Origin: Duganella sp. CF458
GTDB taxonomy: Bacteria > Pseudomonadota > Gammaproteobacteria > Burkholderiales > Burkholderiaceae_D
Direction: 5' to 3'
Length of the DNA stretch: 64,000 nt
NCBI RefSeq assembly: GCF_900113115.1
Contig: NZ_FOOF01000002.1
Span: 62,001-126,000, forward strand
Shown: positions 1-64,000 of the stretch, piece after piece
Layout: each line of letters starts with the position of its first letter
How positions within the stretch are numbered: the first letter of the stretch is position 1
Position numbers and translations under genes: made by a program
Notes under the pieces: generated by a model
The model's input: only the letters and a program-made list of their open reading frames with translations
Told to the model about the DNA's origin: nothing
Databases searched by the model: none

Positions 1-366
1 CTCGCCCACTTCGAAGATTCGCTGCGTTTTGAGACGGATTGCTGGGACGTTCACAGCGTGATGGGTACCGCGCAGCAGGACTTCGTGCTGCTCGACGTAC
101 GGGGTACGGAAAAATATGCCACCGGCCACGTGCCCGGCGCGGTCGACCTGGGGCACCGCAAGATCATCGGCTCGAAACTGGCCGAATACCCTGCGCAGAC
201 CGTGTTCGTCACTTACTGCGCCGGCCCGCACTGCAACGGCGCAGCGCGGGCGGCAATCCGGCTGGCCAAGCTTGGCCGCCCCGTGAAGATCATGACCGGC
301 GGGATCACCGGCTGGCTGGACGAAGGCTTCGCCCTCGCCCCCTCGCCGCTGGCCGCCGCCGCGTAA
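1..366 (+). CDS. Rhodanese-like domain protein (5' end cut by window)
   Basis: The frame is open from base 1, so the N-terminus lies outside the window; a GTG at 58 and ATG at 61 are internal codons. The visible 121 residues form one rhodanese fold: LLDVRGTEKYATGHVPGA (about residues 30-47) is the usual D-V-R entry, and the active-site loop TYCAGPHCNGAARAA carries the putative catalytic Cys at visible residue 73 and a second Cys at 78. A GGITGW motif near residue 100 is the standard C-terminal rhodanese element. Single-domain rhodaneses carry sulfane sulfur as a cysteine persulfide; the physiological acceptor cannot be told. The stop lies next to the convergent glutathione peroxidase gene. 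Confidence 0.85.
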   Translation, partial: LAHFEDSLRFETDCWDVHSVMGTAQQDFVLLDVRGTEKYATGHVPGAVDLGHRKIIGSKLAEYPAQTVFVTYCAGPHCNGAARAAIRLAKLGRPVKIMTGGITGWLDEGFALAPSPLAAAA

Positions 367-981
367 TCAGCCTGCGAGGGCTTTCTCGAGCGCTTCCACC
401 AGGGCCTTGTCATCCGGTTTGACCTTGCTCGGGAAGCTCTCGACCACATTGCCTTTGCGGTCGATCAGGTATTTATGGAAGTTCCACGCCGGCGCCTTGC
501 CGGTCGCCTTGATCAGTCTCGCGTAGAACGGGTTTGGCGCATCGCCCGACACCACGGACTTGGCGAACATCGGGAACTTGACGCCATAGGTGTTGTAGCA
601 AAGGTCAGCGATCTCCTTGCTGCTGCCCGGCTCCTGCTTGCCGAAATCGTTCGACGGGAAGCCCAGCACGACCAGACCTTTTCCCGCGTATTTCGCATAC
701 ACTTCTTCCAGTCCTTTGTACTGCGGGGTATAGCCGCAATAGCTGGCTGTGTTGACGACCAGGATCACCTTGCCGGCGTACTGGCATAAGTCCTGCGGCG
801 CATCGTCCTGCAAGCGGTTGAAGGACTGTTTAAGAATGGCAGGGCAGCTCGCAGCTGGCGCATTGGCGACAGCGGTGGCAGTAGCGGCTGCGGGTTGCGC
901 GGCGGGTGCCTGTGCGAAGGCGGCTGCGGCGCTCAGGCTCAGCGCGGACAGCGCTGCAAACTTGGTGAGGATAGATGGCAT
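367..981 (-). CDS. Glutathione peroxidase family protein, exported
   Basis: A 204-residue protein whose start was chosen at 981 because MPSILTKFAALSALSLSAA is a good Sec signal peptide and GGAAGAG lies just upstream; the frame is open further but without such features. The mature part is a Cys-type GPx: catalytic NTASYCGYTPQY (Cys82), FPSNDFGKQEPG (Gln116) and WNF (Trp166, Asn167); Cys128 in ADLCYNTYG sits where resolving cysteines of thioredoxin-dependent GPx enzymes lie. It should reduce peroxides in the periplasm, with thiol partners unknown. An Ala/Pro/Thr-rich linker (about 25-45) follows the signal. The start codon overlaps the 5' end of the divergent esterase gene, so each promoter would lie inside the other gene. 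Confidence 0.9.
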   Translation of the reverse strand: MPSILTKFAALSALSLSAAAAFAQAPAAQPAAATATAVANAPAASCPAILKQSFNRLQDDAPQDLCQYAGKVILVVNTASYCGYTPQYKGLEEVYAKYAGKGLVVLGFPSNDFGKQEPGSSKEIADLCYNTYGVKFPMFAKSVVSGDAPNPFYARLIKATGKAPAWNFHKYLIDRKGNVVESFPSKVKPDDKALVEALEKALAG

Positions 982-1999
982 GGGTAGTCTCTTCCGGTTC
1001 GTTCGAATTTCCGATTGTATGACAATTGCCGGCTGCACGTTGGCGCTGGCGGCAGCCACGCAAGCCTCGGCCGCGCCGGCGCCGCTGCCGTCAATGAAAG
1101 CCCGGCAAGTATCGATTTCCGGGCTGTCTTCCGGCGCCTTCATGGCGGTGCAATACCAGGTCGCCTATTCCGGCAGCGTGGTTGGCGCGGGAATCATCGC
1201 GGGCGGCAGCTATTACTGCGCGCAAGGCAGCATGATGAACGCCATCGGAAGCTGCAAAGGCGCCGACGTGGCCGAACTGGCGGCAGTGACCCGCAAGCGC
1301 GCCGACGCGGGCCAGGTCGATCCGGTCGCGAAACTGGCTTCGCATCGCGTGTGGATGTTCTCGGGCACCCTCGACCAGTTGGTGCCGGCCGCCTCAATGG
1401 CAGACCTGGCGAAGTACTACGCAGCCTTCATCCCCGCAGCGCAGATCCAGTACAAGAGCGACCTGGCCGCCGGTCACGCCATGCCGACTGATAGCTACGG
1501 CAATAAGTGCGACGCCCTGGCTGCGCCGTTTATCAGCAATTGCGGCTTCGATGCAGCCGGCAACCTGCTGCAATGGATCTACGGTCCCCTGAAAGCGCGC
1601 GGTGACAACGCTACCCCGGCGGGCAGACTCCAGGAATTCGAGCAGGCAGAGTTCATCCCGGCTCCGACAACGCACGGCATGGCCAACACCGGCTACGTCT
1701 ACATTCCCCCGGGCTGCGAAGCCGGTGGCGCAGGCTGCAAGCTGCACATCGCACTGCATGGCTGCATGCAGGATATCGGCACCCTCAAGGATACTTACGC
1801 CCGTCATGCGGGCTACAACGCCTGGGCCGATACCAACCGCATCGTGGTGCTTTACCCGCAAACGGCTGCAATCAGCCCGATGCCGAATCCGAAAGCATGC
1901 TGGGACTGGTGGGGTTACGACGATCCCGACTACTCGCTGCAGAGCGGCCGCCAGCTACGCGCCATCAAGCGGATGGCTGACCGCTTGACGGGAGCGTAA
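980..1999 (+). CDS. Extracellular PHA depolymerase-like esterase (type 2 catalytic domain)
   Basis: The SGLSSGAFMAVQ box (nucleophile Ser about residue 50) and the later HIALHGCMQ and CWDWWGYDD segments match type 2 short-chain-length polyhydroxyalkanoate depolymerases. There is one alpha/beta-hydrolase domain and no obvious linker or substrate-binding domain. From the ATG at 980 the N-terminus (MGSLFRFVRISDC, then a hydrophobic stretch ending QASAA) gives a signal peptide with basic residues and a GGTGAGG upstream; the ATG at 1019 has no visible ribosome-binding site and no basic n-region. 1019 stays a possible start (326 residues). The family hydrolyses PHB or related esters outside the cell; substrate is inferred. 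It overlaps the divergent GPx start by two bases. Confidence 0.8.
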   Translation: MGSLFRFVRISDCMTIAGCTLALAAATQASAAPAPLPSMKARQVSISGLSSGAFMAVQYQVAYSGSVVGAGIIAGGSYYCAQGSMMNAIGSCKGADVAELAAVTRKRADAGQVDPVAKLASHRVWMFSGTLDQLVPAASMADLAKYYAAFIPAAQIQYKSDLAAGHAMPTDSYGNKCDALAAPFISNCGFDAAGNLLQWIYGPLKARGDNATPAGRLQEFEQAEFIPAPTTHGMANTGYVYIPPGCEAGGAGCKLHIALHGCMQDIGTLKDTYARHAGYNAWADTNRIVVLYPQTAAISPMPNPKACWDWWGYDDPDYSLQSGRQLRAIKRMADRLTGA

Positions 2000-2299
2000 C
2001 GCGGAAGCAGGCGCCATGCCAGTGTAATCCTGGTTCGTTCTACGTCAGTCCCCTCTTCTTAATGTGGCCGGCGCGCCGGAACTCCAGCGCGGCGTCCATC
2101 ATCCACGGAGCTCTGCCCGCGTCCCACTGTAGGGAGGCAGCATGTCGCTTCCACACTTCCTGCGTAAAGTTTTGAAAATCTGCGACAAATGTAAGGGTTT
2201 GTAATGACGGTCAACACACTGCTGAGTGAGCCCGTTTTCAGCTCAGTGACACAGGAAACAGTGCGCTACACAAGATCAACTAATAGTGAGGATTTAAAA
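2000..2299. other. Intergenic region between esterase and small secreted protein cluster
   Basis: About 300 bases without an accepted gene. On the minus strand a 56-codon open stretch (2040-2210) reads like the tail of a protein (for example QWDAGRAPWMMDAALEF) but has no clear start. From 2160 onward the DNA becomes AT-richer and probably carries the promoter of the small-protein cluster. A GTGAGGA ribosome-binding site precedes the ATG at 2300. Confidence 0.4.
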
Positions 2300-2485
2300 A
2301 TGAAAAAAGTCATCGCAACCATGATCGCCGGTCTGTTCGTAAGCGCCGCATTCGCACAACAAACTCCTGCCCCAGCTACCCCAGCGGTCCCGGAAGTAAA
2401 GGCTGAAGTGAAGGCTGAAGTCAAAGCCGAAGTCAAACAAGAAGTGAAGCAGGAAGTTCAGAAGCCTGCAGCTGAAAAGAAGTAA
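2300..2485 (+). CDS. Small exported Lys/Glu/Val-rich repeat protein (first of three)
   Basis: A 61-residue protein. The start is set by GTGAGGA about 8 bases upstream and by the signal peptide MKKVIATMIAGLFVSAAFA, almost identical to those of the two following genes. The mature part is only about 42 residues: a Pro/Ala stretch, then repeats of the unit VKAE/VKQE ending in KPAAEKK. Such low-complexity charged sequence is probably unstructured; no enzyme motif is present. It is the shortest of a tandem family and appears to be a divergent copy. A periplasmic role, for instance binding polyanions, is only a guess. Confidence 0.75.
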   Translation: MKKVIATMIAGLFVSAAFAQQTPAPATPAVPEVKAEVKAEVKAEVKQEVKQEVQKPAAEKK

Positions 2486-2536
2486 TCGAATAATTAACTA
2501 AACGATTTATACCAATTCTTCCAAAGGACACGCACC

Positions 2537-2860
2537 ATGAGAAAAATTATCGCTACCCTGATCGCCGGCCTGTTCGCTACCGCTGCTTTCGCTTCCACCC
2601 CGGTTGCTCCTGCCACCCCAGCGCCTGCAGTAGCACCTGCGGCAGCCGTTGCTGCCACCAGCGCCAAAGCTGAAGCCAAGGCAGAAGCCAAGACCGAAGC
2701 AAAAGCCGAAAAGAAATCCGTGCACAAAGCTGCACACAAGAAGGCCGAAAAGCCTGTTGAAACCAAGTCTGAAGTGAAGGCGAGCCCGGCTGCGACCACG
2801 GCCGCGGCGCCTGCACCGGCTGCAACCCCAGCCACTGCAGCAGCTCCAGCAGCCAAGTAA
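2537..2860 (+). CDS. Small exported Ala/Lys/Glu/Pro-rich protein (second of three)
   Basis: A 107-residue protein with AAAGGACA upstream of the ATG and signal peptide MRKIIATLIAGLFATAAFA. The mature chain consists of Pro/Ala runs, then AKAEAKAEAKTEAKAEKK, a His/Lys block (SVHKAAHKKAEKP) and an Ala/Pro tail ending APAAK. It resembles histone H1-like low-complexity proteins in composition, but the signal peptide argues for export. It lies 51 bases after the first family member and 47 before the third, so the three are probably cotranscribed. Function unknown. Confidence 0.8.
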   Translation: MRKIIATLIAGLFATAAFASTPVAPATPAPAVAPAAAVAATSAKAEAKAEAKTEAKAEKKSVHKAAHKKAEKPVETKSEVKASPAATTAAAPAPAATPATAAAPAAK

Positions 2861-2907
2861 TTTTTGCCAAGAATACAGCCCCTGACTCGAATTAAAGGAC
2901 ATACACC

Positions 2908-3210
2908 ATGAAGAAGACCATCGCTACCCTGATCGCCGGCCTGTTCGCTACCGCTGCTTTCGCAACCACCCCAGTTGCTCCTGCCACTCCAGCACCGGCA
3001 GCGGCGCCAGTAGCGGCACCTGCGGCCGAAGCCAAGGTAGAAGCGAAAGCAGAAGCCAAGACCGAAGCAAAAGTCGAAAAGAAGTCCGCGCACAAGAGCA
3101 CCCACAAGAAGGCAGAAAAGCCTGCTGAAACCAAGTCCGAAGTGAAGGCGAGCCCGGCCCCGACCACGGCCGCGGCGCCTGCACCGGCAGCAGCTCCAGC
3201 CGCCAAGTAA
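2908..3210 (+). CDS. Small exported Ala/Lys/Glu/Pro-rich protein (third of three)
   Basis: A 100-residue close paralogue of the preceding gene: the same signal peptide core (IATLIAGLFATAAFA), the same KAEAKTEAK repeat, the same HKKAEKP block and the same APAAK end; the DNA is near-identical over long stretches. AAAGGACA precedes the start, as in the second copy. The main differences are a shorter Ala tail and SAHKSTHKK in place of SVHKAAHKK. A strong intrinsic terminator follows about 17 bases after the stop, which closes the unit. Recent tandem duplication is the simplest explanation. Confidence 0.8.
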   Translation: MKKTIATLIAGLFATAAFATTPVAPATPAPAAAPVAAPAAEAKVEAKAEAKTEAKVEKKSAHKSTHKKAEKPAETKSEVKASPAPTTAAAPAPAAAPAAK

Positions 3211-3226
3211 TCCCCGCCTCCCCCGG

Positions 3227-3260
3227 AAAGGCCTCTTCCCGCACGAAGAGGCCTTTCTTC
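3227..3260 (+). terminator. Intrinsic terminator after the small-protein cluster
   Basis: Perfect 12-bp stem (AAAGGCCTCTTC at 3227-3238 pairs with GAAGAGGCCTTT at 3245-3256) with a 6-base loop, followed by a pyrimidine-rich stretch. It ends the three-gene cluster before the phosphatase gene. Confidence 0.85.
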
Positions 3261-3321
3261 ATTCGCCCGTCATATTCCGAAAATACATTGATGAACCGTC
3301 CAACATCAATGAGGTTCAAAT

Positions 3322-4932
3322 ATGACGAATCCTGGCTATAACCGCAGGCGCTTCCTTACCCATACAGGAGCATTCACGGTAGGCACGGCGGCATTCGGTT
3401 TAAGCGGCTGCGGCTCCGGCTCGTCCAGCGCAGCTCCCGCCATCATTGCTTCCGAATCCGAACGTCCCAAGCTGCCATACGGGATCCAGATTGGCGATAT
3501 GGGCGACGGCCGCGCCATGGTGTGGGCACGCTCCGACCGCCCCGCGCGCATGCGGGTGGAGTTCGATACCAGCGACAGCTTCCTCAATCCACGCCAGGTC
3601 ATTGGTCCGACTGCCACAGAGGCCAGCGATTTCACCAGCCGGATCGAGCTGACCGGCCTGCCCTCCGGCGAAAAGATCTTCCTGCGCGTCTCCTATGACA
3701 GCGCAAGCGACGTGAAGATTGGCAGCGAACCCGTGGCAGGCAGCTTCCGCACGTTGCCATCGCCGGACGGCAAGCGCGCGGTGCGTTTCGTGTGGAGCGG
3801 CGATACCGCTGGCCAGGGATGGGGCATCAACCCCGAGTTTGGCGGCATGAAAATCTATGAAGCCATGCGCAAGCGTCAGCCGGATTTCTTTGTCCACAGT
3901 GGCGACAACATCTACGCCGACGGGCCGATCAGCGCCGAGGTCAAGGCGGAAAACGGCCGCATCTGGAAGAACATCGTTATCCCGGAAGTCTCGAAAGTCG
4001 CCGAAACGCTCAACGAATTCCGCGGCCGCTACCGTTACAACATGATGGACGAGAATATCCGTCGCTTCAACGCGGAAGTTCCGCAGATCTGGCAGTGGGA
4101 CGACCACGAGGTCACCAACAACTGGTCGGCATCGAAGGACTTGGGCGGCGATATCCGCTACAGCGAAAAGAACATCCAGACGCTGATCGCGCGCGGCAAG
4201 CAAGCCTTCCTTGAATACGCCCCGATGCGCTGGGCTGACCAGCCCGAATCGCAGCGCGTATACCGGCGGATTCCCTATGGCCCCTTGCTCGACGTGTTCG
4301 TCCTCGACATGCGCTCGTATCGCGGTCCGAACAGCAACAACCTGCAAGCCGTCGACAGTGATGCAAGCGCTTTCCTCGGCGCGGCGCAGGTCAAATGGCT
4401 CAAGGACTCACTCTCGCAATCGACCGCAACGTGGAAAGTGATTGCCGCAGACATGCCGATCGGCCTGCAGGTCCCCGACGGCAAGGATGCCGGCGGTACG
4501 GCGTGCTGGGAAGCAATCGCCAATGGAAACGATGGCGTGCCCTTGGGCCGGGAAATCGAGATGGCCGGGCTGCTGCGCGACATCAAGTCGATCAAGAATG
4601 TGGTGTGGATAACTGCCGATGTTCACTACTGCGCCGCCCACTACTACGATCCCGCCCATGCCAAGTTCACCGACTTCTCGCCATTCTGGGAATTCGTGGC
4701 GGGCCCGCTGAACGCCGGTACTTTCGGCCCCAACGCCCTGGATGGAACGTTCGGGCCGCAGGTCAAGTTCCAGAAAGCGCCTGCCGCGGGCCTGGCCAAC
4801 CTCTCGCCCTTTGCCGGCTTCCAGTTCTTCGGCGAAGTGAACATTGACCCGCAGACGAAGGCCTTCACCATCGACCTGCGCGACCTCGATGGCGCTTCGG
4901 TCTACTCCAACACCTTGCCGCCGGCTGCCTGA
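3322..4932 (+). CDS. PhoD-like alkaline phosphatase/phosphodiesterase, Tat-exported lipoprotein
   Basis: A 536-residue protein. The N-terminus has a twin-arginine motif (NRRRFLTHTG) and a lipobox LSGC with Cys30, so it is probably exported folded and lipid-anchored. An N-terminal beta domain (about 45-145, GIQIGDMGDGRAMVWARS) precedes the metallophosphatase domain with the PhoD motifs WSGDTAGQ, HSGDNIYADGP, WDDHEVTNNW, DMRSYR and TADVHYCAAHYY. Family members hydrolyse phosphate mono- and diesters using iron and calcium. No Pho box was identified. It stands alone, with a terminator upstream and a convergent oxidoreductase downstream. Confidence 0.88.
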   Translation: MTNPGYNRRRFLTHTGAFTVGTAAFGLSGCGSGSSSAAPAIIASESERPKLPYGIQIGDMGDGRAMVWARSDRPARMRVEFDTSDSFLNPRQVIGPTATEASDFTSRIELTGLPSGEKIFLRVSYDSASDVKIGSEPVAGSFRTLPSPDGKRAVRFVWSGDTAGQGWGINPEFGGMKIYEAMRKRQPDFFVHSGDNIYADGPISAEVKAENGRIWKNIVIPEVSKVAETLNEFRGRYRYNMMDENIRRFNAEVPQIWQWDDHEVTNNWSASKDLGGDIRYSEKNIQTLIARGKQAFLEYAPMRWADQPESQRVYRRIPYGPLLDVFVLDMRSYRGPNSNNLQAVDSDASAFLGAAQVKWLKDSLSQSTATWKVIAADMPIGLQVPDGKDAGGTACWEAIANGNDGVPLGREIEMAGLLRDIKSIKNVVWITADVHYCAAHYYDPAHAKFTDFSPFWEFVAGPLNAGTFGPNALDGTFGPQVKFQKAPAAGLANLSPFAGFQFFGEVNIDPQTKAFTIDLRDLDGASVYSNTLPPAA

Positions 4933-4940
4933 GCCAATAT

Positions 4941-6548
4941 CTAACCGCGCAGGACGCGCTGCGCTGCGCGGTATCCCCACCAGGAGGCTTCTTCAAAAAC
5001 CGAGAATCCGCTCAGGTCCGAGTGAGCAAACAGCACCGGCCCCTCCATTTCCCGCAAAGCCTTCAAGCCCGCATCGCCACGGAATCCAGGTACCGGCACC
5101 GCCATCGCATGGCCGCGCAGGGTGATGTCCACACGCTCCACGCAGCGCTCGAACTGCGCGCCGTAGGCCGCTTTCAGGTCGACGCTGGCCAGCGCCAGCA
5201 ACTCCTCGCCACTCGCCGTCATCATCCATTTGCGCGCTTCGCGCGGATCGCGGTCGGACAGCGCAACGTAGCTGGTGAAGACCGTTTTCTCCGGCGGCGC
5301 CACGCGGATGTCCTGGTGTGTCGAGACCACGTAGCCCAGGCCCTTGGTGCCATGCACCACGTTATCCCAGGACAGCGGTACCGCCGGCAGCTCCTGTGGA
5401 AAACGCTTCATCAGGAAGTTCGCCACCATCCATGGCGCGTGAATCTGCTTGTGGACATCCGGCATGTTTTCCACAACCCTTGCGGCCACATGCAGCGGCA
5501 TGGCGCAAATGACCCGCCGCGCACGGATCGTGAAAGTACGCGCCACGCCGCGTTCCAGCGCAAGGCAAAGCACCTCTACGCCCCGCCCGGCGTCGGCGTG
5601 GTCCGCGCGCACGCGCACCGCGCTGCCGGGGAGCCGCTTTGGCTTGGCCAGCCGCTCCATGCCGCTCACCAGCGCCTGCAGGCCGTCCGGCCAGGTCAGC
5701 CAGGAACCCAGCTCCGCGTTCTCCGCCTCGCCGCCGCGCCCGCAGAAATAATGCAGCCCCGCCCAGGCCGACACTGCATCGACTCCCGCGCCATAATCGT
5801 CGCGGCAGCAGTAATCCATGTACCACAGCAAGGAGGGCGCCCGAAAGCCATGCTGGGCAAGCCACGCGCCAAAACTCATGCCATCAAGCTGCCCAGCCTC
5901 AGCATCCCTCGACGAATGCTCGCTGGGAAAGGTAAACCTGCGCCGCCCATCCGCACCGACAGCGCCGCGCAGCGCCTCGACCTGCGCAAAGAAGCGCTTA
6001 TGCTCGGCCAGTTCGGTCTCCGGCACATCCTCGTGCGGCAAGACGCCTTCCTGCCAGACGCCGTTGAACAGCAACCGATCCTCCGGCGCATGCAGTACAA
6101 ACCGCTCATCGTAATAAGGCTTGCGCGACGTGGCTCCGCGCTGGATCACACCCAGGTCTGCCAACAATTCGCGCACATGGGCACATTCCTCCGTTGGCAG
6201 TGGCAAATAGTGCGCGCCCGTCGGATAAGCCAGGGAGCCAAAGTGTCCGCCCGCCGCATTCCCGTAGGGCTCCGGCCCATCGAGCATCAGGAAGTCATCG
6301 TGTCCCTGCTTGCGCAACTGCCAGGCCGCCGTCAGCGCCGCGACGCCGGAACCGAGGATCAGGACGTCCGTCGACAAGGACTGCGAAGGAGCAGGCAAAG
6401 GCTTGCGGTCGCGCAGGAAGTGCCCCTCCTCCCGTCCCGGAGCATTCACGGTCGGCGTGATCTCCTGCCAGCGCAGGTAGCCCGCCACGCTGGCCGCCGC
6501 CGTGGCACCGCTGGCAGCGGCCCAAGCCAGGAAAGAACGGCGCAGCAT
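4941..6548 (-). CDS. FAD-dependent oxidoreductase of amine-oxidase type, exported or membrane-tethered
   Basis: A 535-residue protein with a hydrophobic N-terminus starting MLRRSFLAWAAASGA (two Arg, possible Tat-type signal), then a dinucleotide-binding beta-alpha-beta DVLILGSGVAALTAAWQL (about 61-78) in which the third Gly is Ala, and a C-terminal ALREMEGPVLFAHSDLSGFSVFEEASW typical of flavin amine oxidases (quoted as separate pieces: GPVLFAHSDLSG, FEEASWWGYRAAQ). The start overlaps the stop of the upstream spermidine-synthase-like gene (ATGA), so translation is probably coupled. Oxidation of an amine product made by its partner is an attractive idea but is inferred from context only. Confidence 0.78.
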   Translation of the reverse strand: MLRRSFLAWAAASGATAAASVAGYLRWQEITPTVNAPGREEGHFLRDRKPLPAPSQSLSTDVLILGSGVAALTAAWQLRKQGHDDFLMLDGPEPYGNAAGGHFGSLAYPTGAHYLPLPTEECAHVRELLADLGVIQRGATSRKPYYDERFVLHAPEDRLLFNGVWQEGVLPHEDVPETELAEHKRFFAQVEALRGAVGADGRRRFTFPSEHSSRDAEAGQLDGMSFGAWLAQHGFRAPSLLWYMDYCCRDDYGAGVDAVSAWAGLHYFCGRGGEAENAELGSWLTWPDGLQALVSGMERLAKPKRLPGSAVRVRADHADAGRGVEVLCLALERGVARTFTIRARRVICAMPLHVAARVVENMPDVHKQIHAPWMVANFLMKRFPQELPAVPLSWDNVVHGTKGLGYVVSTHQDIRVAPPEKTVFTSYVALSDRDPREARKWMMTASGEELLALASVDLKAAYGAQFERCVERVDITLRGHAMAVPVPGFRGDAGLKALREMEGPVLFAHSDLSGFSVFEEASWWGYRAAQRVLRG

Positions 6549-8059
6549 CAGCGAATCACCCTGCGCCAGTCCTGTTCGAATTCGTGCACCAGCGATTGCG
6601 TATTGAGCCGGTTCGGCGCCATCGGCAGCGGTTTCATATCCGGCGGGAAGGTGAACATGGCACGAGTGGTATCCGCGTTCAGGAACCGCATCGACAGGCT
6701 GTACGACTCGGGCGGCCGGTAATCAAGCTGCGGCGACGCCATGATGAAGCCCCATTCGCCGAACGAAGGCACGTACAGGTGATACGGCCAGGTGCGCATG
6801 CCAACGTCGCGCAGCGTCGCATCCACCGTCCAATACGCATGCGGTGCAAAGAATGGCGAAGTCGCCTGCACCACCACCAAGCCGTTGGCCGCGATATGCT
6901 TTTTCAGCACGCCGTAGAACGGCACCGAATACAGCTTGCCCAGCGCAAAACTGGAAGGATCGGGGAAATCGACAATCGCCGCATCGAACATCTCCTCGCT
7001 TTGCTGCAGCCAGATCGCCGCATCGGCATTCACTACCGTGACGCGTTTGTCGCGGAAAGAGCCCTTGTTCAGCTCCACCAGTTCGTCGCGCGTGGTAAAG
7101 GCCGCCGTCATGGCAGGATCCAGGTCCACCAGGGTCACGTGTTCCACCTGTGGATAACGCAAGACTTCGCGCAGCGCCAGCCCGTCGCCGCCGCCCAGGA
7201 TCAGGACGCGCTTGGCCCACGGCAGCGCGCCCATCACCGGGTGCACCAGCGCTTCGTGGTAACGGTACTCATCGCGCGAGGAGAACTGCAGGTTGCCGTT
7301 GATATACAGCCGCAGGTCATCCTTCCATTTGGTGATGACCAGTCGCTGGTACGGCGTGCTGGTCGAGTACACGATCTCGTCGCCAAACAAGCCATGCTCG
7401 CCCCAGCCGGTGAGCCGGTTCGCGCCGCTGAAGCCGATCACCAATGCCAGCATCACGGCGCTGGCGCGCAGCAAACGGCCCGCCACGTTCGGCAGCTCCG
7501 CGCGAAAAACGTAGATTGTCCACAGGGCTACCGCGATGTTCAGCATCCCGAACAGGAAACCGGTGCGCACCAGCCCAAGCTGCGGTGCCAGCACCAATGG
7601 GAACAGCAGCGACACGGCCAGCGCGCCGAGGTAGTCGAAAGTCAGCACCCGGCTGACCAGTTCACTGAATTCCGTCTGGCGCGAGTTCAGCGCACGCATC
7701 ACCAGCGGAATCTCCATGCCCACCATGGCCCCTACCAGGAATACCGTGGTGTACAGCAAAGTGCGGAACGGCGCGGAAGCCCACGCAAAAGTCATGAACA
7801 GCACGGCGGCCGACACGCCGCCAATCAAGCCCACTGCCAGTTCGATGTCGACGAAGCGCGCCAGCACGTCCTCGTCCTTCACGTACTTGGAAAAGTGCGC
7901 CCCCACGCCCATCGCGAACAGGTAGCAGCCGATAATGGTGGAGAACTGCAGCACCGAGTCACCCAGCAGGTAGCTGGAAAGCGCACCGGCGATTAATTCG
8001 TAGGCAAGACCGCAGGAGGCGACGACGAAGACTGAAACAATGAGAATCTTTTTGGTCAT
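6548..8059 (-). CDS. Membrane-anchored spermidine synthase-like aminopropyltransferase
   Basis: A 503-residue two-part protein. Residues 1-215 hold about six or seven membrane segments; residues 225-450 are a spermidine-synthase fold with LYINGNLQFSSRDEYRYHE, the SAM-type loop ILGGGDGLALREVL (289-293) and VDFPDPSS (Asp364). Soluble SpeE lacks the membrane part; such fusions form a separate family whose product is not generally known. The downstream FAD oxidoreductase overlaps by ATGA. The divergent operon ends with speD, the enzyme that supplies decarboxylated SAM, so aminopropyl transfer is the most likely chemistry; the acceptor is unknown. Confidence 0.85.
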   Translation of the reverse strand: MTKKILIVSVFVVASCGLAYELIAGALSSYLLGDSVLQFSTIIGCYLFAMGVGAHFSKYVKDEDVLARFVDIELAVGLIGGVSAAVLFMTFAWASAPFRTLLYTTVFLVGAMVGMEIPLVMRALNSRQTEFSELVSRVLTFDYLGALAVSLLFPLVLAPQLGLVRTGFLFGMLNIAVALWTIYVFRAELPNVAGRLLRASAVMLALVIGFSGANRLTGWGEHGLFGDEIVYSTSTPYQRLVITKWKDDLRLYINGNLQFSSRDEYRYHEALVHPVMGALPWAKRVLILGGGDGLALREVLRYPQVEHVTLVDLDPAMTAAFTTRDELVELNKGSFRDKRVTVVNADAAIWLQQSEEMFDAAIVDFPDPSSFALGKLYSVPFYGVLKKHIAANGLVVVQATSPFFAPHAYWTVDATLRDVGMRTWPYHLYVPSFGEWGFIMASPQLDYRPPESYSLSMRFLNADTTRAMFTFPPDMKPLPMAPNRLNTQSLVHEFEQDWRRVIR

Positions 8060-8123
8060 TTGAGTGCTTTTGTTCTAATATGTTTCTTTTGCTACAAGCA
8101 TGTCACTTTAACCGGGGATCGAC

Positions 8124-8510
8124 GTGAACGCCATCCTAAATTATCTGGTCCACTTGGCACTGGCCGCATTGTTGTTGGTAGTCTTCTTCAAAGCCTATAC
8201 TTGGATGACGCCATATGACGAAGTAAAACTTATCCGGCAGGGCAATCACGCTGCAGCCCTGTCGCTGGGCGGCGCCATGCTGGGTTTTTCCATGACCATC
8301 GCATCGAGCATCCTGCACACGAATAACTGGCAGCAGTTCCTGGCCTGGGCTTTCGGCGCGATGATCGTACAGGCGCTTGGCTACGCGGTCACCACGCGCT
8401 GCCTGAAAATGTCGCAAGACCAGATTGAAGCCGACAACAGCGCCTTCGGCGGCCTGCTCGGCACTATTTCGCTTTCCATCGGTGGCATCAACGCCGCCTG
8501 CATTTCCTAA
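8124..8510 (+). CDS. DUF350 (YjfL-type) membrane protein
   Basis: A 128-residue integral membrane protein with about four helices. The segment TWMTPYDEVKLIRQGNHAAA after helix 1 and the closing SIGGINAACIS are typical of DUF350. The GTG start at 8124 follows GGGGATC. The gene opens a five-gene operon and is divergent from the membrane aminopropyltransferase across only 64 bases. DUF350 genes occur with polyamine-type and PspA/band-7 genes in other bacteria (the E. coli yjf locus is one example); the molecular function is unknown. Confidence 0.88.
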   Translation: MNAILNYLVHLALAALLLVVFFKAYTWMTPYDEVKLIRQGNHAAALSLGGAMLGFSMTIASSILHTNNWQQFLAWAFGAMIVQALGYAVTTRCLKMSQDQIEADNSAFGGLLGTISLSIGGINAACIS

Positions 8511-8521
8511 GAGGTCACATC

Positions 8522-9577
8522 ATGGGTATCGGCAGCTTTATCAAGAAGCAGTTTATCGACGTACTGCAGTGGAATGAAGAAACGGAAGGCGTACTGTCCT
8601 GGCGCTACCCGATGCAGGACTTCGAGATCCAGAACGGCGGTGTGCTGATCGTGCGCGAGTCGCAGATCGCGGTATTCGTCAACGAAGGCCAGATCGCCGA
8701 CGTGTTCGGCCCAGGCACCCACAAGCTCACCACGCAAACCCTGCCGCTGCTGACCAACCTGAAAAACTGGGACAAGCTGTTCGACTCGCCGTTCAAGTCG
8801 GACGTCTATTTCTTCAGCACCCGTGTGCAGACCGGCCGCAAGTGGGGCACGCCGCAGCCGATCACGATCCGCGACAAGGATTTCGACATGATCCGCGTGC
8901 GCGCCTTCGGCATGTATTCCTACCGCGTGACCGATCCGCGCAAGTTCTTCACCGAATTGAGCGGCACCCGCAGCACTTATACCCGCGACGACGTGGAAGA
9001 CCAGCTGCGCGGCATCCTGCTGGCCTCCATGGCCAACTCGCTGGGCGCTTCGCAAATCGCCTTCCTCGACATGGCGGCCAACCAGGCCCTGATGGCGCAG
9101 GAAGTCAAAGGCGGCCTGGCCGAGGCGTTCGCACGCTACGGCATTGGCCTGGACGAGTTCAACGTGGCCAGCGTCAGCCTGCCTGAGGAACTGCAGGCTG
9201 CGCTGGACGAGCGTATCTCCGCCGGCATGAAGGGCGGCATGAGCGCCGACAAGATGGCCGGCTACACCAAGTACCAGGTGGCGCAATCGATCCCGCTGGC
9301 AGCCGGCAACGAAGGCGGCCTGGCAGGCATTGGCGCAGGCCTGGGTGCCGGCCTGACCGTCGGCCAGGTGATGGGCCAGGCGATGGGCCAGGCCCTGAAC
9401 CCGGGCGCGGCACCGGCGCCGGCTCCCGAAGCAGCTCCGGCCGCTCCCGCGGCACCGGCGCAGGAATCGATCGAAGACCGCCTCGGCAAGCTGAAAGCCC
9501 TGCTGGACAAGGGCCTGATCTCGCCGGCCGATTACGACGCCACCAAGGCCGAACTGCTCAAGAAACTGATCGGATAA
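8522..9577 (+). CDS. SPFH (band-7-like) domain protein with C-terminal SHOCT
   Basis: A 351-residue protein: the SPFH region covers about residues 25-235 (LIVRESQIAVFVNEGQIADV, later YFFSTRVQTGRKWGTPQP), then a Gly/Ala-rich linker with MGQAMGQALNPG and an Ala/Pro run, and finally a SHOCT motif over the last 35 residues (EDRLGKLKALLDKGLIS). No N-terminal membrane segment is seen, unlike stomatins; it resembles the soluble YdjI/virion-core-like SPFH group. SPFH proteins oligomerise at membranes and SHOCT is a short oligomerisation element. It starts 11 bases after the DUF350 stop and precedes the DUF4178 gene, so it is probably a scaffold of this system. Confidence 0.88.
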   Translation: MGIGSFIKKQFIDVLQWNEETEGVLSWRYPMQDFEIQNGGVLIVRESQIAVFVNEGQIADVFGPGTHKLTTQTLPLLTNLKNWDKLFDSPFKSDVYFFSTRVQTGRKWGTPQPITIRDKDFDMIRVRAFGMYSYRVTDPRKFFTELSGTRSTYTRDDVEDQLRGILLASMANSLGASQIAFLDMAANQALMAQEVKGGLAEAFARYGIGLDEFNVASVSLPEELQAALDERISAGMKGGMSADKMAGYTKYQVAQSIPLAAGNEGGLAGIGAGLGAGLTVGQVMGQAMGQALNPGAAPAPAPEAAPAAPAAPAQESIEDRLGKLKALLDKGLISPADYDATKAELLKKLIG

Positions 9578-9587
9578 GCCAGGCCGC

Positions 9588-11066
9588 ATGCAAACTGTTT
9601 CCTGCCCTAGCTGCGGCGCAGAGGTTAACTTCCGCTCGCACGCCTCCGTCATGGCGGTGTGCGAGTATTGCAACACGCGCGTACTGAAGGAAGCCGGCGC
9701 GGTCAAGGACCTGGGCAAGATTTCCTCGGTGCTGGAGGATTACTCGCCGATCCAGATCGGCACCAGCGGTGTGCTGGGCGGCCGCAACTTCAACGTGGTC
9801 GGCCGCATCCAGCTGAAGTATGACGCCGGCATGTGGAACGAGTGGTACATCGTCTTCGACGACGCCACCAGCGGCTGGCTCGGCGATGCATCCGGCCAGT
9901 ACACGGTGACCACGCTGCGCAAGCCCGACACGCAGTTGCCTGCCTTCGAGGACATTGTCCCCGGCAAACCTTACCAGCTGGTTGGCGCGCGCTATATGTC
10001 GGCCGACGTCAGGAGCGCCAAGTGCGTCGGCGGCCAGGGCGAGCTGCCATTCAAGGTAGGCGACGGCTGGGAAGCGAAAGTCGCCGACTTCCGCCGTGCC
10101 GACCATTTCATCACTCTCGATTATTCCGATGAGGGCCCGCCGCAGATGTACACCGGCGTCTCGGTCACGCTGCAAGGCATGCAAGCCCAGTTGCTGCGCG
10201 ATGTGGATGAAATCCAGCGCACGACGGGCCGTTATCGCGGCAAACTCGATGCGTTGGACTGCCCGAACTGCGGCACCCAGATCAAATACCTGCCCGGCTT
10301 GACGGCAAGCCTGGTCTGCCAGTCCTGCCAGACCGAGATCGACGCCGCCAGCCCGAAGGCCGAAGTCATCGCCGTCGGCCAGCGGCATGAGAAGGAATCT
10401 TTCACACTGCCGCTGGGCGCCAGCGGCAAGCTTGGCAACCAGGACTTTACCGTGATCGGCGTAATGCGCCGGGCCGACGACGAAGGCAGCGGCTGGACCG
10501 AGTACCTGCTGTACGGCAGCCGGAACGGCTTTACCTGGCTGGTCGAAACCGCAGATGGCTGGTCGCGCGCCAACGTCATGGACCAGTGGCCGGAAGCAAA
10601 GGTGCTGGATTCCCAATCGGTGACCTTCGACAAGGCCGACTACACCAAACTGTATGACTACAACTCGGTCGTGACCTATGCGGCGGGCGCCTTCAACTGG
10701 CGTGTGTCGGTGGGCGACCATACCCACGTTTACGAATACAAGCGCCAGCAGGTGACGCTGGCGGCCGAAATCACTACCACTGAACTTGGCTGGTCGCGCT
10801 CCACCCCGGTCGCCTGGGACCAGCTCAAGGCCTGGTTTGGCGACGCCATCAAAGGCGAAAAAGCCAGCGGGGCAGTCGCGCAAGATTTCAGCAAGGGCCG
10901 CTATGCCCGCTCGGCCAAGAACTGGATCATCGGAATCCTGGCGGTGAATGCCATTCCGCTGTTGTTCAATTTTGGCGGCTCCATTGGCGTCACCATCATG
11001 GCAGCCCTTGCGCTTTACCTGCCGGCACTGGTGCTGGATGCAATCGACGACCAAAACAAAAAATGA
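9588..11066 (+). CDS. DUF4178 protein with two zinc ribbons and C-terminal membrane segments
   Basis: A 492-residue protein. Two CxxC...CxxC knuckles are present: CPSCG/CEYCN at the N-terminus and CPNCG/CQSCQ near residues 225-247. Each is followed by a beta-rich DUF4178 repeat (GRNFNVVGRIQLKYDAG and GNQDFTVIGVMRRAD). About two membrane helices lie near the C-terminus (WIIGILAVNAIPLLF, VTIMAALALYLPALV). The stop overlaps the next start as ATGA. The duplicated ribbon-plus-DUF4178 layout suggests a membrane-tethered binding protein; no catalytic motif is visible. Confidence 0.85.
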   Translation: MQTVSCPSCGAEVNFRSHASVMAVCEYCNTRVLKEAGAVKDLGKISSVLEDYSPIQIGTSGVLGGRNFNVVGRIQLKYDAGMWNEWYIVFDDATSGWLGDASGQYTVTTLRKPDTQLPAFEDIVPGKPYQLVGARYMSADVRSAKCVGGQGELPFKVGDGWEAKVADFRRADHFITLDYSDEGPPQMYTGVSVTLQGMQAQLLRDVDEIQRTTGRYRGKLDALDCPNCGTQIKYLPGLTASLVCQSCQTEIDAASPKAEVIAVGQRHEKESFTLPLGASGKLGNQDFTVIGVMRRADDEGSGWTEYLLYGSRNGFTWLVETADGWSRANVMDQWPEAKVLDSQSVTFDKADYTKLYDYNSVVTYAAGAFNWRVSVGDHTHVYEYKRQQVTLAAEITTTELGWSRSTPVAWDQLKAWFGDAIKGEKASGAVAQDFSKGRYARSAKNWIIGILAVNAIPLLFNFGGSIGVTIMAALALYLPALVLDAIDDQNKK

Positions 11067-11233
11067 ATAAATTCTTCGGCTACGCCCTGGTGGTGAGCAT
11101 GTTCAGCGTCGGCACAAGCTGGGTTAGATTTGTCAACGAACCGTCCTCGAGCAGCGGCGGCGGCTCCCGCGGCAGCAGCTGGTCTTCCAGCTCGGGCAGC
11201 TGGGGCAGCGGTGGCGGCGGAGGGCATAAGTGA
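11063..11233 (+). CDS. 56-residue protein with Ser/Gly-rich tail
   Basis: Starts at the ATGA overlap with the DUF4178 stop and ends overlapping the GTG start of speD, so it is enclosed on both sides by translational coupling, a strong sign that it is real. The N-terminus (MNKFFGYALVVSMFSVGTSW) is hydrophobic and may be a membrane anchor or signal; the rest is almost only Ser, Gly and Trp (GSSWSSSSGSWGSGGGGG) and ends in His-Lys. It matches no family I recognise. Position suggests an accessory or substrate peptide of the system. Confidence 0.75.
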   Translation: MNKFFGYALVVSMFSVGTSWVRFVNEPSSSSGGGSRGSSWSSSSGSWGSGGGGGHK

Positions 11234-11589
11234 GCACCCACCAACCCAATGGCACGCACCTGCTGGCCGACATGTCCGGCATCGAAGCGGGCCTGCTGGT
11301 GGACTGCACCAGGATTGAGCAATTGCTGCGCGCTGCGGCGGCGGCAGCCGGCGCACAGGTGCTGCACAGCCACTTCCACAGCTTCGGCAGCGGGCTGGGC
11401 GTGACCGGCGTGGTACTGCTGGCAGAGTCCCACATCTCCATCCATACCTGGCCGGAAAACGGCTTCGCGGCCGCCGACATCTTCATGTGCGGCGCCTCCC
11501 AGCCCCACCTCGCGCTGGAAGTGATCGAGGAAGCGCTGCAGCCAGAATGCTCCGAAGTCCGTACTGTCGACCGCGCGCCACCACATTGA
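11230..11589 (+). CDS. speD: S-adenosylmethionine decarboxylase proenzyme
   Basis: A 119-residue class 1b (SpeH-type) enzyme. The self-cleavage site AESHISIHTWPE is complete: Glu66/Ser67, with Ser67 becoming the pyruvoyl group; His72 and Cys87 (DIFMCG) fit the processing and proton-donor residues. It makes decarboxylated SAM, the aminopropyl donor. The GTG start lies in the GTGA overlap with the preceding small gene. Being the last gene of the SPFH/DUF4178 operon and facing away from the membrane aminopropyltransferase, it most probably serves that enzyme rather than, or in addition to, ordinary spermidine synthesis. Confidence 0.93.
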   Translation: MSTHQPNGTHLLADMSGIEAGLLVDCTRIEQLLRAAAAAAGAQVLHSHFHSFGSGLGVTGVVLLAESHISIHTWPENGFAAADIFMCGASQPHLALEVIEEALQPECSEVRTVDRAPPH

Positions 11590-11595
11590 CTTGCA

Positions 11596-11616
11596 CCGGT
11601 GTCGGTGCGACACTGG
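11596..11616 (+). other. Hairpin directly after speD
   Basis: CCGGTGTCG (11596-11604) pairs with CGACACTGG (11608-11616), with one G-U pair, across a 3-base loop. It begins 7 bases after the speD stop and lacks a T-run, so an mRNA-stabilising end or a Rho-associated structure is more likely than an intrinsic terminator. Confidence 0.5.
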
Positions 11617-11647
11617 CGGCTTCTTCACCAATCCACAGGAGATTTCC

Positions 11648-11686
11648 ATGCGTTCGTTTGATCTTGCCCTCCTGTCGGCTGCCTGA
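11648..11686 (+). other. Possible 12-codon leader ORF
   Basis: ATG at 11648 is preceded by a strong ribosome-binding site (CACAGGAGATTTCC) and encodes MRSFDLALLSAA before TGA. A GC-rich hairpin with a TTTT tract follows about 20 bases later, then the RsgA-type gene. This could be a leader peptide with attenuator, or the broken start of a lost exported protein. The sequence alone cannot decide. Confidence 0.35.
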
Positions 11687-11706
11687 CCTTCAGCGTTTGA
11701 GCTAGA

Positions 11707-11730
11707 GCGCCCGGCCGGGCGCCGACTTTT
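11707..11730 (+). terminator. GC-rich palindrome with T-tract
   Basis: GCGCCCGGCCGGGCGC (11707-11722) is a perfect palindrome, followed closely by TTTT at 11727-11730. It probably ends transcripts from the speD operon or the short leader ORF. Confidence 0.55.
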
Positions 11731-11798
11731 CCAGACTATTCCTGCTTGCCACGCCGCGCGTGGCTGGTCGTGTTCACCTATGGAAAACGCTCAACATC

Positions 11799-12812
11799 AT
11801 GATCGACTTCGACTACGAAGCCTTACGCAGCATCGGACTTAACAACACCATCATTTCACGCCTGGCCGAAGCACCAGCAGGCAAGCTGTACCGCATCACC
11901 GAATACCAGCGCGACCGCATCACGCTGCACGACGGTTCAACAGAAATTCACGCACGCGCCCTGCCCCGCCTGCTCGTCGAAACACCGCTTTGCGTCGGTG
12001 ACTGGGTAGTCGCCGAACGCAATTCCTTCGACGAGGTGTGGATAAGTCATCGCTTATCCCCGATGAACCAGTTTGCCCGCGCCGACGCACCACCGATAGC
12101 GAGCAATATCGATACCGCTTTGCTGGTCATGGGACTGGACGGCGACTTCAACCTGCGACGGATCGAGCGCTACCTGGCCCTGGCTGCGGCGGCCGAAGTC
12201 ACACCCTTGGTCATTCTCAGCAAGCCGGATCTCTGCGTCGATGCGGATGGCCACGTTGCCGCGCTGACGAAACGCCTTCCCTCGGGCACGCAATTCCTGC
12301 TGGTGAACGGCACCGATCGGGAATCGATTGCGCAGCTGGCACCCTGGCTGGGTGCCGGCCAGACCATCTGCCTGTTGGGCTCATCAGGCGCCGGCAAATC
12401 GACCTTGACCAATGCCCTGGCTGGAGCGGTCCAGGAAACCGGTGGCGTGCGGCGTACCGATCATCGCGGCCGTCACACGACGACCGCGCGCTCGATGCAC
12501 CTGTGCCCTTCCGGCGCATGCATCATCGATACGCCCGGCTTGCGCAGCCTGAGTCCGGAATCCTTGTCGTCGGCCTTCGACGATATCGAATCGCTGGCGG
12601 CAGGCTGCCAGTTCCGCGATTGCCGGCATGAAGGCGAGCCCGGCTGCGCCGTCGTCGGCCATGTGGACCCGGACCGCCTGCACAATTTCCACAAGCTGCA
12701 GCGCGAAGTTCGCCGCAATCAGCAAACTGCGCTGGAACGGATCGCCGAACGGCAAAAATGGAAGGTCGTGTTGAGGTCGGCCGCTGTACGCAGCCGTCTG
12801 AAGCGAGGCTAG
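11799..12812 (+). CDS. rsgA: RsgA-type ribosome small-subunit-dependent GTPase
   Basis: A 337-residue circularly permuted GTPase: an OB-type N-domain, then G4 as SKPD (141-144), G1 LLGSSGAGKST (194-202), G3 DTPG (244-247) and a zinc knuckle C-x4-C-x-H-x5-C (Cys270, Cys275, His277, Cys283). RsgA proteins help late 30S subunit maturation. G4 is SKPD rather than the usual NKxD, so this may be a second RsgA-type paralogue and not the main housekeeping copy. The start at 11799 aligns with the expected N-terminus; an upstream in-frame GTG at 11760 would add 13 residues. The end overlaps the convergent VOC gene by 4 bases. Confidence 0.85.
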   Translation: MIDFDYEALRSIGLNNTIISRLAEAPAGKLYRITEYQRDRITLHDGSTEIHARALPRLLVETPLCVGDWVVAERNSFDEVWISHRLSPMNQFARADAPPIASNIDTALLVMGLDGDFNLRRIERYLALAAAAEVTPLVILSKPDLCVDADGHVAALTKRLPSGTQFLLVNGTDRESIAQLAPWLGAGQTICLLGSSGAGKSTLTNALAGAVQETGGVRRTDHRGRHTTTARSMHLCPSGACIIDTPGLRSLSPESLSSAFDDIESLAAGCQFRDCRHEGEPGCAVVGHVDPDRLHNFHKLQREVRRNQQTALERIAERQKWKVVLRSAAVRSRLKRG

Positions 12813-13198
12813 CTTTCCTGCACGGTGGCCTCGATGTTGTTGCCGTCGAGGTCGATAATAAACGCGCTGTAAAAGCTTGCATCGCTGACGCGTGGACCTG
12901 GCGGGCCGTTGTCTTCGGCTCCCAGGTCGATCGCTGCATAGTAGAACGCGTTCACCGCTGCCCGGTCCGGCGCGGCAAATGCCAAATGGATGGGACTGCG
13001 CGATGCTTCGTGCCCGCTTTTCCAAAAGCTGGGAATCTCGGCGCCCACCCACAGGAAAGGATGACCTGGAGCAGCGGCATAAATGGCCCAGTCCAGGTCG
13101 GTCTCCGCGCGGCGAATCCCGAGAGGCGCCAGGCATGCATCGTAGAGCGCCGCGCTGCGCACGAAATCCGAAACGACAATGCCCAGATGGTGGATCAT
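12809..13198 (-). CDS. VOC (glyoxalase/bleomycin-resistance fold) family protein
   Basis: A 129-residue single VOC module: MIHHLGIVVSDFVRSAALYD at the N-terminus with the first metal-ligand His, PIHLAFAAPDRAAV in the middle with the second, and DLDGNNIEA near the end with the terminal Glu ligand. Paired betaalphabetabetabeta repeats of this kind bind a divalent metal and act on varied small substrates; the substrate cannot be predicted. It converges on the RsgA gene with a 4-base overlap and has no obvious operon partner. Confidence 0.82.
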   Translation of the reverse strand: MIHHLGIVVSDFVRSAALYDACLAPLGIRRAETDLDWAIYAAAPGHPFLWVGAEIPSFWKSGHEASRSPIHLAFAAPDRAAVNAFYYAAIDLGAEDNGPPGPRVSDASFYSAFIIDLDGNNIEATVQES

Positions 13199-13315
13199 GT
13201 TTGCCTCCCATCTCTACTCTTGGTTCAAGACTAGCACTGCGGCTGGGCGGGCGGCGCACCACTCAGCCAGCCGGTCAGGTAAACTGTCGGGACTAAAAAC
13301 AAGAGGTCTCCTGCC

Positions 13316-13870
13316 ATGCGCAACATCGCGCCACTTGCCCTGCTCCTCGCCGTCGCCGGCTGCGGCGATACCTATACGCCCGCGTCGCTATACCAGGCCA
13401 CGTCCGCCGACTGCAGCACGCCGGTCGACGCCGACACATTCGAGTTTCCGCGAGGGATTACCGTGGCCGCCACGACAGTCCTGCCGCAAGCCGTTGAAGG
13501 GGGAATGGAAATCGGGGTCAGCTACATGCTGCCCCGCACCACCCAGGTCCACTTTGCCACGGCCCACTTCCAGGTCAGCGAGCCGAAGGGTCCCCTGCTT
13601 GAAAACGCGACGGTGCTGAGCGTCTACCAGCGGCCGACCAATGGAAAACCCGAGATCGTCGAAATCGTCAACGGCGTGCCGCTGGCCCTGTACGCCGTCG
13701 GGACCAGCGACCACACCCAGTTCCGCTACCGCCTGATCGTCAAAGGCAAGATGCCGAAACGCTTCGACCTGACCCCGCCCGATGTCATCATCGGCGAGAA
13801 GCGCTACGTCTCACGCACCTTTACCTACCGCTGGTTTGAGAACAAGCAAGCCTACGGCATGTGCCAGTGA
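13316..13870 (+). CDS. Hypothetical lipoprotein
   Basis: A 184-residue protein with a lipoprotein signal peptide MRNIAPLALLLAVAGCGD (lipobox AVAGC, Cys16). The mature part is a mixed beta-rich sequence with two further Cys (34 and 183) that could form a disulfide. I recognise no family. It stands alone; its stop abuts the stop of the convergent SDR gene. GAGGTCTCCTGCC lies before the start. Confidence 0.75.
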   Translation: MRNIAPLALLLAVAGCGDTYTPASLYQATSADCSTPVDADTFEFPRGITVAATTVLPQAVEGGMEIGVSYMLPRTTQVHFATAHFQVSEPKGPLLENATVLSVYQRPTNGKPEIVEIVNGVPLALYAVGTSDHTQFRYRLIVKGKMPKRFDLTPPDVIIGEKRYVSRTFTYRWFENKQAYGMCQ

Positions 13871-14554
13871 TCACGTGCAAGGGATCGCTGCGCCGTGGAT
13901 AGCGCGGGCAGCCGGACTGCACAGGTAAACGATCACATCAGCGAGCGCTTCAGGAGTAACCCATTTGCCGCGATCGGCGTTCGGCATCGAAGCGCGGTTG
14001 TCCGGCGTGTCGATGGTACCCGGCAGCACGCAGTTGACGTTGATGCCCTGCCCGCGCAACTCCGCCGACATCGATTCGGTCAGGCGAATCACGACGTCTT
14101 TGCTGGCGCAGTAAGCGCCTAAATTCGCCAATCCCTGGCGCGCGGAACCGGAGGCGATGTTGACGATCTTGCCGCCTTGTCCGTCCAACATGCCGGGTAC
14201 GACTGCTGCGACGGCATTGCGCAAGCTGCGCACGTTCAAGTCGAATAGTTCATCCCATTGGGCATCGGTGGTCGCGTGGACCGGCGTGCCCATTGCGAAG
14301 CCGCCGGCAATATTGCACAAACCATCGATCCGGCCGAAGCGCTCGGCGCCGGCACGCGCTGCGGCGGCGACCGAGGTCGCGTCGCGCAGGTCGGCGATGG
14401 CGAACATGCGGCGCGCGCTGGCGGGCCCGCAGGCCGCTTCCAACCGTGCGGTATCGCGACCAAGCAAGACAGTGTTGGCACCGGCGGCATCGAATGCTCG
14501 CGCCACGGCGCTGCCAAGCGTACCCGCCGCGCCGGTGATGAAGATGGTGTTCAT
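13871..14554 (-). CDS. Short-chain dehydrogenase/reductase
   Basis: A 227-residue classical SDR: nucleotide-binding TGAAGTLGSAVARAF (7-21), an NIAGG motif at the NNAG position, catalytic Ser in IASGSARQG and the Y-C-A-S-K active site. The ATG at 14554 was chosen over the longer frame because GGAAAC lies at the right spacing and the SDR fold starts there. NAD(P)-dependent oxidoreduction of an unknown alcohol or ketone is expected. It lies just downstream of the LytTR regulator gene on the same strand (31 bases), so it may be cotranscribed. Confidence 0.85.
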   Translation of the reverse strand: MNTIFITGAAGTLGSAVARAFDAAGANTVLLGRDTARLEAACGPASARRMFAIADLRDATSVAAAARAGAERFGRIDGLCNIAGGFAMGTPVHATTDAQWDELFDLNVRSLRNAVAAVVPGMLDGQGGKIVNIASGSARQGLANLGAYCASKDVVIRLTESMSAELRGQGINVNCVLPGTIDTPDNRASMPNADRGKWVTPEALADVIVYLCSPAARAIHGAAIPCT

Positions 14555-14585
14555 TGCGTTTCCCTTGTTCGACGGTTTCCTGATT

Positions 14586-15353
14586 CTACATCTGCCGGAA
14601 ATGGTGCAGGTAGCTGCGGCTGACCGGCAGCACTTCGCTGCGGCCATGCAGGTGAAGGTCGGCTGTTTCGTTCATGCCGCGCACCATCTCGCGCACGTAC
14701 TTCAGGTTGACGATCACTGAGCGGTGAGTCTGCACGAAACGTGCGGGGTCCAGTTCCTCGGCCAGCTCCCGGATGCTTTTCCTGATCAGCGCTTCGCCCT
14801 CGTCCCAGGCGACCAGCGTATATTTTTCTTCGGCGCGGAAGTAAGCCACCTGGTCGACCGGGACCAGGCGAACGCTGGCGCCGACGGAGGCCTTGATCCA
14901 TTGCAGCCACGCAGGCTGCCGCTGCGTGCCCATCGCTTGCGAGATTCGGCCAAGTGCCAGTTCCAGCGCGGCATGGTCGACCTGGCTGTGCCTTACCCTC
15001 TGCTGCAATCGTCCGACCGTGTCGGCCAGGCGTTCCGGATCAAGCGGCTTCACCAGGTAGTCGATTGCCCCCTGTTCGAATGCCTGGATCGCGTACTGCT
15101 CGAATGCCGTGACAAAGACCAGGTGGGCGCGCCGCGCAAGGGCCCGTGCAGCTTCGATTCCGTTCAGGCCAGGCATCTGTATGTCGAGGAACACCACATC
15201 CGGTTGATGGGCCTCGAACAGCTCGAGCACCTCGTAGCCGTTGCGGGCCTCGTCTGCAATGCGCAAGTCCGGCCATAGACGCTGCAATTGCGCGCGCAGG
15301 TGCTGGCGCAGCAAGGGTTCGTCGTCGGCGATCAAGGCAGTGATGGGCTGCAT
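14586..15353 (-). CDS. LytTR-family response regulator
   Basis: A 255-residue regulator: receiver domain 1-120 with acidic pair Asp10/Asp11, phosphoacceptor Asp57 (VVFLDIQMPG), Thr82 and Lys102, then a LytTR DNA-binding domain from about 150 (VDQVAYFRAEEKYTLV, FVQTHRSVIVNL). It overlaps the sensor kinase gene upstream by 22 bases, which indicates a cognate pair. LytTR regulators bind direct repeats upstream of targets; the downstream SDR gene or the divergent DUF2306 gene are candidates. Confidence 0.9.
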   Translation of the reverse strand: MQPITALIADDEPLLRQHLRAQLQRLWPDLRIADEARNGYEVLELFEAHQPDVVFLDIQMPGLNGIEAARALARRAHLVFVTAFEQYAIQAFEQGAIDYLVKPLDPERLADTVGRLQQRVRHSQVDHAALELALGRISQAMGTQRQPAWLQWIKASVGASVRLVPVDQVAYFRAEEKYTLVAWDEGEALIRKSIRELAEELDPARFVQTHRSVIVNLKYVREMVRGMNETADLHLHGRSEVLPVSRSYLHHFRQM

Positions 15354-16405
15354 TCGGTTTCCCTAACAGTGAAATGGCATTCTGCGCGCAATCCGTGTGG
15401 CGCAACTTCATGCAGGTCGAGGCGGGACGTGTCGCCATAGGTAGCGCGCAGCCGTGTGCGCACATTGGCGAGGCCGGCCCCTGGCGTGGCCGATTCGGAC
15501 ATGCCAACTCCGGTGTCTGCCACCCAGACATTGACAGCTCCGCTGGCATGATCGCATCTGGCACCCACGTCAATGCGGCCGCCTTCGGTCGTGGGGTCAA
15601 TGCCGTGGCGGATGGCGTTTTCAACAAGCGTTAGCAGGGCCATGGCGGGAAAGCGCAGGCCTGCCAATTCTGGCGCAACCGATAGCGTGTATTCGAGCCT
15701 GTCGGGCATTCGCATCCGCATGAGCGAGAGGTAGGCTTCGACCAGTTGCAGTTCCTTGCCCAGCGTCGCGTCGGCGTCGGCCAGGTGTGGACCGGCGGCG
15801 CGCAGGTAGTTGATCAAGTGGCGCAGCACAGGCGCGGCGTTGGGTGAACCCGTTTCCACCAGGGCCTGGATGTTGGCCAGAGTGTTGAACAGGAAGTGTG
15901 GTTCGATCTGTGCCTGCAACAAACGCAGGCGGGCGTCGAGCAGGCTGCGTTCCAACGAGTCTTTTTCGCTCGCAGTGCGCGCGCGTTCGGCCTTTTCGCG
16001 CGCCTTGCGTTCAAAGCGTAAGGCGAACGCCGCTGAAGCGAGCCCGCATATCCACGAAACCAGCGTCAGGACGACGAAGGCGCCCGCGCCCTCCACTTTT
16101 TCCAGGTACTTCCCTGCATTCGGCCATTCCGCGACGATAAACGTGACCATGGAGGCGATCGGCGCCAGCAGTACGATGGACAGCAGGCGCAATGCTGCGT
16201 GGCGCCGCGCTGTTGCGTAGAACGCGAACAGGAACAGCGCGCCAATGAATCCAATGCGCGAGAATACCGGCAGGAAGGCTGTGGAAAACAGTGCCGTTAA
16301 TCCCCAGGACAATTGCAGCGCGATGAACAGCGCGACGCCGGCTTGACGGAGTGTCGGCAGGCTGCGCGGCAACTGGTCGGCAGGGGTGGTTGAGTTGATA
16401 GGCAT
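15332..16405 (-). CDS. Sensor histidine kinase of LytS/YehU type
   Basis: A 357-residue membrane kinase: about four membrane segments in residues 20-130, a charged coiled-coil linker (FERKAREKAERARTASEK), the His_kinase domain with QIEPHFLFNTLANIQ (phosphoacceptor His170), and a GHKL ATPase with LVENAIRHGID and VADTGVGM. No extracellular sensor domain is visible, so the signal is probably sensed in the membrane. It is the first gene of the pair and overlaps the regulator gene. Confidence 0.9.
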   Translation of the reverse strand: MPINSTTPADQLPRSLPTLRQAGVALFIALQLSWGLTALFSTAFLPVFSRIGFIGALFLFAFYATARRHAALRLLSIVLLAPIASMVTFIVAEWPNAGKYLEKVEGAGAFVVLTLVSWICGLASAAFALRFERKAREKAERARTASEKDSLERSLLDARLRLLQAQIEPHFLFNTLANIQALVETGSPNAAPVLRHLINYLRAAGPHLADADATLGKELQLVEAYLSLMRMRMPDRLEYTLSVAPELAGLRFPAMALLTLVENAIRHGIDPTTEGGRIDVGARCDHASGAVNVWVADTGVGMSESATPGAGLANVRTRLRATYGDTSRLDLHEVAPHGLRAECHFTVRETECSPSLP

Positions 16406-16544
16406 GCAAGTACGATAATCGCTTCGCGGCCGTCATTCAACCCCAGTAAACCGTCATTCATCGCAGGATTCCGGGGACCAGGCTGTGCTTTCGCGCGTGC
16501 GCATCTAAGGTGGAGCAGTCAATCTAACCCCTCAAGGATCCGCC

Positions 16545-17372
16545 ATGACGACTGCTGCCGCCACTTCTTTCCCCATCCCCCATCGAGTACGCCACACAAG
16601 CGCGCTGAAGGTCGCCGCTGCCTTCTGGTTCGCCGTCACCGCCGTAGGCCAATCGCTCTTCGTGCTGTATATCCTGGGCTTTCACGGCCGCGCACTGGTG
16701 CAAGGCCAACCGGAAGCGGTGAACAAGGTACTGCCCAAGGGTTACGTGCCGGGCGATTTGTTGGGCAACGTGGCGCTGTTCATGCACATAGCCTTTGCTG
16801 TCGCGATTATTGGCGGCGGCTTGCTGCAACTGCTGCCACAGCTGCGCACCATCGCTCCAAGGCTGCACCGCTGGAACGGACGCAGCTATGTAACGCTTGC
16901 CGTTGTTTCCAGCCTGGCCGGCATGTTCATGATGCTGACTCGGGGCACGGTAGGTGGGCCCTTCATGTATGCCGGCATGACGCTCGATGCGCTGCTGGTG
17001 CTGGCATTCGCCTGCTTGACTGTGCGCGAAGCGCGCGCGCGGCGCTTCGACAGCCACCGTCGCTGGGCATTGCGCCTGTTCATGGCCGTCAGCGCGGTGT
17101 GGTTCTTCCGCGTTGGCCTCATGGGATGGCTGGTCATCAACGGCGGCCCGGTCGGCTTTGATCCGGTGAGCTTCCGCGGCCCCTTCCTGGACGTGCTGGC
17201 GTTCGCGCAATACCTGCTGCCGTTGGCCGTGCTGGAACTCTACTTCCGCGCACAGTCCAGCCGCAATGCATTGGCCAGCCGCGTCATGGCGGCAGGCCTG
17301 TTGGCGGCCACCGCATTCATGGGGGTTGGCATCTTCGGCGCCGCGATGGGGATGTGGCTGCCGCGCCTGTAA
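16545..17372 (+). CDS. DUF2306 membrane protein
   Basis: A 275-residue protein with about seven membrane helices. The features fit DUF2306: LHRWNGRSYVTLAVVSSLAGM in the middle (quoted part of a longer stretch), FDSHRRWALRLFMAVSAVWF with a conserved His-Arg pair between helices, and no hydrophilic domain. The family is distantly related to cytochrome-like membrane proteins and has no assigned function. The start follows AAGGATCC. It is divergent from the LytS/LytTR pair across about 140 bases and ends at the terminator shared with the ATP synthase operon. Confidence 0.82.
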   Translation: MTTAAATSFPIPHRVRHTSALKVAAAFWFAVTAVGQSLFVLYILGFHGRALVQGQPEAVNKVLPKGYVPGDLLGNVALFMHIAFAVAIIGGGLLQLLPQLRTIAPRLHRWNGRSYVTLAVVSSLAGMFMMLTRGTVGGPFMYAGMTLDALLVLAFACLTVREARARRFDSHRRWALRLFMAVSAVWFFRVGLMGWLVINGGPVGFDPVSFRGPFLDVLAFAQYLLPLAVLELYFRAQSSRNALASRVMAAGLLAATAFMGVGIFGAAMGMWLPRL

Positions 17373-17399
17373 AAGAAAAAGGCAGCCGAAGCTGCCTTT
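17373..17399. terminator. Bidirectional terminator between DUF2306 gene and atpC
   Basis: AAAGGCAGC (17378-17386) pairs with GCTGCCTTT (17391-17399) around a tetraloop. Read on the minus strand the loop is TTCG and the stem is followed by a T-rich tract, a strong terminator for the ATP synthase operon; on the plus strand it ends the DUF2306 gene. Confidence 0.88.
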
Positions 17400-17421
17400 C
17401 CAATGCGGCGAGAAAAAGGGA

Positions 17422-17847
17422 TCAGCCCTTGATCTTGCGCAGTTTTGCGATTGCTGCCAGCTGGCCGATAGCCGCTGCCAGTTCCGCTTGTGCTTTCGCG
17501 TAGTCGATACCGGTCTTGTTGTTGGCCATCGATTCTTCCGCCAGTTTCTTGGCAGCTTCAGCTTTGGCTTCATCCAGGTCGTGACCACGGATCGCGGTGT
17601 CAGCCAGGACCGTCACAGCGTTTGGCTGCACTTCCAGCAGGCCGCCGGCGACGAAGACGAACTCTTCTTCTGCCTGGCCTGGAATCTGGATGCGCACCGC
17701 GCCTGGACGGATACGGGTGATCAGCGGGGTGTGCTTAGGGTAGATACCCAGCTCGCCCTGCTCGCCCGGCAACGCCACGAAAGTCGCTTCGCCCGAGAAG
17801 ATCTGCTCTTCGGCCGAAACCACATCAACGTGAATAGTGTTTGCCAT
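17422..17847 (-). CDS. atpC: F1Fo ATP synthase subunit epsilon
   Basis: A 141-residue epsilon subunit, last gene of the operon. The N-terminal beta sandwich starts [19 protein letters not shown] and contains [19 protein letters not shown]; the C-terminal helical hairpin is [14 protein letters not shown] followed by [18 protein letters not shown]. Epsilon is part of the rotor and can inhibit ATP hydrolysis through its C-terminal helices. It is separated from atpD by 54 bases that hold a small hairpin, and is followed by a strong terminator. Confidence 0.97.
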
Positions 17848-17866
17848 GTTTATCCTCTGTAGCTAT

Positions 17867-17889
17867 AGCGGCCCCGTTACGAGGCCGCT
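17867..17889 (-). other. Intercistronic hairpin between atpD and atpC
   Basis: AGCGGCC (17867-17873) pairs with GGCCGCT (17883-17889), the loop containing CGTTACG. A hairpin with a similar GGCCCGTTAC core lies between atpA and atpG. Both sit in short gaps of the operon and may tune mRNA processing or stoichiometry. Confidence 0.55.
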
Positions 17890-17901
17890 ACGACAATCGA
17901 A

Positions 17902-19332
<1,431 letters not shown>

Positions 19333-20205
19333 TTAAACCGCTGCCGCACCGGCGACGATTTCAGACAGTTCTTTGGTAATTGCAGCCTGGCGGGTCTTGT
19401 TGTAGACCAGCTTCAGCTCACCGATCACGTTGCCGGCGTTGTCCGATGCGGACTTCATCGCCACCATACGCGCCGATTGCTCGGACGCCAGGTTTTCTGC
19501 AACGGCCTGGTACACCAGCGCTTCAATGTAGCGCTCGAGCAGCTCGTCGATCACGGAAGCAGCGTCCGGCTCGTAGATGTAATCCCAGTTGTGGGACTTG
19601 TCATCGGCCTTCATCTTGTCCGCGGTCAGCGGCAACAGCTGCTCGACCAACGGTTCTTGCTTCATCGTGTTGATGAACTTGGTGTAGCACAGGTAAACGG
19701 CGTCCAGTTTGCCTTCCTGGAATTTCTCCAGCATCACTTGCACTGGGCCGATCAGCTTTTCCAGGTGCGGCGTATCGCCGATCTGGGTAGCTTGTGCGAC
19801 CACTGGTACACCGATGCGGTTCAGGAAGCCCAAACCTTTGTTACCAATTGCGACTGCTTCAATCTTGTTGCCTGCAGCTTCCAGCTCGCGGGTCTTGTTG
19901 GTCACCATACGCAGAACGTTGGTGTTCATACCACCGCACAGACCCTTGTCGGTCGTGACGATGATAAAGCCCACAGCCTTGGCTTCCGTACCGGCTTCAG
20001 CCAGGAACGGGTGCGTGTACTCGGGGTTGGCATTCGCCAAGTTTGCAGCGATATTACGAATCTTGTCACTGTAGGGACGGGCGGCGCGCATACGGTCCTG
20101 CGCCTTGCGCATTTTCGATGCGGCGACCATTTCCATCGCCTTGGTGATCTTCTTCGTATTCTCTACGCTCTTGATCTTGCCACGTATCTCTTTGCCTGCT
20201 GCCAT
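19333..20205 (-). CDS. atpG: F1Fo ATP synthase subunit gamma
   Basis: A 290-residue central-stalk subunit. The N-terminal helix [20 protein letters not shown] and the C-terminal helix [18 protein letters not shown], with [16 protein letters not shown] after it, form the coiled coil that rotates in the alpha3beta3 ring. [13 protein letters not shown] in the middle is the conserved Rossmann-like part. It lies 30 bases before atpD, and a hairpin separates it from atpA. Confidence 0.98.
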
Positions 20206-20223
20206 GATCCTTCTCCTTTGCGG

Positions 20224-20245
20224 GGTGGCCCGTTACCGGGCCACC
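20224..20245 (-). other. Intercistronic hairpin between atpA and atpG
   Basis: GGTGGCCCG (20224-20232) pairs perfectly with CGGGCCACC (20237-20245) around a TTAC loop. It fills most of the 45-base gap between the atpA stop and the atpG start and has no T-run, so it is not a terminator. Confidence 0.6.
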
Positions 20246-20250
20246 AGGTA

Positions 20251-21792
20251 TTAGTTTGCGAAGGATTTCTTGAAATCAGCAATGGCGGCCGACAGCGCAG
20301 CTTCGCCGTCTTTGTCCAGTTGCTTGGTTTCTTCGATCTTGGCCAGCAGTGCGGAGTGCTTGGTCTTCAGGAACGAGTGCAGTTCGGCTTCGAAAGCCAG
20401 CACGCGCTTGACTGGAACGCTGTCCAGGAAGCCTTTGTTCACTGCGAACAGGGAAGCGCCCATCAGGGAAATCGACAGCGGCGAGTACTGAGCCTGCTTC
20501 AGCAGTTCGGTCACGCGGGCACCGCGGTCCAGCTGCTTACGGGTCGATTCGTCGAGGTCGGAAGCGAACTGCGCGAACGCAGCCAGTTCACGGTACTGTG
20601 CCAAGTCGGTACGGATACCGCCGGACAGGTTCTTGATGACCTTGGTCTGCGCAGCGCCACCAACGCGGGACACCGAGATACCTGCGTTAATCGCAGGACG
20701 GATACCGGAGTTGAACAGCGAGGTTTCCAGGAAGATCTGGCCGTCGGTAATCGAAATCACGTTGGTTGGAACGAACGCGGAAACGTCGCCAGCCTGGGTT
20801 TCGATGATCGGCAGTGCGGTCAGGGAACCGGTCTTGCCTTTGACAGCGCCCTTGGTGAAGGCTTCGACGTAGTCGGCGTTCACGCGCGCTGCGCGTTCCA
20901 GCAGACGGCTGTGCAGGTAGAACACGTCGCCTGGGTATGCTTCGCGGCCTGGTGGCCGGCGCAGCAGCAGGGAAATCTGACGGTAAGCAACTGCTTGCTT
21001 GGACAGGTCATCGTACACGATCAGAGCGTCTTCGCCGCGGTCGCGGAAGTATTCGCCCATGGTGCAACCGGAGTAAGCCGAGATGTACTGCATTGCTGCG
21101 GATTCCGAAGCGGAAGCGGCAACAACAATGGTGTACTCCATCGCGCCGTGCTGTTCCAGGGAACGCACGATGTTCTTGATGGTCGATGCTTTCTGGCCGA
21201 TAGCAACGTAGATACAGGTAACGCCCTGGCCTTTTTGGTTGATGATGGCATCAACTGCAACGGCGGACTTACCGGTCTGGCGGTCGCCAATGATCAGCTC
21301 ACGCTGGCCACGGCCGATTGGTACCATCGCATCGATCGACTTCAGGCCGGTCTGCATAGGCTGGCCGACGGACTCACGGGCGATAACGCCTGGAGCGATC
21401 TTTTCGATTGGGGAGGTCAGGCTGGTGTTAACAGGACCTTTGCCGTCGATCGGCTGGCCCAGTGCGTTAACCACGCGGCCGCACAGTTCAGGACCGATTG
21501 GCACTTCCAGAATACGGCCGGTGCACTTGACGGTGTCGCCTTCGGAGATGTGCTCGTAGGCGCCCAGGATAACGGCACCAACGGAGTCACGCTCCAGGTT
21601 CATTGCCAGGCCAAAGGTGTTGCCTGGGAATTCCAGCATCTCACCTTGCATCACGTCCGACAGGCCGTGGATGCGGCAGATACCGTCTGCTACGGAAATT
21701 ACGGTGCCTTGATTGCGCACTTCAGCGCCGCCGTCAATGCCTTGGATCCGGCTCTTGATCAGCTCGCTGATTTCGGATGGGTTGAGTTGCAT
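20251..21792 (-). CDS. atpA: F1Fo ATP synthase subunit alpha
   Basis: A 513-residue regulatory subunit of the F1 head. The P-loop is GDRQTGKSA (169-177); the family signature [17 protein letters not shown] is present; the N-terminus [16 protein letters not shown] is the typical short helix that contacts delta. Normal length, no frameshift. It lies between atpH (48-base gap) and atpG. Confidence 0.99.
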
Positions 21793-21840
21793 ACTAACTC
21801 CTAAATGTTTTCTCTCTAGCTGTCGCGAAAGGCGGCCTGA

Positions 21841-22374
21841 TTAGGCGACCAGCGCGGAACGCAGCTGCTGCAGCTTGGCGTTGACCGAAGTGTCCAGCAC
21901 TTCGTCGCCAACCACGACGCGAACGCCACCGATCAGCGATGGATCGACCGACACGACTGGTTTGAGCTTGCGGCTGAATTTCTTTTCCAGCGTCTTGATC
22001 AGCTCGGCCACTTGGGCCTCGCTCATGTCGAATGCGCTCGTGATTTCGGCGTCTGCCGCACCTTCGGCCGCATTCTTCAGCAGCGCGAATTGGGCACCGA
22101 TTTCCGGCAGCAATGCGATACGACCGTTTTCGATCAGCATCGAGAGGAAGTTGTTCGCTTCCGCGTTGAGCGGCGATTTCAGCAAGGCCTTGATGGCTGC
22201 GATGACATCGCTATCCAGAACTTTTGGATTGCGGGCATATGCCAGCACCTCTTCATGCGAACCGATCTGGGCCAGTTCGGACACCAGATCGGACCACTGC
22301 GCGAGGTTGCCAGCCTGGGCTACGCGGAAGAGAGCTTCCGCGTAAGGACGGGCGACGGTTGCGAGCTCTGCCAT
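21841..22374 (-). CDS. atpH: F1Fo ATP synthase subunit delta
   Basis: A 177-residue peripheral-stalk subunit that links F1 alpha to the b dimer. It starts [20 protein letters not shown], with the conserved RPYAEALF box, and ends with the signature [20 protein letters not shown] followed by [11 protein letters not shown]. It lies two bases downstream of atpF, so translation is probably coupled. Confidence 0.98.
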
Positions 22375-22376
22375 AA

Positions 22377-22847
22377 TCAGAGCTCGGTAGCCAGGCGAGA
22401 CAGCAGGTCAGCGTGAGCCGACGCGTTGACTTCGCGCTTCAAGATTTGCTCGGCGCCCTTCACAGCCAGGTCAGCCACTTGACCACGCAGAGCTTCGCGG
22501 GCCTGGGTTACTTGCTGCTCAGCTTCAGCTTTAGCTTGTGCCACGATGCGGGCAGCTTCGGCTTGTGCGTTTGCTTTGATTTCTTCTGCGACCAGTTGAG
22601 CACGCTTTTCAGCGTCCGCAACGAGCGACGAGGCATCGTTACGGGCAGCGGTCATGGCTTCAGCAGCAGCTTTTTCAGCTTTCTGCATGGAAGCCTGACC
22701 TTGGTCGGCGGCAGCCAAACCATCTGCAATTCGCTTGGCACGCTCATCCAGCGCGTTGTTCAGCGCTGGGAATACGAACTTCATCGAGAACCAAACGAGC
22801 ACCGCGAAGGTGATCATCTGACCGATGAGAGACATATTGATGTTCAT
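22377..22847 (-). CDS. atpF: F1Fo ATP synthase subunit b
   Basis: A 156-residue stator subunit: one N-terminal membrane helix ([20 protein letters not shown]) and then a long Ala/Glu/Lys/Gln-rich helix that dimerises as a right-handed coiled coil ([20 protein letters not shown]). Length matches the E. coli type. The protein holds the stator from the membrane to delta. It lies between atpE (40-base gap) and atpH. Confidence 0.98.
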
Positions 22848-22887
22848 ACCTTGCTCCTAGAAAGAGTTTCCCCGGTTGGAGCGTTAA

Positions 22888-23181
<294 letters not shown>

Positions 23182-23238
23182 TTAAAAAAAACGAAAATAC
23201 CAAAAAACTAAAACCAAATACTACGAATAAGTTGCTGA

Positions 23239-24051
<813 letters not shown>

Positions 24052-24058
24052 TTAATGA

Positions 24059-24427
24059 TTAAATCTTGAGCAGCGACAGCCAATAAGCCAGGGTTGCCAC
24101 TACGAATCCTAGGATCAGCCATAACCAGGCGGCTGACTTAAACAGCACCAGTGCACAAATAAACAGCACTGCCGTTACAAATACCTTCAGCATCTCGGCG
24201 CGAAAGTGCGTCCGAAATGCTTTCTTTGCATCATCGGTGCCGCGCGCTACCATCAGCGCGTAGATCAGGCTACCGATCACTGCCATACCGCCGCCCACGG
24301 CTGCGGACCAGCCTTTTTCCACCCCGGCGAAAAGCGCCACGGTGGCGGAAAAGAGGACGGCGATTGTGAATTGCAGGGCAACTACTCGGAAGACTGGCCA
24401 GGCGATACTTCTTGAAGAATCACTCAC
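24059..24427 (-). CDS. atpI: ATP synthase subunit I (AtpI)
   Basis: A 122-residue protein with four membrane helices (FRVVALQFTIAVLFSATVAL, AVGGGMAVIGSLIYALMVA and two near the C-terminus). AtpI assists c-ring assembly and is the usual first gene of the operon. The GTG at 24427 is preferred because AAGGA lies 10 bases before it. A longer GTG start at 24457 would sit only a few bases after a TATAAT box and would leave no leader, so it is unlikely if that promoter is used. Confidence 0.88.
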   Translation of the reverse strand: MSDSSRSIAWPVFRVVALQFTIAVLFSATVALFAGVEKGWSAAVGGGMAVIGSLIYALMVARGTDDAKKAFRTHFRAEMLKVFVTAVLFICALVLFKSAAWLWLILGFVVATLAYWLSLLKI

Positions 24428-24460
24428 TTGCCACCATTCCTTTAGACCCAAAGACACGGG

Positions 24461-24490
24461 ATTATAGTTTGTTTACATCACCAAGGTCAA
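24461..24490 (-). promoter_or_regulatory. Sigma-70 type promoter of the ATP synthase operon
   Basis: On the minus strand TTGACC (24485-24490) and a consensus TATAAT (24461-24466) are 18 bases apart and point at atpI. It is the clearest promoter in the window and also decides the atpI start. Confidence 0.8.
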
Positions 24491-24586
24491 ACGTGGTGCA
24501 TCGCAAAAAGTCGCTCTAACAACAACTTATTCTGCTGAAAAGGTAGGCATTTGGCGATTACTTGGCGGGTAATCGAAACCGGCAAA

Positions 24587-24617
24587 CCGGTGTCTGACCC
24601 GCAGGGTCAGACACCGG
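24587..24617. repeat. Perfect REP-like hairpin between parB and atpI
   Basis: CCGGTGTCTGACCC (24587-24600) pairs perfectly with GGGTCAGACACCGG (24604-24617) around GCA. No T-run follows on either strand. The shape is that of an interspersed REP-type element, although the sequence differs from the palindromes around the RAYT gene at 47 kb. Confidence 0.6.
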
Positions 24618-24639
24618 ACACGCGACCGCTGTACCGGTT

Positions 24640-25527
24640 TCAGCCGCGCAGACGGGCAATCACCCCATCCAGGATATCGAGATCGGCAAAGTCGATAATC
24701 ATCTGGCCGCGACCCTTGGCCCCCATCTTGAACACAACCGAAGTTGCCAAGGCATCCGACAGCTCCTCTTCCAGCCGCTTGATATCGCCCGATTTTTCCT
24801 TGGCGCGGGCGGTCGGCTTGGCCTTCGCCTCTTCCATATGGTTGTGGACAAGTTTCTCCGTCTCGCGCACCGACAGTCGTTTCGCTACAACAACATTCGC
24901 CAAAGCAATTTGCGATGCCGCGTCGACAGCCAACAGGGCACGCGCATGTCCCATGTCAATATCGCCAGCCATCAGCATGGTCTGCACCGGCTCCGCCAGG
25001 TTCAACAAGCGCAGCAAATTGGAAACCGCCGAACGCGAACGGCCGACAGCCTGCGCCGCCTGCTCGTGGGTGAACGAAAAATCGGTAATCAGCCGATGGA
25101 TGCCTTGCGCCTCTTCCAATGGATTCAGGTCTTCGCGCTGGATGTTTTCGATCAGGGCCATGGCGGCCGCGGTCGTATCATCCACATCCTTCACCAGGAC
25201 CGGCACAGTTTCCAATCCGGCAAGTTGCGCCGCACGGAAGCGACGTTCGCCGGCGATGATTTCATATTTGACATGGCCGCTTGCCTTGTCGATGCCAACC
25301 GGACGAACCAGCAGCGGCTGGATGATGCCCTGGGTCTTGATCGACGACGCCAACTCGGCCAGGCCCCCCTCATCCATCTGGGTGCGCGGCTGATATTTAC
25401 CGGCTTGCAAGAATTGCACCGCCATCTCCGAAGGAGTCGGGTGCGAGGTTGGATTGGATGGGTCTTCGTCGCCGCCGAGCAGCGCGTCGAGTCCGCGGCC
25501 GAGGCCTTTCATTTTTTTGGTAGCCAT
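24640..25527 (-). CDS. parB: Chromosome-partitioning protein ParB
   Basis: A 295-residue ParB/Spo0J protein: N-terminal GLGRGLDALLGGD, the CTP-binding core with box II GERRFRAAQLAG (93-104), the helix-turn-helix FTHEQAAQAVGRSRSAVSNL that reads parS, and a C-terminal dimerisation domain ending DLDILDGVIARLRG. It spreads from parS as a CTP-dependent clamp. Three parS sites (two perfect) lie 3.5-4.7 kb away beyond mnmG. parA is directly upstream, with a 15-base gap holding a TGTGGATAA. Confidence 0.98.
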   Translation of the reverse strand: MATKKMKGLGRGLDALLGGDEDPSNPTSHPTPSEMAVQFLQAGKYQPRTQMDEGGLAELASSIKTQGIIQPLLVRPVGIDKASGHVKYEIIAGERRFRAAQLAGLETVPVLVKDVDDTTAAAMALIENIQREDLNPLEEAQGIHRLITDFSFTHEQAAQAVGRSRSAVSNLLRLLNLAEPVQTMLMAGDIDMGHARALLAVDAASQIALANVVVAKRLSVRETEKLVHNHMEEAKAKPTARAKEKSGDIKRLEEELSDALATSVVFKMGAKGRGQMIIDFADLDILDGVIARLRG

Positions 25528-25542
25528 TGTGGATAAGTCCGC

Positions 25543-26313
25543 TTACATTTTCTTGATACGTTTAACCATCTCGGCGCCGAAGGCGATGTAGGCTTGCGCG
25601 CCTTTCGACGTCGGATCGAAGGTCACGCCCGGCATCCCGTAGGACGGCGCCTCGGCCAGTCGCACATTGCGCGGAATGATGGTCTTGAATACTTTGTCGC
25701 CGAAGTGCTGCTCGAGCTGGGCCGAGACTTGTTGCGACAGCGTCATGCGCGGATCGAACATCACGCGCAGCAGGCCAATAATCTTCAGGTCCGGGTTCAG
25801 ATTGGCGTGCACCTTCTTGATGGTGTTGACCAGGTCGGACAAACCTTCCAGTGCGTAGTACTCGCACTGCATAGGAATGACCACGCCGTGCGCCGCGCAC
25901 AGGCCGTTCAAAGTCAGCATCGACAGCGCGGGTGGGCAATCGATCAGCATGAAGTCATAGTCTTTGGCTACCGCGCCCAACGCGTCACGCAGGCGGCGCT
26001 CACGGTTCTCGAGTTGCACCATCTCGACTTCCGCGCCGGCCAGTTCGCGGTTGGCAGGCAGCACGTCAAAGCCACCGGGCTCCGAACGCACGCGTGCAGT
26101 CGCTACGTCGGCCGTGCCGAGCAAAACTTCATATGTGGAAGCTTGAAGCGTCGCCTTGTTGATCCCCGCACCCATTGTCGCGTTACCTTGAGGATCGAGG
26201 TCAACAAGCAACACTCGCTGATTAAGTTTGGCCAGGCCGGCGGCCAGGTTCACAGTCGTGGTAGTCTTACCTACGCCACCCTTTTGATTTGCTACACAGA
26301 AAATTTTGGCCAT
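25543..26313 (-). CDS. parA: Chromosome-partitioning ATPase ParA (Soj)
   Basis: A 256-residue ParA with the deviant Walker A KGGVGKTTT (11-19), LLVDLDPQGNA as the A' motif and LIDCPPALSML as Walker B. There is no N-terminal HTH, so it is the chromosomal (type Ib-like/Soj) form. With ParB and parS it segregates origins. A 98-base AT-rich gap with GTATAAAC palindromes lies upstream and probably holds its promoter. Confidence 0.98.
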   Translation of the reverse strand: MAKIFCVANQKGGVGKTTTTVNLAAGLAKLNQRVLLVDLDPQGNATMGAGINKATLQASTYEVLLGTADVATARVRSEPGGFDVLPANRELAGAEVEMVQLENRERRLRDALGAVAKDYDFMLIDCPPALSMLTLNGLCAAHGVVIPMQCEYYALEGLSDLVNTIKKVHANLNPDLKIIGLLRVMFDPRMTLSQQVSAQLEQHFGDKVFKTIIPRNVRLAEAPSYGMPGVTFDPTSKGAQAYIAFGAEMVKRIKKM

Positions 26314-26347
26314 CGAGTTTTCTTATATGGTCTAAATCATTTATTCG

Positions 26348-26400
26348 GTATAAACCGTTTATACTATTTATTTCGTATAAACGATTGAAATTATTTATAC
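26348..26400. promoter_or_regulatory. GTATAAAC/GTTTATAC repeats upstream of parA
   Basis: A perfect 17-base palindrome GTATAAACCGTTTATAC (26348-26364), another GTATAAAC (26375-26382) and a near copy ATTTATAC (26393-26400) lie in the 98-base rsmG-parA gap. The spacing of related half-sites suggests an operator or a DNA-bending region; no binding protein is known to me. Confidence 0.5.
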
Positions 26401-26411
26401 TGTTTAGCCAG

Positions 26412-27059
26412 TTACGTCCTGCCAATGAATACCAGGTGGCGCTGCGCATCCAATCCTGGTACTTGCAATGGCTGTAGCTCGTTCACTTTCCATGGGTCTG
26501 GCAGTCGCTCCCGCTCCTCTGCCGGTGCCGTGCCTTTCAGGGCGATGAATCGCCCGCCCTCCGCCAGCAGGTGCCCGGACCAGTTCACAAAATCGCTGAG
26601 GTCCGCAAAGGCGCGCGAGGTGATAACGTCGTAAGGCGTCTTGACCTGCAGTTCCTGCACCTTCTTCGTGTACACCGTTACATTGCCCAGTTCCAGCTCT
26701 GCTTTCACCTGGTTCAGGAAGGCCGTCTTCTTGTGCACGATGTCGATCATCGACACTTTCATATCCGGCCTGGTGATTGCCAGCACCATGCCCGGCAAGC
26801 CGCCCCCTGCCCCAACGTCCAGCACATTCTGCGCATCCTTGAAGGCGGGCACCGCGGCCAGCGAATCCAGGACGTGCAGGGTCATCATTTCCATCGGGTC
26901 GCGCACGGCCGTCAGGTTGTACACCTTGTTCCACTTGTTCAGCAGGGCCAGGTAGTCCAGCAGTTTTTCCTGCTGTGCCTCGCTCAAGCCCAGGTCCAAC
27001 TGTTCGACACCGTTTTTCAGTACGTGCGCCAACGCGGCGCGATCAAACACCGCCATCAA
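26412..27059 (-). CDS. rsmG: 16S rRNA (guanine527-N7)-methyltransferase RsmG (GidB)
   Basis: A 215-residue SAM-dependent methyltransferase: N-terminal [20 protein letters not shown] and [10 protein letters not shown] are GidB hallmarks; motif I is [30 protein letters not shown] follows. It modifies G527 in 16S rRNA. It overlaps the mnmG stop by 4 bases (start 27059, with a second ATG at 27056), the usual gidA-gidB coupling near origins. Confidence 0.97.
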
Positions 27060-28984
27060 GCCGCCTCATCTTTCAGCGTAACGAAACCGCCGTAGCCGGC
27101 TTTCTTCAAGTGGACCAGCAGCAGCGAAATCGCGGCCGGCGTCACGCCGGAAATACGCGAAGCCTGGCCCAGGGTTTCAGGGCGATGCTTCTGCAGTTTC
27201 TGGCGTACTTCCATCGACAGCGCCGTGATCTCTGCATAGTTGAAGCCCTCAGGCAGCTTCAGGTTTTCGTAATGCTCATGGCGCTCCACTTCGCGCAGCT
27301 GACGATCGATATAACCCGAATACTTCAGGGTGATCTCGATCTGCTCCATCACTGCCTCGTCGGTGACGCCCGGCCCGGCCAGCGACTGGCCTTCGTTGCC
27401 GGTCATGGTCATCAGCTTCTCGTAGCCGACACCTGGACGACGCAGCAGGTCCGCCAGCGAATATTCACGTTCAATAGCTTGGCCAATCACACGTTCGGAC
27501 TCGCTAGCCGCAAGGATGCGCGGGTTGACCCACGTCGATTTCAGGCGCTCAAGTTCCTGTGCCACGGCCTCACGTTTGCGATCGAAGGCTTCCCACTGGG
27601 CATCCCCAACCACGCCCAGCTTACGCCCGATTTCTGTCAAGCGCATGTCAGCGTTGTCTTCGCGCAGGCTCAGCCGGTATTCCGCGCGGCTGGTGAACAT
27701 GCGGTACGGCTCTTGCACGCCTTGGGTGACCAGGTCGTCCACCAGCACGCCAAGGTAGGCTTCGGAACGGGCCGGGGTCCAGGCTTCTTCCCCCCTGGTC
27801 TGCAGCGCGGCGTTGATACCTGCCAACATGCCCTGCGCCGCCGCCTCTTCATAGCCGGTGGTGCCGTTGATCTGGCCGGCGAAGAACAGGCCGTTGATCG
27901 CCTTGGTTTCCAGCGAAGCTTTCAGGCCACGCGGGTCGAAATAGTCGTACTCAATGGCGTAGCCTGGACGCAGGATGTGCGCGTTTTCCAAGCCCTTCAT
28001 CGAACGCACCAGCTCGATCTGCACATCGAATGGCAGGCTGGTTGAGATACCGTTCGGGTAAAACTCGTGGGTTGTCAGGCCTTCCGGCTCCAGGAAAATC
28101 TGGTGCGATTCCTTGGCCGAGAAACGGTGGATCTTGTCTTCAATCGACGGGCAATAGCGCGGGCCGACCCCCTCGATCACGCCGGTATACATCGGGCTGC
28201 GGTCCAGTCCACCACGGATAATGTCGTGGGTTTTCTGGTTGGTGTGGGTAATCCAGCACGGCAACTGCTGCGGATGCATGGCGGTATTGCCCATCACCGA
28301 GAACACTGGCACTGGGTCCAGGTCGCCCGGCTGTTCGGTCATTTGCGAGAAGTCGATGCTGCGGCCATCGATGCGCGGCGGCGTGCCGGTTTTCAAGCGG
28401 CCCTGCGGCAGCTTCAATTCTTTCAGGCGAGCGGACAGCGAAATCGCTGGCGGGTCGCCGGCGCGGCCGGCCGAGAAATTCTGCAGGCCGACGTGGATCT
28501 TACCGTCCAGGAAGGTACCGGCGGTCAGCACAACTGCACGGCCCAGGAACTTCAAACCGATCTGGGTGACGGCGCCGACCACACGGTCGCCCTCCACCAC
28601 CAGGTCGTCTACGGCTTGCTGGAACAGCCACAGGTTCGGCTGGTTTTCCAGGCGATGACGGATGGCGGCCTTGTACAGGATACGGTCGGCCTGGGCGCGC
28701 GTCGCGCGTACGGCCGGGCCTTTGGACGAGTTCAGGATACGGAACTGGATGCCAGACTCATCGGTAGCGATGGCCATGGCGCCGCCCATTGCATCGACCT
28801 CTTTGACGAGGTGGCCTTTGCCGATGCCGCCGATGGATGGGTTGCACGACATCTGGCCCAGCGTCTCAATGTTGTGGGTCAACAGGAGAGTCTTCTGGCC
28901 CATACGGGCCGAAGCGAGGGCCGCCTCGGTACCGGCGTGACCGCCGCCGACAACGATAACGTCGAATTCAGTAGGAAATAACAT
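27056..28984 (-). CDS. mnmG: tRNA uridine-5-carboxymethylaminomethyl modification enzyme MnmG (GidA)
   Basis: A 642-residue FAD enzyme. FAD-binding GGGHAG (13-18), [16 protein letters not shown], and [15 protein letters not shown] with FLEPEG are the MnmG signatures; the C-terminal helical domain ([20 protein letters not shown]) binds tRNA and MnmE. With MnmE it makes the cmnm5U34 modification. The start at 28984 was chosen since [15 protein letters not shown] is the standard N-terminus; the longer frame is AT-rich noncoding DNA. Confidence 0.98.
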
Positions 28985-29074
28985 GGTAAAAATGGGGGGA
29001 AGCTGGGGATCGAACTGAATTATAAAGTTTTTTCGACCCTGCGAATTTTTTGGGCAGGATTTTTTTGCTCGCAA

Positions 29075-29090
29075 TGTTTCACGTGAAACA
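29075..29090. other. parS site 1
   Basis: Exact TGTTTCACGTGAAACA, the universal bacterial parS palindrome, located between mnmG and the permease gene. It is the binding site for the ParB encoded at 24.6-25.5 kb. Confidence 0.95.
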
Positions 29091-29113
29091 AAAAGGGCGC
29101 CGATCGACGCCCC
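29090..29113 (-). terminator. Terminator of the TauE/SafE permease gene
   Basis: Read on the minus strand, GGGCG and CGCCC arms enclose a CGATCG-containing core (29095-29113) and are followed by TTTTT. It lies between the two perfect parS sites. Confidence 0.7.
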
Positions 29114-29121
29114 TTCAACAT

Positions 29122-29137
29122 TGTTTCACGTGAAACA
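29122..29137. other. parS site 2
   Basis: A second exact TGTTTCACGTGAAACA, 31 bases after the first and 3 bases beyond the stop of the permease gene. Close pairs of parS act as ParB loading sites. Confidence 0.95.
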
Positions 29138-29140
29138 CTA

Positions 29141-29902
29141 TCACTTAAGCCATGCGTCATAGCCCGTTTTGATGATCAGCAGCACCACCACAACCAAGAA
29201 CAAACGCCGTACAAAACCACTGCCATGCTTCAGCGCCAGCTTGGTCCCCAGCACCGAACCGACTACCTGGCAAACGGCCATCATCAAGCCCAATTGCCAG
29301 ATGATATGGCCGGTGATTCCGAACAACAGGATCGCCGCGACATTACACGCCACATTCACCACCTTGGCGGCAGCCGAGGCACCCAGGAAATCGAAGCCAA
29401 AACTGCGAACGAACAGGAAGACCAGGAAGCTGCCCGTCCCCGGCCCGAAGAAGCCGTCATAGAAACCAATACCCGCGCCGACCAATACCGCCAGCACCTT
29501 CTCCTTGGTACCGGTGTGCAGTGGGGCATGAACGCTGCCCAGGTCTTTGCGGAAGAAGGTATATGCTGCCACAGCAATCAGCACGAAAGGCAGCAGGCCA
29601 CGCAGGAAATCTGGAGGGATCCTGGTGACGGTATAGGCGCCCAGGAAGGCAAACAGGAAAGCGGCGATCGCCGCCGGTGCGACAGTTGTCCAGGCAATCG
29701 GGGTGCGGCGTGCATAGTTCACAGCAGCCGCGCTGGTCCCGAACACGCTGGCCACCTTATTCGTCCCTAACAGGGTCGCGGGCGCCGTGCCGCTCATTGC
29801 CGAGAATAATGCTGGAATCTGGATCAGTCCACCGCCGCCAACCACCGCATCAACAAAGCCAGCCGCGAACGCAGCTCCCGCCAACAAACCATACTCGACC
29901 AT
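29141..29902 (-). CDS. TauE/SafE (TSUP) family permease
   Basis: A 253-residue integral membrane protein with about eight helices. The duplicated TSUP motif is visible as AGFVDAVVGGGGLIQIPAL in the first half and GIGFYDGFFGPGTGSFLVF in the second. The family exports or imports sulfite, sulfoacetate and other anions; the substrate is not predictable. The start was set to 29902 because the frame upstream overlaps the divergent dehydrogenase leader and lacks family similarity. Its stop is 3 bases from a parS site. Confidence 0.87.
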   Translation of the reverse strand: MVEYGLLAGAAFAAGFVDAVVGGGGLIQIPALFSAMSGTAPATLLGTNKVASVFGTSAAAVNYARRTPIAWTTVAPAAIAAFLFAFLGAYTVTRIPPDFLRGLLPFVLIAVAAYTFFRKDLGSVHAPLHTGTKEKVLAVLVGAGIGFYDGFFGPGTGSFLVFLFVRSFGFDFLGASAAAKVVNVACNVAAILLFGITGHIIWQLGLMMAVCQVVGSVLGTKLALKHGSGFVRRLFLVVVVLLIIKTGYDAWLK

Positions 29903-29985
29903 CGCGCAGCCCCAGCTATATTCGGTAATGTAATATTGTAAGTCGGAAATCAGCACGCTGCAGAAGGCTGGTGTAAGCTGGCCCA

Positions 29986-31152
29986 ATGGACCTGCTGACC
30001 TCTTTTAGCTTCGCGACTGTTCCCTTAATCCTGTCGGCGCCCGGCGCAACAAAAGAACTGGGCCCGGAACTCCGCGCTCGATTCCCAGCCATCCGTCGCG
30101 TGCTGCTGGTTACCGACCAGGGATTCCTGCGAACCGGCTTAGCCGATGCGCCCATCCACAGCTTGCGGGCAGCAATGTTTCACGTGGAACAATTTACGGA
30201 AGTGGTAGCGGATCCGCCTGAACATGTGATTGAAAAGGCCCTTGTCCTGGCCCGCGAACATGACATTGAACTGGTGATCGGCCTCGGTGGCGGAAGTTCA
30301 ATGGATGTGGCCAAGCTGGTTGCCGTTCTCGCCAACAGTGCGCAATCCATGGCCGAGATCTACGGCATCGGCAACGTGCATGGCTCACGCCTGCCCCTGG
30401 TCCAGATTCCAACCACCGCCGGCACCGGCTCTGAAGTCACCAACATCTCCATCGTCACCACCGGCGCTACCACCAAGAAGGGTGTTGTCGCGCCCCAACT
30501 GTACGCGGACATGGCAATCCTCGATGCCGAGCTGACCATCGGCCTGCCCCCCGCGGTGACCGCTGCAACAGGCATCGATGCCATGGTTCACGCCATCGAG
30601 GCATACACCAGCAAACACAAAAAGAATCCCCTATCGGATGGACTCGCACGCCAAGCCTTGAGCTTGCTGTCACGCCACCTGATCCGCGCCTGCGAGAACG
30701 GGCACGACCTGGCCGCGCGCCAGGCCATGCTTCTCGGCGCCATGCTGGCAGGGCAGGCCTTCGCCAATGCCCCGGTCGCCGCCGTGCACGCACTGGCCTA
30801 TCCCATCGGGGGCATCTTCCATGTCCCGCATGGCCTGTCGAACTCGCTGGTATTACCCCATGTCCTGCGCTTCAACGCCGAGGCATGTGTGGAACAGTAT
30901 GCAGAGCTGGCGACGATTGTGGTTCCCCACGTAGACGGAAGCGTAGCGGCCCGAGCCGAGGCGCTTGCTGTTGCAATGCAGCAATTCGGCACCATCACCG
31001 GTCTGCCCCGCACCCTGAGCCAAGTCGGCATTACGGCCAGCGACCTCGACCTGCTCGCCGACGACGCCATGAAGCAAGTCCGCCTGCTCGGCAACAATCC
31101 GCGCACGGTCACACGCGAAGACGCCTACGCGCTGTACAAACTCGCTCTCTGA
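29986..31152 (+). CDS. Iron-containing alcohol dehydrogenase
   Basis: A 388-residue group III alcohol dehydrogenase. GLGGGSSMDVAK binds NAD; the metal site uses the Asp of ATLGIDAMVHAIE-like GIDAMVHAIEAYTS and His residues in AVHALAYPIGG and FHVPHGLSN. The family oxidises alcohols or reduces aldehydes, or handles maleylacetate in some members; substrate unknown. A parS site with one mismatch lies inside the coding sequence (codons for AMFHVEQ). The gene converges on livM, with only 2 bases between the stops. Confidence 0.88.
   Translation: MDLLTSFSFATVPLILSAPGATKELGPELRARFPAIRRVLLVTDQGFLRTGLADAPIHSLRAAMFHVEQFTEVVADPPEHVIEKALVLAREHDIELVIGLGGGSSMDVAKLVAVLANSAQSMAEIYGIGNVHGSRLPLVQIPTTAGTGSEVTNISIVTTGATTKKGVVAPQLYADMAILDAELTIGLPPAVTAATGIDAMVHAIEAYTSKHKKNPLSDGLARQALSLLSRHLIRACENGHDLAARQAMLLGAMLAGQAFANAPVAAVHALAYPIGGIFHVPHGLSNSLVLPHVLRFNAEACVEQYAELATIVVPHVDGSVAARAEALAVAMQQFGTITGLPRTLSQVGITASDLDLLADDAMKQVRLLGNNPRTVTREDAYALYKLAL
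30176..30191. other. parS site 3 (one mismatch) inside dehydrogenase gene
   Basis: TGTTTCACGTGGAACA differs from the parS consensus only at position 12. It lies in frame within the alcohol dehydrogenase, encoding MFHVE, about 1 kb from the perfect pair. Confidence 0.8.
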
Positions 31153-31154
31153 AT

Positions 31155-32132
31155 TTAGACCTGCTTGCGGCGCTTGCCTTGCAGGTCGAGGATCTCGCCG
31201 ACAATCCCTTTGCGGAACAGCAGGACGCAGGCAACGAAGATAAATCCGATCACCAGGCTGACAGCTTCGCCAAGCGTGGAGAACCACTCGATGCCGGTGG
31301 CGCCAGCCATCATGGTGCCGAAGTCGCCAAGCTTGTTCTCCAGGGAGATGACCAGGATCGCACCGATGATCGGACCGGCCAGCGTTCCCATCCCGCCAAC
31401 GAGCGTCATCAGGATGACCAGGCCGGACATCGCCCAGTGCACATCGGTCAGCGTTTCGAAGCCCAACACGACAGACTTGGTCGCGCCTGCGAGCGCAGCC
31501 AATGAACCGGAAAGCACGAACGCAGCGAGCTTGTACTTGTCCACGTCATAGCCCAGCGAGATCGCCCGAGGTTCATTTTCCTTGATCGCTTTCAGTACCT
31601 GGCCAAACGGCGAATGCACCATGCGCATGATCAGCGCAAAGCCCGCAATGAAAATCCCCAGCACCACGTAGTACATGGCCAGGTCGCTGCCCAGGTCCAG
31701 CACCCCGAGCAATTTTCCGCGCGGGACGCCTTGCAAGCCATCCTCGCCGCCGGTGAAATCGGTAAAGCGCAGCGCTGCAAAGTACACCATCTGCGCCAAC
31801 GCCAGTGTAATCATCGAGAAGTAAATCCCTTGGCGGCGAATCGCCAATCCGCCCATCACCAGCCCGATCGCGGCACCGGCCAACACCCCAACCAGCAAGC
31901 TCAGTTCAAACGGAAGCCCCCAGTTTTTCAACGCATTCCCGGCGAAGTAGCCCGCCGCGCCGAAGAAGGCCGCGTGGCCAAACGACAGCAAACCAGTAAA
32001 ACCAATCAGCAGGTTGAACGCACAGGCAAACAGCGCGAAACACAGAAGCTTCATCAGCAGCACGGGATAGCCGACAAACGGCGCGCCCAGCGCCAGCACC
32101 AATGCGATGGAATAGCCCAACGTCTTGTTCAT
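31155..32132 (-). CDS. livM: Branched-chain amino acid-type ABC transporter permease LivM
   Basis: A 325-residue permease with about nine helices. It carries the LivM/H signature FNLLIGFTGLLSFGHAAFFG and the coupling region SPFGQVLKAIKENEPRAISLG facing the ATPases. It is the last gene of the Liv operon and starts right after livH (0-base gap). It forms the membrane channel with LivH. The C-terminal FRKGIVGEILDLQGKR is typical. Confidence 0.93.
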   Translation of the reverse strand: MNKTLGYSIALVLALGAPFVGYPVLLMKLLCFALFACAFNLLIGFTGLLSFGHAAFFGAAGYFAGNALKNWGLPFELSLLVGVLAGAAIGLVMGGLAIRRQGIYFSMITLALAQMVYFAALRFTDFTGGEDGLQGVPRGKLLGVLDLGSDLAMYYVVLGIFIAGFALIMRMVHSPFGQVLKAIKENEPRAISLGYDVDKYKLAAFVLSGSLAALAGATKSVVLGFETLTDVHWAMSGLVILMTLVGGMGTLAGPIIGAILVISLENKLGDFGTMMAGATGIEWFSTLGEAVSLVIGFIFVACVLLFRKGIVGEILDLQGKRRKQV

Positions 32133-33017
32133 TTATCGTTCCTTGCCGAACAGGCCGGCGGGACGCAACAATAGGATGATGACCATCACCAAAAACACGA
32201 CGGTGTTGGCAAATTCGGGATAAAAGACTTTCGTCAGCCCCTCGATCACACCGAGTCCCAAGCCGGTCACGATCGAGCCAAGGATCGACCCCATGCCCCC
32301 GATCACTACAACGGCGAATACGACGATGATCAGGTTGGACCCCATCAAGGGAGTCACTTGCTGGATTGGAGCCGCCAGGACCCCTGCAAAGCCCGCCAAA
32401 GCGACGCCGAAGCCATAGGTCAGGGTCACCATCAGTGGCACGTTGATTCCGAAGGCTTCCACCAGCTTCGGATTTTCGGTTCCGGCGCGCAGGTAAGCAC
32501 CGAGTTTGGTCTTCTCGATCACGAACCAGGTCGCCAGGCAAACCACCAAGGAAGCCAGCACCACCCAGGCGCGGTAATTCGGCATCACCATGAAGCCAAG
32601 GTCGGTCGCCCCCTGCAAGGCCTCAGGCGTTTCAAAAGGCTGCCCGGAGACCCCGTAAAACGAGCGGAAGCCGCCTTCGATCAGCAGGGTCAGACCGAAC
32701 GTCAGCAACAAGCCGTAAAGATGATCGAGCTTGTACAGGCGGCGCAGCATGGTCCTTTCGATCACCACGCCCAATACGCCAACGATCAAGGGCGCCAGCA
32801 CCAGCATGCTCCAATAGCTCATGCCGAAATAAGTCATGCCGATCCACGCAAGGAAGGCGCCCATCATATACATGGCGCCGTGCGCAAAATTGATCACATT
32901 CAGCAGCCCGAAAATCACGGCAAGGCCGAGGGACAGCATGGCGTAAAAAGAGCCGTTGACGAGCCCCAGCAAAAGCTGGGACATCATCATCGGGAGCGGG
33001 CGGCCGAAGATCTCCAT
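32133..33017 (-). CDS. livH: Branched-chain amino acid-type ABC transporter permease LivH
   Basis: A 294-residue permease with about eight helices: LLGLVNGSFYAMLSLGLAVI at the start, NVINFAHGAMYMMGAF as the family signature, and a cytoplasmic coupling stretch TKLGAYLRAGTENPKLVEAFG. It pairs with LivM. The gene lies 5 bases downstream of the binding-protein gene and abuts livM. Confidence 0.93.
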   Translation of the reverse strand: MEIFGRPLPMMMSQLLLGLVNGSFYAMLSLGLAVIFGLLNVINFAHGAMYMMGAFLAWIGMTYFGMSYWSMLVLAPLIVGVLGVVIERTMLRRLYKLDHLYGLLLTFGLTLLIEGGFRSFYGVSGQPFETPEALQGATDLGFMVMPNYRAWVVLASLVVCLATWFVIEKTKLGAYLRAGTENPKLVEAFGINVPLMVTLTYGFGVALAGFAGVLAAPIQQVTPLMGSNLIIVVFAVVVIGGMGSILGSIVTGLGLGVIEGLTKVFYPEFANTVVFLVMVIILLLRPAGLFGKER

Positions 33018-33022
33018 CTAGC

Positions 33023-34219
33023 TTACTTCCACAGGGCGCACTTGGATTCAGCCTTGGACATATAGGCCTGGTCACCCGGGATCGTTGCCGCGACCTTGTA
33101 GTAATCCCATGGATATTTGGATTCCGACTGCTTCTTCACTTCCATCAGGTACATATCGTGCACCATGCGGCCGTCGGGGCGGATCACGCCGTTGTTGGTG
33201 AAGACGTCCTTGATGGTGGTCGATTTCAGCTTCGCCATCACCTTGTCGGCATCGTCTGTGCCTATTGCCTTCACCGCGGCCAGGTATTGCGTGGCGGCGG
33301 AGTAATCGCCCGCCTGCAGCATCGACGGCTCCTTCTTCATCTTCGCGAAGTAGCGCTTCGACCAGGCACGCGTGGTGTCGTTCATGTCCCAATACCAGCC
33401 GTCCGTCAGGTACATACCTGCGGTGGCGTTCAGGCCGAGCGAGTGGATGTCGTTGATGAACACCAGCAGCCCGGCCATCTTCATCTTCTTCGACACGCCG
33501 AATTCATTGGCCGCCTTGACCGAGTTGATAAAGTCCCCGCCCGCGTTCGCCAGCCCTAGCACCTGTGCGCCGGAAGAAGAAGCCTGCATCAGGAAGGACG
33601 AGAAATCCGTCCCGGGGAAGGGGTGACGCACATTGCCGATCACCTTGCCGCCGGATTTGTTGACCACTTCGGTCGTGTCCTTCTCCAGCGAATGGCCGAA
33701 GGCGTAATCGGCGGTCAGGAAGTACCAGTTCTTGCCGCCCTGCTTGACCATCGTGGCGCCGGTACCGCGCGCCAATGCCACGGTGTCGTAAGCGTAGTGC
33801 ACGGTATACGGCGTGCACTCCTCGTTGGTCAAGCGCGACGAGCCGGCGCCGATAACCATGAAGACCTTCTTCTTGTCCGCGGCTACTTTTGCCATCGCCA
33901 GGTTAGCGCCCGAGTTGGTGCCGCCAACCAGCATGTCCACGCCCTGCTGGTCGAACCATTCGCGCGCTTTGGAGGCGGCGATATCGGCCTTGTTCTGGTG
34001 GTCCGCAAAAACGAATTCGATCTTCTTGCCGTTGATTGCGCCGCCCGCATCGGCAATCGCCATCTTGATCGCTTCGGCGCCGCCCTGCCCGTCAATGTCT
34101 GAGTAAACGCCCGACATGTCGGTGATGAAGCCGATCTTGATGGTGTCGCCGGAAATCTGGGCGTGTGCGCTGCTGAAGGCGCAAAGGGCTGCTGCAAAAG
34201 CAATGGCGTTGCGTTTCAT
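33023..34219 (-). CDS. ABC transporter substrate-binding protein (Liv family)
   Basis: A 398-residue periplasmic binding protein with signal peptide MKRNAIAFAAALCAFSSAHA; the start at 34219 was chosen for that signal, not the upstream ATG at 34249, which overlaps livF. The mature protein has the type I fold (IKIGFITDMSGVYSDIDGQG, VDMLVGGTNSGANLAMAKV). Ligands in the family range from Leu/Ile/Val to aromatic acids and amides; the neighbouring nitronate monooxygenase and GMC oxidoreductase hint at something other than simple branched-chain amino acids. Confidence 0.92.
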   Translation of the reverse strand: MKRNAIAFAAALCAFSSAHAQISGDTIKIGFITDMSGVYSDIDGQGGAEAIKMAIADAGGAINGKKIEFVFADHQNKADIAASKAREWFDQQGVDMLVGGTNSGANLAMAKVAADKKKVFMVIGAGSSRLTNEECTPYTVHYAYDTVALARGTGATMVKQGGKNWYFLTADYAFGHSLEKDTTEVVNKSGGKVIGNVRHPFPGTDFSSFLMQASSSGAQVLGLANAGGDFINSVKAANEFGVSKKMKMAGLLVFINDIHSLGLNATAGMYLTDGWYWDMNDTTRAWSKRYFAKMKKEPSMLQAGDYSAATQYLAAVKAIGTDDADKVMAKLKSTTIKDVFTNNGVIRPDGRMVHDMYLMEVKKQSESKYPWDYYKVAATIPGDQAYMSKAESKCALWK

Positions 34220-34245
34220 AGTGTCTCCGTTTTCAGTTTTGATAT

Positions 34246-34950
34246 TCAAACGCCCAGCAGCTCAGTCAACACCGGCATGCGGGCATCCAATTCCGATGAC
34301 GCAAAACTCTCGACAATCCGACCGTGTTCCATCACATAAAACCGATCCGCCAGCGGCGCCGCGAAGCGGAAATTCTGTTCGACCATCACAATCGTGTATC
34401 CCTTGGCTTTCAGGGTGCGGATCATGCGCGCCAAGCCTTGCACGATCACGGGCGCCAGACCTTCCGAGATTTCATCCAGCAGCAGCAAGCGTGCGCCGGT
34501 ACGCAGGATGCGCGCGACCGCCAGCATCTGCTGCTCGCCACCGGACAGCCGCGTGCCCTGGCTCGTGCGGCGCTCTTTCAGGTTCGGGAACATCTCGTAG
34601 ATCTCGTCGACCGGCATGCCCTGCCCCGTTTTCAGCGCCGGCGGCAGCATCAGGTTCTCTTCGGTGGTCAGCGAGGAGAAAATGCCGCGCTCTTCCGGAC
34701 AATAGCCGACTCCCAGGTGGGCGATTTTGTGCGTCGACAAACCGATCGCTTCCTGGCCGTTGATCCGGATCGAACCCTTGCGCGCTCCGGTCAGTCCCAT
34801 GATGGCGCGCAGCGTGGTGGTGCGTCCCGCACCGTTACGGCCAAGCAGCGTTACCACTTCGCCGTGGTTCACGTTCAGGTTCACGTCATGCAGGATGTGC
34901 GACTCGCCATACCAGGCCTGGAGCTGGCTGATCTCCAGCGCCGCCGTCAT
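34246..34950 (-). CDS. livF: ABC transporter ATP-binding protein LivF
   Basis: A 234-residue ATPase. Walker A reads GRNGAGRTTT: the invariant Lys is replaced by Arg (codon CGC). The signature LSGGEQQMLAVARIL, Walker B LLLLDEISEGLAP and the switch His region (VMVEQNFRF, with Gln-Asn where others have His) are otherwise LivF-like. It overlaps the end of livG by 4 bases. It should energise uptake together with LivG; the Arg substitution could weaken ATP binding or be a lineage trait. Confidence 0.92.
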   Translation of the reverse strand: MTAALEISQLQAWYGESHILHDVNLNVNHGEVVTLLGRNGAGRTTTLRAIMGLTGARKGSIRINGQEAIGLSTHKIAHLGVGYCPEERGIFSSLTTEENLMLPPALKTGQGMPVDEIYEMFPNLKERRTSQGTRLSGGEQQMLAVARILRTGARLLLLDEISEGLAPVIVQGLARMIRTLKAKGYTIVMVEQNFRFAAPLADRFYVMEHGRIVESFASSELDARMPVLTELLGV

Positions 34951-35708
34951 GCGCCCACCCCGGCTTCCGTCCCCATATACGCTTCCATCACTTGCGGATT
35001 CTTCGACACCTCTTCATACGGCCCTTCCGCCAGCACGGCACCGCGTTGCAGCACGGAGATACGGTCGCAAATGCCGGACACCACATTCATATTGTGTTCA
35101 ACCATCAGGATCGTGCGGCCGCTGGAGACCTTCTTGATCAACTCGGTCACGCGATGCACGTCCTCATGCCCCATGCCTTGGGTCGGCTCGTCGAGCAACA
35201 TCATTTCCGGCTCCATTGCCAGCGTGGTGGCAATCTCCAATGCGCGCTTGCGGCCGTAAGGCATGTCGACCGTCAGCGTATCGGCGAACGAAGCCAGGTC
35301 AACCTCGGCCAGCAACTCCATCGCACGGCCATTCAACTGCTCCAGCGTGCGTCCACTGCGCCAGAAATGGAAGGTCGTACCGAGCTTGCGCTGCAAACCA
35401 ATGCGCACGTTTTCGAGCACAGTCAGATGAGGGAAAACAGCGGAAATCTGGAACGAGCGAATCACGCCCATGCGCGCGATCTGCGCCGGTTTGAACGAGG
35501 TGATGTCCTTGCCGTTAAACAGGATCTGGCCCGAAGTCGGCACCAGGAATTTCGTCAGCAAGTTAAAGCAGGTAGTCTTGCCGGCGCCGTTCGGCCCGAT
35601 CAAGGCGTGGATATGCCCACGCTGGACTTGCAGGTCCACGTTGGCGACAGCGGTGAATCCCTTGAACTCCTTGGTCAAACTCTTTGTTTCCAAGATGAAG
35701 TCGGACAT
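34947..35708 (-). CDS. livG: ABC transporter ATP-binding protein LivG
   Basis: A 253-residue ATPase with a normal Walker A IGPNGAGKTTCFNLLT, Walker B MMLLDEPTQGMGHED and switch VEHNM. The signature region is MPYGRKRALEIATTLA, the YG-x-x-R variant usual in LivG. It starts 18 bases after the GMC oxidoreductase stop and overlaps livF, consistent with one operon from the nitronate monooxygenase gene to livM. Confidence 0.94.
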   Translation of the reverse strand: MSDFILETKSLTKEFKGFTAVANVDLQVQRGHIHALIGPNGAGKTTCFNLLTKFLVPTSGQILFNGKDITSFKPAQIARMGVIRSFQISAVFPHLTVLENVRIGLQRKLGTTFHFWRSGRTLEQLNGRAMELLAEVDLASFADTLTVDMPYGRKRALEIATTLAMEPEMMLLDEPTQGMGHEDVHRVTELIKKVSSGRTILMVEHNMNVVSGICDRISVLQRGAVLAEGPYEEVSKNPQVMEAYMGTEAGVGA

Positions 35709-35726
35709 TGCGTCTCCCCGGTTTTG

Positions 35727-37328
35727 CTAGATCATACACAAAAGCGCTGCTTTTTCCGCAATCATGATTACTGGGGAATTCGTGTTACCGGAAGTAATGG
35801 TGGGCATCACCGAGGCGTCGGCGATGCGCAGGCCGCGCACGCCGCGAACCCGCAATTCGCTGTCAACCACGGCCGAAACGTCGTCCGCGCGGCCCATTTT
35901 GCAGGTGCCGACCGGGTGAAAAATCGTGGTGCCGATCGCCCCCGCCGCCTCAGCCAACTCCTCGTCGGTGCGAAAATGCACACCGGGTCTGCATTCTTCC
36001 GGCCTGTATTTCGCCAGCGCCGGCGCCGCCGCGATCTTGCGGGTGAGGTTCAGTGCAGCCGCGGCGACACGCCGGTCTTCGTCAGTGCTCAAGTACATCG
36101 GCGTGATCTTCGGCGGCGCGTAAGAGTCAGCGGAAGCAATCCGCACATGGCCGCGTGAGGTTGGGCGCAGGTTGCAAACGCTGGCCGTGAAAGCAGGGAA
36201 GTCATGCAGCGGCTCACCAAAACGCTCCAGCGACAACGGCTGCACGTGATATTCCAGGTTCGGCGTTGCCTGCTCTGGACCCGACCGTGCAAAGGCCCCC
36301 ATTTGCGACGGTGCCATCGACATTGGCCCACTCTGGAACAACGCATATTCGAGGCCGATCCGCGCCTTGCCCAACCAGCTAGCTGCCAGCGTATTCAAGG
36401 TCCGCGCGCCTTCCACTTTGAAGACCATGCGTAGTTGCAGGTGATCCTGCAGGTTGGCGCCAACGCCCGGCAAGTCATGCACCGGGTGCACACCCGCTTG
36501 CGCCAACACTTCCGCAGGCCCGATACCGGACAATTGGAGAATTTGCGGCGTGCCGATCGCCCCCGCCGCCAACAGCGTCTCGCGCGCCTCGGCATTCCAG
36601 CGCGTGCCACCACCGGTAAAAATCACGCCTTTGCAGACGCCCTCTTCCAACACCAGCTTTTCAACATGGCAGCCGGTCATCATCGTCAGGTTAGGGCGCT
36701 TGGTCGCGGCACGCAGAAAAGCCTTGGCCGTATTCCAGCGGATGCCGCGCTTCTGGTTCACTTCGAAATACGAGCAGCCGAAATTGTCGCCGCGGTTGAA
36801 GTCCTCGATCTTGGGAATGCCAATCTGTTCCGCCGCATCGCGGAACGCGTCGAGAATATCCCAGCGCAGGCGCTGCTTTTCGACACGCCACTCGCCTCCG
36901 CAGCCGTGGAACTCCGAAGCGCCGCCATGGTGGTCTTCGCTCTTACGGAACAGCGGCAAGACTTCCGACCAGCGCCAGCCAGGATCGCCGCACATCTCGG
37001 CCCATTGGTCGTAATCATTGGCCTGGCCACGCATGTAGATCATGCCGTTGATCGAAGAACTGCCGCCGAGGACCTTCCCACGCGGATAAATCAGGCTGCG
37101 GCCACCCAGTCCCACATCCGGTTCGGTACGGAACAGCCAGTCCGTGCGGGGATTATTGATGCAATGGAGGTAGCCGACCGGAATGTGGATCCAGACGTAA
37201 TCGTCTTTTCCTCCCGCTTCGATCAACAGAACCTGGTTCTTTGGATTTTGCGTCAGGCGATTCGCGAGCACACAACCCGCTGTCCCTCCGCCCACAATAA
37301 TGAAGTCAAATCGGCCTGCAGATTCCAA
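35727..37328 (-). CDS. GMC family FAD oxidoreductase (choline dehydrogenase-like)
   Basis: A 533-residue enzyme with FAD-binding FIIVGGGTAGCVLANRL (about 10-26), GMC signature 1 YPRGKVLGGSSSINGMIYMR and signature 2 GAIGTPQILQLSGIGP. The catalytic His-Asn pair is in TIFHPVGTCKMG and ITSGNTNSPVIMIAEKA. The family oxidises primary or secondary alcohols; the true substrate is unknown. It lies 12 bases after the nitronate monooxygenase gene and 18 before livG, so it is probably part of a catabolic-uptake operon. Confidence 0.9.
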   Translation of the reverse strand: MESAGRFDFIIVGGGTAGCVLANRLTQNPKNQVLLIEAGGKDDYVWIHIPVGYLHCINNPRTDWLFRTEPDVGLGGRSLIYPRGKVLGGSSSINGMIYMRGQANDYDQWAEMCGDPGWRWSEVLPLFRKSEDHHGGASEFHGCGGEWRVEKQRLRWDILDAFRDAAEQIGIPKIEDFNRGDNFGCSYFEVNQKRGIRWNTAKAFLRAATKRPNLTMMTGCHVEKLVLEEGVCKGVIFTGGGTRWNAEARETLLAAGAIGTPQILQLSGIGPAEVLAQAGVHPVHDLPGVGANLQDHLQLRMVFKVEGARTLNTLAASWLGKARIGLEYALFQSGPMSMAPSQMGAFARSGPEQATPNLEYHVQPLSLERFGEPLHDFPAFTASVCNLRPTSRGHVRIASADSYAPPKITPMYLSTDEDRRVAAAALNLTRKIAAAPALAKYRPEECRPGVHFRTDEELAEAAGAIGTTIFHPVGTCKMGRADDVSAVVDSELRVRGVRGLRIADASVMPTITSGNTNSPVIMIAEKAALLCMI

Positions 37329-37340
37329 GTGTTCTCCGGG

Positions 37341-38378
37341 TCAGGAATGATTGATTTCCGAGATAAGAATTTCCATCAATTTAGCAGTCGGCATGGCACG
37401 GGACTTGGCGACGCCCGTTCCCGCCCACAAAGACATCAATTCGGCATCGCCACGCTTCGCAGCCTCAGCACGAATACTGCCGGTAAGTGCGTTCTGGATT
37501 GGATAGGCCGGCACTTCAGCCTCGACCCCGGCCATCTGGCACATGAAGCGGTTCTCAATACCGCGTGCATAGCGCCCCGAAATGGCGCGCGTGAGACGGG
37601 TAGGGTTGCCTTGCGCGGCCAGCAAGCGCTCTTTGTATGCCACCGGAATGCCTGACTCTTCCGTGACCAGGAACGCAGTCCCCATTTGCACCGCAATTGC
37701 GCCCAGCGCCAGCCGCTCACGGATTTCTGCGCCCGTCATGATATTGCCGGCGGAGATAACGGGAATCTTCACCGCCTGCATTACGGCCAACAACAGCGGA
37801 ATCGCCTCCAGCGTCGCAGCGGTTTGCGGGCCAATAAAGGTCCCGCGATGGCCGCCAGACTCCACGCCGGAAGCGACAACCGCATCAGCCCCGGCAGCCT
37901 GCCAGGCCAGCGCTTCTTCCACATTGGTCACGGTACCGATCACCAACATGCCCACATCATGAAGGCGTTTCACCTGAGCGGCACTAAGGATATCGAAGGT
38001 AAAGCTGGCGACGGCAGGCTTCAACTCCAGCAAAAGCTCAAACTGCGCGGCGAAATCCTCACACCATTTGACGGGCTTCGGCAGATCCGGCCAGCCAAGT
38101 GAGCTCCAAATTGGCCGCAACAATCCAACCCCGCGCTCTACTTCCTGCTGGGAGGGCGATGGAATCCCCTGCACGAAGCAATTCAGCATGAACGGCCTGG
38201 ATGTCAGGCGCCGGGTTTCGGCAACTTGAGCGCGGATCGTCTCCAGCGAAATCATGGAAATACCGAACGAGCCAAGACCGCCGGCATTCGACACCGCCGC
38301 CACCATCGCCGGCGTATTTGCACCACCGGCCATCGGCCCCTGGATGATCGGGACGGGGAAAATCGCTTTCAAGCTCAT
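37341..38378 (-). CDS. Nitronate monooxygenase-like FMN enzyme
   Basis: A 345-residue TIM-barrel flavoprotein of the 2-nitropropane dioxygenase/enoyl-ACP reductase II family: PIIQGPMAGGANTPAMVAA at the start, VVASGVESGGHRG with the conserved His, and ISAGNIMTGAEIRERLALGA, then AVQMGTAFLVTEE. These bind FMN. Class I enzymes oxidise propionate 3-nitronate and related nitronates. It is the first gene of the operon and starts next to an AT-rich region with DnaA-box-like sites. Confidence 0.88.
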   Translation of the reverse strand: MSLKAIFPVPIIQGPMAGGANTPAMVAAVSNAGGLGSFGISMISLETIRAQVAETRRLTSRPFMLNCFVQGIPSPSQQEVERGVGLLRPIWSSLGWPDLPKPVKWCEDFAAQFELLLELKPAVASFTFDILSAAQVKRLHDVGMLVIGTVTNVEEALAWQAAGADAVVASGVESGGHRGTFIGPQTAATLEAIPLLLAVMQAVKIPVISAGNIMTGAEIRERLALGAIAVQMGTAFLVTEESGIPVAYKERLLAAQGNPTRLTRAISGRYARGIENRFMCQMAGVEAEVPAYPIQNALTGSIRAEAAKRGDAELMSLWAGTGVAKSRAMPTAKLMEILISEINHS

Positions 38379-38683
38379 TTTTTTACCCTTTCAAGCTGTG
38401 GATAACGCTATGAATATCCACAGGCATCGTTTGTGAGTAAACAAGACTTCTCGAAAAAGGCCAAAAATTGTCCAAAAACAGTTCTCAGCTCACGCAGGGT
38501 TTACGCGCCTGCTTATACAGCCCGTAAACCCCTGATTTTTCTCCGCAAGGTGCACTTATCCACAGAAAGTCAGGGTTGTTAACAACCATTACTACTTTGT
38601 ATACACACTAATCTAACGTAAACATAACTCTCCACCTATACTGAACAAGCAAGTTGTTCCATGCAATTCGCCTGGAGGAGTTC
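38379..38683. other. AT-rich intergenic region with DnaA-box-like sites (copy A)
   Basis: Contains TGTGGATAA (38397-38405), ATATCCACA (38414-38422) and TTATCCACA (38556-38564), plus four GTAAAC/GTTTAC motifs, ending in TGTATACAC and an AT-rich stretch. The order and sequence of these elements are partly repeated at 41660-41882 on the other side of the following gene. It may also hold the promoters of both flanking genes. Confidence 0.6.
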
Positions 38684-41659
38684 TTGTCGACTACCGACGC
38701 CTATCGACGCTTTCGCAGGCGATTGCTGGTCACCATGACCATGCTCGCCTTGCTAGCCACGGCAGTAGTCGCCTGGCAGCTCGCTTCTTCCGCACGTGAT
38801 CGCGAACAGGCCATCCGCCAACAAACGCAGCACTACTCACGGGCAATCGAAGCCCAGGTACTGAGCTCAATCCAACTCTCAGACATTGCCTTGCTTGGCT
38901 TTGCCAATGCAATCAAGGTCGCGCCTTACACGCCACAGACCATTGACGCCCTGCTTTCCTCACGAGGAGCCTCTTTCGGCAACAGTTTCTGGATAACCTT
39001 CCTGGATCCTGAAGGTTTTGCCATCGCGAGTTCCCGCGATATCGCCGTCAAAGGCATCAGCTATTCAGACCGCGACTACTTCCAGGCCCAGCTCAAGCCT
39101 GGAAACGGCTTGTTCGTCGGTGAACCGACCCGTGGCCGCATTTCAAAGTCGCGGCTTTTTTTCCTTAGCCGCCGCGTTGAAGACGCTGCCGGCAAATTCC
39201 TCGGCGTCATCGTGGCTCCAGTAGATGCCGGCCGCCTTGCAGAAACTTTCGACAATTCACGCCTCAGCGACGACGTCACCATTACCCTGTTCCACACCAA
39301 TGGCCACATCGTCGCCCGCGCTCCCCTCTTCGACGACACCTTCAACCGCGACATTCGCGACTCAAATGTCTACAAGGCTTTCGCCGACAATCCAATCGGA
39401 ACGATCGAAACCATCAGCCCTATCGACAAAAAGTCCCGCATCGCCAGCTACCGAAAACTGCCAAACCTGCCCCTGGTCGTCACTGTCGGCAGTTCGAACG
39501 TCGGCCTGGCTCTGATCTCGCAACGACAATTCCTGATAGCCGGCGTCGCACTGTTCCTGATCTTCACCCTGATCGTCGCCGCCATCATTTACGCCCTGCG
39601 CTCCTTTGCCTCAGCCGAAGACCGCGAAAGCCGCTATCGCGTCCTCTACGCAGCATCCGCCGAAACAGAAAAGAAACTCGCCAGCAGCGAACAACGACTG
39701 CGCCTGATAGCCGACAACCTGCCAATCGTGATCGCCTACATGGACCACGACGAGCATTACTCGTTCAAAAATCGCCGCTTTGCCGAAATCTACGGCAGCG
39801 GTGAAAATCTCCAGCAAGCCTTGCCGCCAGACTTATACGAGGAGACCAGGCCTCACCTGGAGCGCGCCTTTGCCGGCGACACAGTCCATTTCGAACGAGG
39901 CATGCAACGCAAAGACCAGGAGTGCTGCGACGCCATCACCTACGTGCCCGATCGCGATGAGCATGGAAAAGTGATCGGCCTGTTCGTCATGGCGGAAGAC
40001 ATCAGCGAGCGAAAACGCCATGAAGAATCCAGCAAGCTGGCGACACTGATGTACGAAAATGCGTCCGAAGGCATGATGGTGACCGATGCGGAAGGCCGAA
40101 TTCTCTCCGTCAACCCTGCCTTTTCCCAGATCAGCGGCTATGCCCCCGAAGAAGTCATCGGCCACCTAGCCTACGAGCTGACTTCCAGCCACCAGGACAT
40201 CAAGTTCTACAGCCGGATGCGCCAGACCATCACCCATACCGGCTACTGGGAAGGAGAGATCTGGCACCAGCACAAGAACGGCGACCATTACCTGGTCTCG
40301 CTACGATTCAACACCGTCTTCGACAACAAAGGCAATCCACTGCGCCACGTCGCCCTGTTTACCGATATCACGAAGAAGAAGGCAAGCGAGGAAGCAATCT
40401 GGAAACAGGCCAACTTCGACACCCTCACCGGCCTGCCCAACCGCCGCATGTTCAACGACCGGTTGCGGCAAGACATCAAGAAAGCGGCCCGCGACCAACT
40501 GCCAATGGCGCTGATCTTTATCGACCTCGATGGCTTCAAGGCCGTCAACGATACGCTTGGCCATGACTTTGGCGACATTTTGCTTAAACAAGTGGCAGAG
40601 CGCCTGCTGCAATGCGTCCGCAATACCGATACCGTGGCCCGCCTGGGAGGCGATGAATTCACCGTGATACTCAGCGAGCTTAAAGAGCCCGGCGACGTGG
40701 TCCGCATCGTGCAGGAAATCCTGCATAGCCTGGCCAGGCCATTCCAGCTCAAACACGACTTCGCCCATATCTCCGGCAGCGTGGGAATCTCCTTGTTCCC
40801 GGACGACGGCGACCATGCCGAAATACTCATCAAAAACGCCGACCAGGCCATGTATCTCGCCAAGCAGCAAGGCCGTAACCGCTTCAACTACTTCGCGCCC
40901 TTTATGCAGGAAGCCAGCCAGATGCGCATCGAACTGGCGAATGAGCTGCGCAGCGCTTTGAAAAACCAGGAATTGCGGCTGCTGTTCCAGCCAATCCGCA
41001 ACCTGGCCACTGGCAAGGTCGAATTGGCGGAAGCCCTGATTCGCTGGGAGCACCCTCAACGTGGCCTGCTTAAACCTGCAGAGTTCATAGGCGTTGCTGA
41101 AAATACCGGCGTGATCGCCGCGATCGGCGAATGGGTATTCCAGGAGGCCGCCGGACTGGCTGCCGGCTTCGGCAACGAGTTCAAGGTATGCGTGAACAAA
41201 TCAGCCTGGCAATTCCGCCACGAAGCGGTAGGCGTCGATCATTGGCTTGAACTACTGCGTGAACAGGCCCTCTCGCCGCGTGCGATGGTGATCGAAATTA
41301 CCGAAGGGCTGCTGCTGGAGGCAAACCGGGAAGTCGTACAACGGATGCAGTCGCTCAGGGACGCAAACCTGCTGATTTCCCTGGACGATTTCGGGTACGG
41401 ATACTCGTCACTGAACTTCCTGAAGCGTTTCAAGATTGATTTCCTCAAGCTGGACACCAGTTTCAGCGACAACCAGCTCCTTTGCGAAGCAATTGTCACC
41501 ATGGCGCACAAGCTCGACATCAAAGTCATCGCCGAAAAGATCGAAAACAAAGCTCAACTGGAAATTTTGATGGCTGCGGGTTGCGATTTTGGCCAGGGAT
41601 ACCTGTTCGGAGAGCCGATTTCAGCTGAAAAACTGCATCGTCTGTTGATAAGTCAATGA
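38684..41659 (+). CDS. Membrane dCache-PAS-PAS-GGDEF-EAL c-di-GMP enzyme
   Basis: A 991-residue protein. The TTG at 38684 is preferred because GGAGGAG ends 4 bases before it; no better ATG exists nearby and an upstream TTG at 38654 lacks such a site. Layout: helix 1 (about 16-36), a periplasmic dCache-like domain (40-285, FQAQLKPGNGLFVGEPTRG), helix 2 (about 290-315), two PAS domains, GGDEF with intact ARLGGDEFTVIL and an RNTD I-site upstream, and EAL with AEALIRWEHP, IEITEGLL, LDDFGYGYSSL and VIAEKIEN (Lys in place of the usual Gly). Both cyclase and phosphodiesterase activity are possible. Two related intergenic segments flank it. Confidence 0.92.
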   Translation: MSTTDAYRRFRRRLLVTMTMLALLATAVVAWQLASSARDREQAIRQQTQHYSRAIEAQVLSSIQLSDIALLGFANAIKVAPYTPQTIDALLSSRGASFGNSFWITFLDPEGFAIASSRDIAVKGISYSDRDYFQAQLKPGNGLFVGEPTRGRISKSRLFFLSRRVEDAAGKFLGVIVAPVDAGRLAETFDNSRLSDDVTITLFHTNGHIVARAPLFDDTFNRDIRDSNVYKAFADNPIGTIETISPIDKKSRIASYRKLPNLPLVVTVGSSNVGLALISQRQFLIAGVALFLIFTLIVAAIIYALRSFASAEDRESRYRVLYAASAETEKKLASSEQRLRLIADNLPIVIAYMDHDEHYSFKNRRFAEIYGSGENLQQALPPDLYEETRPHLERAFAGDTVHFERGMQRKDQECCDAITYVPDRDEHGKVIGLFVMAEDISERKRHEESSKLATLMYENASEGMMVTDAEGRILSVNPAFSQISGYAPEEVIGHLAYELTSSHQDIKFYSRMRQTITHTGYWEGEIWHQHKNGDHYLVSLRFNTVFDNKGNPLRHVALFTDITKKKASEEAIWKQANFDTLTGLPNRRMFNDRLRQDIKKAARDQLPMALIFIDLDGFKAVNDTLGHDFGDILLKQVAERLLQCVRNTDTVARLGGDEFTVILSELKEPGDVVRIVQEILHSLARPFQLKHDFAHISGSVGISLFPDDGDHAEILIKNADQAMYLAKQQGRNRFNYFAPFMQEASQMRIELANELRSALKNQELRLLFQPIRNLATGKVELAEALIRWEHPQRGLLKPAEFIGVAENTGVIAAIGEWVFQEAAGLAAGFGNEFKVCVNKSAWQFRHEAVGVDHWLELLREQALSPRAMVIEITEGLLLEANREVVQRMQSLRDANLLISLDDFGYGYSSLNFLKRFKIDFLKLDTSFSDNQLLCEAIVTMAHKLDIKVIAEKIENKAQLEILMAAGCDFGQGYLFGEPISAEKLHRLLISQ

Positions 41660-41882
41660 GTATCCACAGGATCGAATGTGCGTAAACACCGTTTTTGAGT
41701 TCACGCACAAAATTTGTTCAGAACTCATCCGGTTTACACACAGTTCTTGTCCAGCCAGTTCTACAATTCGTAAACTTCTGATTCTGTGGATGTTAACAGC
41801 TTTATCCACAGACACGGTCGCGTTTACTATCTACTACTATCCTTTCGTATACAACTTTAAATAAATAGAGGACAACTCGCGC
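41660..41882. other. AT-rich intergenic region with DnaA-box-like sites (copy B)
   Basis: Contains GTATCCACA (41660-41668), TGTGGATGT (41785-41793), TTATCCACA (41802-41810) and four GTAAAC/GTTTAC motifs, then CGTATACAAC. By eye it aligns with 38400-38625: ATCCACAGG, GTAAACA, GGTTTAC, CGTAAAC with CTGATT, TTATCCACAGA and TACTACT appear in the same order. Confidence 0.6.
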
Positions 41883-42587
41883 ATGCGTCTCGGGATCATC
41901 TCAGCCTTGGCAGAAGAACAGCAGGGACTACTGGAAGCCATGGAGAGCCCCTACAAGCTCATCCACGGTCAACGTGAGTACACGGCTGGAAAACTCTGGA
42001 AAATCGATTCTGTGGCCGTTTTATCGCGAATTGGCAAGGTTGCTGCTGCTGTGACAGCTGCAACCCTTGTGGAGAAGTTCAACGTTACCCACATAATTTT
42101 TACCGGCGTTGCCGGTTCTGCAGACCTGGGGGTCAGAATTGGAGACGTCGTGGTCGCGGATTCGCTGGCTCAGCACGACTTCGATGCCAGTCCGCTGTTC
42201 CCACGTTTCGAAATTCCGTTGACCGGACTCTCGCGCATGCCCACAGACCGCGAACTGAGCCTGAAACTGAGCCTGGCTACACGCCAATTCCTGCAAAACG
42301 ACGCGCAAGTGCACCGTGGCCTGATTGGCAGCGGAGATCAATTCATCAAGGATCGGGCCCATCTGGAGACCCTGAAAGACGCACTGCCTGATTTATTGGC
42401 AGTGGAAATGGAAGGTGCAGCGGTAGCCCAGGTCTGTCACGAGCTGGAAATACCGTTCGCCATCATGAGGACGATTTCGGACAACGCCAACGAAGAAGCG
42501 GCGACGGATTTCATGCACTTCGTGCAAACCGTCGCCGCTCGCTACGCCTATGGCGTCATCCAGAATTTCTGCAAATCGCTTACTTGA
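41883..42587 (+). CDS. mtnN: 5'-methylthioadenosine/S-adenosylhomocysteine nucleosidase
   Basis: A 234-residue nucleosidase: MRLGIISALAEEQQGLLEAM carries the catalytic Glu (EE pair near residue 12), IIFTGVAGSADLGVRIGDVV the ribose-binding region, AVEMEGAAVAQVC the substrate-contacting Met-Glu-Gly, and RTISDNANEEA the catalytic Asp. It hydrolyses MTA, the by-product of aminopropyl transfer, and SAH, so it would support the polyamine-type locus at 5-11 kb. GAGGACA precedes the ATG. It overlaps the convergent Lrp gene by 8 bases. Confidence 0.95.
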   Translation: MRLGIISALAEEQQGLLEAMESPYKLIHGQREYTAGKLWKIDSVAVLSRIGKVAAAVTAATLVEKFNVTHIIFTGVAGSADLGVRIGDVVVADSLAQHDFDASPLFPRFEIPLTGLSRMPTDRELSLKLSLATRQFLQNDAQVHRGLIGSGDQFIKDRAHLETLKDALPDLLAVEMEGAAVAQVCHELEIPFAIMRTISDNANEEAATDFMHFVQTVAARYAYGVIQNFCKSLT

Positions 42588-43035
42588 TCGGCAGTTTGGT
42601 GGTGTTTTTCACTTCTTCCATCACCGCATAAGTGTGGGTTTCACGCACCCCCTTCTGCAGCAACGTTTTGCCAAGGAACTCACGGTAAGCCGCCATATCC
42701 TTCACGCGAGCCTTCACCAGGTAGTCAAAACCGCCGGCGACCATGTGGCATTCCAGCACTTCGGGAATCAGCTGGACGCTATGCTTGAAGGCATCAAACA
42801 CCTCCGGCGTCGTGCGATCCAGCACAACTTCGATGAACACCAGCAGCGAAACGTCCAGTAGCTGCGGGTTCAACTGCGCCGTATAACCCATGATGTAGCC
42901 TGCCTCGTGCAGTTTTCGCACGCGCTCCAGGCAAGCTGCAGGCGACAAATTCACTCGCGCTGCCAGTTCTACGTTGCTGATCCGGCCATCATTCTGCAAC
43001 TCAGCCAAAATTTTCTTACTGATCTTGTCCAGCAT
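42580..43035 (-). CDS. Lrp/AsnC family regulator divergent from putA
   Basis: A 151-residue Lrp-type protein: N-terminal winged HTH (LDKISKKILAELQNDGRISN, then ELAARVNLSPAACLERVRKL) and C-terminal RAM effector domain (VLECHMVAGGFDYLVKARV). Divergence from putA across 212 bases makes it the likely proline-responsive activator (PutR-like); this is inferred from the arrangement. Confidence 0.92.
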   Translation of the reverse strand: MLDKISKKILAELQNDGRISNVELAARVNLSPAACLERVRKLHEAGYIMGYTAQLNPQLLDVSLLVFIEVVLDRTTPEVFDAFKHSVQLIPEVLECHMVAGGFDYLVKARVKDMAAYREFLGKTLLQKGVRETHTYAVMEEVKNTTKLPIK

Positions 43036-43163
43036 TACATCCCCACTATTAATTTTATTCGGTCAAATTCTCTCACCAAAAACTATCTATTGCTAGTAAT
43101 TAGTATTACCAGAATTAATCCGAGCGATTCCGCCGTACAATCGAATCATTCGTTGCACTGCAC

Positions 43164-43201
43164 AACACGCCCGCGCAAACAGGGTTTGCCGGGCGTGTTT
43201 T
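43164..43201 (+). terminator. Terminator-like hairpin in the putA leader
   Basis: AACACGCCCG (43164-43173) pairs with CGGGCGTGTT (43190-43199), and inside it GCAAAC pairs with GTTTGC around AGG, with one bulged C. A TTTT tract overlaps the end. It stands 47 bases before the putA start, between the lrp-putA promoters and putA, and could act as an attenuator. Confidence 0.6.
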
Positions 43202-43247
43202 CGTAGGTGCCAAACAATTCTTTACATACCAGCCAATAGAGACAACC

Positions 43248-46200
43248 ATGCATCTAAAAGAGACGTTCATGCACCTAAACACCACGCCATTCGCCGCACT
43301 TCAGGCAGAAATCCTGCGCGACCCGACTCCGCTGCGCAGCGCCATTACGGCTGCATATCGCGTCGACGAACAAACTGCTGTGCAATGGCTGCTGTCGCAA
43401 ATTAACGTCGGATCTCCGCACACCACGCAAGAAGCGCAATCCCTGGCCAAGCGCCTGGTGACCGCCGTCCGCGAAAAACGTACCCGTTCGTCCGGTGTGG
43501 ATGCACTGATGCACCAATTCTCGCTGTCGTCCGAAGAGGGGGTTGCCCTGATGTGCCTGGCCGAAGCACTGCTGCGTATTCCAGACTCGGCCACCGCCGA
43601 CCGCCTGATCGCGGACAAGATTTCCAAAGGCGACTGGCGCAAGCACCTTGGCGAATCGCCTTCCCTGTTCGTGAATGCGGCCACCTGGGGCCTGCTGATT
43701 ACCGGCAAACTGGTCAGCTCGTCCAGTGAAGAAGGCCTCGGTTCCGCGATTACCAGCCTGATCGCCAAAGGCGGCGAACCGCTGATCCGCAAGGGCGTCG
43801 ACCTGGCAATGCGCATGCTCGGCAACCAGTTCGTCACCGGCCAAACCATCGACGAAGCGATCAAGAACGGCAAGGACAACGAAGCACGCGGTTATCGCTA
43901 CTCCTACGACATGCTGGGCGAAGCAGCATTGACCGAAGCCGACGCAGCCAACTACTACGCCGCTTACGAAAAAGCCATCCACGCGATCGGCAAAGCATCG
44001 AACGGCCGCGGCATCCGCAATGGCCCAGGCATTTCCGTCAAGCTGTCCGCCCTGCACCCACGCTACAGCCGCGCCCAGCGCGAACGTGTGATGGCCGAGC
44101 TGCTGCCGCGCCTGACCGAGCTGGTTAAGCTGGCCAAGGGCTACAACATCGGCCTGAACATCGACGCCGAAGAAGCCGATCGCCTGGAACTGTCGCTGGA
44201 CCTGATGGAGGCGATGGCCTTCAACCCAGAGTTGGAAGGTTTCGACGGCATCGGCTTCGTGGTACAGGCTTACCAGAAACGCTGCCCGTTCGTGATCGAC
44301 TATCTGGTCGACCTGGCCAAGCGCAGCGGCCGCAAATTCATGGTGCGCCTGGTCAAAGGCGCCTATTGGGATGCTGAAATCAAGCGTGCCCAAGTCGAAG
44401 GCTTGCCGGGCTATCCGGTTTACACCCGCAAGGTCTACACCGACGTTTCCTACCTGGCTTGCGCGCAACGCCTGCTGGCAGCGGCGGACGTGATTTACCC
44501 GCAGTTCGCAACGCACAATGCGCAATCGCTGTCCACCATCTACACCTGGGCCAAGCGCGATGGCATCACCGGCTACGAATTCCAATGCCTGCACGGCATG
44601 GGCGAAACCCTGTACGACCAAGTAGTCGGCGCAGAAAACCTCGATAAGCCTTGCCGCATCTATGCACCGGTCGGTTCGCACGAAACATTGCTGGCCTACC
44701 TGGTACGCCGCCTGCTGGAAAACGGCGCCAATTCCTCCTTCGTCAACCAGATCGTCGACGAAAGCATCCCGGTCGACTCGATGATCTCGAACCCGATCGA
44801 AGTCGCACGCAGCCTGGAAGGCAAACCGCACACCGGAATCGCCCTGCCGCTGGACATGTTCGGCGCCGAGCGCAAGAACTCCGTCGGTATCGACTTCGCG
44901 AACGAAGACGTCTTGCGCGAAGTATCGCTGGCGCTGGCACAGCCGCGTAGCTGGAGTGCCGGCCCGCTGCTGGCGGTCGAAGCCAGCGCAGGCCAGCCAG
45001 CGCAAACGGTAGTCAATCCGGCCCGCAAGGACGATGTCGTCGGCTCCTTCACCGAAGCCACCGCCGAAGACGTCAACAACGCCCTGAGCGCCGCCAGCCA
45101 ATTCGCCATGGATTGGCAAACCACTGAACCGTCGCAACGCGCCGCCTGCCTGGATCGCGCCGCCGACCTGTTTGAAACCCACAAACTGGAGCTGATGGCG
45201 CTGGCCGTACGCGAAGCCGGCAAATCGCTGCCGAACGCGATTGCCGAAGTACGCGAAGCAGTCGACTTCCTGCGCTACTACGCCGTGCAGGTACGCGGTT
45301 CCACCAACACGCTGGCCCTGGGCCCTGTGACGTGTATCAGCCCATGGAACTTCCCCCTGGCGATTTTCACCGGCCAGGCAGCAGCCGCACTGGCAGCCGG
45401 CAACGTCGTGCTGGCAAAACCGGCGGAACAAACCCCGCTGATCGCCCAACGCGCAGTGGAACTGCTGCACGAAGCCGGCGTACCGCGCGCAGCGCTGCAA
45501 TTCCTGCCAGGCCGCGGCGAAGTGGTTGGCGCAGGCCTGTGCAACGACGCGCGCGTCAAAGGCGTGATCTTCACCGGTTCCACCGAAGTGGCGCAGTTGA
45601 TCAACCGCACCCTGGCCAAGCGCGCCGCTGCTGAAAATGTGGACATCCCGCTGATCGCCGAAACCGGCGGCCAGAATGCGATGATCGTCGACTCCTCCTC
45701 GCTGCCGGAGCAAGTGGTGGCCGATGCGATTTCTTCCGCCTTCGACAGCGCTGGCCAGCGCTGCTCCGCGCTGCGCGTGCTGTTCCTGCAGGAAGACATC
45801 GCCGACAAGACCATCAAGATGCTGAAAGGCGCGATGAAGGAGCTACGTATCGGCTCGCCGGACCGCCTGGCAACCGATATCGGCCCCGTTATCGACAAGG
45901 AAGCGCAGCAAAACCTGCTGTCGCACATCGAAAAAGTGCGTGCCCACGCAAAGGACAGCTTCTCGCTGGAAGTGCCGGGCGCCGATGCCGGCACATTCGT
46001 CCCGCCGACCGTGCTGGAAATCCGCTCCCTGTCCGAGCTGACCAAGGAAGTGTTCGGCCCGGTGATGCACGTGATCCGCTACAAGCGTTCGGAGCTGCCG
46101 AAAGTGATCGAGCAAATCAACGCCAGCGGCTTTGGCCTGACCCTGGGCGTGCATTCGCGTATCGACGAAACCATCGACTACATCGCCTCCAGCGCCCACG

Positions 46201-46898
46201 TCGGCAACATCTACGTGAACCGCAATATCGTTGGTGCCGTGGTGGGCGTGCAGCCGTTCGGCGGCGAAGGCAAGTCCGGCACCGGCCCGAAAGCCGGCGG
46301 CCCGCTGTACCTGAAGCGCCTGCAGCGTGCAGCCGTCACCCTGGACCGCCACGAGCGCCACGGCGTGCCCGCAATCGACTCGCTGGCCGCATGGGCCAAG
46401 GCGCAAGGCAGGACCCGCCTGAGCGCGCATATCGAAAGCTATGCACGCACCACGCCGGTAGGCGGCTTGATCGCCCTGCCAGGTCCGACCGGTGAGCGCA
46501 ATACGCTCGCCTTCGTCCCACGCGGCAATATCGCCTGCTTCGCAACGCATGCCGACGTCCTGCTGAACCAGGTAGCAGCCGCCCTGTCGACCGGCAACCG
46601 CGCCCTGGTAGTTGAAAGCGCCCTGCCTGCCGACCTGCCTGCCGACGTCAAAGCCGCGATCCAGACGGTAGCCGCCGCCGACCTGGCCAAAGCCGACTTC
46701 CAGATCGCGTTGGTGGAATCCAGCCTCAGCGCCAAGCTGCGTCCCGAGCTGGCCGCCCGCGACGGCGCGATTGTCTCGGTGATCGACACGACGGAAGAAA
46801 GTGAAGTCCCACTGTGGCGCCTGGTCGCCGAACGCGCCCTATGCGTCAACACCACCGCCGCCGGCGGCAACGCCAGCCTGATGACCCTCGACGCATAA
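43248..46898 (+). CDS. putA: Bifunctional proline dehydrogenase / L-glutamate gamma-semialdehyde dehydrogenase
   Basis: A 1216-residue PutA. There is no N-terminal RHH DNA-binding domain, so it is not self-regulating. Proline dehydrogenase covers about 170-480 (MVRLVKGAYWDAEIKRAQVE, QCLHGMGETLYDQV), then the aldehyde dehydrogenase (ISPWNFPLAIFTGQAAAALA, AETGGQNAMIVD, and the catalytic Cys in SAGQRCSALRVL). A C-terminal domain of about 200 residues follows, as in trifunctional-length PutA proteins without RHH. It oxidises proline to glutamate with substrate channelling. An in-frame ATG at 43269 is an alternative start; both have GAGAC-type sites. Confidence 0.96.
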   Translation: MHLKETFMHLNTTPFAALQAEILRDPTPLRSAITAAYRVDEQTAVQWLLSQINVGSPHTTQEAQSLAKRLVTAVREKRTRSSGVDALMHQFSLSSEEGVALMCLAEALLRIPDSATADRLIADKISKGDWRKHLGESPSLFVNAATWGLLITGKLVSSSSEEGLGSAITSLIAKGGEPLIRKGVDLAMRMLGNQFVTGQTIDEAIKNGKDNEARGYRYSYDMLGEAALTEADAANYYAAYEKAIHAIGKASNGRGIRNGPGISVKLSALHPRYSRAQRERVMAELLPRLTELVKLAKGYNIGLNIDAEEADRLELSLDLMEAMAFNPELEGFDGIGFVVQAYQKRCPFVIDYLVDLAKRSGRKFMVRLVKGAYWDAEIKRAQVEGLPGYPVYTRKVYTDVSYLACAQRLLAAADVIYPQFATHNAQSLSTIYTWAKRDGITGYEFQCLHGMGETLYDQVVGAENLDKPCRIYAPVGSHETLLAYLVRRLLENGANSSFVNQIVDESIPVDSMISNPIEVARSLEGKPHTGIALPLDMFGAERKNSVGIDFANEDVLREVSLALAQPRSWSAGPLLAVEASAGQPAQTVVNPARKDDVVGSFTEATAEDVNNALSAASQFAMDWQTTEPSQRAACLDRAADLFETHKLELMALAVREAGKSLPNAIAEVREAVDFLRYYAVQVRGSTNTLALGPVTCISPWNFPLAIFTGQAAAALAAGNVVLAKPAEQTPLIAQRAVELLHEAGVPRAALQFLPGRGEVVGAGLCNDARVKGVIFTGSTEVAQLINRTLAKRAAAENVDIPLIAETGGQNAMIVDSSSLPEQVVADAISSAFDSAGQRCSALRVLFLQEDIADKTIKMLKGAMKELRIGSPDRLATDIGPVIDKEAQQNLLSHIEKVRAHAKDSFSLEVPGADAGTFVPPTVLEIRSLSELTKEVFGPVMHVIRYKRSELPKVIEQINASGFGLTLGVHSRIDETIDYIASSAHVGNIYVNRNIVGAVVGVQPFGGEGKSGTGPKAGGPLYLKRLQRAAVTLDRHERHGVPAIDSLAAWAKAQGRTRLSAHIESYARTTPVGGLIALPGPTGERNTLAFVPRGNIACFATHADVLLNQVAAALSTGNRALVVESALPADLPADVKAAIQTVAAADLAKADFQIALVESSLSAKLRPELAARDGAIVSVIDTTEESEVPLWRLVAERALCVNTTAAGGNASLMTLDA

Positions 46899-46911
46899 GT
46901 TGTACGGTCCA

Positions 46912-46955
46912 GCCCGTGTCCCACCATGGGGTCACACCCGTTTCGGGACACGGGC
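46912..46955 (+). repeat. REP-like palindrome, left of RAYT gene
   Basis: 44-base imperfect palindrome: GCCCGTGTCCC at the left end pairs with GGGACACGGGC at the right end; the inner part holds CCATGGGGTCACACCCG. It recurs inverted at 47786-47829. Confidence 0.85.
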
Positions 46956-47011
46956 GCGGCAGTTTGATTCACATCAGCTTGTCCAGATTTGGCTCATGCT
47001 AAGTTGTCAGC

Positions 47012-47785
47012 ATGAGCCGCCCTTCCCGAATCGTCTTCCCCGGTGCCATTTACCACGTGACTTCGCGTGGGAACAGGCGTGCCGCGATCTACCATGATCA
47101 ACGCGACCACCTGATCTGGCTCGATAAACTGGGGGAAACGGTTGAAAAACATGGTTTCCGGGTTCACGCATACTGCATGATGCCGAACCACTTTCATCTC
47201 TTGCTTGAAACGGTTTATGCCAACCTGTCCGAAGGCATGCACATGCTGAACGCAACATACTGCCAGCACTTTAATCAGCGGCACGGTCTTACCGGCCACG
47301 TGATCCAGGGACGCTTCCATGCTGTCAGCGTAGGCAAGGAAAAGCAGCTGCTCGCCGCAGCGCGCTACATCAGCCTGAACCCGGTTAGGGCAAAACTCGT
47401 GAGCGATCCCAAGGATTGGGATTGGAGCAGCCACCGCTACTTTTTGCAGCCCGAATTCGCGCCAACCTGGCTTGAAACAGACTGGTTGTTATCTCAGTTC
47501 GGAAATGGTGACCTGGGAAGAAGGATCGCGGCTTATGAAGATTTTGTCGCCGCCGGCGTCGGGATGCCCAACCCTCTAAACTTTCACTCGGAGCGGACCA
47601 ATCTCGCGCGAGAACAGGTACAGCCGCTCATTAGTTACGCTGCGCTCTACCTTGATCGCGACGAAGCAATCGCACGTGCCCACCAATCGAAGGCCTATAC
47701 TCGCCAGCAAATAGCGGAACACTTCGGCGTGTCCGTCAAGACCGTTTCGCGGGCAATCCAAAGTTTCCCCCCGCGCGACGCCTGA
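47012..47785 (+). mobile_element. REP-associated tyrosine transposase (RAYT, TnpA-REP)
   Basis: A 257-residue Y1-HUH transposase: MSRPSRIVFPGAIYHVTSRG at the start, the HUH motif in MPNHFHLLLET, and the catalytic Tyr in AARYISLNPVRAKLV. The C-terminal HTH (YTRQQIAEHFGVSVKTVSRA) is an addition seen in some RAYTs. The gene is flanked by one REP-like palindrome on each side in inverted orientation; the right one begins at the first base after the stop. Such single-copy RAYTs are held to mobilise REP elements rather than themselves. The insertion lies between putA and a LysR gene. Confidence 0.93.
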
Positions 47786-47829
47786 GCCCGTGTCTCAAAA
47801 CGGGTGTGACCCCATGGTGGGACACGGGC
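47786..47829 (-). repeat. REP-like palindrome, right of RAYT gene (inverted copy)
   Basis: Reverse complement of the left copy with only a few differences: GCCCGTGTCTC at the left end, GGGACACGGGC at the right end, inner GGGTGTGACCCCATGG. It starts directly after the RAYT stop codon and ends 12 bases before the LysR stop. Confidence 0.85.
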
Positions 47830-47841
47830 CCAACTGTAGGC

Positions 47842-48810
47842 TCAGTAGGTATCGTTCTTGGGATTGGTGCCGGGGGCGGTTTTCTGGGCGACGGAGTTCA
47901 TGCTTTCCAGGTGGCTGCGCAGCCATTTGTGGGCTGGGCTGCGGGCGTCGCGTTCGTGCCACAGCATGTCGAGGTGCACGGCGGGGAGCTGGAATGGCAG
48001 CTCTTTGTAGATCAGCGCGTCTGTCATGCCGGTGGAGGCGATCAGGTGCTTCGGCAGCACCGTGATCAAATCGCTATTGGCGACCACGCGGCCGGCGGTG
48101 AAGAACTGGTTCACCGTCAGCAAGATGCGGCGTTCGCGCTGGATCTGCGCCAGCGCTTCGTCCACCAGGCCATGCGCGCGACCGGAGAAGCTGACCAGCA
48201 GGTGGTTGGCCCCGCAGTAGTTGTCCAGGGTCAGGTCTTGCTTGGCCAGCGGGTGCCCGCGCCGCATCACGGCCACGTAAATCCCCGAGTACAAGCGTTC
48301 ATGGCGAATCGGCGAACTTGGCTCGCTCATCAGCTGGGCGGCGACGCCGGGGAAGAAGCCGACCGCCAGGTCGATATCGCCACGCAGCAGCATCGGGCGC
48401 GGTTCGCGTGTTGTCAAAGGAACCATGCGGATGTTGACGCCCGGCGCTTCGCGTTCGATCGAACGCATCAGGGCAGGCAGCCAGAACGCCGCCGTGGCGT
48501 CGGCCATCGCCATGCGGAAGGTGGCATGGGTCTTGGAGACGTCGAAAGTCCCGGGCGTGACGGCGGCTTCCAGGGAAGCCAAGGCGGCCCGCACCTGTGG
48601 CCATAGCGCTTCCGCCCGCGGAGTCGGCTTGACACCGTAGGCTGTGCGGATCAACAAGTCGTCGCCCAGGCTTTCGCGCAGGCGCTTGATGGCGTTCGAC
48701 ACCGCCGGCTGCGTCATGGCCAGGTGGCCGGCGGCGCGCGTCAGGTTCTGCTCAGTCATTACCGCGTCGAACACGCGCAGCAGATTCAGGTCGAGGGTCA
48801 GAAAGCTCAT
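47842..48810 (-). CDS. LysR family transcriptional regulator
   Basis: A 322-residue LysR protein: winged HTH at 6-65 (LLRVFDAVMTEQNLTRAAGH, QPAVSNAIKRLRESL) and a NodD/SyrM-type effector-binding domain (FRMAMADATAAFWLPALM, MDLAVGFFPG-like DIDLAVGFFPG). Targets are unknown; the neighbour on the divergent side is a small membrane protein gene. The C-terminus (HLESMNSVAQKTAPGTN) is slightly longer than usual. The gene was probably separated from putA by the RAYT insertion. Confidence 0.9.
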   Translation of the reverse strand: MSFLTLDLNLLRVFDAVMTEQNLTRAAGHLAMTQPAVSNAIKRLRESLGDDLLIRTAYGVKPTPRAEALWPQVRAALASLEAAVTPGTFDVSKTHATFRMAMADATAAFWLPALMRSIEREAPGVNIRMVPLTTREPRPMLLRGDIDLAVGFFPGVAAQLMSEPSSPIRHERLYSGIYVAVMRRGHPLAKQDLTLDNYCGANHLLVSFSGRAHGLVDEALAQIQRERRILLTVNQFFTAGRVVANSDLITVLPKHLIASTGMTDALIYKELPFQLPAVHLDMLWHERDARSPAHKWLRSHLESMNSVAQKTAPGTNPKNDTY

Positions 48811-48851
48811 CGGTCATTCACACCAATAATAATTGTTATGGAGAAACGGAA

Positions 48852-48881
48852 TTGGCGTTATATGTTGCGGCGCACTATAGT
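48852..48881 (+). promoter_or_regulatory. Possible promoter of the small membrane protein gene
   Basis: TTGGCG (48852-48857) and TATAGT (48876-48881) are separated by 18 bases and lie 31 bases before the ATG at 48913. The match is fair and there is no direct proof. Confidence 0.4.
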
Positions 48882-48912
48882 ACCGTTAGATTCTAAGGGT
48901 ATAGAAACCGCC

Positions 48913-49176
48913 ATGTCTACTTACATTAACATCATCGAATTCGCACAGTACCTGCCGCTGGTGATCCTGGCGCTGGCGCTGGCTGTCGTGTTCAAGCCGC
49001 TGCTGCGGGGTATCGCCCGCGCAGCCGTGCTTGTCGTTAAGCCAAAGTTGAGCAAAGAGGAACGCCTGCAGCGTCGCCTGATGCGCGACACCATGATGTT
49101 CAAGCGTATGCTGAATTCGATGGAAGGCTCGCCTAGCCACGTCGCAGAACTGCGAGCGTTGGCCTGCCGCGCGTAA
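48913..49176 (+). CDS. Small single-helix membrane protein
   Basis: An 87-residue protein: one membrane helix (YLPLVILALALAVVFKPLL, about 13-31) followed by a second hydrophobic stretch (GIARAAVLVVKP) and a basic cytoplasmic tail (KLSKEERLQRRLMRDTMMFK) ending in Ala/Arg/Cys. The ATG at 48913 was preferred over a much longer open frame that would overlap the LysR gene and its promoter region. I recognise no family. It stands alone, divergent from the LysR gene. Confidence 0.65.
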   Translation: MSTYINIIEFAQYLPLVILALALAVVFKPLLRGIARAAVLVVKPKLSKEERLQRRLMRDTMMFKRMLNSMEGSPSHVAELRALACRA

Positions 49177-49195
49177 GCCTTCCGCAGCGCAGCAA

Positions 49196-49819
49196 TCAGT
49201 TCGTTTCTGGAGCCGGGGCTGGTTTTTCCACGCCCGACAGCAGTTTCGGTTTCAGCGACATGTCAACCGGCTTGTTGCCGATCCAGATGCGCATGATGGC
49301 GTTGAAGAACGCCTGATCCGGTAACGATTCTCCGACCTTCTTACCGTTCAGGAAAGCCTGGGAACCGGCGCCCGGGGTCCAGTCGACGAGCAACTCGTCG
49401 CCCTTCTTCAGTCCAGGGAACTGGGCAAAAATCTCCCCGAAGGCCTTGGTTTGCGGCAGCAGCTTGGTACGTTCTTCCGGGCTGACGTTGTCGTTCAGTC
49501 CCTTCATGAAGGCCATGCCGAAGTCGTCCGAGCTCAGGTCACGCATCGCGACGATGCGGATCCGGCGCGCACCGGCCACGGCCAGCACGTCCTGCACAGT
49601 GGACTTCTTTTCTTGCAGGTAGAAGCCCACGGCATAGACCTTGAACACCAGCTTGCTGCGCACGCCGGCGCCGTTCAGCTTGAGGTCATGGCCGGCGACA
49701 GAAACCGTTTCCGGGAATTTGACGCCTGCCACATCAGCGGCAAAGGCGGGCAGGCTGCTGGCGGCCAGGAAAACGGCGGCGGCAGCACTTTGTAAAAGTT
49801 TACGGCGAGTAATACTCAT
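49196..49819 (-). CDS. Chalcone isomerase-like domain protein, exported
   Basis: A 207-residue protein with signal peptide TRRKLLQSAAAAVFLAASS (Tat-like Arg pair), then the chalcone isomerase-like fold seen in bacterial periplasmic proteins: AGVKFPETVSVAGHDLKLNG, FKVYAVGFYLQEKK, and FFNAIMRIWIGNKPVDMSLK at the end. The bacterial family lacks a proven flavonoid activity and may bind lipids or fatty acids. The start at 49819 gives the signal peptide directly; an ATG nine codons upstream adds a polar tail. GGAGACAAA lies upstream. Confidence 0.83.
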   Translation of the reverse strand: MSITRRKLLQSAAAAVFLAASSLPAFAADVAGVKFPETVSVAGHDLKLNGAGVRSKLVFKVYAVGFYLQEKKSTVQDVLAVAGARRIRIVAMRDLSSDDFGMAFMKGLNDNVSPEERTKLLPQTKAFGEIFAQFPGLKKGDELLVDWTPGAGSQAFLNGKKVGESLPDQAFFNAIMRIWIGNKPVDMSLKPKLLSGVEKPAPAPETN

Positions 49820-49877
49820 TTTGTCTCCGTTTGTATCAGATAGCAATATAACGCAGAGCTACCCTTTTTGGGAGGCA

Positions 49878-50132
49878 TCAGGTCTTATCTGCCTGCAATT
49901 TCCCGAATTTTGCCAACAGTTGCTCCTTGCTTTCCCGCCAATCTGGATTAAAAGGAATGCAAGAGACCGGGCAGACCTGCTGGCACTGCGGTTCATCAAA
50001 GTGCCCGACGCATTCGGTGCACTTGTTGGGATCAATTTCGTAGATCTCCGGACCCATATAGATCGCGTCGTTCGGGCACTCCGGCTCGCATACGTCGCAA
50101 TTGATGCAGTCGTCGGTAATCATTAAAGCCAT
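49878..50132 (-). CDS. 2[4Fe-4S] ferredoxin (YfhL type)
   Basis: An 84-residue ferredoxin with two cluster motifs: C-x2-C-x2-C-x3-C at 9-19 (CINCDVCEPECP) and the split second motif CTECVGHFDEPQCQQVCP, with the insertion typical of the YfhL/Alvin group. Cytoplasmic electron carrier; partners unknown. It is immediately downstream of coaD (12 bases) as in many betaproteobacteria, so the two are probably cotranscribed. Confidence 0.95.
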   Translation of the reverse strand: MALMITDDCINCDVCEPECPNDAIYMGPEIYEIDPNKCTECVGHFDEPQCQQVCPVSCIPFNPDWRESKEQLLAKFGKLQADKT

Positions 50133-50144
50133 GGCATTACTCTC

Positions 50145-50672
<528 letters not shown>

Positions 50673-51257
50673 TTATGCCTCATTTTCAGGCAAGGCCTGA
50701 AGCAGGTGGTAATACACCATGCCCGCCTTATCGGCGCGAACCACTTCCCAGCCGTCGAAGGCCAGCGGAACTTCGGCCTCGGCATAAACCAGGCCGCCAT
50801 CCTTGAGCAGATCGCGGCAAAGCGGCAGCGCGCGCTCCAGCAAGCCTTGCTGGTAAGGCGGATCGAGGAAGATCAGGTCGAATTTGGCGCCGCGGCCGGC
50901 CAGCGATTGCGCCATCGCCAGTGCGTCGCCGCGCTGGATGGCGATATTGGTAGCCTTCAGCTTTTCGCGGTTGGACTCAAGCTGGCGGACGACGGCGCTG
51001 TTGGCGTCCACCATCGTGACCTTGGCCGCGCCGCGGCTGGCTGCCTCGAAACCGAGGGCGCCGCTGCCGGCGAACAGGTCCAGCACCTGGGTGTCGCTCC
51101 AGGCGGCATCGTGCAGGTGGTTGATCCAGTTGAAGACGGTTTCGCGCACCCGGTCAGGCGTTGGGCGCAGGCCCAGTGCTTCCAGCACGGGCAATGGGGT
51201 GCGCTTCCAGTCGCCGCCGATGATGCGGACCTGGTTGGGAACTTTCTTTTTTTGCAT
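50673..51257 (-). CDS. rsmD: 16S rRNA (guanine966-N2)-methyltransferase RsmD
   Basis: A 194-residue methyltransferase: RIIGGDWKRTPLPV, RPTPDRVRETVFNWI, SAM motif VLDLFAGSGALGFEAASRGA and the catalytic FLDPPYQQGL (DPPY). It modifies G966 in 16S rRNA. The ATG at 51257 gives the usual N-terminus; ATGs at 51266 and 51290 are possible, and no ribosome-binding site decides between them. Confidence 0.95.
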   Translation of the reverse strand: MQKKKVPNQVRIIGGDWKRTPLPVLEALGLRPTPDRVRETVFNWINHLHDAAWSDTQVLDLFAGSGALGFEAASRGAAKVTMVDANSAVVRQLESNREKLKATNIAIQRGDALAMAQSLAGRGAKFDLIFLDPPYQQGLLERALPLCRDLLKDGGLVYAEAEVPLAFDGWEVVRADKAGMVYYHLLQALPENEA

Positions 51258-51293
51258 GGCCGGCATTATCTCATGCCGCCCATGCGCCAAGGT

Positions 51294-52160
51294 CTAATGC
51301 ACTTGCGCCGCAAGGGTATTCAAGTCCTTGATCCAGCCTTCCATGCGCTTTTGCGCGTGGGCCTTCTGCTCCGGCGTGGAGATGCGCACCACGGTGTGGA
51401 CAAGTTCCAGCGTCCCCTGGGTATAGCTATCGAAGAACGCTTTGCGCTCCGGGAAGCCGAAGCGGTCAAAACCCGAACGGATCAACTCCTCTATCCATTG
51501 CGTGGCGACCTGCTTGCTCGGTTGCTCCTTCATGATCTTGCGCGCCAGGTTCATGATCTTGAGCTGGCGGCGCATGCGTTCATCGAGCCACAGCGCGTTA
51601 TTCAGCGGCCTCGCATCGGAGGCCTTGCGGATAATGGCTTCCTGCTCGTCGCTGAAGTCGCCGAACCACAGTTCGAACTGCTCCATCGACTTTTTGTAGC
51701 GGAACTTGTTCTGATCCTGCGCGTCGCCCTTCATGTTCTCCTTGCGGAATTTGGCATTGTTCTTGGCGAACTTCTTCTCCATGCCCTCCAATTGATCCGG
51801 CTTGAGCGATAGCGCCAGTTCCGCAATCTCGGGGGCGGAACGCAGCAGCAGCGCCTCGGTGCGGTCGCGGATATCCACATAATCGGCCATCAGGTCGGCT
51901 TGCGTTGGATTGCCGCGCAGCTGGTGCTGGGCCTTTTGCAGGAACTGCACATAGTCCTGGAGCTGGGTCTTGCGGTGCCAGCGGAAGAACTCCCCGATAT
52001 CCTGCTTGACCTCCGATTTTTGCTCGCTATCGAAATCGACATAGGCGTCCAGCCACCAATACAGCAGCGTGTCGCCGTTGTTATACGCCAGGCGCAGGGA
52101 GCTGCACGCTGCGAGCAGAATGGCAAAAGCCAGCACGATGCACGTGTTAAACTTTTTCAT
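51294..52160 (-). CDS. DUF6279-type lipoprotein
   Basis: A 288-residue protein with lipoprotein signal [20 protein letters not shown] (lipobox LAAC, Cys19) followed by [20 protein letters not shown], a sequence typical of this family. The remainder is largely helical and charged ([23 protein letters not shown], [18 protein letters not shown]). The function is unknown; the family is common in Gammaproteobacteria and Betaproteobacteria. It is divergent from glmU by 30 bases. Confidence 0.82.
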
Positions 52161-52190
52161 CTTTTAACTCACACAAGAAAACTACGGTCT

Positions 52191-53570
52191 ATGAACGTCG
52201 TCATTCTCGCCGCCGGCATGGGTAAGCGCATGCAGTCGGCGCTGCCAAAAGTTTTGCATCCCGTAGCCGGCAAGTCCTTGTTGTCTCACGTTATTGACAC
52301 TGCGCGCAGCCTGTCTCCGGCTAAATTGTGCGTCATTTACGGTCACGGCGGCGCAGCGGTGCTGGCTTCGCTCGACAAGCACAAGGCCGTTCCCGGTACC
52401 GACATCTCGGCTGCGCTGCAGGAACCGCAGCTGGGCACCGGTCACGCTGTCCAGCAAGGCCTTGAGCACCTCGATGATGACCAGCCGACCCTGGTGCTGT
52501 ACGGCGACGTGCCGCTGACTTCCGCCGCTTCGCTGAAGCGCCTGGCCGACGCCGCGGGCCATGACAAGCTGGGCATCCTGACCGTGGTGCAGGACAACCC
52601 GTTTGGCCTGGGCCGCATCGTGCGCGTGGGCGGTGCCATCCAGCGCATCGTTGAAGAGAAGGATGCCACAGAAGCCGAGCGCATGATCAAGGAAATCAAT
52701 TCCGGCATCATGGTGATCCCGACCGCCAAGCTGAAACAGTGGCTGGGCAAGTTGAAGAACGAGAACGCCCAAGGCGAGTACTACCTGACCGATATCGTCG
52801 CCATGGCGGTGGAAGAAGGCGTGCAAGTGGTCTCGGCCCACCCCGCCGCACCGTGGGAAGTGCTGGGCGTGAACAGCAAGGCGCAACTGGCCGAACTGGA
52901 ACGCATCTACCAGCGCAATGTTGCCAACTGCCTGCTGGACAAAGGCGTGACCCTGGCCGATCCGGCGCGCATCGATGTGCGAGGCGAGCTGATTTGCGGC
53001 CGCGACGTGACCATCGACGTGGGCTGCGTCTTCGAAGGCAAGGTGGAAATCGGCGAAGGCGCGACCATCGGCCCGAACTGCGTGCTGATTAACGCGCGCA
53101 TCGGCGCAGGCGCCAACATCAAGGCCTTCACCCATATCGAAGAGGCGGTGGTGGGCGACAAGGGGCAGATCGGCCCATACGCCCGCCTGCGTCCAGGCAC
53201 CGAGTTGGGTGAAGACGTCCACGTTGGCAACTTCGTCGAGATCAAGAATAGCCAGGTTGCCGCGCATTCGAAGGCCAACCACCTGGCCTACGTTGGCGAT
53301 GCAACCGTCGGTTCGCGCGTGAACATCGGCGCCGGTACCATTACCTGCAACTACGATGGCGCGAACAAGTTCCGCACCGTGATCGAAGACGACGCCTTTA
53401 TCGGTAGCGACAGCCAGCTTGTGGCCCCGGTGACCGTCGGCGCAGGTGCGACTATCGGCGCCGGCACGACGCTGACCAAGGATGCGCCAGCCGGCAAGCT
53501 GACCATCTCGCGCCCCAAACAGTTGACGGTTGAGGGCTGGAAGCGCCCGGTCAAGGTAAAGAAAGCCTAA
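52191..53570 (+). CDS. glmU: Bifunctional UDP-GlcNAc pyrophosphorylase / GlcN-1-P acetyltransferase
   Basis: A 459-residue GlmU. The uridyltransferase half begins [20 protein letters not shown] and includes [10 protein letters not shown] and YGDVPLTS; the left-handed beta-helix half carries [20 protein letters not shown] and [20 protein letters not shown]. It makes UDP-GlcNAc for peptidoglycan and LPS. The start at 52191 matches the family; the frame is open upstream without coding features. The gene for the step before, glmS, lies 1.5 kb downstream. It overlaps the convergent acpH-like gene by 4 bases. Confidence 0.97.
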
Positions 53571-54163
53571 GCAACCGAGAACTGGCGGCGGCGTTGGTAA
53601 GTGAATTTCACCAACTCGGGGAAGAAGCGATCGAATCCATCCGCGATCGCTTCATAGTGCTGCTGCACTTCCCCAATGCCCTCGCGCAGCAGGTGGCCAT
53701 TCCGGCTTAACCTGTCCGACATGCGGGTCAGCGCCAGCTCGACCCCGCTGAACTCCCCATACGCACCCAACCAGTCTTGCTTGATCAGCTTGGGCAGGAT
53801 CTCGCGCAGCCGCTCCGGCAATTGCCCCTCGTGCGCCGCCAGGGCGCCGTAAAAGCGCTCGATCAACTCCTTGCGCGGCTCCTCGCAATATTCATCCCAG
53901 CGTTGGCTCAGGATATGGTCGTAAAACACGTCCAGCACGATGCCGGCATAACGCCGCCGGCCCTCGGTAAATAAACTCTTGGCTTCGGTCACCACCGGAT
54001 GGCTATCCGTGAACGTGTCGATGAAGCGGTGCAGCGCGATCTCGTTCGCAATCTCCGGCGCGTAGTGGTCTCCACCGTTCGTCTTGACGAAATCGCCCAG
54101 CATGGCGCCGACCATCGCGGCGTCGCTATGGCGCGCCAGGTAGATATGTGCAAGGTAGTTCAT
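53567..54163 (-). CDS. acpH: ACP phosphodiesterase (AcpH, DUF479) family protein
   Basis: A 198-residue HD-like helical protein beginning [20 protein letters not shown] and containing [28 protein letters not shown] and [14 protein letters not shown], the conserved metal-ligand segments of AcpH. These enzymes remove the 4'-phosphopantetheine arm from acyl carrier protein. It converges on glmU and is followed upstream by a DnaA-box-rich gap. Confidence 0.88.
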
Positions 54164-54491
54164 ACCCCATTCTAGCGCTGTGGATAAAGATGTGTAAAAG
54201 CTGGTGCAATTCCGCTTGAAAACGCCGTGATAGGCATTGGATAAGGGCTAGCCGGTATGCTGGAATTATCCACATTGCGTGTTGTTGCGCACTTGCTGTG
54301 GAAAAGCCTGGGGACTACACGTCAATAACCCTGGATAACTTAAAACTGTGGATAAAGATGTGGGAAACCCTGCGGAAAATGCGGGGATAGGCTGTGTGGA
54401 TCGCTGGATAACTGCGTTCGGCTGGTTCGCCGGTGTAGGAAAGTATGTGCATAAGCCTGTGCTTAGCCCGGTATAAGCCGGTATAACCTGC
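54164..54491. other. Intergenic region rich in DnaA-box-like sites
   Basis: No gene in 328 bases. Perfect TGTGGATAA/TTATCCACA at 54179-54187, 54266-54274 and 54347-54355, and near matches such as CTGGATAAC and TGTGGATCG. A 17-base direct repeat CTGTGGATAAAGATGTG begins at 54178 and again at 54346. The end (54465-54500) has GGTATAAGCCGGTATAACC repeats. Confidence 0.6.
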
Positions 54492-54950
54492 TCATACCGG
54501 AATGCTGGTTTCAAACTTGCTACGAAAAGTGGAAAAGTACGCTTTCACATTGCGTACATTGGCTTGGCCGGCGAACAAGCGGTGGGCCAGGGCGTGATAG
54601 GCCGGCATATCCGCCACCTGCACAATCAGCACGAAATCCGGCCCGGGCGAGACCCGGTAGCATTGCAGCACCGCCGGTTCCGGTGCCACCAGGGCCTCGA
54701 ACTCCGCCATGCGTTCCGCGGCTTGGATATCCAAGGAGATTTCCACAACCGCCGTCAGGTGCGCGCCGACTTTGTCCGGCGCCACCAGGACAACTTCGCG
54801 CGCGATCACGCCGGCATCGCGCAAATGCTTGACCCTGCGTAAGCACGTAGGCGCCGAAACGTGTACGGCAGCAGCCAGTTCGGCATTCGTTTGGGACGCA
54901 TCCTTCTGCAGGGCATTCAGGATACGACGGTCGATTTCATCAAAGTTCAT
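54492..54950 (-). CDS. Lrp/AsnC family regulator
   Basis: A 152-residue Lrp-type regulator: HTH at the N-terminus (DRRILNALQKDASQTNAELA, SAPTCLRRVKHLRD) and the RAM domain (VLQCYRVSPGPDFVLIVQV). Starting at 54950 gives the conserved MNFDEID N-terminus; the longer frame runs into the promoter region. Located between the DnaA-box gap and glmS, divergent from glmS by 129 bases. Its target is not clear; glmS itself is not a usual Lrp target. Confidence 0.9.
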   Translation of the reverse strand: MNFDEIDRRILNALQKDASQTNAELAAAVHVSAPTCLRRVKHLRDAGVIAREVVLVAPDKVGAHLTAVVEISLDIQAAERMAEFEALVAPEPAVLQCYRVSPGPDFVLIVQVADMPAYHALAHRLFAGQANVRNVKAYFSTFRSKFETSIPV

Positions 54951-55079
54951 AATTTGAAAGAATATTTCACTCGGTATGCGACGTGAAATATTCTTGCACA
55001 GTAGATGGAAATGAGAAAGCAAATTTCTTCACGCCTGCTCTAGCATGCAATCATTAACTTTTAACGAACGAGGTCGCAT

Positions 55080-56909
<1,830 letters not shown>

Positions 56910-57095
56910 GCTGGAGCGTAGGCGCCTGACCAGTTGTAGAGAAATAATAAAATCTGAAAAAATAATAAAGACTGACAATTGGCATTAGGTGGGGACGGGA
57001 CACTGCTTTGATGTGGTGTCCTCGTCTCGCAACGGCCTTCGTAAGATTCGGTCGAGCGGACCGAAAATGGCTTCAGCGCACCTACACGATAACCA

Positions 57096-57545
57096 ATGGA
57101 ACGACCACATATAGAGCAAGTGCCGGGGCTTTGGGAATGCGATGGCTCTCTCCGAGATGTCTACTTTTTTGGCGCTGATATTGATCGCTGGTCACGGTTT
57201 CTTGAATTCGCGTTGACGCACCGTTTCACTTACATGACCGACGGCGAGGCCGCAGAGTTTCCAGGCATTGAAGAGGTCTTCCGGGCTCGGGAGGTAGCGC
57301 ACTGCTTCTCGATCTGGATTGGTGATGCCTGTGCGAATTGCCACTTCTTCGTGACAGATGAAATTGAACTTGACCTAGATCCCCGTGAGGTACTTGGTCA
57401 AAATGAACACGAAGCATTGCTAGCGTTTGTCGAAGCGGCGGCAAATGTTGTCGGCCTTGACTGCGCCATTACGCCAGAAGGAACTGAAGGTTCGCCGTTC
57501 CTGTCGTTTAGCTTTTACGATCAGCGCTGGAAAATTCATGGCTAA
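57096..57545 (+). CDS. Hypothetical protein in post-glmS island
   Basis: A 149-residue acidic protein (MERPHIEQVPGLWECDGSLR at the start). It is rich in aromatic and acidic residues (YFFGADIDRWSRFLEF, TDEIELDLDPREV) and has no signal or membrane segment. Third-codon positions are clearly less GC-rich than in neighbouring housekeeping genes, which suggests recent transfer. I recognise no family; immunity-like or small defence-associated proteins of similar build exist but there is no firm evidence. It lies 186 bases after glmS. Confidence 0.6.
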   Translation: MERPHIEQVPGLWECDGSLRDVYFFGADIDRWSRFLEFALTHRFTYMTDGEAAEFPGIEEVFRAREVAHCFSIWIGDACANCHFFVTDEIELDLDPREVLGQNEHEALLAFVEAAANVVGLDCAITPEGTEGSPFLSFSFYDQRWKIHG

Positions 57546-57614
57546 GCATTTTATCAACTCAGCAGCTAGCGCAGAGCTTGCTCTAATCGCCAGCAAACCA
57601 GTCTAGTAAGGTCT

Positions 57615-58091
57615 ATGGGAATTATCGGAATTTCAAGGAAGCCTATCGAAGGCGGCTTGATGCCGCTCGAGCATCAGATCCGATTCCGTAGCCATAGCTC
57701 CGTAGCTGATGGATACTTTTTCCTTATTGCGCCGCCCTTTCAAGAGTTTGTCTTGCACGGTGAAGACATTGACGGGCTTCACATCTTGGCTCGAGCCGCT
57801 GGCTCTTCGCTGCAACGAGGTCTTGAAATATGCGCTGAAGTAGAAACCATCATTTTGAATAGTCCCGATAAGTGGCGCAATGTCCTTGGGACTATCAAAA
57901 AACCCGGCCGTCCCGAGCGCCCGCATCAGCCACTGATTGTCCGACGTCGAGCACTTGCAATGCTTTCCCGCATTCGAAGACTGTTCGAAACTGCACAGTC
58001 CGAGGAGGCCGCGGTCATATTTGGGAACGGAGCGTTCTTTATACCGCTTTCAGGCATCGCGCTACCGCCTGGCGTTGAGTACCACTCATGA
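57615..58091 (+). CDS. Hypothetical protein in post-glmS island
   Basis: A 158-residue soluble protein; an in-frame ATG at 57660 (MPLEHQIRFRSH) is an alternative start. It contains GYFFLIAPPFQEFVLHGEDI and a basic middle (KKPGRPERPHQPLIVRRRAL), ending PLSGIALPPGVEYHS. It has no recognised domain. Codon use is AT-richer than that of flanking core genes. It follows the previous hypothetical gene by 69 bases, so the two may be a unit. Confidence 0.5.
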   Translation: MGIIGISRKPIEGGLMPLEHQIRFRSHSSVADGYFFLIAPPFQEFVLHGEDIDGLHILARAAGSSLQRGLEICAEVETIILNSPDKWRNVLGTIKKPGRPERPHQPLIVRRRALAMLSRIRRLFETAQSEEAAVIFGNGAFFIPLSGIALPPGVEYHS

Positions 58092-58317
58092 GACATGCAG
58101 AAACGCGTTCCTGGCGGCTGCCCAGTTAGTCTGTGTTGACTTAGGTATAGGCGCCGGAATCGGCCATAGTGATTAGCTGGCCAAGTAGTTCGACGTCAGT
58201 CATCGTATCGAGATAAGAGCCGGGCCGCGCACTGCCGATTGCCGGCATTCAATAGCATGCGGACTGCCTGCTTCAGCGACCGCTTACAACCTTGCTAAGC
58301 GGAGGTCAGGATGAGGT

Positions 58318-58566
58318 TTATGAGCGAACGAAATTTAGTAAAGAAATGTAATCGCGCGCATCTGCCGCCTGTAGAGCAGCGATGTAGGCAGCACGTGTTG
58401 TCGACGCGGTGTTCAATTTGGCTTGTCCCCATGTGAATGGCACAGCGCCATTCACATGCAAAAAGACTTCGGTGAACAGTCGAGCGTGGCGTCCATTCCC
58501 GTTCAGAAACGGATGAATCAAGACTAAACGATGATGTAGCCTGGTGGCGTTCTCGACTGGAACCGA
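58318..58566 (-). pseudogene. Truncated Fic family gene (mobile mystery protein B-like)
   Basis: The frame (open from 58566) encodes about 82 residues: LHHRLVLIHPFLNGNGRHAR with the complete Fic motif HPFxxGNGR, then VPFTWGQAKLN and YIAALQAADARDYISLLNF, matching the C-terminal half of mobile mystery protein B. The N-terminal half (the TY/GK-containing part) is missing; an in-frame stop lies directly upstream and the adjoining DNA holds AT-rich repeats. No start fits. It is most likely a remnant of a mobile gene pair. Confidence 0.75.
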
Positions 58567-58645
58567 TCAATATCGTATAGATGATCGGTTGTAATCGATC
58601 ATTATGGTCATAAACAATCGATCCTAGTCGATTATAGTTCTATAC
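58561..58645. repeat. Cluster of inverted and direct repeats upstream of the Fic remnant
   Basis: AACCGATCA (58561-58569) is inverted at 58582-58590 as TGATCGGTT; AATCGATC occurs at 58593-58600 and 58616-58623; GTATAG (58575-58580) and CTATAC (58640-58645) face each other. This may be the old operator or the scar of a mobile element. Confidence 0.5.
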
Positions 58646-58692
58646 GGGAGCTAAGGATGAGTCTATAAATGAGCGCGCGCTACGGGGCAGAA

Positions 58693-59358
58693 CTAGCTGC
58701 GCTTCATCGATAGCTCAACATCGCCAGGCAGCGACAGTGACAGGTAGGCGCCGTCCGGCTCGCGCACCACCGACATGTACTCAGGGCAGTAATCGGCGTT
58801 GTCGGCGATGATCAGGGCACCCGGACGCAGGCGGTGCTCCACCAAACGCAGGATGTCGAAGTACAGTCCTTTGGCGCCATCCAGCAGCAACAGGTCGATC
58901 TGCTCCGGCAAGCCGTTGCGCAGGGTCTCCAGCGCGTCGCCTTCACGGATTTCAACCAGGTCGAGCAAGCCGCCGGCTTCCAGGTTCTCGCGGGCGCGCT
59001 TCGCCTTGGACGGTTCGAACTCCGTGGTGATCAGCAGGCCGCCGCCGTTGTCGCGCAGGGCTGCTGCAAGGTGCAGGGTCGAGATGCCGAACGAAGTTCC
59101 GAATTCGACGATCACGTTTGCTTTGGCATTGCGTGCCAACATATATAGCAGCAGGCCGGTCTCGCGCGATACCGGGATCGCGGCGTCTTTGAGGTCCGAG
59201 TAAATCTCGCGATAGCCGGTTTTGCTGCTCATGATACGCACGCGCTCTTCTTCCGGCAGTGCGGCGAAGGCGGCGATGGCCGGCACTCTCGTGCTTTTGT
59301 CTTCGTCAAACAGGCGGTTCAACAAGGGCGCGACAGGTGCGGATGTCAGGGTAATCAT
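58693..59358 (-). CDS. SAM-dependent O-methyltransferase (class I)
   Basis: A 221-residue Rossmann-fold methyltransferase: motif I VIVEFGTSFGISTLHLAAAL, the acidic loop TTEFEPSKAKRA, and IDLLLLDGAKGLYFDILRLV; DNADYCPEYM carries a likely metal-binding Asp. This resembles the COMT-like O-methyltransferase family. Substrate unknown. It is divergent from a TetR-type regulator across 81 bases, with a palindrome between them, so the regulator probably controls it. Confidence 0.85.
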   Translation of the reverse strand: MITLTSAPVAPLLNRLFDEDKSTRVPAIAAFAALPEEERVRIMSSKTGYREIYSDLKDAAIPVSRETGLLLYMLARNAKANVIVEFGTSFGISTLHLAAALRDNGGGLLITTEFEPSKAKRARENLEAGGLLDLVEIREGDALETLRNGLPEQIDLLLLDGAKGLYFDILRLVEHRLRPGALIIADNADYCPEYMSVVREPDGAYLSLSLPGDVELSMKRS

Positions 59359-59395
59359 GGGGGTATTCCTTTCTTGTGTAAGAGCAGGAATAATA

Positions 59396-59409
59396 TGAAG
59401 AATCCTTCA
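59396..59409. promoter_or_regulatory. Palindrome between methyltransferase and TetR gene
   Basis: TGAAG (59396-59400) and CTTCA (59405-59409) form an inverted repeat around AATC in the divergent gap. This is the size and place of a TetR operator; not proven. Confidence 0.4.
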
Positions 59410-59439
59410 CATTTCATATTCGCATTCCCAAAGCACCAT

Positions 59440-60117
59440 ATGACTGACAGCAAAAACGCCCGTATCTCCTCGCGAAGAAGGCCCAAACAGGCCCGCTCCA
59501 ATGACCTTGTCAGCGCGATCCTGGAGGCAGCTATTCAGGTTTTAGCGAAAGAAGGCGCCCGCCGCTTCACCACGACCCGGGTGGCGGAGCGGGCTGGCGT
59601 GAGCGTAGGCTCGATCTACCAGTACTTCCCCAACAAGGCCTCTATCCTGTTCCGGCTGCAGAGCGATGAGTGGCGGCAGACTTCGGCCATGCTGACCGAA
59701 ATCCTGCAGGATGCCTCGAAGCCGCCGCTGGCGCGCTTGCGGGAATTGGTCCAAGCCTTTGTGCATTCGGAATGCGAAGAGGCGGCGGTTCGCACGGCCC
59801 TTAACGATGCTGCGCCGCTTTACCGCGATGCGCCGGAGGCAATTGAAACCAAGGCTGCCGGCGACCGGATGTTCCGCGCCTTCATCGACGAAGTGCTGCC
59901 CAATGCGAGCGATGCCGAGCGCACATTGGCGAGCGACCTGGTGATGGATACGCTCAGCGCTGTCGGCCAGCAGTTTTCGCAAGTGCCGCGTACCGACAAG
60001 GAAATCAAGGCCTATGCAGGCGCCCTGGCCGATATGCTGTGTGCATACCTGGCCGGGCTGGCAGCTCAGAACACCGCGCGCAAGGTCAAACGCACCGTGC
60101 GTGGTTCGCCGGGATGA
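59440..60117 (+). CDS. TetR/AcrR family regulator
   Basis: A 225-residue regulator: HTH in the first 65 residues (FTTTRVAERAGVSVGSIYQY, FPNKASILFRL) and a helical ligand-binding domain after it. The ATG at 59440 was chosen as the nearest to the family N-terminus (TDSKNARISSRRRPKQARS). The 3' end overlaps the convergent receptor gene by 52 bases. It is divergent from the O-methyltransferase gene and probably regulates it. Confidence 0.9.
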   Translation: MTDSKNARISSRRRPKQARSNDLVSAILEAAIQVLAKEGARRFTTTRVAERAGVSVGSIYQYFPNKASILFRLQSDEWRQTSAMLTEILQDASKPPLARLRELVQAFVHSECEEAAVRTALNDAAPLYRDAPEAIETKAAGDRMFRAFIDEVLPNASDAERTLASDLVMDTLSAVGQQFSQVPRTDKEIKAYAGALADMLCAYLAGLAAQNTARKVKRTVRGSPG

Positions 60118-62111
60118 AAGTGGATGTCGGATACACCCTCCGCCGGTTCGCCGGCAAGGCGTGACGGGTAATAGTAATCGACATCGCTTGCCTTGCGGTC
60201 GAACAGGTTGAACACGTCGGCCGTCAATTGCCAGCGGCGGTCAAAGCGATAGGTGGTGCGCAGGTAGGCGAGCGAAGTGCTGGACGAGCGAACGCTGTTG
60301 TCTTCGACCAGTGGACGCGGGCCGAAATAGCGCAGCTGGAAAGCGCCGGACCATGCGCCGATGTCGTTCAGCGTTGCGCCAAACGAAACCACCTTTTCCA
60401 CAGCACCCGGAACGCGGTCACCTGCTGGGTCAAACTCCGTGTAGCGTGCGCGCGAATAGGCGAGGTCGAAGTCCAGCAGCAGCTGCTTGGTCGCGGCATA
60501 GTGATTATTCCACTCGATGCCGGAGCGCTTGCTGGCGCGGCTCGGCGCGGTGTCGCCGGCATCGCCGGAGAACACCAATTCCGAACCGGAGCGCAGGCGC
60601 CACAGTGCCATCGAGCTTTGCAGGCCCGGCACGAACTCGCTGCGTGCACCAATTTCCGCGCCACGAGTTTTAACCAGAGGCGTGACGGGGTCGACCGGCT
60701 CGCGTTCGCGTGGCGATAGTCGCGCCGTTGTACCGCGGGCATCGTTGCTGTGGAAGCCTTCGCCGTAATTTACGAAGAACTCCGTCTTGCTCCAGGGGCC
60801 CAAGATCAGCGAGAGCTTGGGCGATGCAATATGGTCGTTCACCTTCCCGGAATTCTCCGAGATGGAACTGGCGACGTCAAAGCTGTAGCGGTCGTAGCGC
60901 ACGCCGGCGATGGAGCGCAGCCACGGCGTCCACTGCACAGTGTTCTGGAACCACGCTGCAACGCTGCCCTCGGTCACACGTGACTCGGCGATCGGGTGCC
61001 GCACGCGCTGCTGCGTCGTGGCATACAGGCCTACCGGTGCGATGCGGTCGAAGCGGCCTTGCACGCCGATGCTGTTTTCCATCGACCGGTCACCGAATTG
61101 ACCGAACCAGGTCTGCGTCAGGTCGAAACCCCTCATCTTGCGGCGCTCCGTCTGCAGGAACTGGTCGCCGTTGACCGGGTCGTCGAGGAAGTAGGTGACG
61201 TTGTTGTACAGTGACAGGTCGTTACGCACCACATATGCGTGCGCCTCCGTCAGGCTGTCGCCGACGCGCCTGCGCCATTCGGTGGAGAGGCTGTAACGCG
61301 CTGTGCGGCCGCCGTCGCTCGGGTCGGCCGCACCGAATTCGTCGAGACGGCCATCCTGCACTGCGCGCAGCGGAATCTGGCTGGTTGCGTGCCAGCCGGC
61401 CTTGTACGCCATGCCGGTAATGCTGAATCGTTCGGCGCCGGTTCCTGAGCTGTACCGCAGCACGCCAATCGACTTGTGGAATCTTTCCGGCATCTGCCAT
61501 GGACCGTCGTTGTGGCCCAAATCCAGCGCGTACAGGAGGTTGCCGTTGCCGACTTCTGTGGAATTCGCCACCACGCCACGGCGATACGCATGCGCGCCGG
61601 CAGTCAGCGACGCAATGCCTTCATTCAGCTTATCCGCCAAGCTCATATGTGCAGCACCGGCCGAAGCGAAGTCGCCTTCGTCAGCGTAATAAGGGCCTTT
61701 GCGATAGCGGATCTTGCTCACCAACTCCGGGATCAGGAAGTTGAGGTCTGTGTAGCCCTGGCCGTGCCCGTGCGTGCGCATATTGATCGGCATGCCGTCG
61801 ACGAAGGTGGCGAAGTCGGTGCCGTGGTCCAGGTTGAAGCCGCGCAGGTAGTACTGGTTAGCCTTGCCGTCGCCGCTGTGCTGGGTGACGATCATGCCCG
61901 GAACGAATTCCAGGATCTCTCCAGGTCGCAATGCGGGGCGGTTGGCGATCAGTGTTGCGGTAATGGTTCCTTCGCTGGCAGCGTCGGAAGTGCGAATGCC
62001 ATTGTCGTAGTGGTGTCCAACAACGTACACCCTTGCTGGTGTCTCCTGCTCTTGTGCCTGCGCGACAGCGCACAAGGCCCCCGCGATCATGGGGATCAAT
62101 GATTTCTTCAT
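60066..62111 (-). CDS. btuB: TonB-dependent receptor, probably for cobalamin (BtuB-like)
   Basis: A 681-residue outer-membrane receptor: signal peptide MKKSLIPMIAGALCAVAQAQ, TonB-box-like PARVYVVG, plug domain (RPGEILEFVPGMIVTQHSGD, GKANQYYLRGFNLDHGTDFA) and a 22-strand barrel ending in Phe (RTVRLTLRAVF). Sequence alone does not fix the ligand, but the gene is preceded by a cobalamin riboswitch and followed on the other side by B12 genes, so vitamin B12 or a corrinoid is the likely cargo. The start at 62111 matches the signal peptide; the longer frame runs through the riboswitch. Confidence 0.88.
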   Translation of the reverse strand: MKKSLIPMIAGALCAVAQAQEQETPARVYVVGHHYDNGIRTSDAASEGTITATLIANRPALRPGEILEFVPGMIVTQHSGDGKANQYYLRGFNLDHGTDFATFVDGMPINMRTHGHGQGYTDLNFLIPELVSKIRYRKGPYYADEGDFASAGAAHMSLADKLNEGIASLTAGAHAYRRGVVANSTEVGNGNLLYALDLGHNDGPWQMPERFHKSIGVLRYSSGTGAERFSITGMAYKAGWHATSQIPLRAVQDGRLDEFGAADPSDGGRTARYSLSTEWRRRVGDSLTEAHAYVVRNDLSLYNNVTYFLDDPVNGDQFLQTERRKMRGFDLTQTWFGQFGDRSMENSIGVQGRFDRIAPVGLYATTQQRVRHPIAESRVTEGSVAAWFQNTVQWTPWLRSIAGVRYDRYSFDVASSISENSGKVNDHIASPKLSLILGPWSKTEFFVNYGEGFHSNDARGTTARLSPREREPVDPVTPLVKTRGAEIGARSEFVPGLQSSMALWRLRSGSELVFSGDAGDTAPSRASKRSGIEWNNHYAATKQLLLDFDLAYSRARYTEFDPAGDRVPGAVEKVVSFGATLNDIGAWSGAFQLRYFGPRPLVEDNSVRSSSTSLAYLRTTYRFDRRWQLTADVFNLFDRKASDVDYYYPSRLAGEPAEGVSDIHFHPGEPRTVRLTLRAVF

Positions 62112-62198
62112 TATGGATGTTTGAATCGGCAATCCCGCCCACCTCCCCGTGAGCGCGACCGAACAGCACGCGCATCTTGCCGATGCGCGCACCACCTG

Positions 62199-62400
62199 TC
62201 TGGCCGGTATCCGGGCTCGCAAGGCGGACCGTCTTGCCTTCCCATGCTTGCGCACAGTGGCTTGAGAGACGGCCTGTCGTTGAAGAACGACGCTTGCTTA
62301 CCGTTGCGGGGGCAGCACACCTTGGCTTGCTGGCTGAAGCAGCACGGCCATGTGTTTCCCGTTTAACTGCGCGCATGAACGCGCGCGAGGCACCAAACGG
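62199..62400 (-). ncRNA. Cobalamin riboswitch
   Basis: On the minus strand the conserved elements appear in order: GGTGCC (62389-62394), AACGGGAAACA, GCTGCCCCCGCAACGGTAAGC-type core, AGCCACTG and the B12 box GAGCCCGGATACCGGCCAGAC-like segment (62199-62219; quoted parts are GCCCGGATACCGGCC). A GCGCATC/GATGCGC hairpin follows before the receptor start and could be the expression platform. Binding of adenosylcobalamin would switch off the receptor gene. Confidence 0.93.
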
Positions 62401-62413
62401 CGGCGATTATACG

Positions 62414-63073
62414 CTATGCACTGTTGTTATCCTGCCACCTGTCGGTGTAAACCAGGTCGGCCAGCTTGCCGCGTGTTGCCCATCCCTCGAGTTCCAGCAT
62501 CGGCTTGGGATAGAAGCCGGCGACGTGACCCAGGCAGATGATGGCGACCGGTTTGCCGCCGTCCGGTATGCCGAGCAAGGCCGCCAGCTTGGCAGGGTCG
62601 AACAGCGAGACCCAACCCATGCCAAGGCCCTCGGCGCGGGCGGCCAGCCACATGTTCTGGATGGCGCAGGCCACGGATGCCAAATCCATTTCAGGCAAGG
62701 TGCGGCGGCCGAAGATGTGCTTTTCGCGCTGGTCCATCAGGGTTGCCACCAGCACTTCGCCGCACTCGCGGATGCCTTCAACCTTCAGGCGCATGAACTC
62801 TTCGTTGCGATCACCCAAGGCGGCGCCGGTGGCCTGGCGTTCTTCGTCGACCAACCGGTACATCTGTTCGCGCAGTTCGGGGCGCTGGATGCGGATAAAG
62901 CGCCAAGGCTGCATCAGACCGACGCTGGGCGCCTGGTGCGCGGCACCCAGAAGGCGCATGAGGAGGTCCTCATCGACTGCACCGGGCACGAAATGGCGCA
63001 CGTCGCGCCGTTCGGCAATCACACGATAAACGACATCAATCTCTGACTGGTCAAAGCTACTTTGCACTTCCAT
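62414..63073 (-). CDS. bluB: 5,6-dimethylbenzimidazole synthase
   Basis: A 219-residue BluB flavoenzyme of the nitroreductase fold: ERRDVRHFVPGAVDE (22-35), HQAPSVGLMQPWRFIRI with the conserved Gly/Pro pattern, and IPDGGKPVAIICLGHVAGF. It cleaves FMNH2 to DMB, the lower ligand of B12. The start at 63073 was chosen since the longer frame extends into the ferredoxin gene. It is the last gene of a B12 set (cobJ, ferredoxin, bluB), overlapping the ferredoxin gene by 17 bases. Confidence 0.93.
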   Translation of the reverse strand: MEVQSSFDQSEIDVVYRVIAERRDVRHFVPGAVDEDLLMRLLGAAHQAPSVGLMQPWRFIRIQRPELREQMYRLVDEERQATGAALGDRNEEFMRLKVEGIRECGEVLVATLMDQREKHIFGRRTLPEMDLASVACAIQNMWLAARAEGLGMGWVSLFDPAKLAALLGIPDGGKPVAIICLGHVAGFYPKPMLELEGWATRGKLADLVYTDRWQDNNSA

Positions 63074-63407
63074 TCTCACTTTGATGGAACACGATTTCCT
63101 CAACGGCCTGGCCATTGCACAGGTGTTGGTCAATGATGCGGTCCATGTTTTCGGGAGTGACATTGTAGTACCAGGTGCCGTCCGGCTGGACGCAGGCTAT
63201 CGGGCCGCCCTTGCAGGCGGCGAAACAGCTTACACGGCTGCGCTTCACCCGCAGCTCGCCTTCGTTCAGGCCGGCAGCCTTGAACTTGTCGCCCAGGCTA
63301 TCGAACAAGGCTTGCGACTGGCCGTCGGCGGCGCAGCGTGGGCCGGTGCAGATCAACAGGTGGCGGTGATAGCTGCCGATCTTCGGCTTTACCGGAATGT
63401 CGCTCAT
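63057..63407 (-). CDS. (2Fe-2S) ferredoxin domain protein
   Basis: A 116-residue thioredoxin-like [2Fe-2S] ferredoxin: Cys20 and Cys25 in LLICTGPRCAADGQ and Cys61 and Cys65 in VSCFAACKGGP. Such proteins appear in B12 operons near cobJ. The start at 63407 overlaps the cobJ stop (ATGA), which supports coupling. An electron-transfer role in cobalamin synthesis is likely but inferred. Confidence 0.88.
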   Translation of the reverse strand: MSDIPVKPKIGSYHRHLLICTGPRCAADGQSQALFDSLGDKFKAAGLNEGELRVKRSRVSCFAACKGGPIACVQPDGTWYYNVTPENMDRIIDQHLCNGQAVEEIVFHQSENGSAK

Positions 63408-64000
63408 GCCTCGCTCCCGTCGGCTGCGGTGCCTGTTTCGGCCTCCCACGGCTCGTCCAGCGTGGCGCGGATGTAGTCGGCCGGCAGGCGGTACTGCGCC
63501 GCCAGTGCTTCGATGCCGGCGCCGGCGTCGTGCTCGGCACGCAGCGTGTCGAGCCATCCCAGCAAGCCGGTCGACAGCGAACGGCCCGCGCGCTCGCCTT
63601 CGCGCGTTGCTCCACCCTCCTGCATATCGTATTTGTTGGAGTAGCCGCGTGGCGTCACCATCAGGCCGTCGCGCACGAAGGTGTTGCTGTTGCCGATCAG
63701 GACGGTGCTGAGCATGCCGATATCGGCGTCGGCCATGCAGTCCAGGGTAGTGAACACAATGTTCTCGCGACGGCGATAGGCGCTTTTGACGATGGCAACC
63801 GGCGTATCGGGACGGCGGTGGCGCAGGAACAGGCGCTGTGCTTCCACGATCTGGCGCGTGCGGCGGCCGCTTTTCGGGTTGTACAGCGCCACCACAAAGT
63901 CGGCCATGGCCACCGCGTCAAGGCGGCGGGCAATGGTTGGCCAGGGCGTCAGAAGGTCGGACAGTGAAATTGCGCAGAAGTCGTGGGTCAACGGTGCACC
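63404..64000 (-). CDS. cobJ: Precorrin-3B C17-methyltransferase (5' end cut by window)
   Basis: The frame is open to the last base of the window: GAPLTHDFCAISLSDLLTPW leads the visible part, with AMADFVVALYNPKSGRR and VLIGNSNTFVRDGLMVTPRG, all typical of CobJ/CbiH. Only about 198 residues are visible, including a C-terminal extension (GLLGWLDTLRAEHDAGAG). The enzyme methylates C17 with ring contraction in cobalamin synthesis. A TTG at 63991 is internal, not a start. The stop overlaps the ferredoxin start by 4 bases. Confidence 0.92.
   Translation of the reverse strand, partial: GAPLTHDFCAISLSDLLTPWPTIARRLDAVAMADFVVALYNPKSGRRTRQIVEAQRLFLRHRRPDTPVAIVKSAYRRRENIVFTTLDCMADADIGMLSTVLIGNSNTFVRDGLMVTPRGYSNKYDMQEGGATREGERAGRSLSTGLLGWLDTLRAEHDAGAGIEALAAQYRLPADYIRATLDEPWEAETGTAADGSEA

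Follow-up and report, generated by a model that had tools for sequence, protein, structure and literature searches.

A lysine-tailed small membrane protein as candidate acceptor of a membrane-fused aminopropyltransferase in Duganella sp. CF458

Organization of the locus

The window analysed in this work is a 64,000-nucleotide stretch of the Duganella sp. CF458 genome, in which region 4941-11589 carries seven ORFs organized as two divergent operons with overlapping genes (Table 1). Such a seven-gene divergent locus had been described in the initial annotation, and all ORFs as well as their overlaps were found in place. The SpeE fusion and FAD enzyme genes have one base in common (TGATG, minus strand), the DUF4178 and 56-aa ORFs overlap by ATGA, and the 56-aa ORF and speD by GTGA. 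Gaps of 11 bp and 10 bp separate the DUF350 from the SPFH gene and the SPFH from the DUF4178 gene, respectively. The DUF350 gene of the locus is the only one found in its own genome. Hydrophobic segments of the DUF4178 protein span residues 447-465 and 465-483; this family is hardly mentioned in the literature covered by our search, outside which most subscription journals lay.

Table 1. Features of the divergent locus (window coordinates)
Feature	Position	Strand	Evidence
FAD amine-oxidase-family enzyme	4941-6548	-	PF01593 32.4 bits (cut-off 19.8); Tat-like signal
Fusion of 7TM and spermidine synthase (SpeE) domains	6548-8059	-	PRK03612 685 bits; PF01564
Divergent intergenic region, 64 bp, presumed promoters of both operons	8060-8123	.	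sequence
DUF350 (YjfL-family) membrane protein	8124-8510	+	PF03994 114.9 bits
SPFH/Band_7_1 protein with C-terminal SHOCT	8522-9577	+	PF13421 252 bits; PF09851 29 bits
DUF4178 protein; CxxC pairs (zinc-ribbon-like), membrane segments at the C-terminus	9588-11066	+	PF13785, two stretches
56-aa small membrane protein, no family; proposed aminopropyl acceptor	11063-11233	+	
AAG codon, C-terminal lysine of the 56-aa protein	11228-11230	+	GGAGGGCATAAGTGA (window 11219-11233)
SpeD, S-adenosylmethionine decarboxylase	11230-11589	+	TIGR03330 125.9 bits (cut-off 75.65)

The SpeE fusion, SpeD and the FAD enzyme

The catalytic motifs of the fusion (GGGDG, VDLD, NADA, DFPDP and YHE) align with those of solved spermidine synthases, and its 7TM domain contains invariant buried carboxylates. 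Seven long helices are present in the AlphaFold2 model of the fusion (pLDDT 87.9, pTM 0.70). The membrane setting recognized in the initial annotation was borne out. In 92 aligned sequences the number of K+R per sequence amounted to 9.3 in loop blocks 2-3, 4-5 and 6-7 versus 2.1 in blocks 1-2, 3-4 and 5-6; from this charge bias we infer that the SpeE domain would be located on the periplasmic side. NCBIfam names the fusion a polyamine aminopropyltransferase (PRK03612), and no second spermidine synthase above NCBIfam cut-offs was detected in the same genome.

SpeD is represented in this genome by a single match with an intact processing motif, ESHISIHTWPE...CG, whose residues we take to be S63/H68/C83. 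The FAD enzyme begins with MLRRSFLAW..., in which an RRSFL motif is followed by a hydrophobic stretch, and is predicted to be periplasmic; the same Tat-like motif with a hydrophobic stretch occurs in 53 of the 58 loci of the first set with an FAD match, in agreement with the export assumed previously. Profile matches of this enzyme include L-amino-acid oxidase, putrescine oxidase, LSD1 and FMS1, in most cases restricted to the FAD-binding part, and a phmmer search against solved structures gave no match. We propose that it may perform an optional step, oxidising or trimming the aminopropylated amine.

Co-occurrence of the genes in relatives

The co-occurrence set comprised 81 loci with a close relative of the SpeE fusion, namely the window and 80 others. 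DUF350 was present in 63, SPFH in 60, DUF4178 in 66, SpeD in 55 and the FAD enzyme in 58 of them, and among the 52 loci flanked by 5 kb or more on each side the respective numbers were 46, 44, 47, 44 and 43; as many loci are closely related, the counts given here and below overstate independence. Where the stretch with the fusion lacked DUF4178, this gene was found elsewhere in the genome in 15 of 15 cases (7/7 and 8/8). A chance neighbourhood is ruled out by both results. The survey of families thus revealed strong linkage, and the rare co-occurrence that would have spoken against the initial annotation was not seen.

The accessory genes vary among the sets. The FAD enzyme is absent on 23 of the 81 first-set stretches (several of them truncated), on 8 of 11 stretches of loci L124-L134 and on 3 of 25 of L199-L223, and the latter carry SPFH on only 1/25 and SpeD on 12/25 stretches. 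In L127-L134 no FAD match was obtained on the stretches searched, and all of them keep a lysine-tailed partner. SpeD was detected in 39 of 40 fusion genomes and in 10 of 11 other genomes (one being common to both sets). One genome, G126, encodes the fusion and a lysine-tailed lipoprotein, yet gave no SpeD match at 99% completeness, and no SpeD match was obtained for G398 (locus L067) either. Rows dropped or considered uninformative were L217 and L223, because of contig ends, L218, whose contig carries two fusions and lacks a cassette, and L143 and L146, in which the contig ends within DUF4178.

The C-terminal lysine of the small partner protein

The 56-aa protein consists of one membrane segment and a Ser/Gly-rich tail ending in Gly-His-Lys, and its ORF is the sole instance of the -GGHK-stop codon pattern in its own genome. 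The lysine end had not been mentioned in the initial annotation. A sequence profile of the protein matched in only 28 of 81 loci, mostly Oxalobacteraceae; where it failed, the partner was found by position, as the ORF at the 3' end of DUF4178. An -HK or -GK end was present in 80 of 80 DUF4178 loci, on a small membrane ORF in 76 and on DUF4178 itself in four (L045, L050, L125 and L131). K at position -1 was partly a selection criterion, but competing candidates without K numbered just 12. These 80 were drawn from 99 loci examined and include 72 assigned by the strict rule, L068, L076 and L085, L069, and the four fused-tail loci; L062 and L124 lie on the same contig and were both counted. By comparison, K ends 69 of 1460 (4.7%) other small ORFs with a hydrophobic N-terminus. 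Position -2 is only H or G, and positions from -3 onwards vary (70 distinct strict-rule sequences).

In a later sample of Acidobacteriota, which includes near-identical relatives and possibly overlaps with the first-set genomes, the lysine end was found in 21 of 21 DUF4178 loci, 20 of them by the same rule; in the remaining one the small ORF is displaced by an inserted gene. The lipoprotein family of another variant has a GK end in 58/60 members and a second lipoprotein family in 120/120 among the matches listed (870 matched), the two families having no detectable BLAST similarity to each other. A 47-aa membrane type ends with HK in 52 of 53 cases, and in Deefgea (L031) a lipobox was noticed by eye at the place of the small protein.

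The charge bias of the small protein itself is weak (N>C in 31 of 72, N<C in 14, tied in 27), and the fused tail of Psychrobacter L045/L050, which follows two predicted membrane segments, might be cytoplasmic. What is new here is a candidate acceptor, suggested by the sequences: the lysine with which the small tethered protein ends.

Relation to known systems

In 2019 Li et al. reportedly described an MFS-spermidine synthase fusion accompanied by AdoMetDC and DUF350, for which a substrate other than putrescine was proposed and no acceptor is said to have been identified; the fusion reportedly fails to complement an speE mutant, and such bacteria are said to be without spermidine. That system has the enzyme pair and DUF350 in common with the present locus, the substrate question had reportedly been posed for it already, and a specific acceptor is proposed here. 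A polyamine-derived unit is carried by a protein also in the case of eIF5A, where hypusine sits on lysine; it differs in that an aminobutyl group comes from spermidine and the target is a translation factor. In diatom silaffins lysines are alkylated with aminopropyl units, as in our proposal, but these are eukaryotic silica proteins with clustered lysines such as KXXK, which are further methylated (PMC4557024).

The initial annotation implied that the association of these genes was undescribed, while much of it is already in print in a survey of PspA neighbourhoods (Ravi et al. 2024, PMC11237479). Operons with 7TM-SpeE, DUF350, DUF4178 and a lipoprotein are reported there, and in the second group SpeE is fused to an N-terminal 7TM domain with adjacent DUF350 and DUF4178, as in the present locus. 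At the place of the tethered lipoprotein of that group, the locus has a 56-aa one-TM peptide whose terminus is of the same type, and it adds band-7/SHOCT, SpeD and oxidase genes to the second-group enzymes; under its third group, that of ATP-grasp ligase operons, the survey lists variants that include AdoMet decarboxylase, polyamine oxidase and a band-7/SHOCT protein. The CesT/Tir (DUF2170)-PspA dyad is missing among the seven genes (it is present in relative L134), and the locus is therefore a variant rather than a typical second-group member. The term "lysine" is absent from the main text of PMC11237479.

The E. coli YgiB-YgiC and YjfIJKLMC systems, reported as peptide-spermidine ligases (Pederick et al. 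2023) and so named in RefSeq, likewise combine polyamine chemistry on a peptide with a tethered lipoprotein, a flexible Ser/Gly-rich tail and, in yjf, DUF350. YgiC and YjfC differ by using ATP-grasp amide ligation, and the tails end mostly in Gly-Gly, not in Lys: among comparator DUF1190 lipoproteins we counted a GG end in 9/12 and a K end in 0/12, with a YgiC homologue on the DUF1190 stretch in 9/10 genomes. Neither an ATP-grasp nor a DUF1190 domain was found among the seven genes, and the genome itself gave no DUF1190 match.

Proposed mechanism and alternatives

Gene content, terminal-lysine conservation, the Tat motif, the charge pattern and the catalytic motifs are computed results. On these we base the view, which we are inclined to accept, that the locus may encode an envelope protein-modification system in which the fusion would add aminopropyl to the last lysine of the small tethered partner. 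SpeD, judged by its family and as the only one found in the genome, would make decarboxylated SAM in the cytoplasm, and the 7TM domain would move this cationic compound through the membrane, delivering it to the SpeE domain of the same protein on the periplasmic side. There the epsilon-amine of the terminal lysine would receive the aminopropyl group. Because lysine carries a 4-aminobutyl side chain, the expected N-epsilon-(3-aminopropyl)lysine would in effect cap the flexible tethered tail with a spermidine end. The Tat-exported FAD oxidase, where present, might then oxidise, trim or reverse the secondary amine, a step optional in view of the many relatives without this enzyme, and DUF350, SPFH-SHOCT and DUF4178 presumably help to build the complex or hold it at the membrane. 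Conservation of the lysine end in relatives suggests such a tag rather than spermidine synthesis. The earlier idea that dcSAM chemistry probably serves something other than free spermidine is supported. A literature search for lysine aminopropylation by name gave no paper, most subscription journals lying outside its coverage. More tentatively, and with some doubt, we envisage a post-translational modification, perhaps iterative, of a dedicated tethered protein, carried out on the outer side of the cytoplasmic membrane by an enzyme that has its own donor transporter, the periplasmic flavin oxidase being an optional editor.

Lipid, polymer or membrane protein had all been named as targets. Protein is now the best supported of them, with the C-terminal lysine as candidate; lipid and polymer are less so. 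That the acceptor is an envelope lipid, cell-wall polymer or small amine, with the lysine-tailed protein as a binding or regulatory subunit whose unmodified terminal lysine docks in the enzyme or in the membrane, seems rather unlikely to us. Fusion to a membrane domain and the envelope partner genes are in line with it, a conserved terminal residue can equally be a docking motif, and the substrate is left open in PMC11237479. The same terminal residue, however, recurs on a 1-TM peptide, two lipoprotein families and the DUF4178 tail; it provides a primary amine, the group on which such enzymes act, whereas the spermidine-ligase systems mostly end in a Gly carboxylate.

The place of the reaction is a separate matter. 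Decarboxylated AdoMet is a cytoplasmic metabolite, which speaks against periplasmic transfer, and we are not aware of any route by which it is exported. With the donor and SpeD in the cytoplasm, the SpeE domain could be cytoplasmic too, the same lysine being modified before or during export. The YgiC comparator is compatible with this: YgiC lacks an evident export signal although the lipoprotein encoded next to it is exported, which might mean that tails are modified prior to export, and the Psychrobacter tail topology points the same way. Against it stand the positive-inside bias in the 92 aligned sequences and the Tat export of the oxidase where present, and we consider it unlikely.

It is improbable that the lysine serves another chemistry, such as FAD-dependent oxidation to a cross-linking aldehyde or conjugation through the carboxylate, with the aminopropyl group going elsewhere. 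The FAD profile does match putrescine oxidase and lysine-specific demethylase (mostly in the FAD-binding part) and the enzyme occurs on 58 of 81 stretches, but L127-L134 retain the lysine-tailed partner with no FAD match on the stretches searched. An ordinary pair of spermidine synthase and SpeD, membrane-attached through accidental fusion, would fit the NCBIfam name, the intact catalytic residues and the single SpeD, but is very improbable given its constant association with DUF350, DUF4178 and the lysine tail, together with the reported failure of the fusion to complement speE and the reported lack of spermidine in such bacteria.

Significance

Thousands of bacterial genomes contain SpeD and a membrane-fused SpeE, seemingly with no spermidine made, and the question of their product dates to 2019. 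Aminopropylation of the terminal lysine, as favoured here, names an acceptor residue and narrows this question to one mass-spectrometry experiment. If true, it would represent a new bacterial protein modification and possibly a dcSAM export route, and would explain why polyamine enzymes are found together with DUF350, SPFH and PspA envelope systems. Together with YgiC/YjfC, these systems would then form one class, in which two distinct chemistries give tethered tails a spermidine-like cationic end.

Organization of the locus

All seven genes that the initial annotation had placed in two divergent groups were confirmed at their coordinates. The fusion of seven transmembrane segments (7TM) with a spermidine synthase (SpeE) domain overlaps the FAD gene by one base (TGATG), and 64 bp separate it from the DUF350 side, where DUF4178, a 56-aa ORF and SpeD overlap successively (ATGA, GTGA). 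No family was assigned to the 56-aa ORF. The fusion protein is up to 91% identical to those of Duganella/Massilia/Pseudoduganella-type relatives (L036 highest, among the best 80 of 590 confirmed loci).

Features of the window locus and of related stretches
Feature	Stretch	Position	Strand	Remark
PhoD-like alkaline phosphatase	window	3322-4932		converges on FAD gene, gap 8 bp
FAD amine-oxidase-family protein	window	4941-6548	minus	downstream of fusion gene
7TM-spermidine synthase fusion	window	6548-8059	minus	
DUF350	window		divergent from fusion	first in order
Band_7_1/SHOCT (SPFH)	window		divergent from fusion	second
DUF4178	window		divergent from fusion	third
56-aa ORF	window		divergent from fusion	fourth
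SpeD	window		divergent from fusion	fifth
RsgA-like ribosome GTPase	window	11760-12812		next after SpeD
Ordinary chromosomal genes	window	15335-62255		histidine kinase, F-type ATPase-like subunit, MnmG, GGDEF-EAL, PutA, GlmS-like, GlmU-like, TonB receptor
YgiB	L158 (E. coli)	2245-2916		end Met-Gly-Gly
YjfM	L170 (E. coli)	2388-3026		end Trp-Gly-Gly
Protein with Gly/Cys-rich tail	L137	3572-4219		
7TM-SpeE fusions, two different	L218	5500-6993; 11458-13038		one contig

In the window's own genome, listed as 100% complete, one copy each of SpeD and DUF350 was detected, both at this locus. Three further proteins pass the Pfam spermine-synthase cut-off, but as they are PRK04457-like and lie under NCBIfam cut-offs, a second spermidine synthase is not evident; these aminopropyltransferase homologues are found on contigs C17, C26 and C28 of G000 (L002-L004). 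As to the flanks, the phosphatase was matched at 1 of 81 loci (the window alone) and the RsgA-like GTPase on 7 of 81, the set being the window plus the best 80 of 590.

Co-occurrence across genomes

A scan of species genomes for close relatives of the fusion gave the best 80 of 590 confirmed loci, by record title spanning Beta-/Gammaproteobacteria, Acidobacteria, Gemmatimonadetes, Verrucomicrobia and Fibrobacteres. With the window added, profiles matched DUF350 at 63, SPFH at 60, DUF4178 at 66, SpeD at 55 and FAD at 58 of the 81 loci, many of these stretches ending early at contig ends; for the 52 with at least 5 kb on each side the counts were 46, 44, 47, 44 and 43. Where DUF4178 was missing from the fusion's stretch, whole-genome search located it elsewhere in 15 of 15 genomes (7 + 8). 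An even class draw of 370 genomes gave DUF4178 in 9 and the fusion in 11 (E ≤ 1e-60), 8 being common to both; the ninth DUF4178 genome (G122) has a fusion too, which that cut missed. Rare linkage of these families, which would have counted against the initial annotation, is thus not what the survey shows.

The three fusion-only genomes of this draw (stretches L130, L132, L133) represent a different variant, in which the fusion is accompanied by a lipoprotein ending in SRGK, and in both Pfam-checked cases (L130, L133) by a GNAT acetyltransferase; Pfam also found a Sel1-repeat protein, on L133 only. No profile match to DUF4178, DUF350 or FAD was obtained on these three stretches.

SpeD was found in 39 of the 40 fusion genomes tested (one copy in 36, two in 3) and in 10 of the 11 from the class draw, one of which is also among the 40; there was no match in G398 or in G126, the genome of L130. 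In most of the 11 it is encoded on another contig or distant from the locus by ORFs of about 270 aa, and may therefore serve ordinary spermidine synthesis there.

A lysine-ended tail next to DUF4178

The 56-aa protein (MNKFFGYALVVSMFSVGTSW...) has a single membrane segment followed by a Ser/Gly tail ending in GGGGGHK; searching its genome for the -GGHK-end codon pattern returned this ORF and no second one. ORFs directly 3' of DUF4178 in related loci likewise encode small membrane proteins, very dissimilar in sequence, with a lysine end. A fixed rule, which asked for an ORF of 40-130 aa that begins between -30 and +160 nt relative to the DUF4178 stop and is hydrophobic in its N-terminal part, was applied to 99 loci (window, L007-L086, L124-L141; L062 is the L124 contig, counted twice), 80 of them with DUF4178. 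The chosen ORF ended in lysine at 72 of the 80 (-HK 57, -GK 15), a count for which the choice matters, since the rule prefers a lysine-ending ORF where available; the 12 competing candidates without lysine looked, on inspection by eye, like overlapping frames or like the genes for DUF350 or SpeD. A lysine end was found in 69 of 1460 (4.7%) of the remaining small ORFs with a hydrophobic N-terminal part at these loci, and in 141 of 1532 when the 72 are counted in. At the remaining loci, the GK-ending ORF fell under the hydrophobicity cut (L068, L076, L085), was located further downstream than the rule allows (L069, FGGK), or the tail was on DUF4178 itself with an HK or GK end (L045, L050, L125, L131), which gives such an end at 80 of 80 DUF4178 loci (one contig twice).

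Clustered at 60% identity, the 70 distinct small-protein sequences form 41 groups. The last residue but one (position -2) is H or G, while -3 and further are variable, and 54 sequences have no other lysine in the 24 residues preceding the last. Beside the lysine-tailed ORF, Dechloromonas-type loci (L136, L137, L139, L140) encode a protein whose tail is a Gly/Cys-rich run plus Asp.

Further samples gave the same picture. All ten class-draw stretches L125-L134 have an HK/GK end on a tethered partner or DUF4178 tail, the partner being a predicted lipoprotein in L130, L132, L133 and L134. Where the cassette is on a contig other than that of an orphan fusion, the lysine end was present in 7/7 (L135-L141) and in 6/6 readable cases (L142-L149, two contigs of which stop inside DUF4178). 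The fusion occurs in 26 of 149 Acidobacteria genomes, the phylum of G399 (L068); the 25 regions from all of these except G399 itself (L199-L223) include 21 DUF4178 loci, 20 with a lysine end by the same rule, and in the 21st (L206) an inserted gene has pushed the ORF, which ends in YRSGK, out of place. L222 has a lipoprotein with an SSGK end, and L217, L218 and L223 are uninformative. L218 carries two fusions.

Among protein database homologues, the GK end was kept in 58 of 60 of the L133 lipoprotein type (exceptions on 555- and 734-base contigs) and in 120 of 120 of the L134 type among the matches listed, of 870 matched; the 47-aa membrane type ended in HK in 52 of 53 (exception on a 676-base contig). 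The two lipoprotein types share no significant BLAST similarity (E 0.9).

FAD was not matched on 8 of the 11 stretches in L124-L134 or on 3 of the 25 in L199-L223; in the second set SPFH was found on 1 stretch and SpeD on 12. FAD and SPFH, patchy in these sets, are thus variable partners, and what stays constant is the fusion, the lysine tail and, at most loci, DUF350/DUF4178.

Comparison with peptide-spermidine ligase systems

DUF1190 lipoproteins, neighbours of YgiC-type peptide-spermidine ligases, ended in GG in 9 of 12 cases (YgiB, YjfM and 7 of 10 class-draw genomes), the remainder being GS, GS and AG; none of the 12 ended in lysine. Nine of the 10 genomes have a YgiC homologue within the stretch covered, and the tenth stretch ends early. 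The tail end thus offers a carboxylate in ligase systems, whereas in fusion systems lysine offers an amine for the aminopropyltransferase, so that, judging from sequence, the terminal residue fits the neighbouring enzyme chemistry. The YgiB and YjfM tails may be natural ligase substrates.

Enzymes and compartment

The SpeE domain retains the motifs GGGDG, VDLD, NADA, DFPDP and YHE when aligned with spermidine synthases of solved structure. The AlphaFold2 model of the fusion (mean pLDDT 87.9, pTM 0.70) has seven long helices followed by the SpeE fold, and says nothing on membrane orientation. Over 92 aligned sequences, K+R per ten-residue loop block was 2.7/3.5/3.0 after TM2/TM4/TM6, 0.0/0.9/1.2 after TM1/TM3/TM5 and 0.8 in the N-terminal block; the 30 residues past TM7 had K+R 2.3 and D+E 4.1. 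This loop charge pattern predicts the N-terminus inside and the SpeE domain outside. E21, E73, E116 and D142, invariant in 38 sequences and located in helices of the model, might suit handling of a cationic substrate.

At 53 of 58 clean-match loci the FAD enzyme carries a Tat-like RR motif, in several by eye with a lipobox too. Export is also predicted for those lysine-tailed partners that are lipoproteins, and both features, like the charge pattern, point to the periplasm. This reading is weakened by the charge bias of the small protein itself (31 vs 14, 27 tied), the Psychrobacter fused tails, which follow two membrane segments, and the dcAdoMet (decarboxylated SAM) that a periplasmic site would need outside the cytoplasm. 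Because matches of the FAD enzyme to amine oxidases lie mostly across the FAD-binding part, its substrate is a guess.

Discussion

In the work of Li and colleagues from 2019, the fusion reportedly clusters with DUF350, failed to complement a speE mutant, and occurred with a functional AdoMetDC where spermidine was absent. The main text of Ravi et al. 2024 (PMC11237479) describes PspA operons with the 7TM-SpeE fusion, DUF350, DUF4178 and a novel lipoprotein, as well as ATP-grasp ligase operon variants with a band-7/SHOCT protein in place of the PspA dyad, and also with AdoMet decarboxylase and polyamine oxidase; it raises aminopropylation of other substrates, and the word "lysine" does not occur in it. 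The gene neighbourhood, correctly seen in the initial annotation, and the idea of a non-putrescine substrate were therefore already known.

Lysine has a 4-aminobutyl arm like putrescine, and with an aminopropyl group added the side chain would come to resemble spermidine, carried at the end of a flexible tail; aminopropylated lysine occurs in diatom silaffins (PMC4557024). That this system aminopropylates the terminal lysine is, from the sequence patterns, slightly more probable than not; the full form of the proposal, with the reaction in the periplasm, is tentative and somewhat less likely than not. Where present, the flavin oxidase could mature or erase the mark. The charged tail would perhaps serve as an envelope stabiliser, or as a stress signal with the SPFH and DUF350 partners. 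What is new here is a testable candidate substrate for these systems, the terminal lysine.
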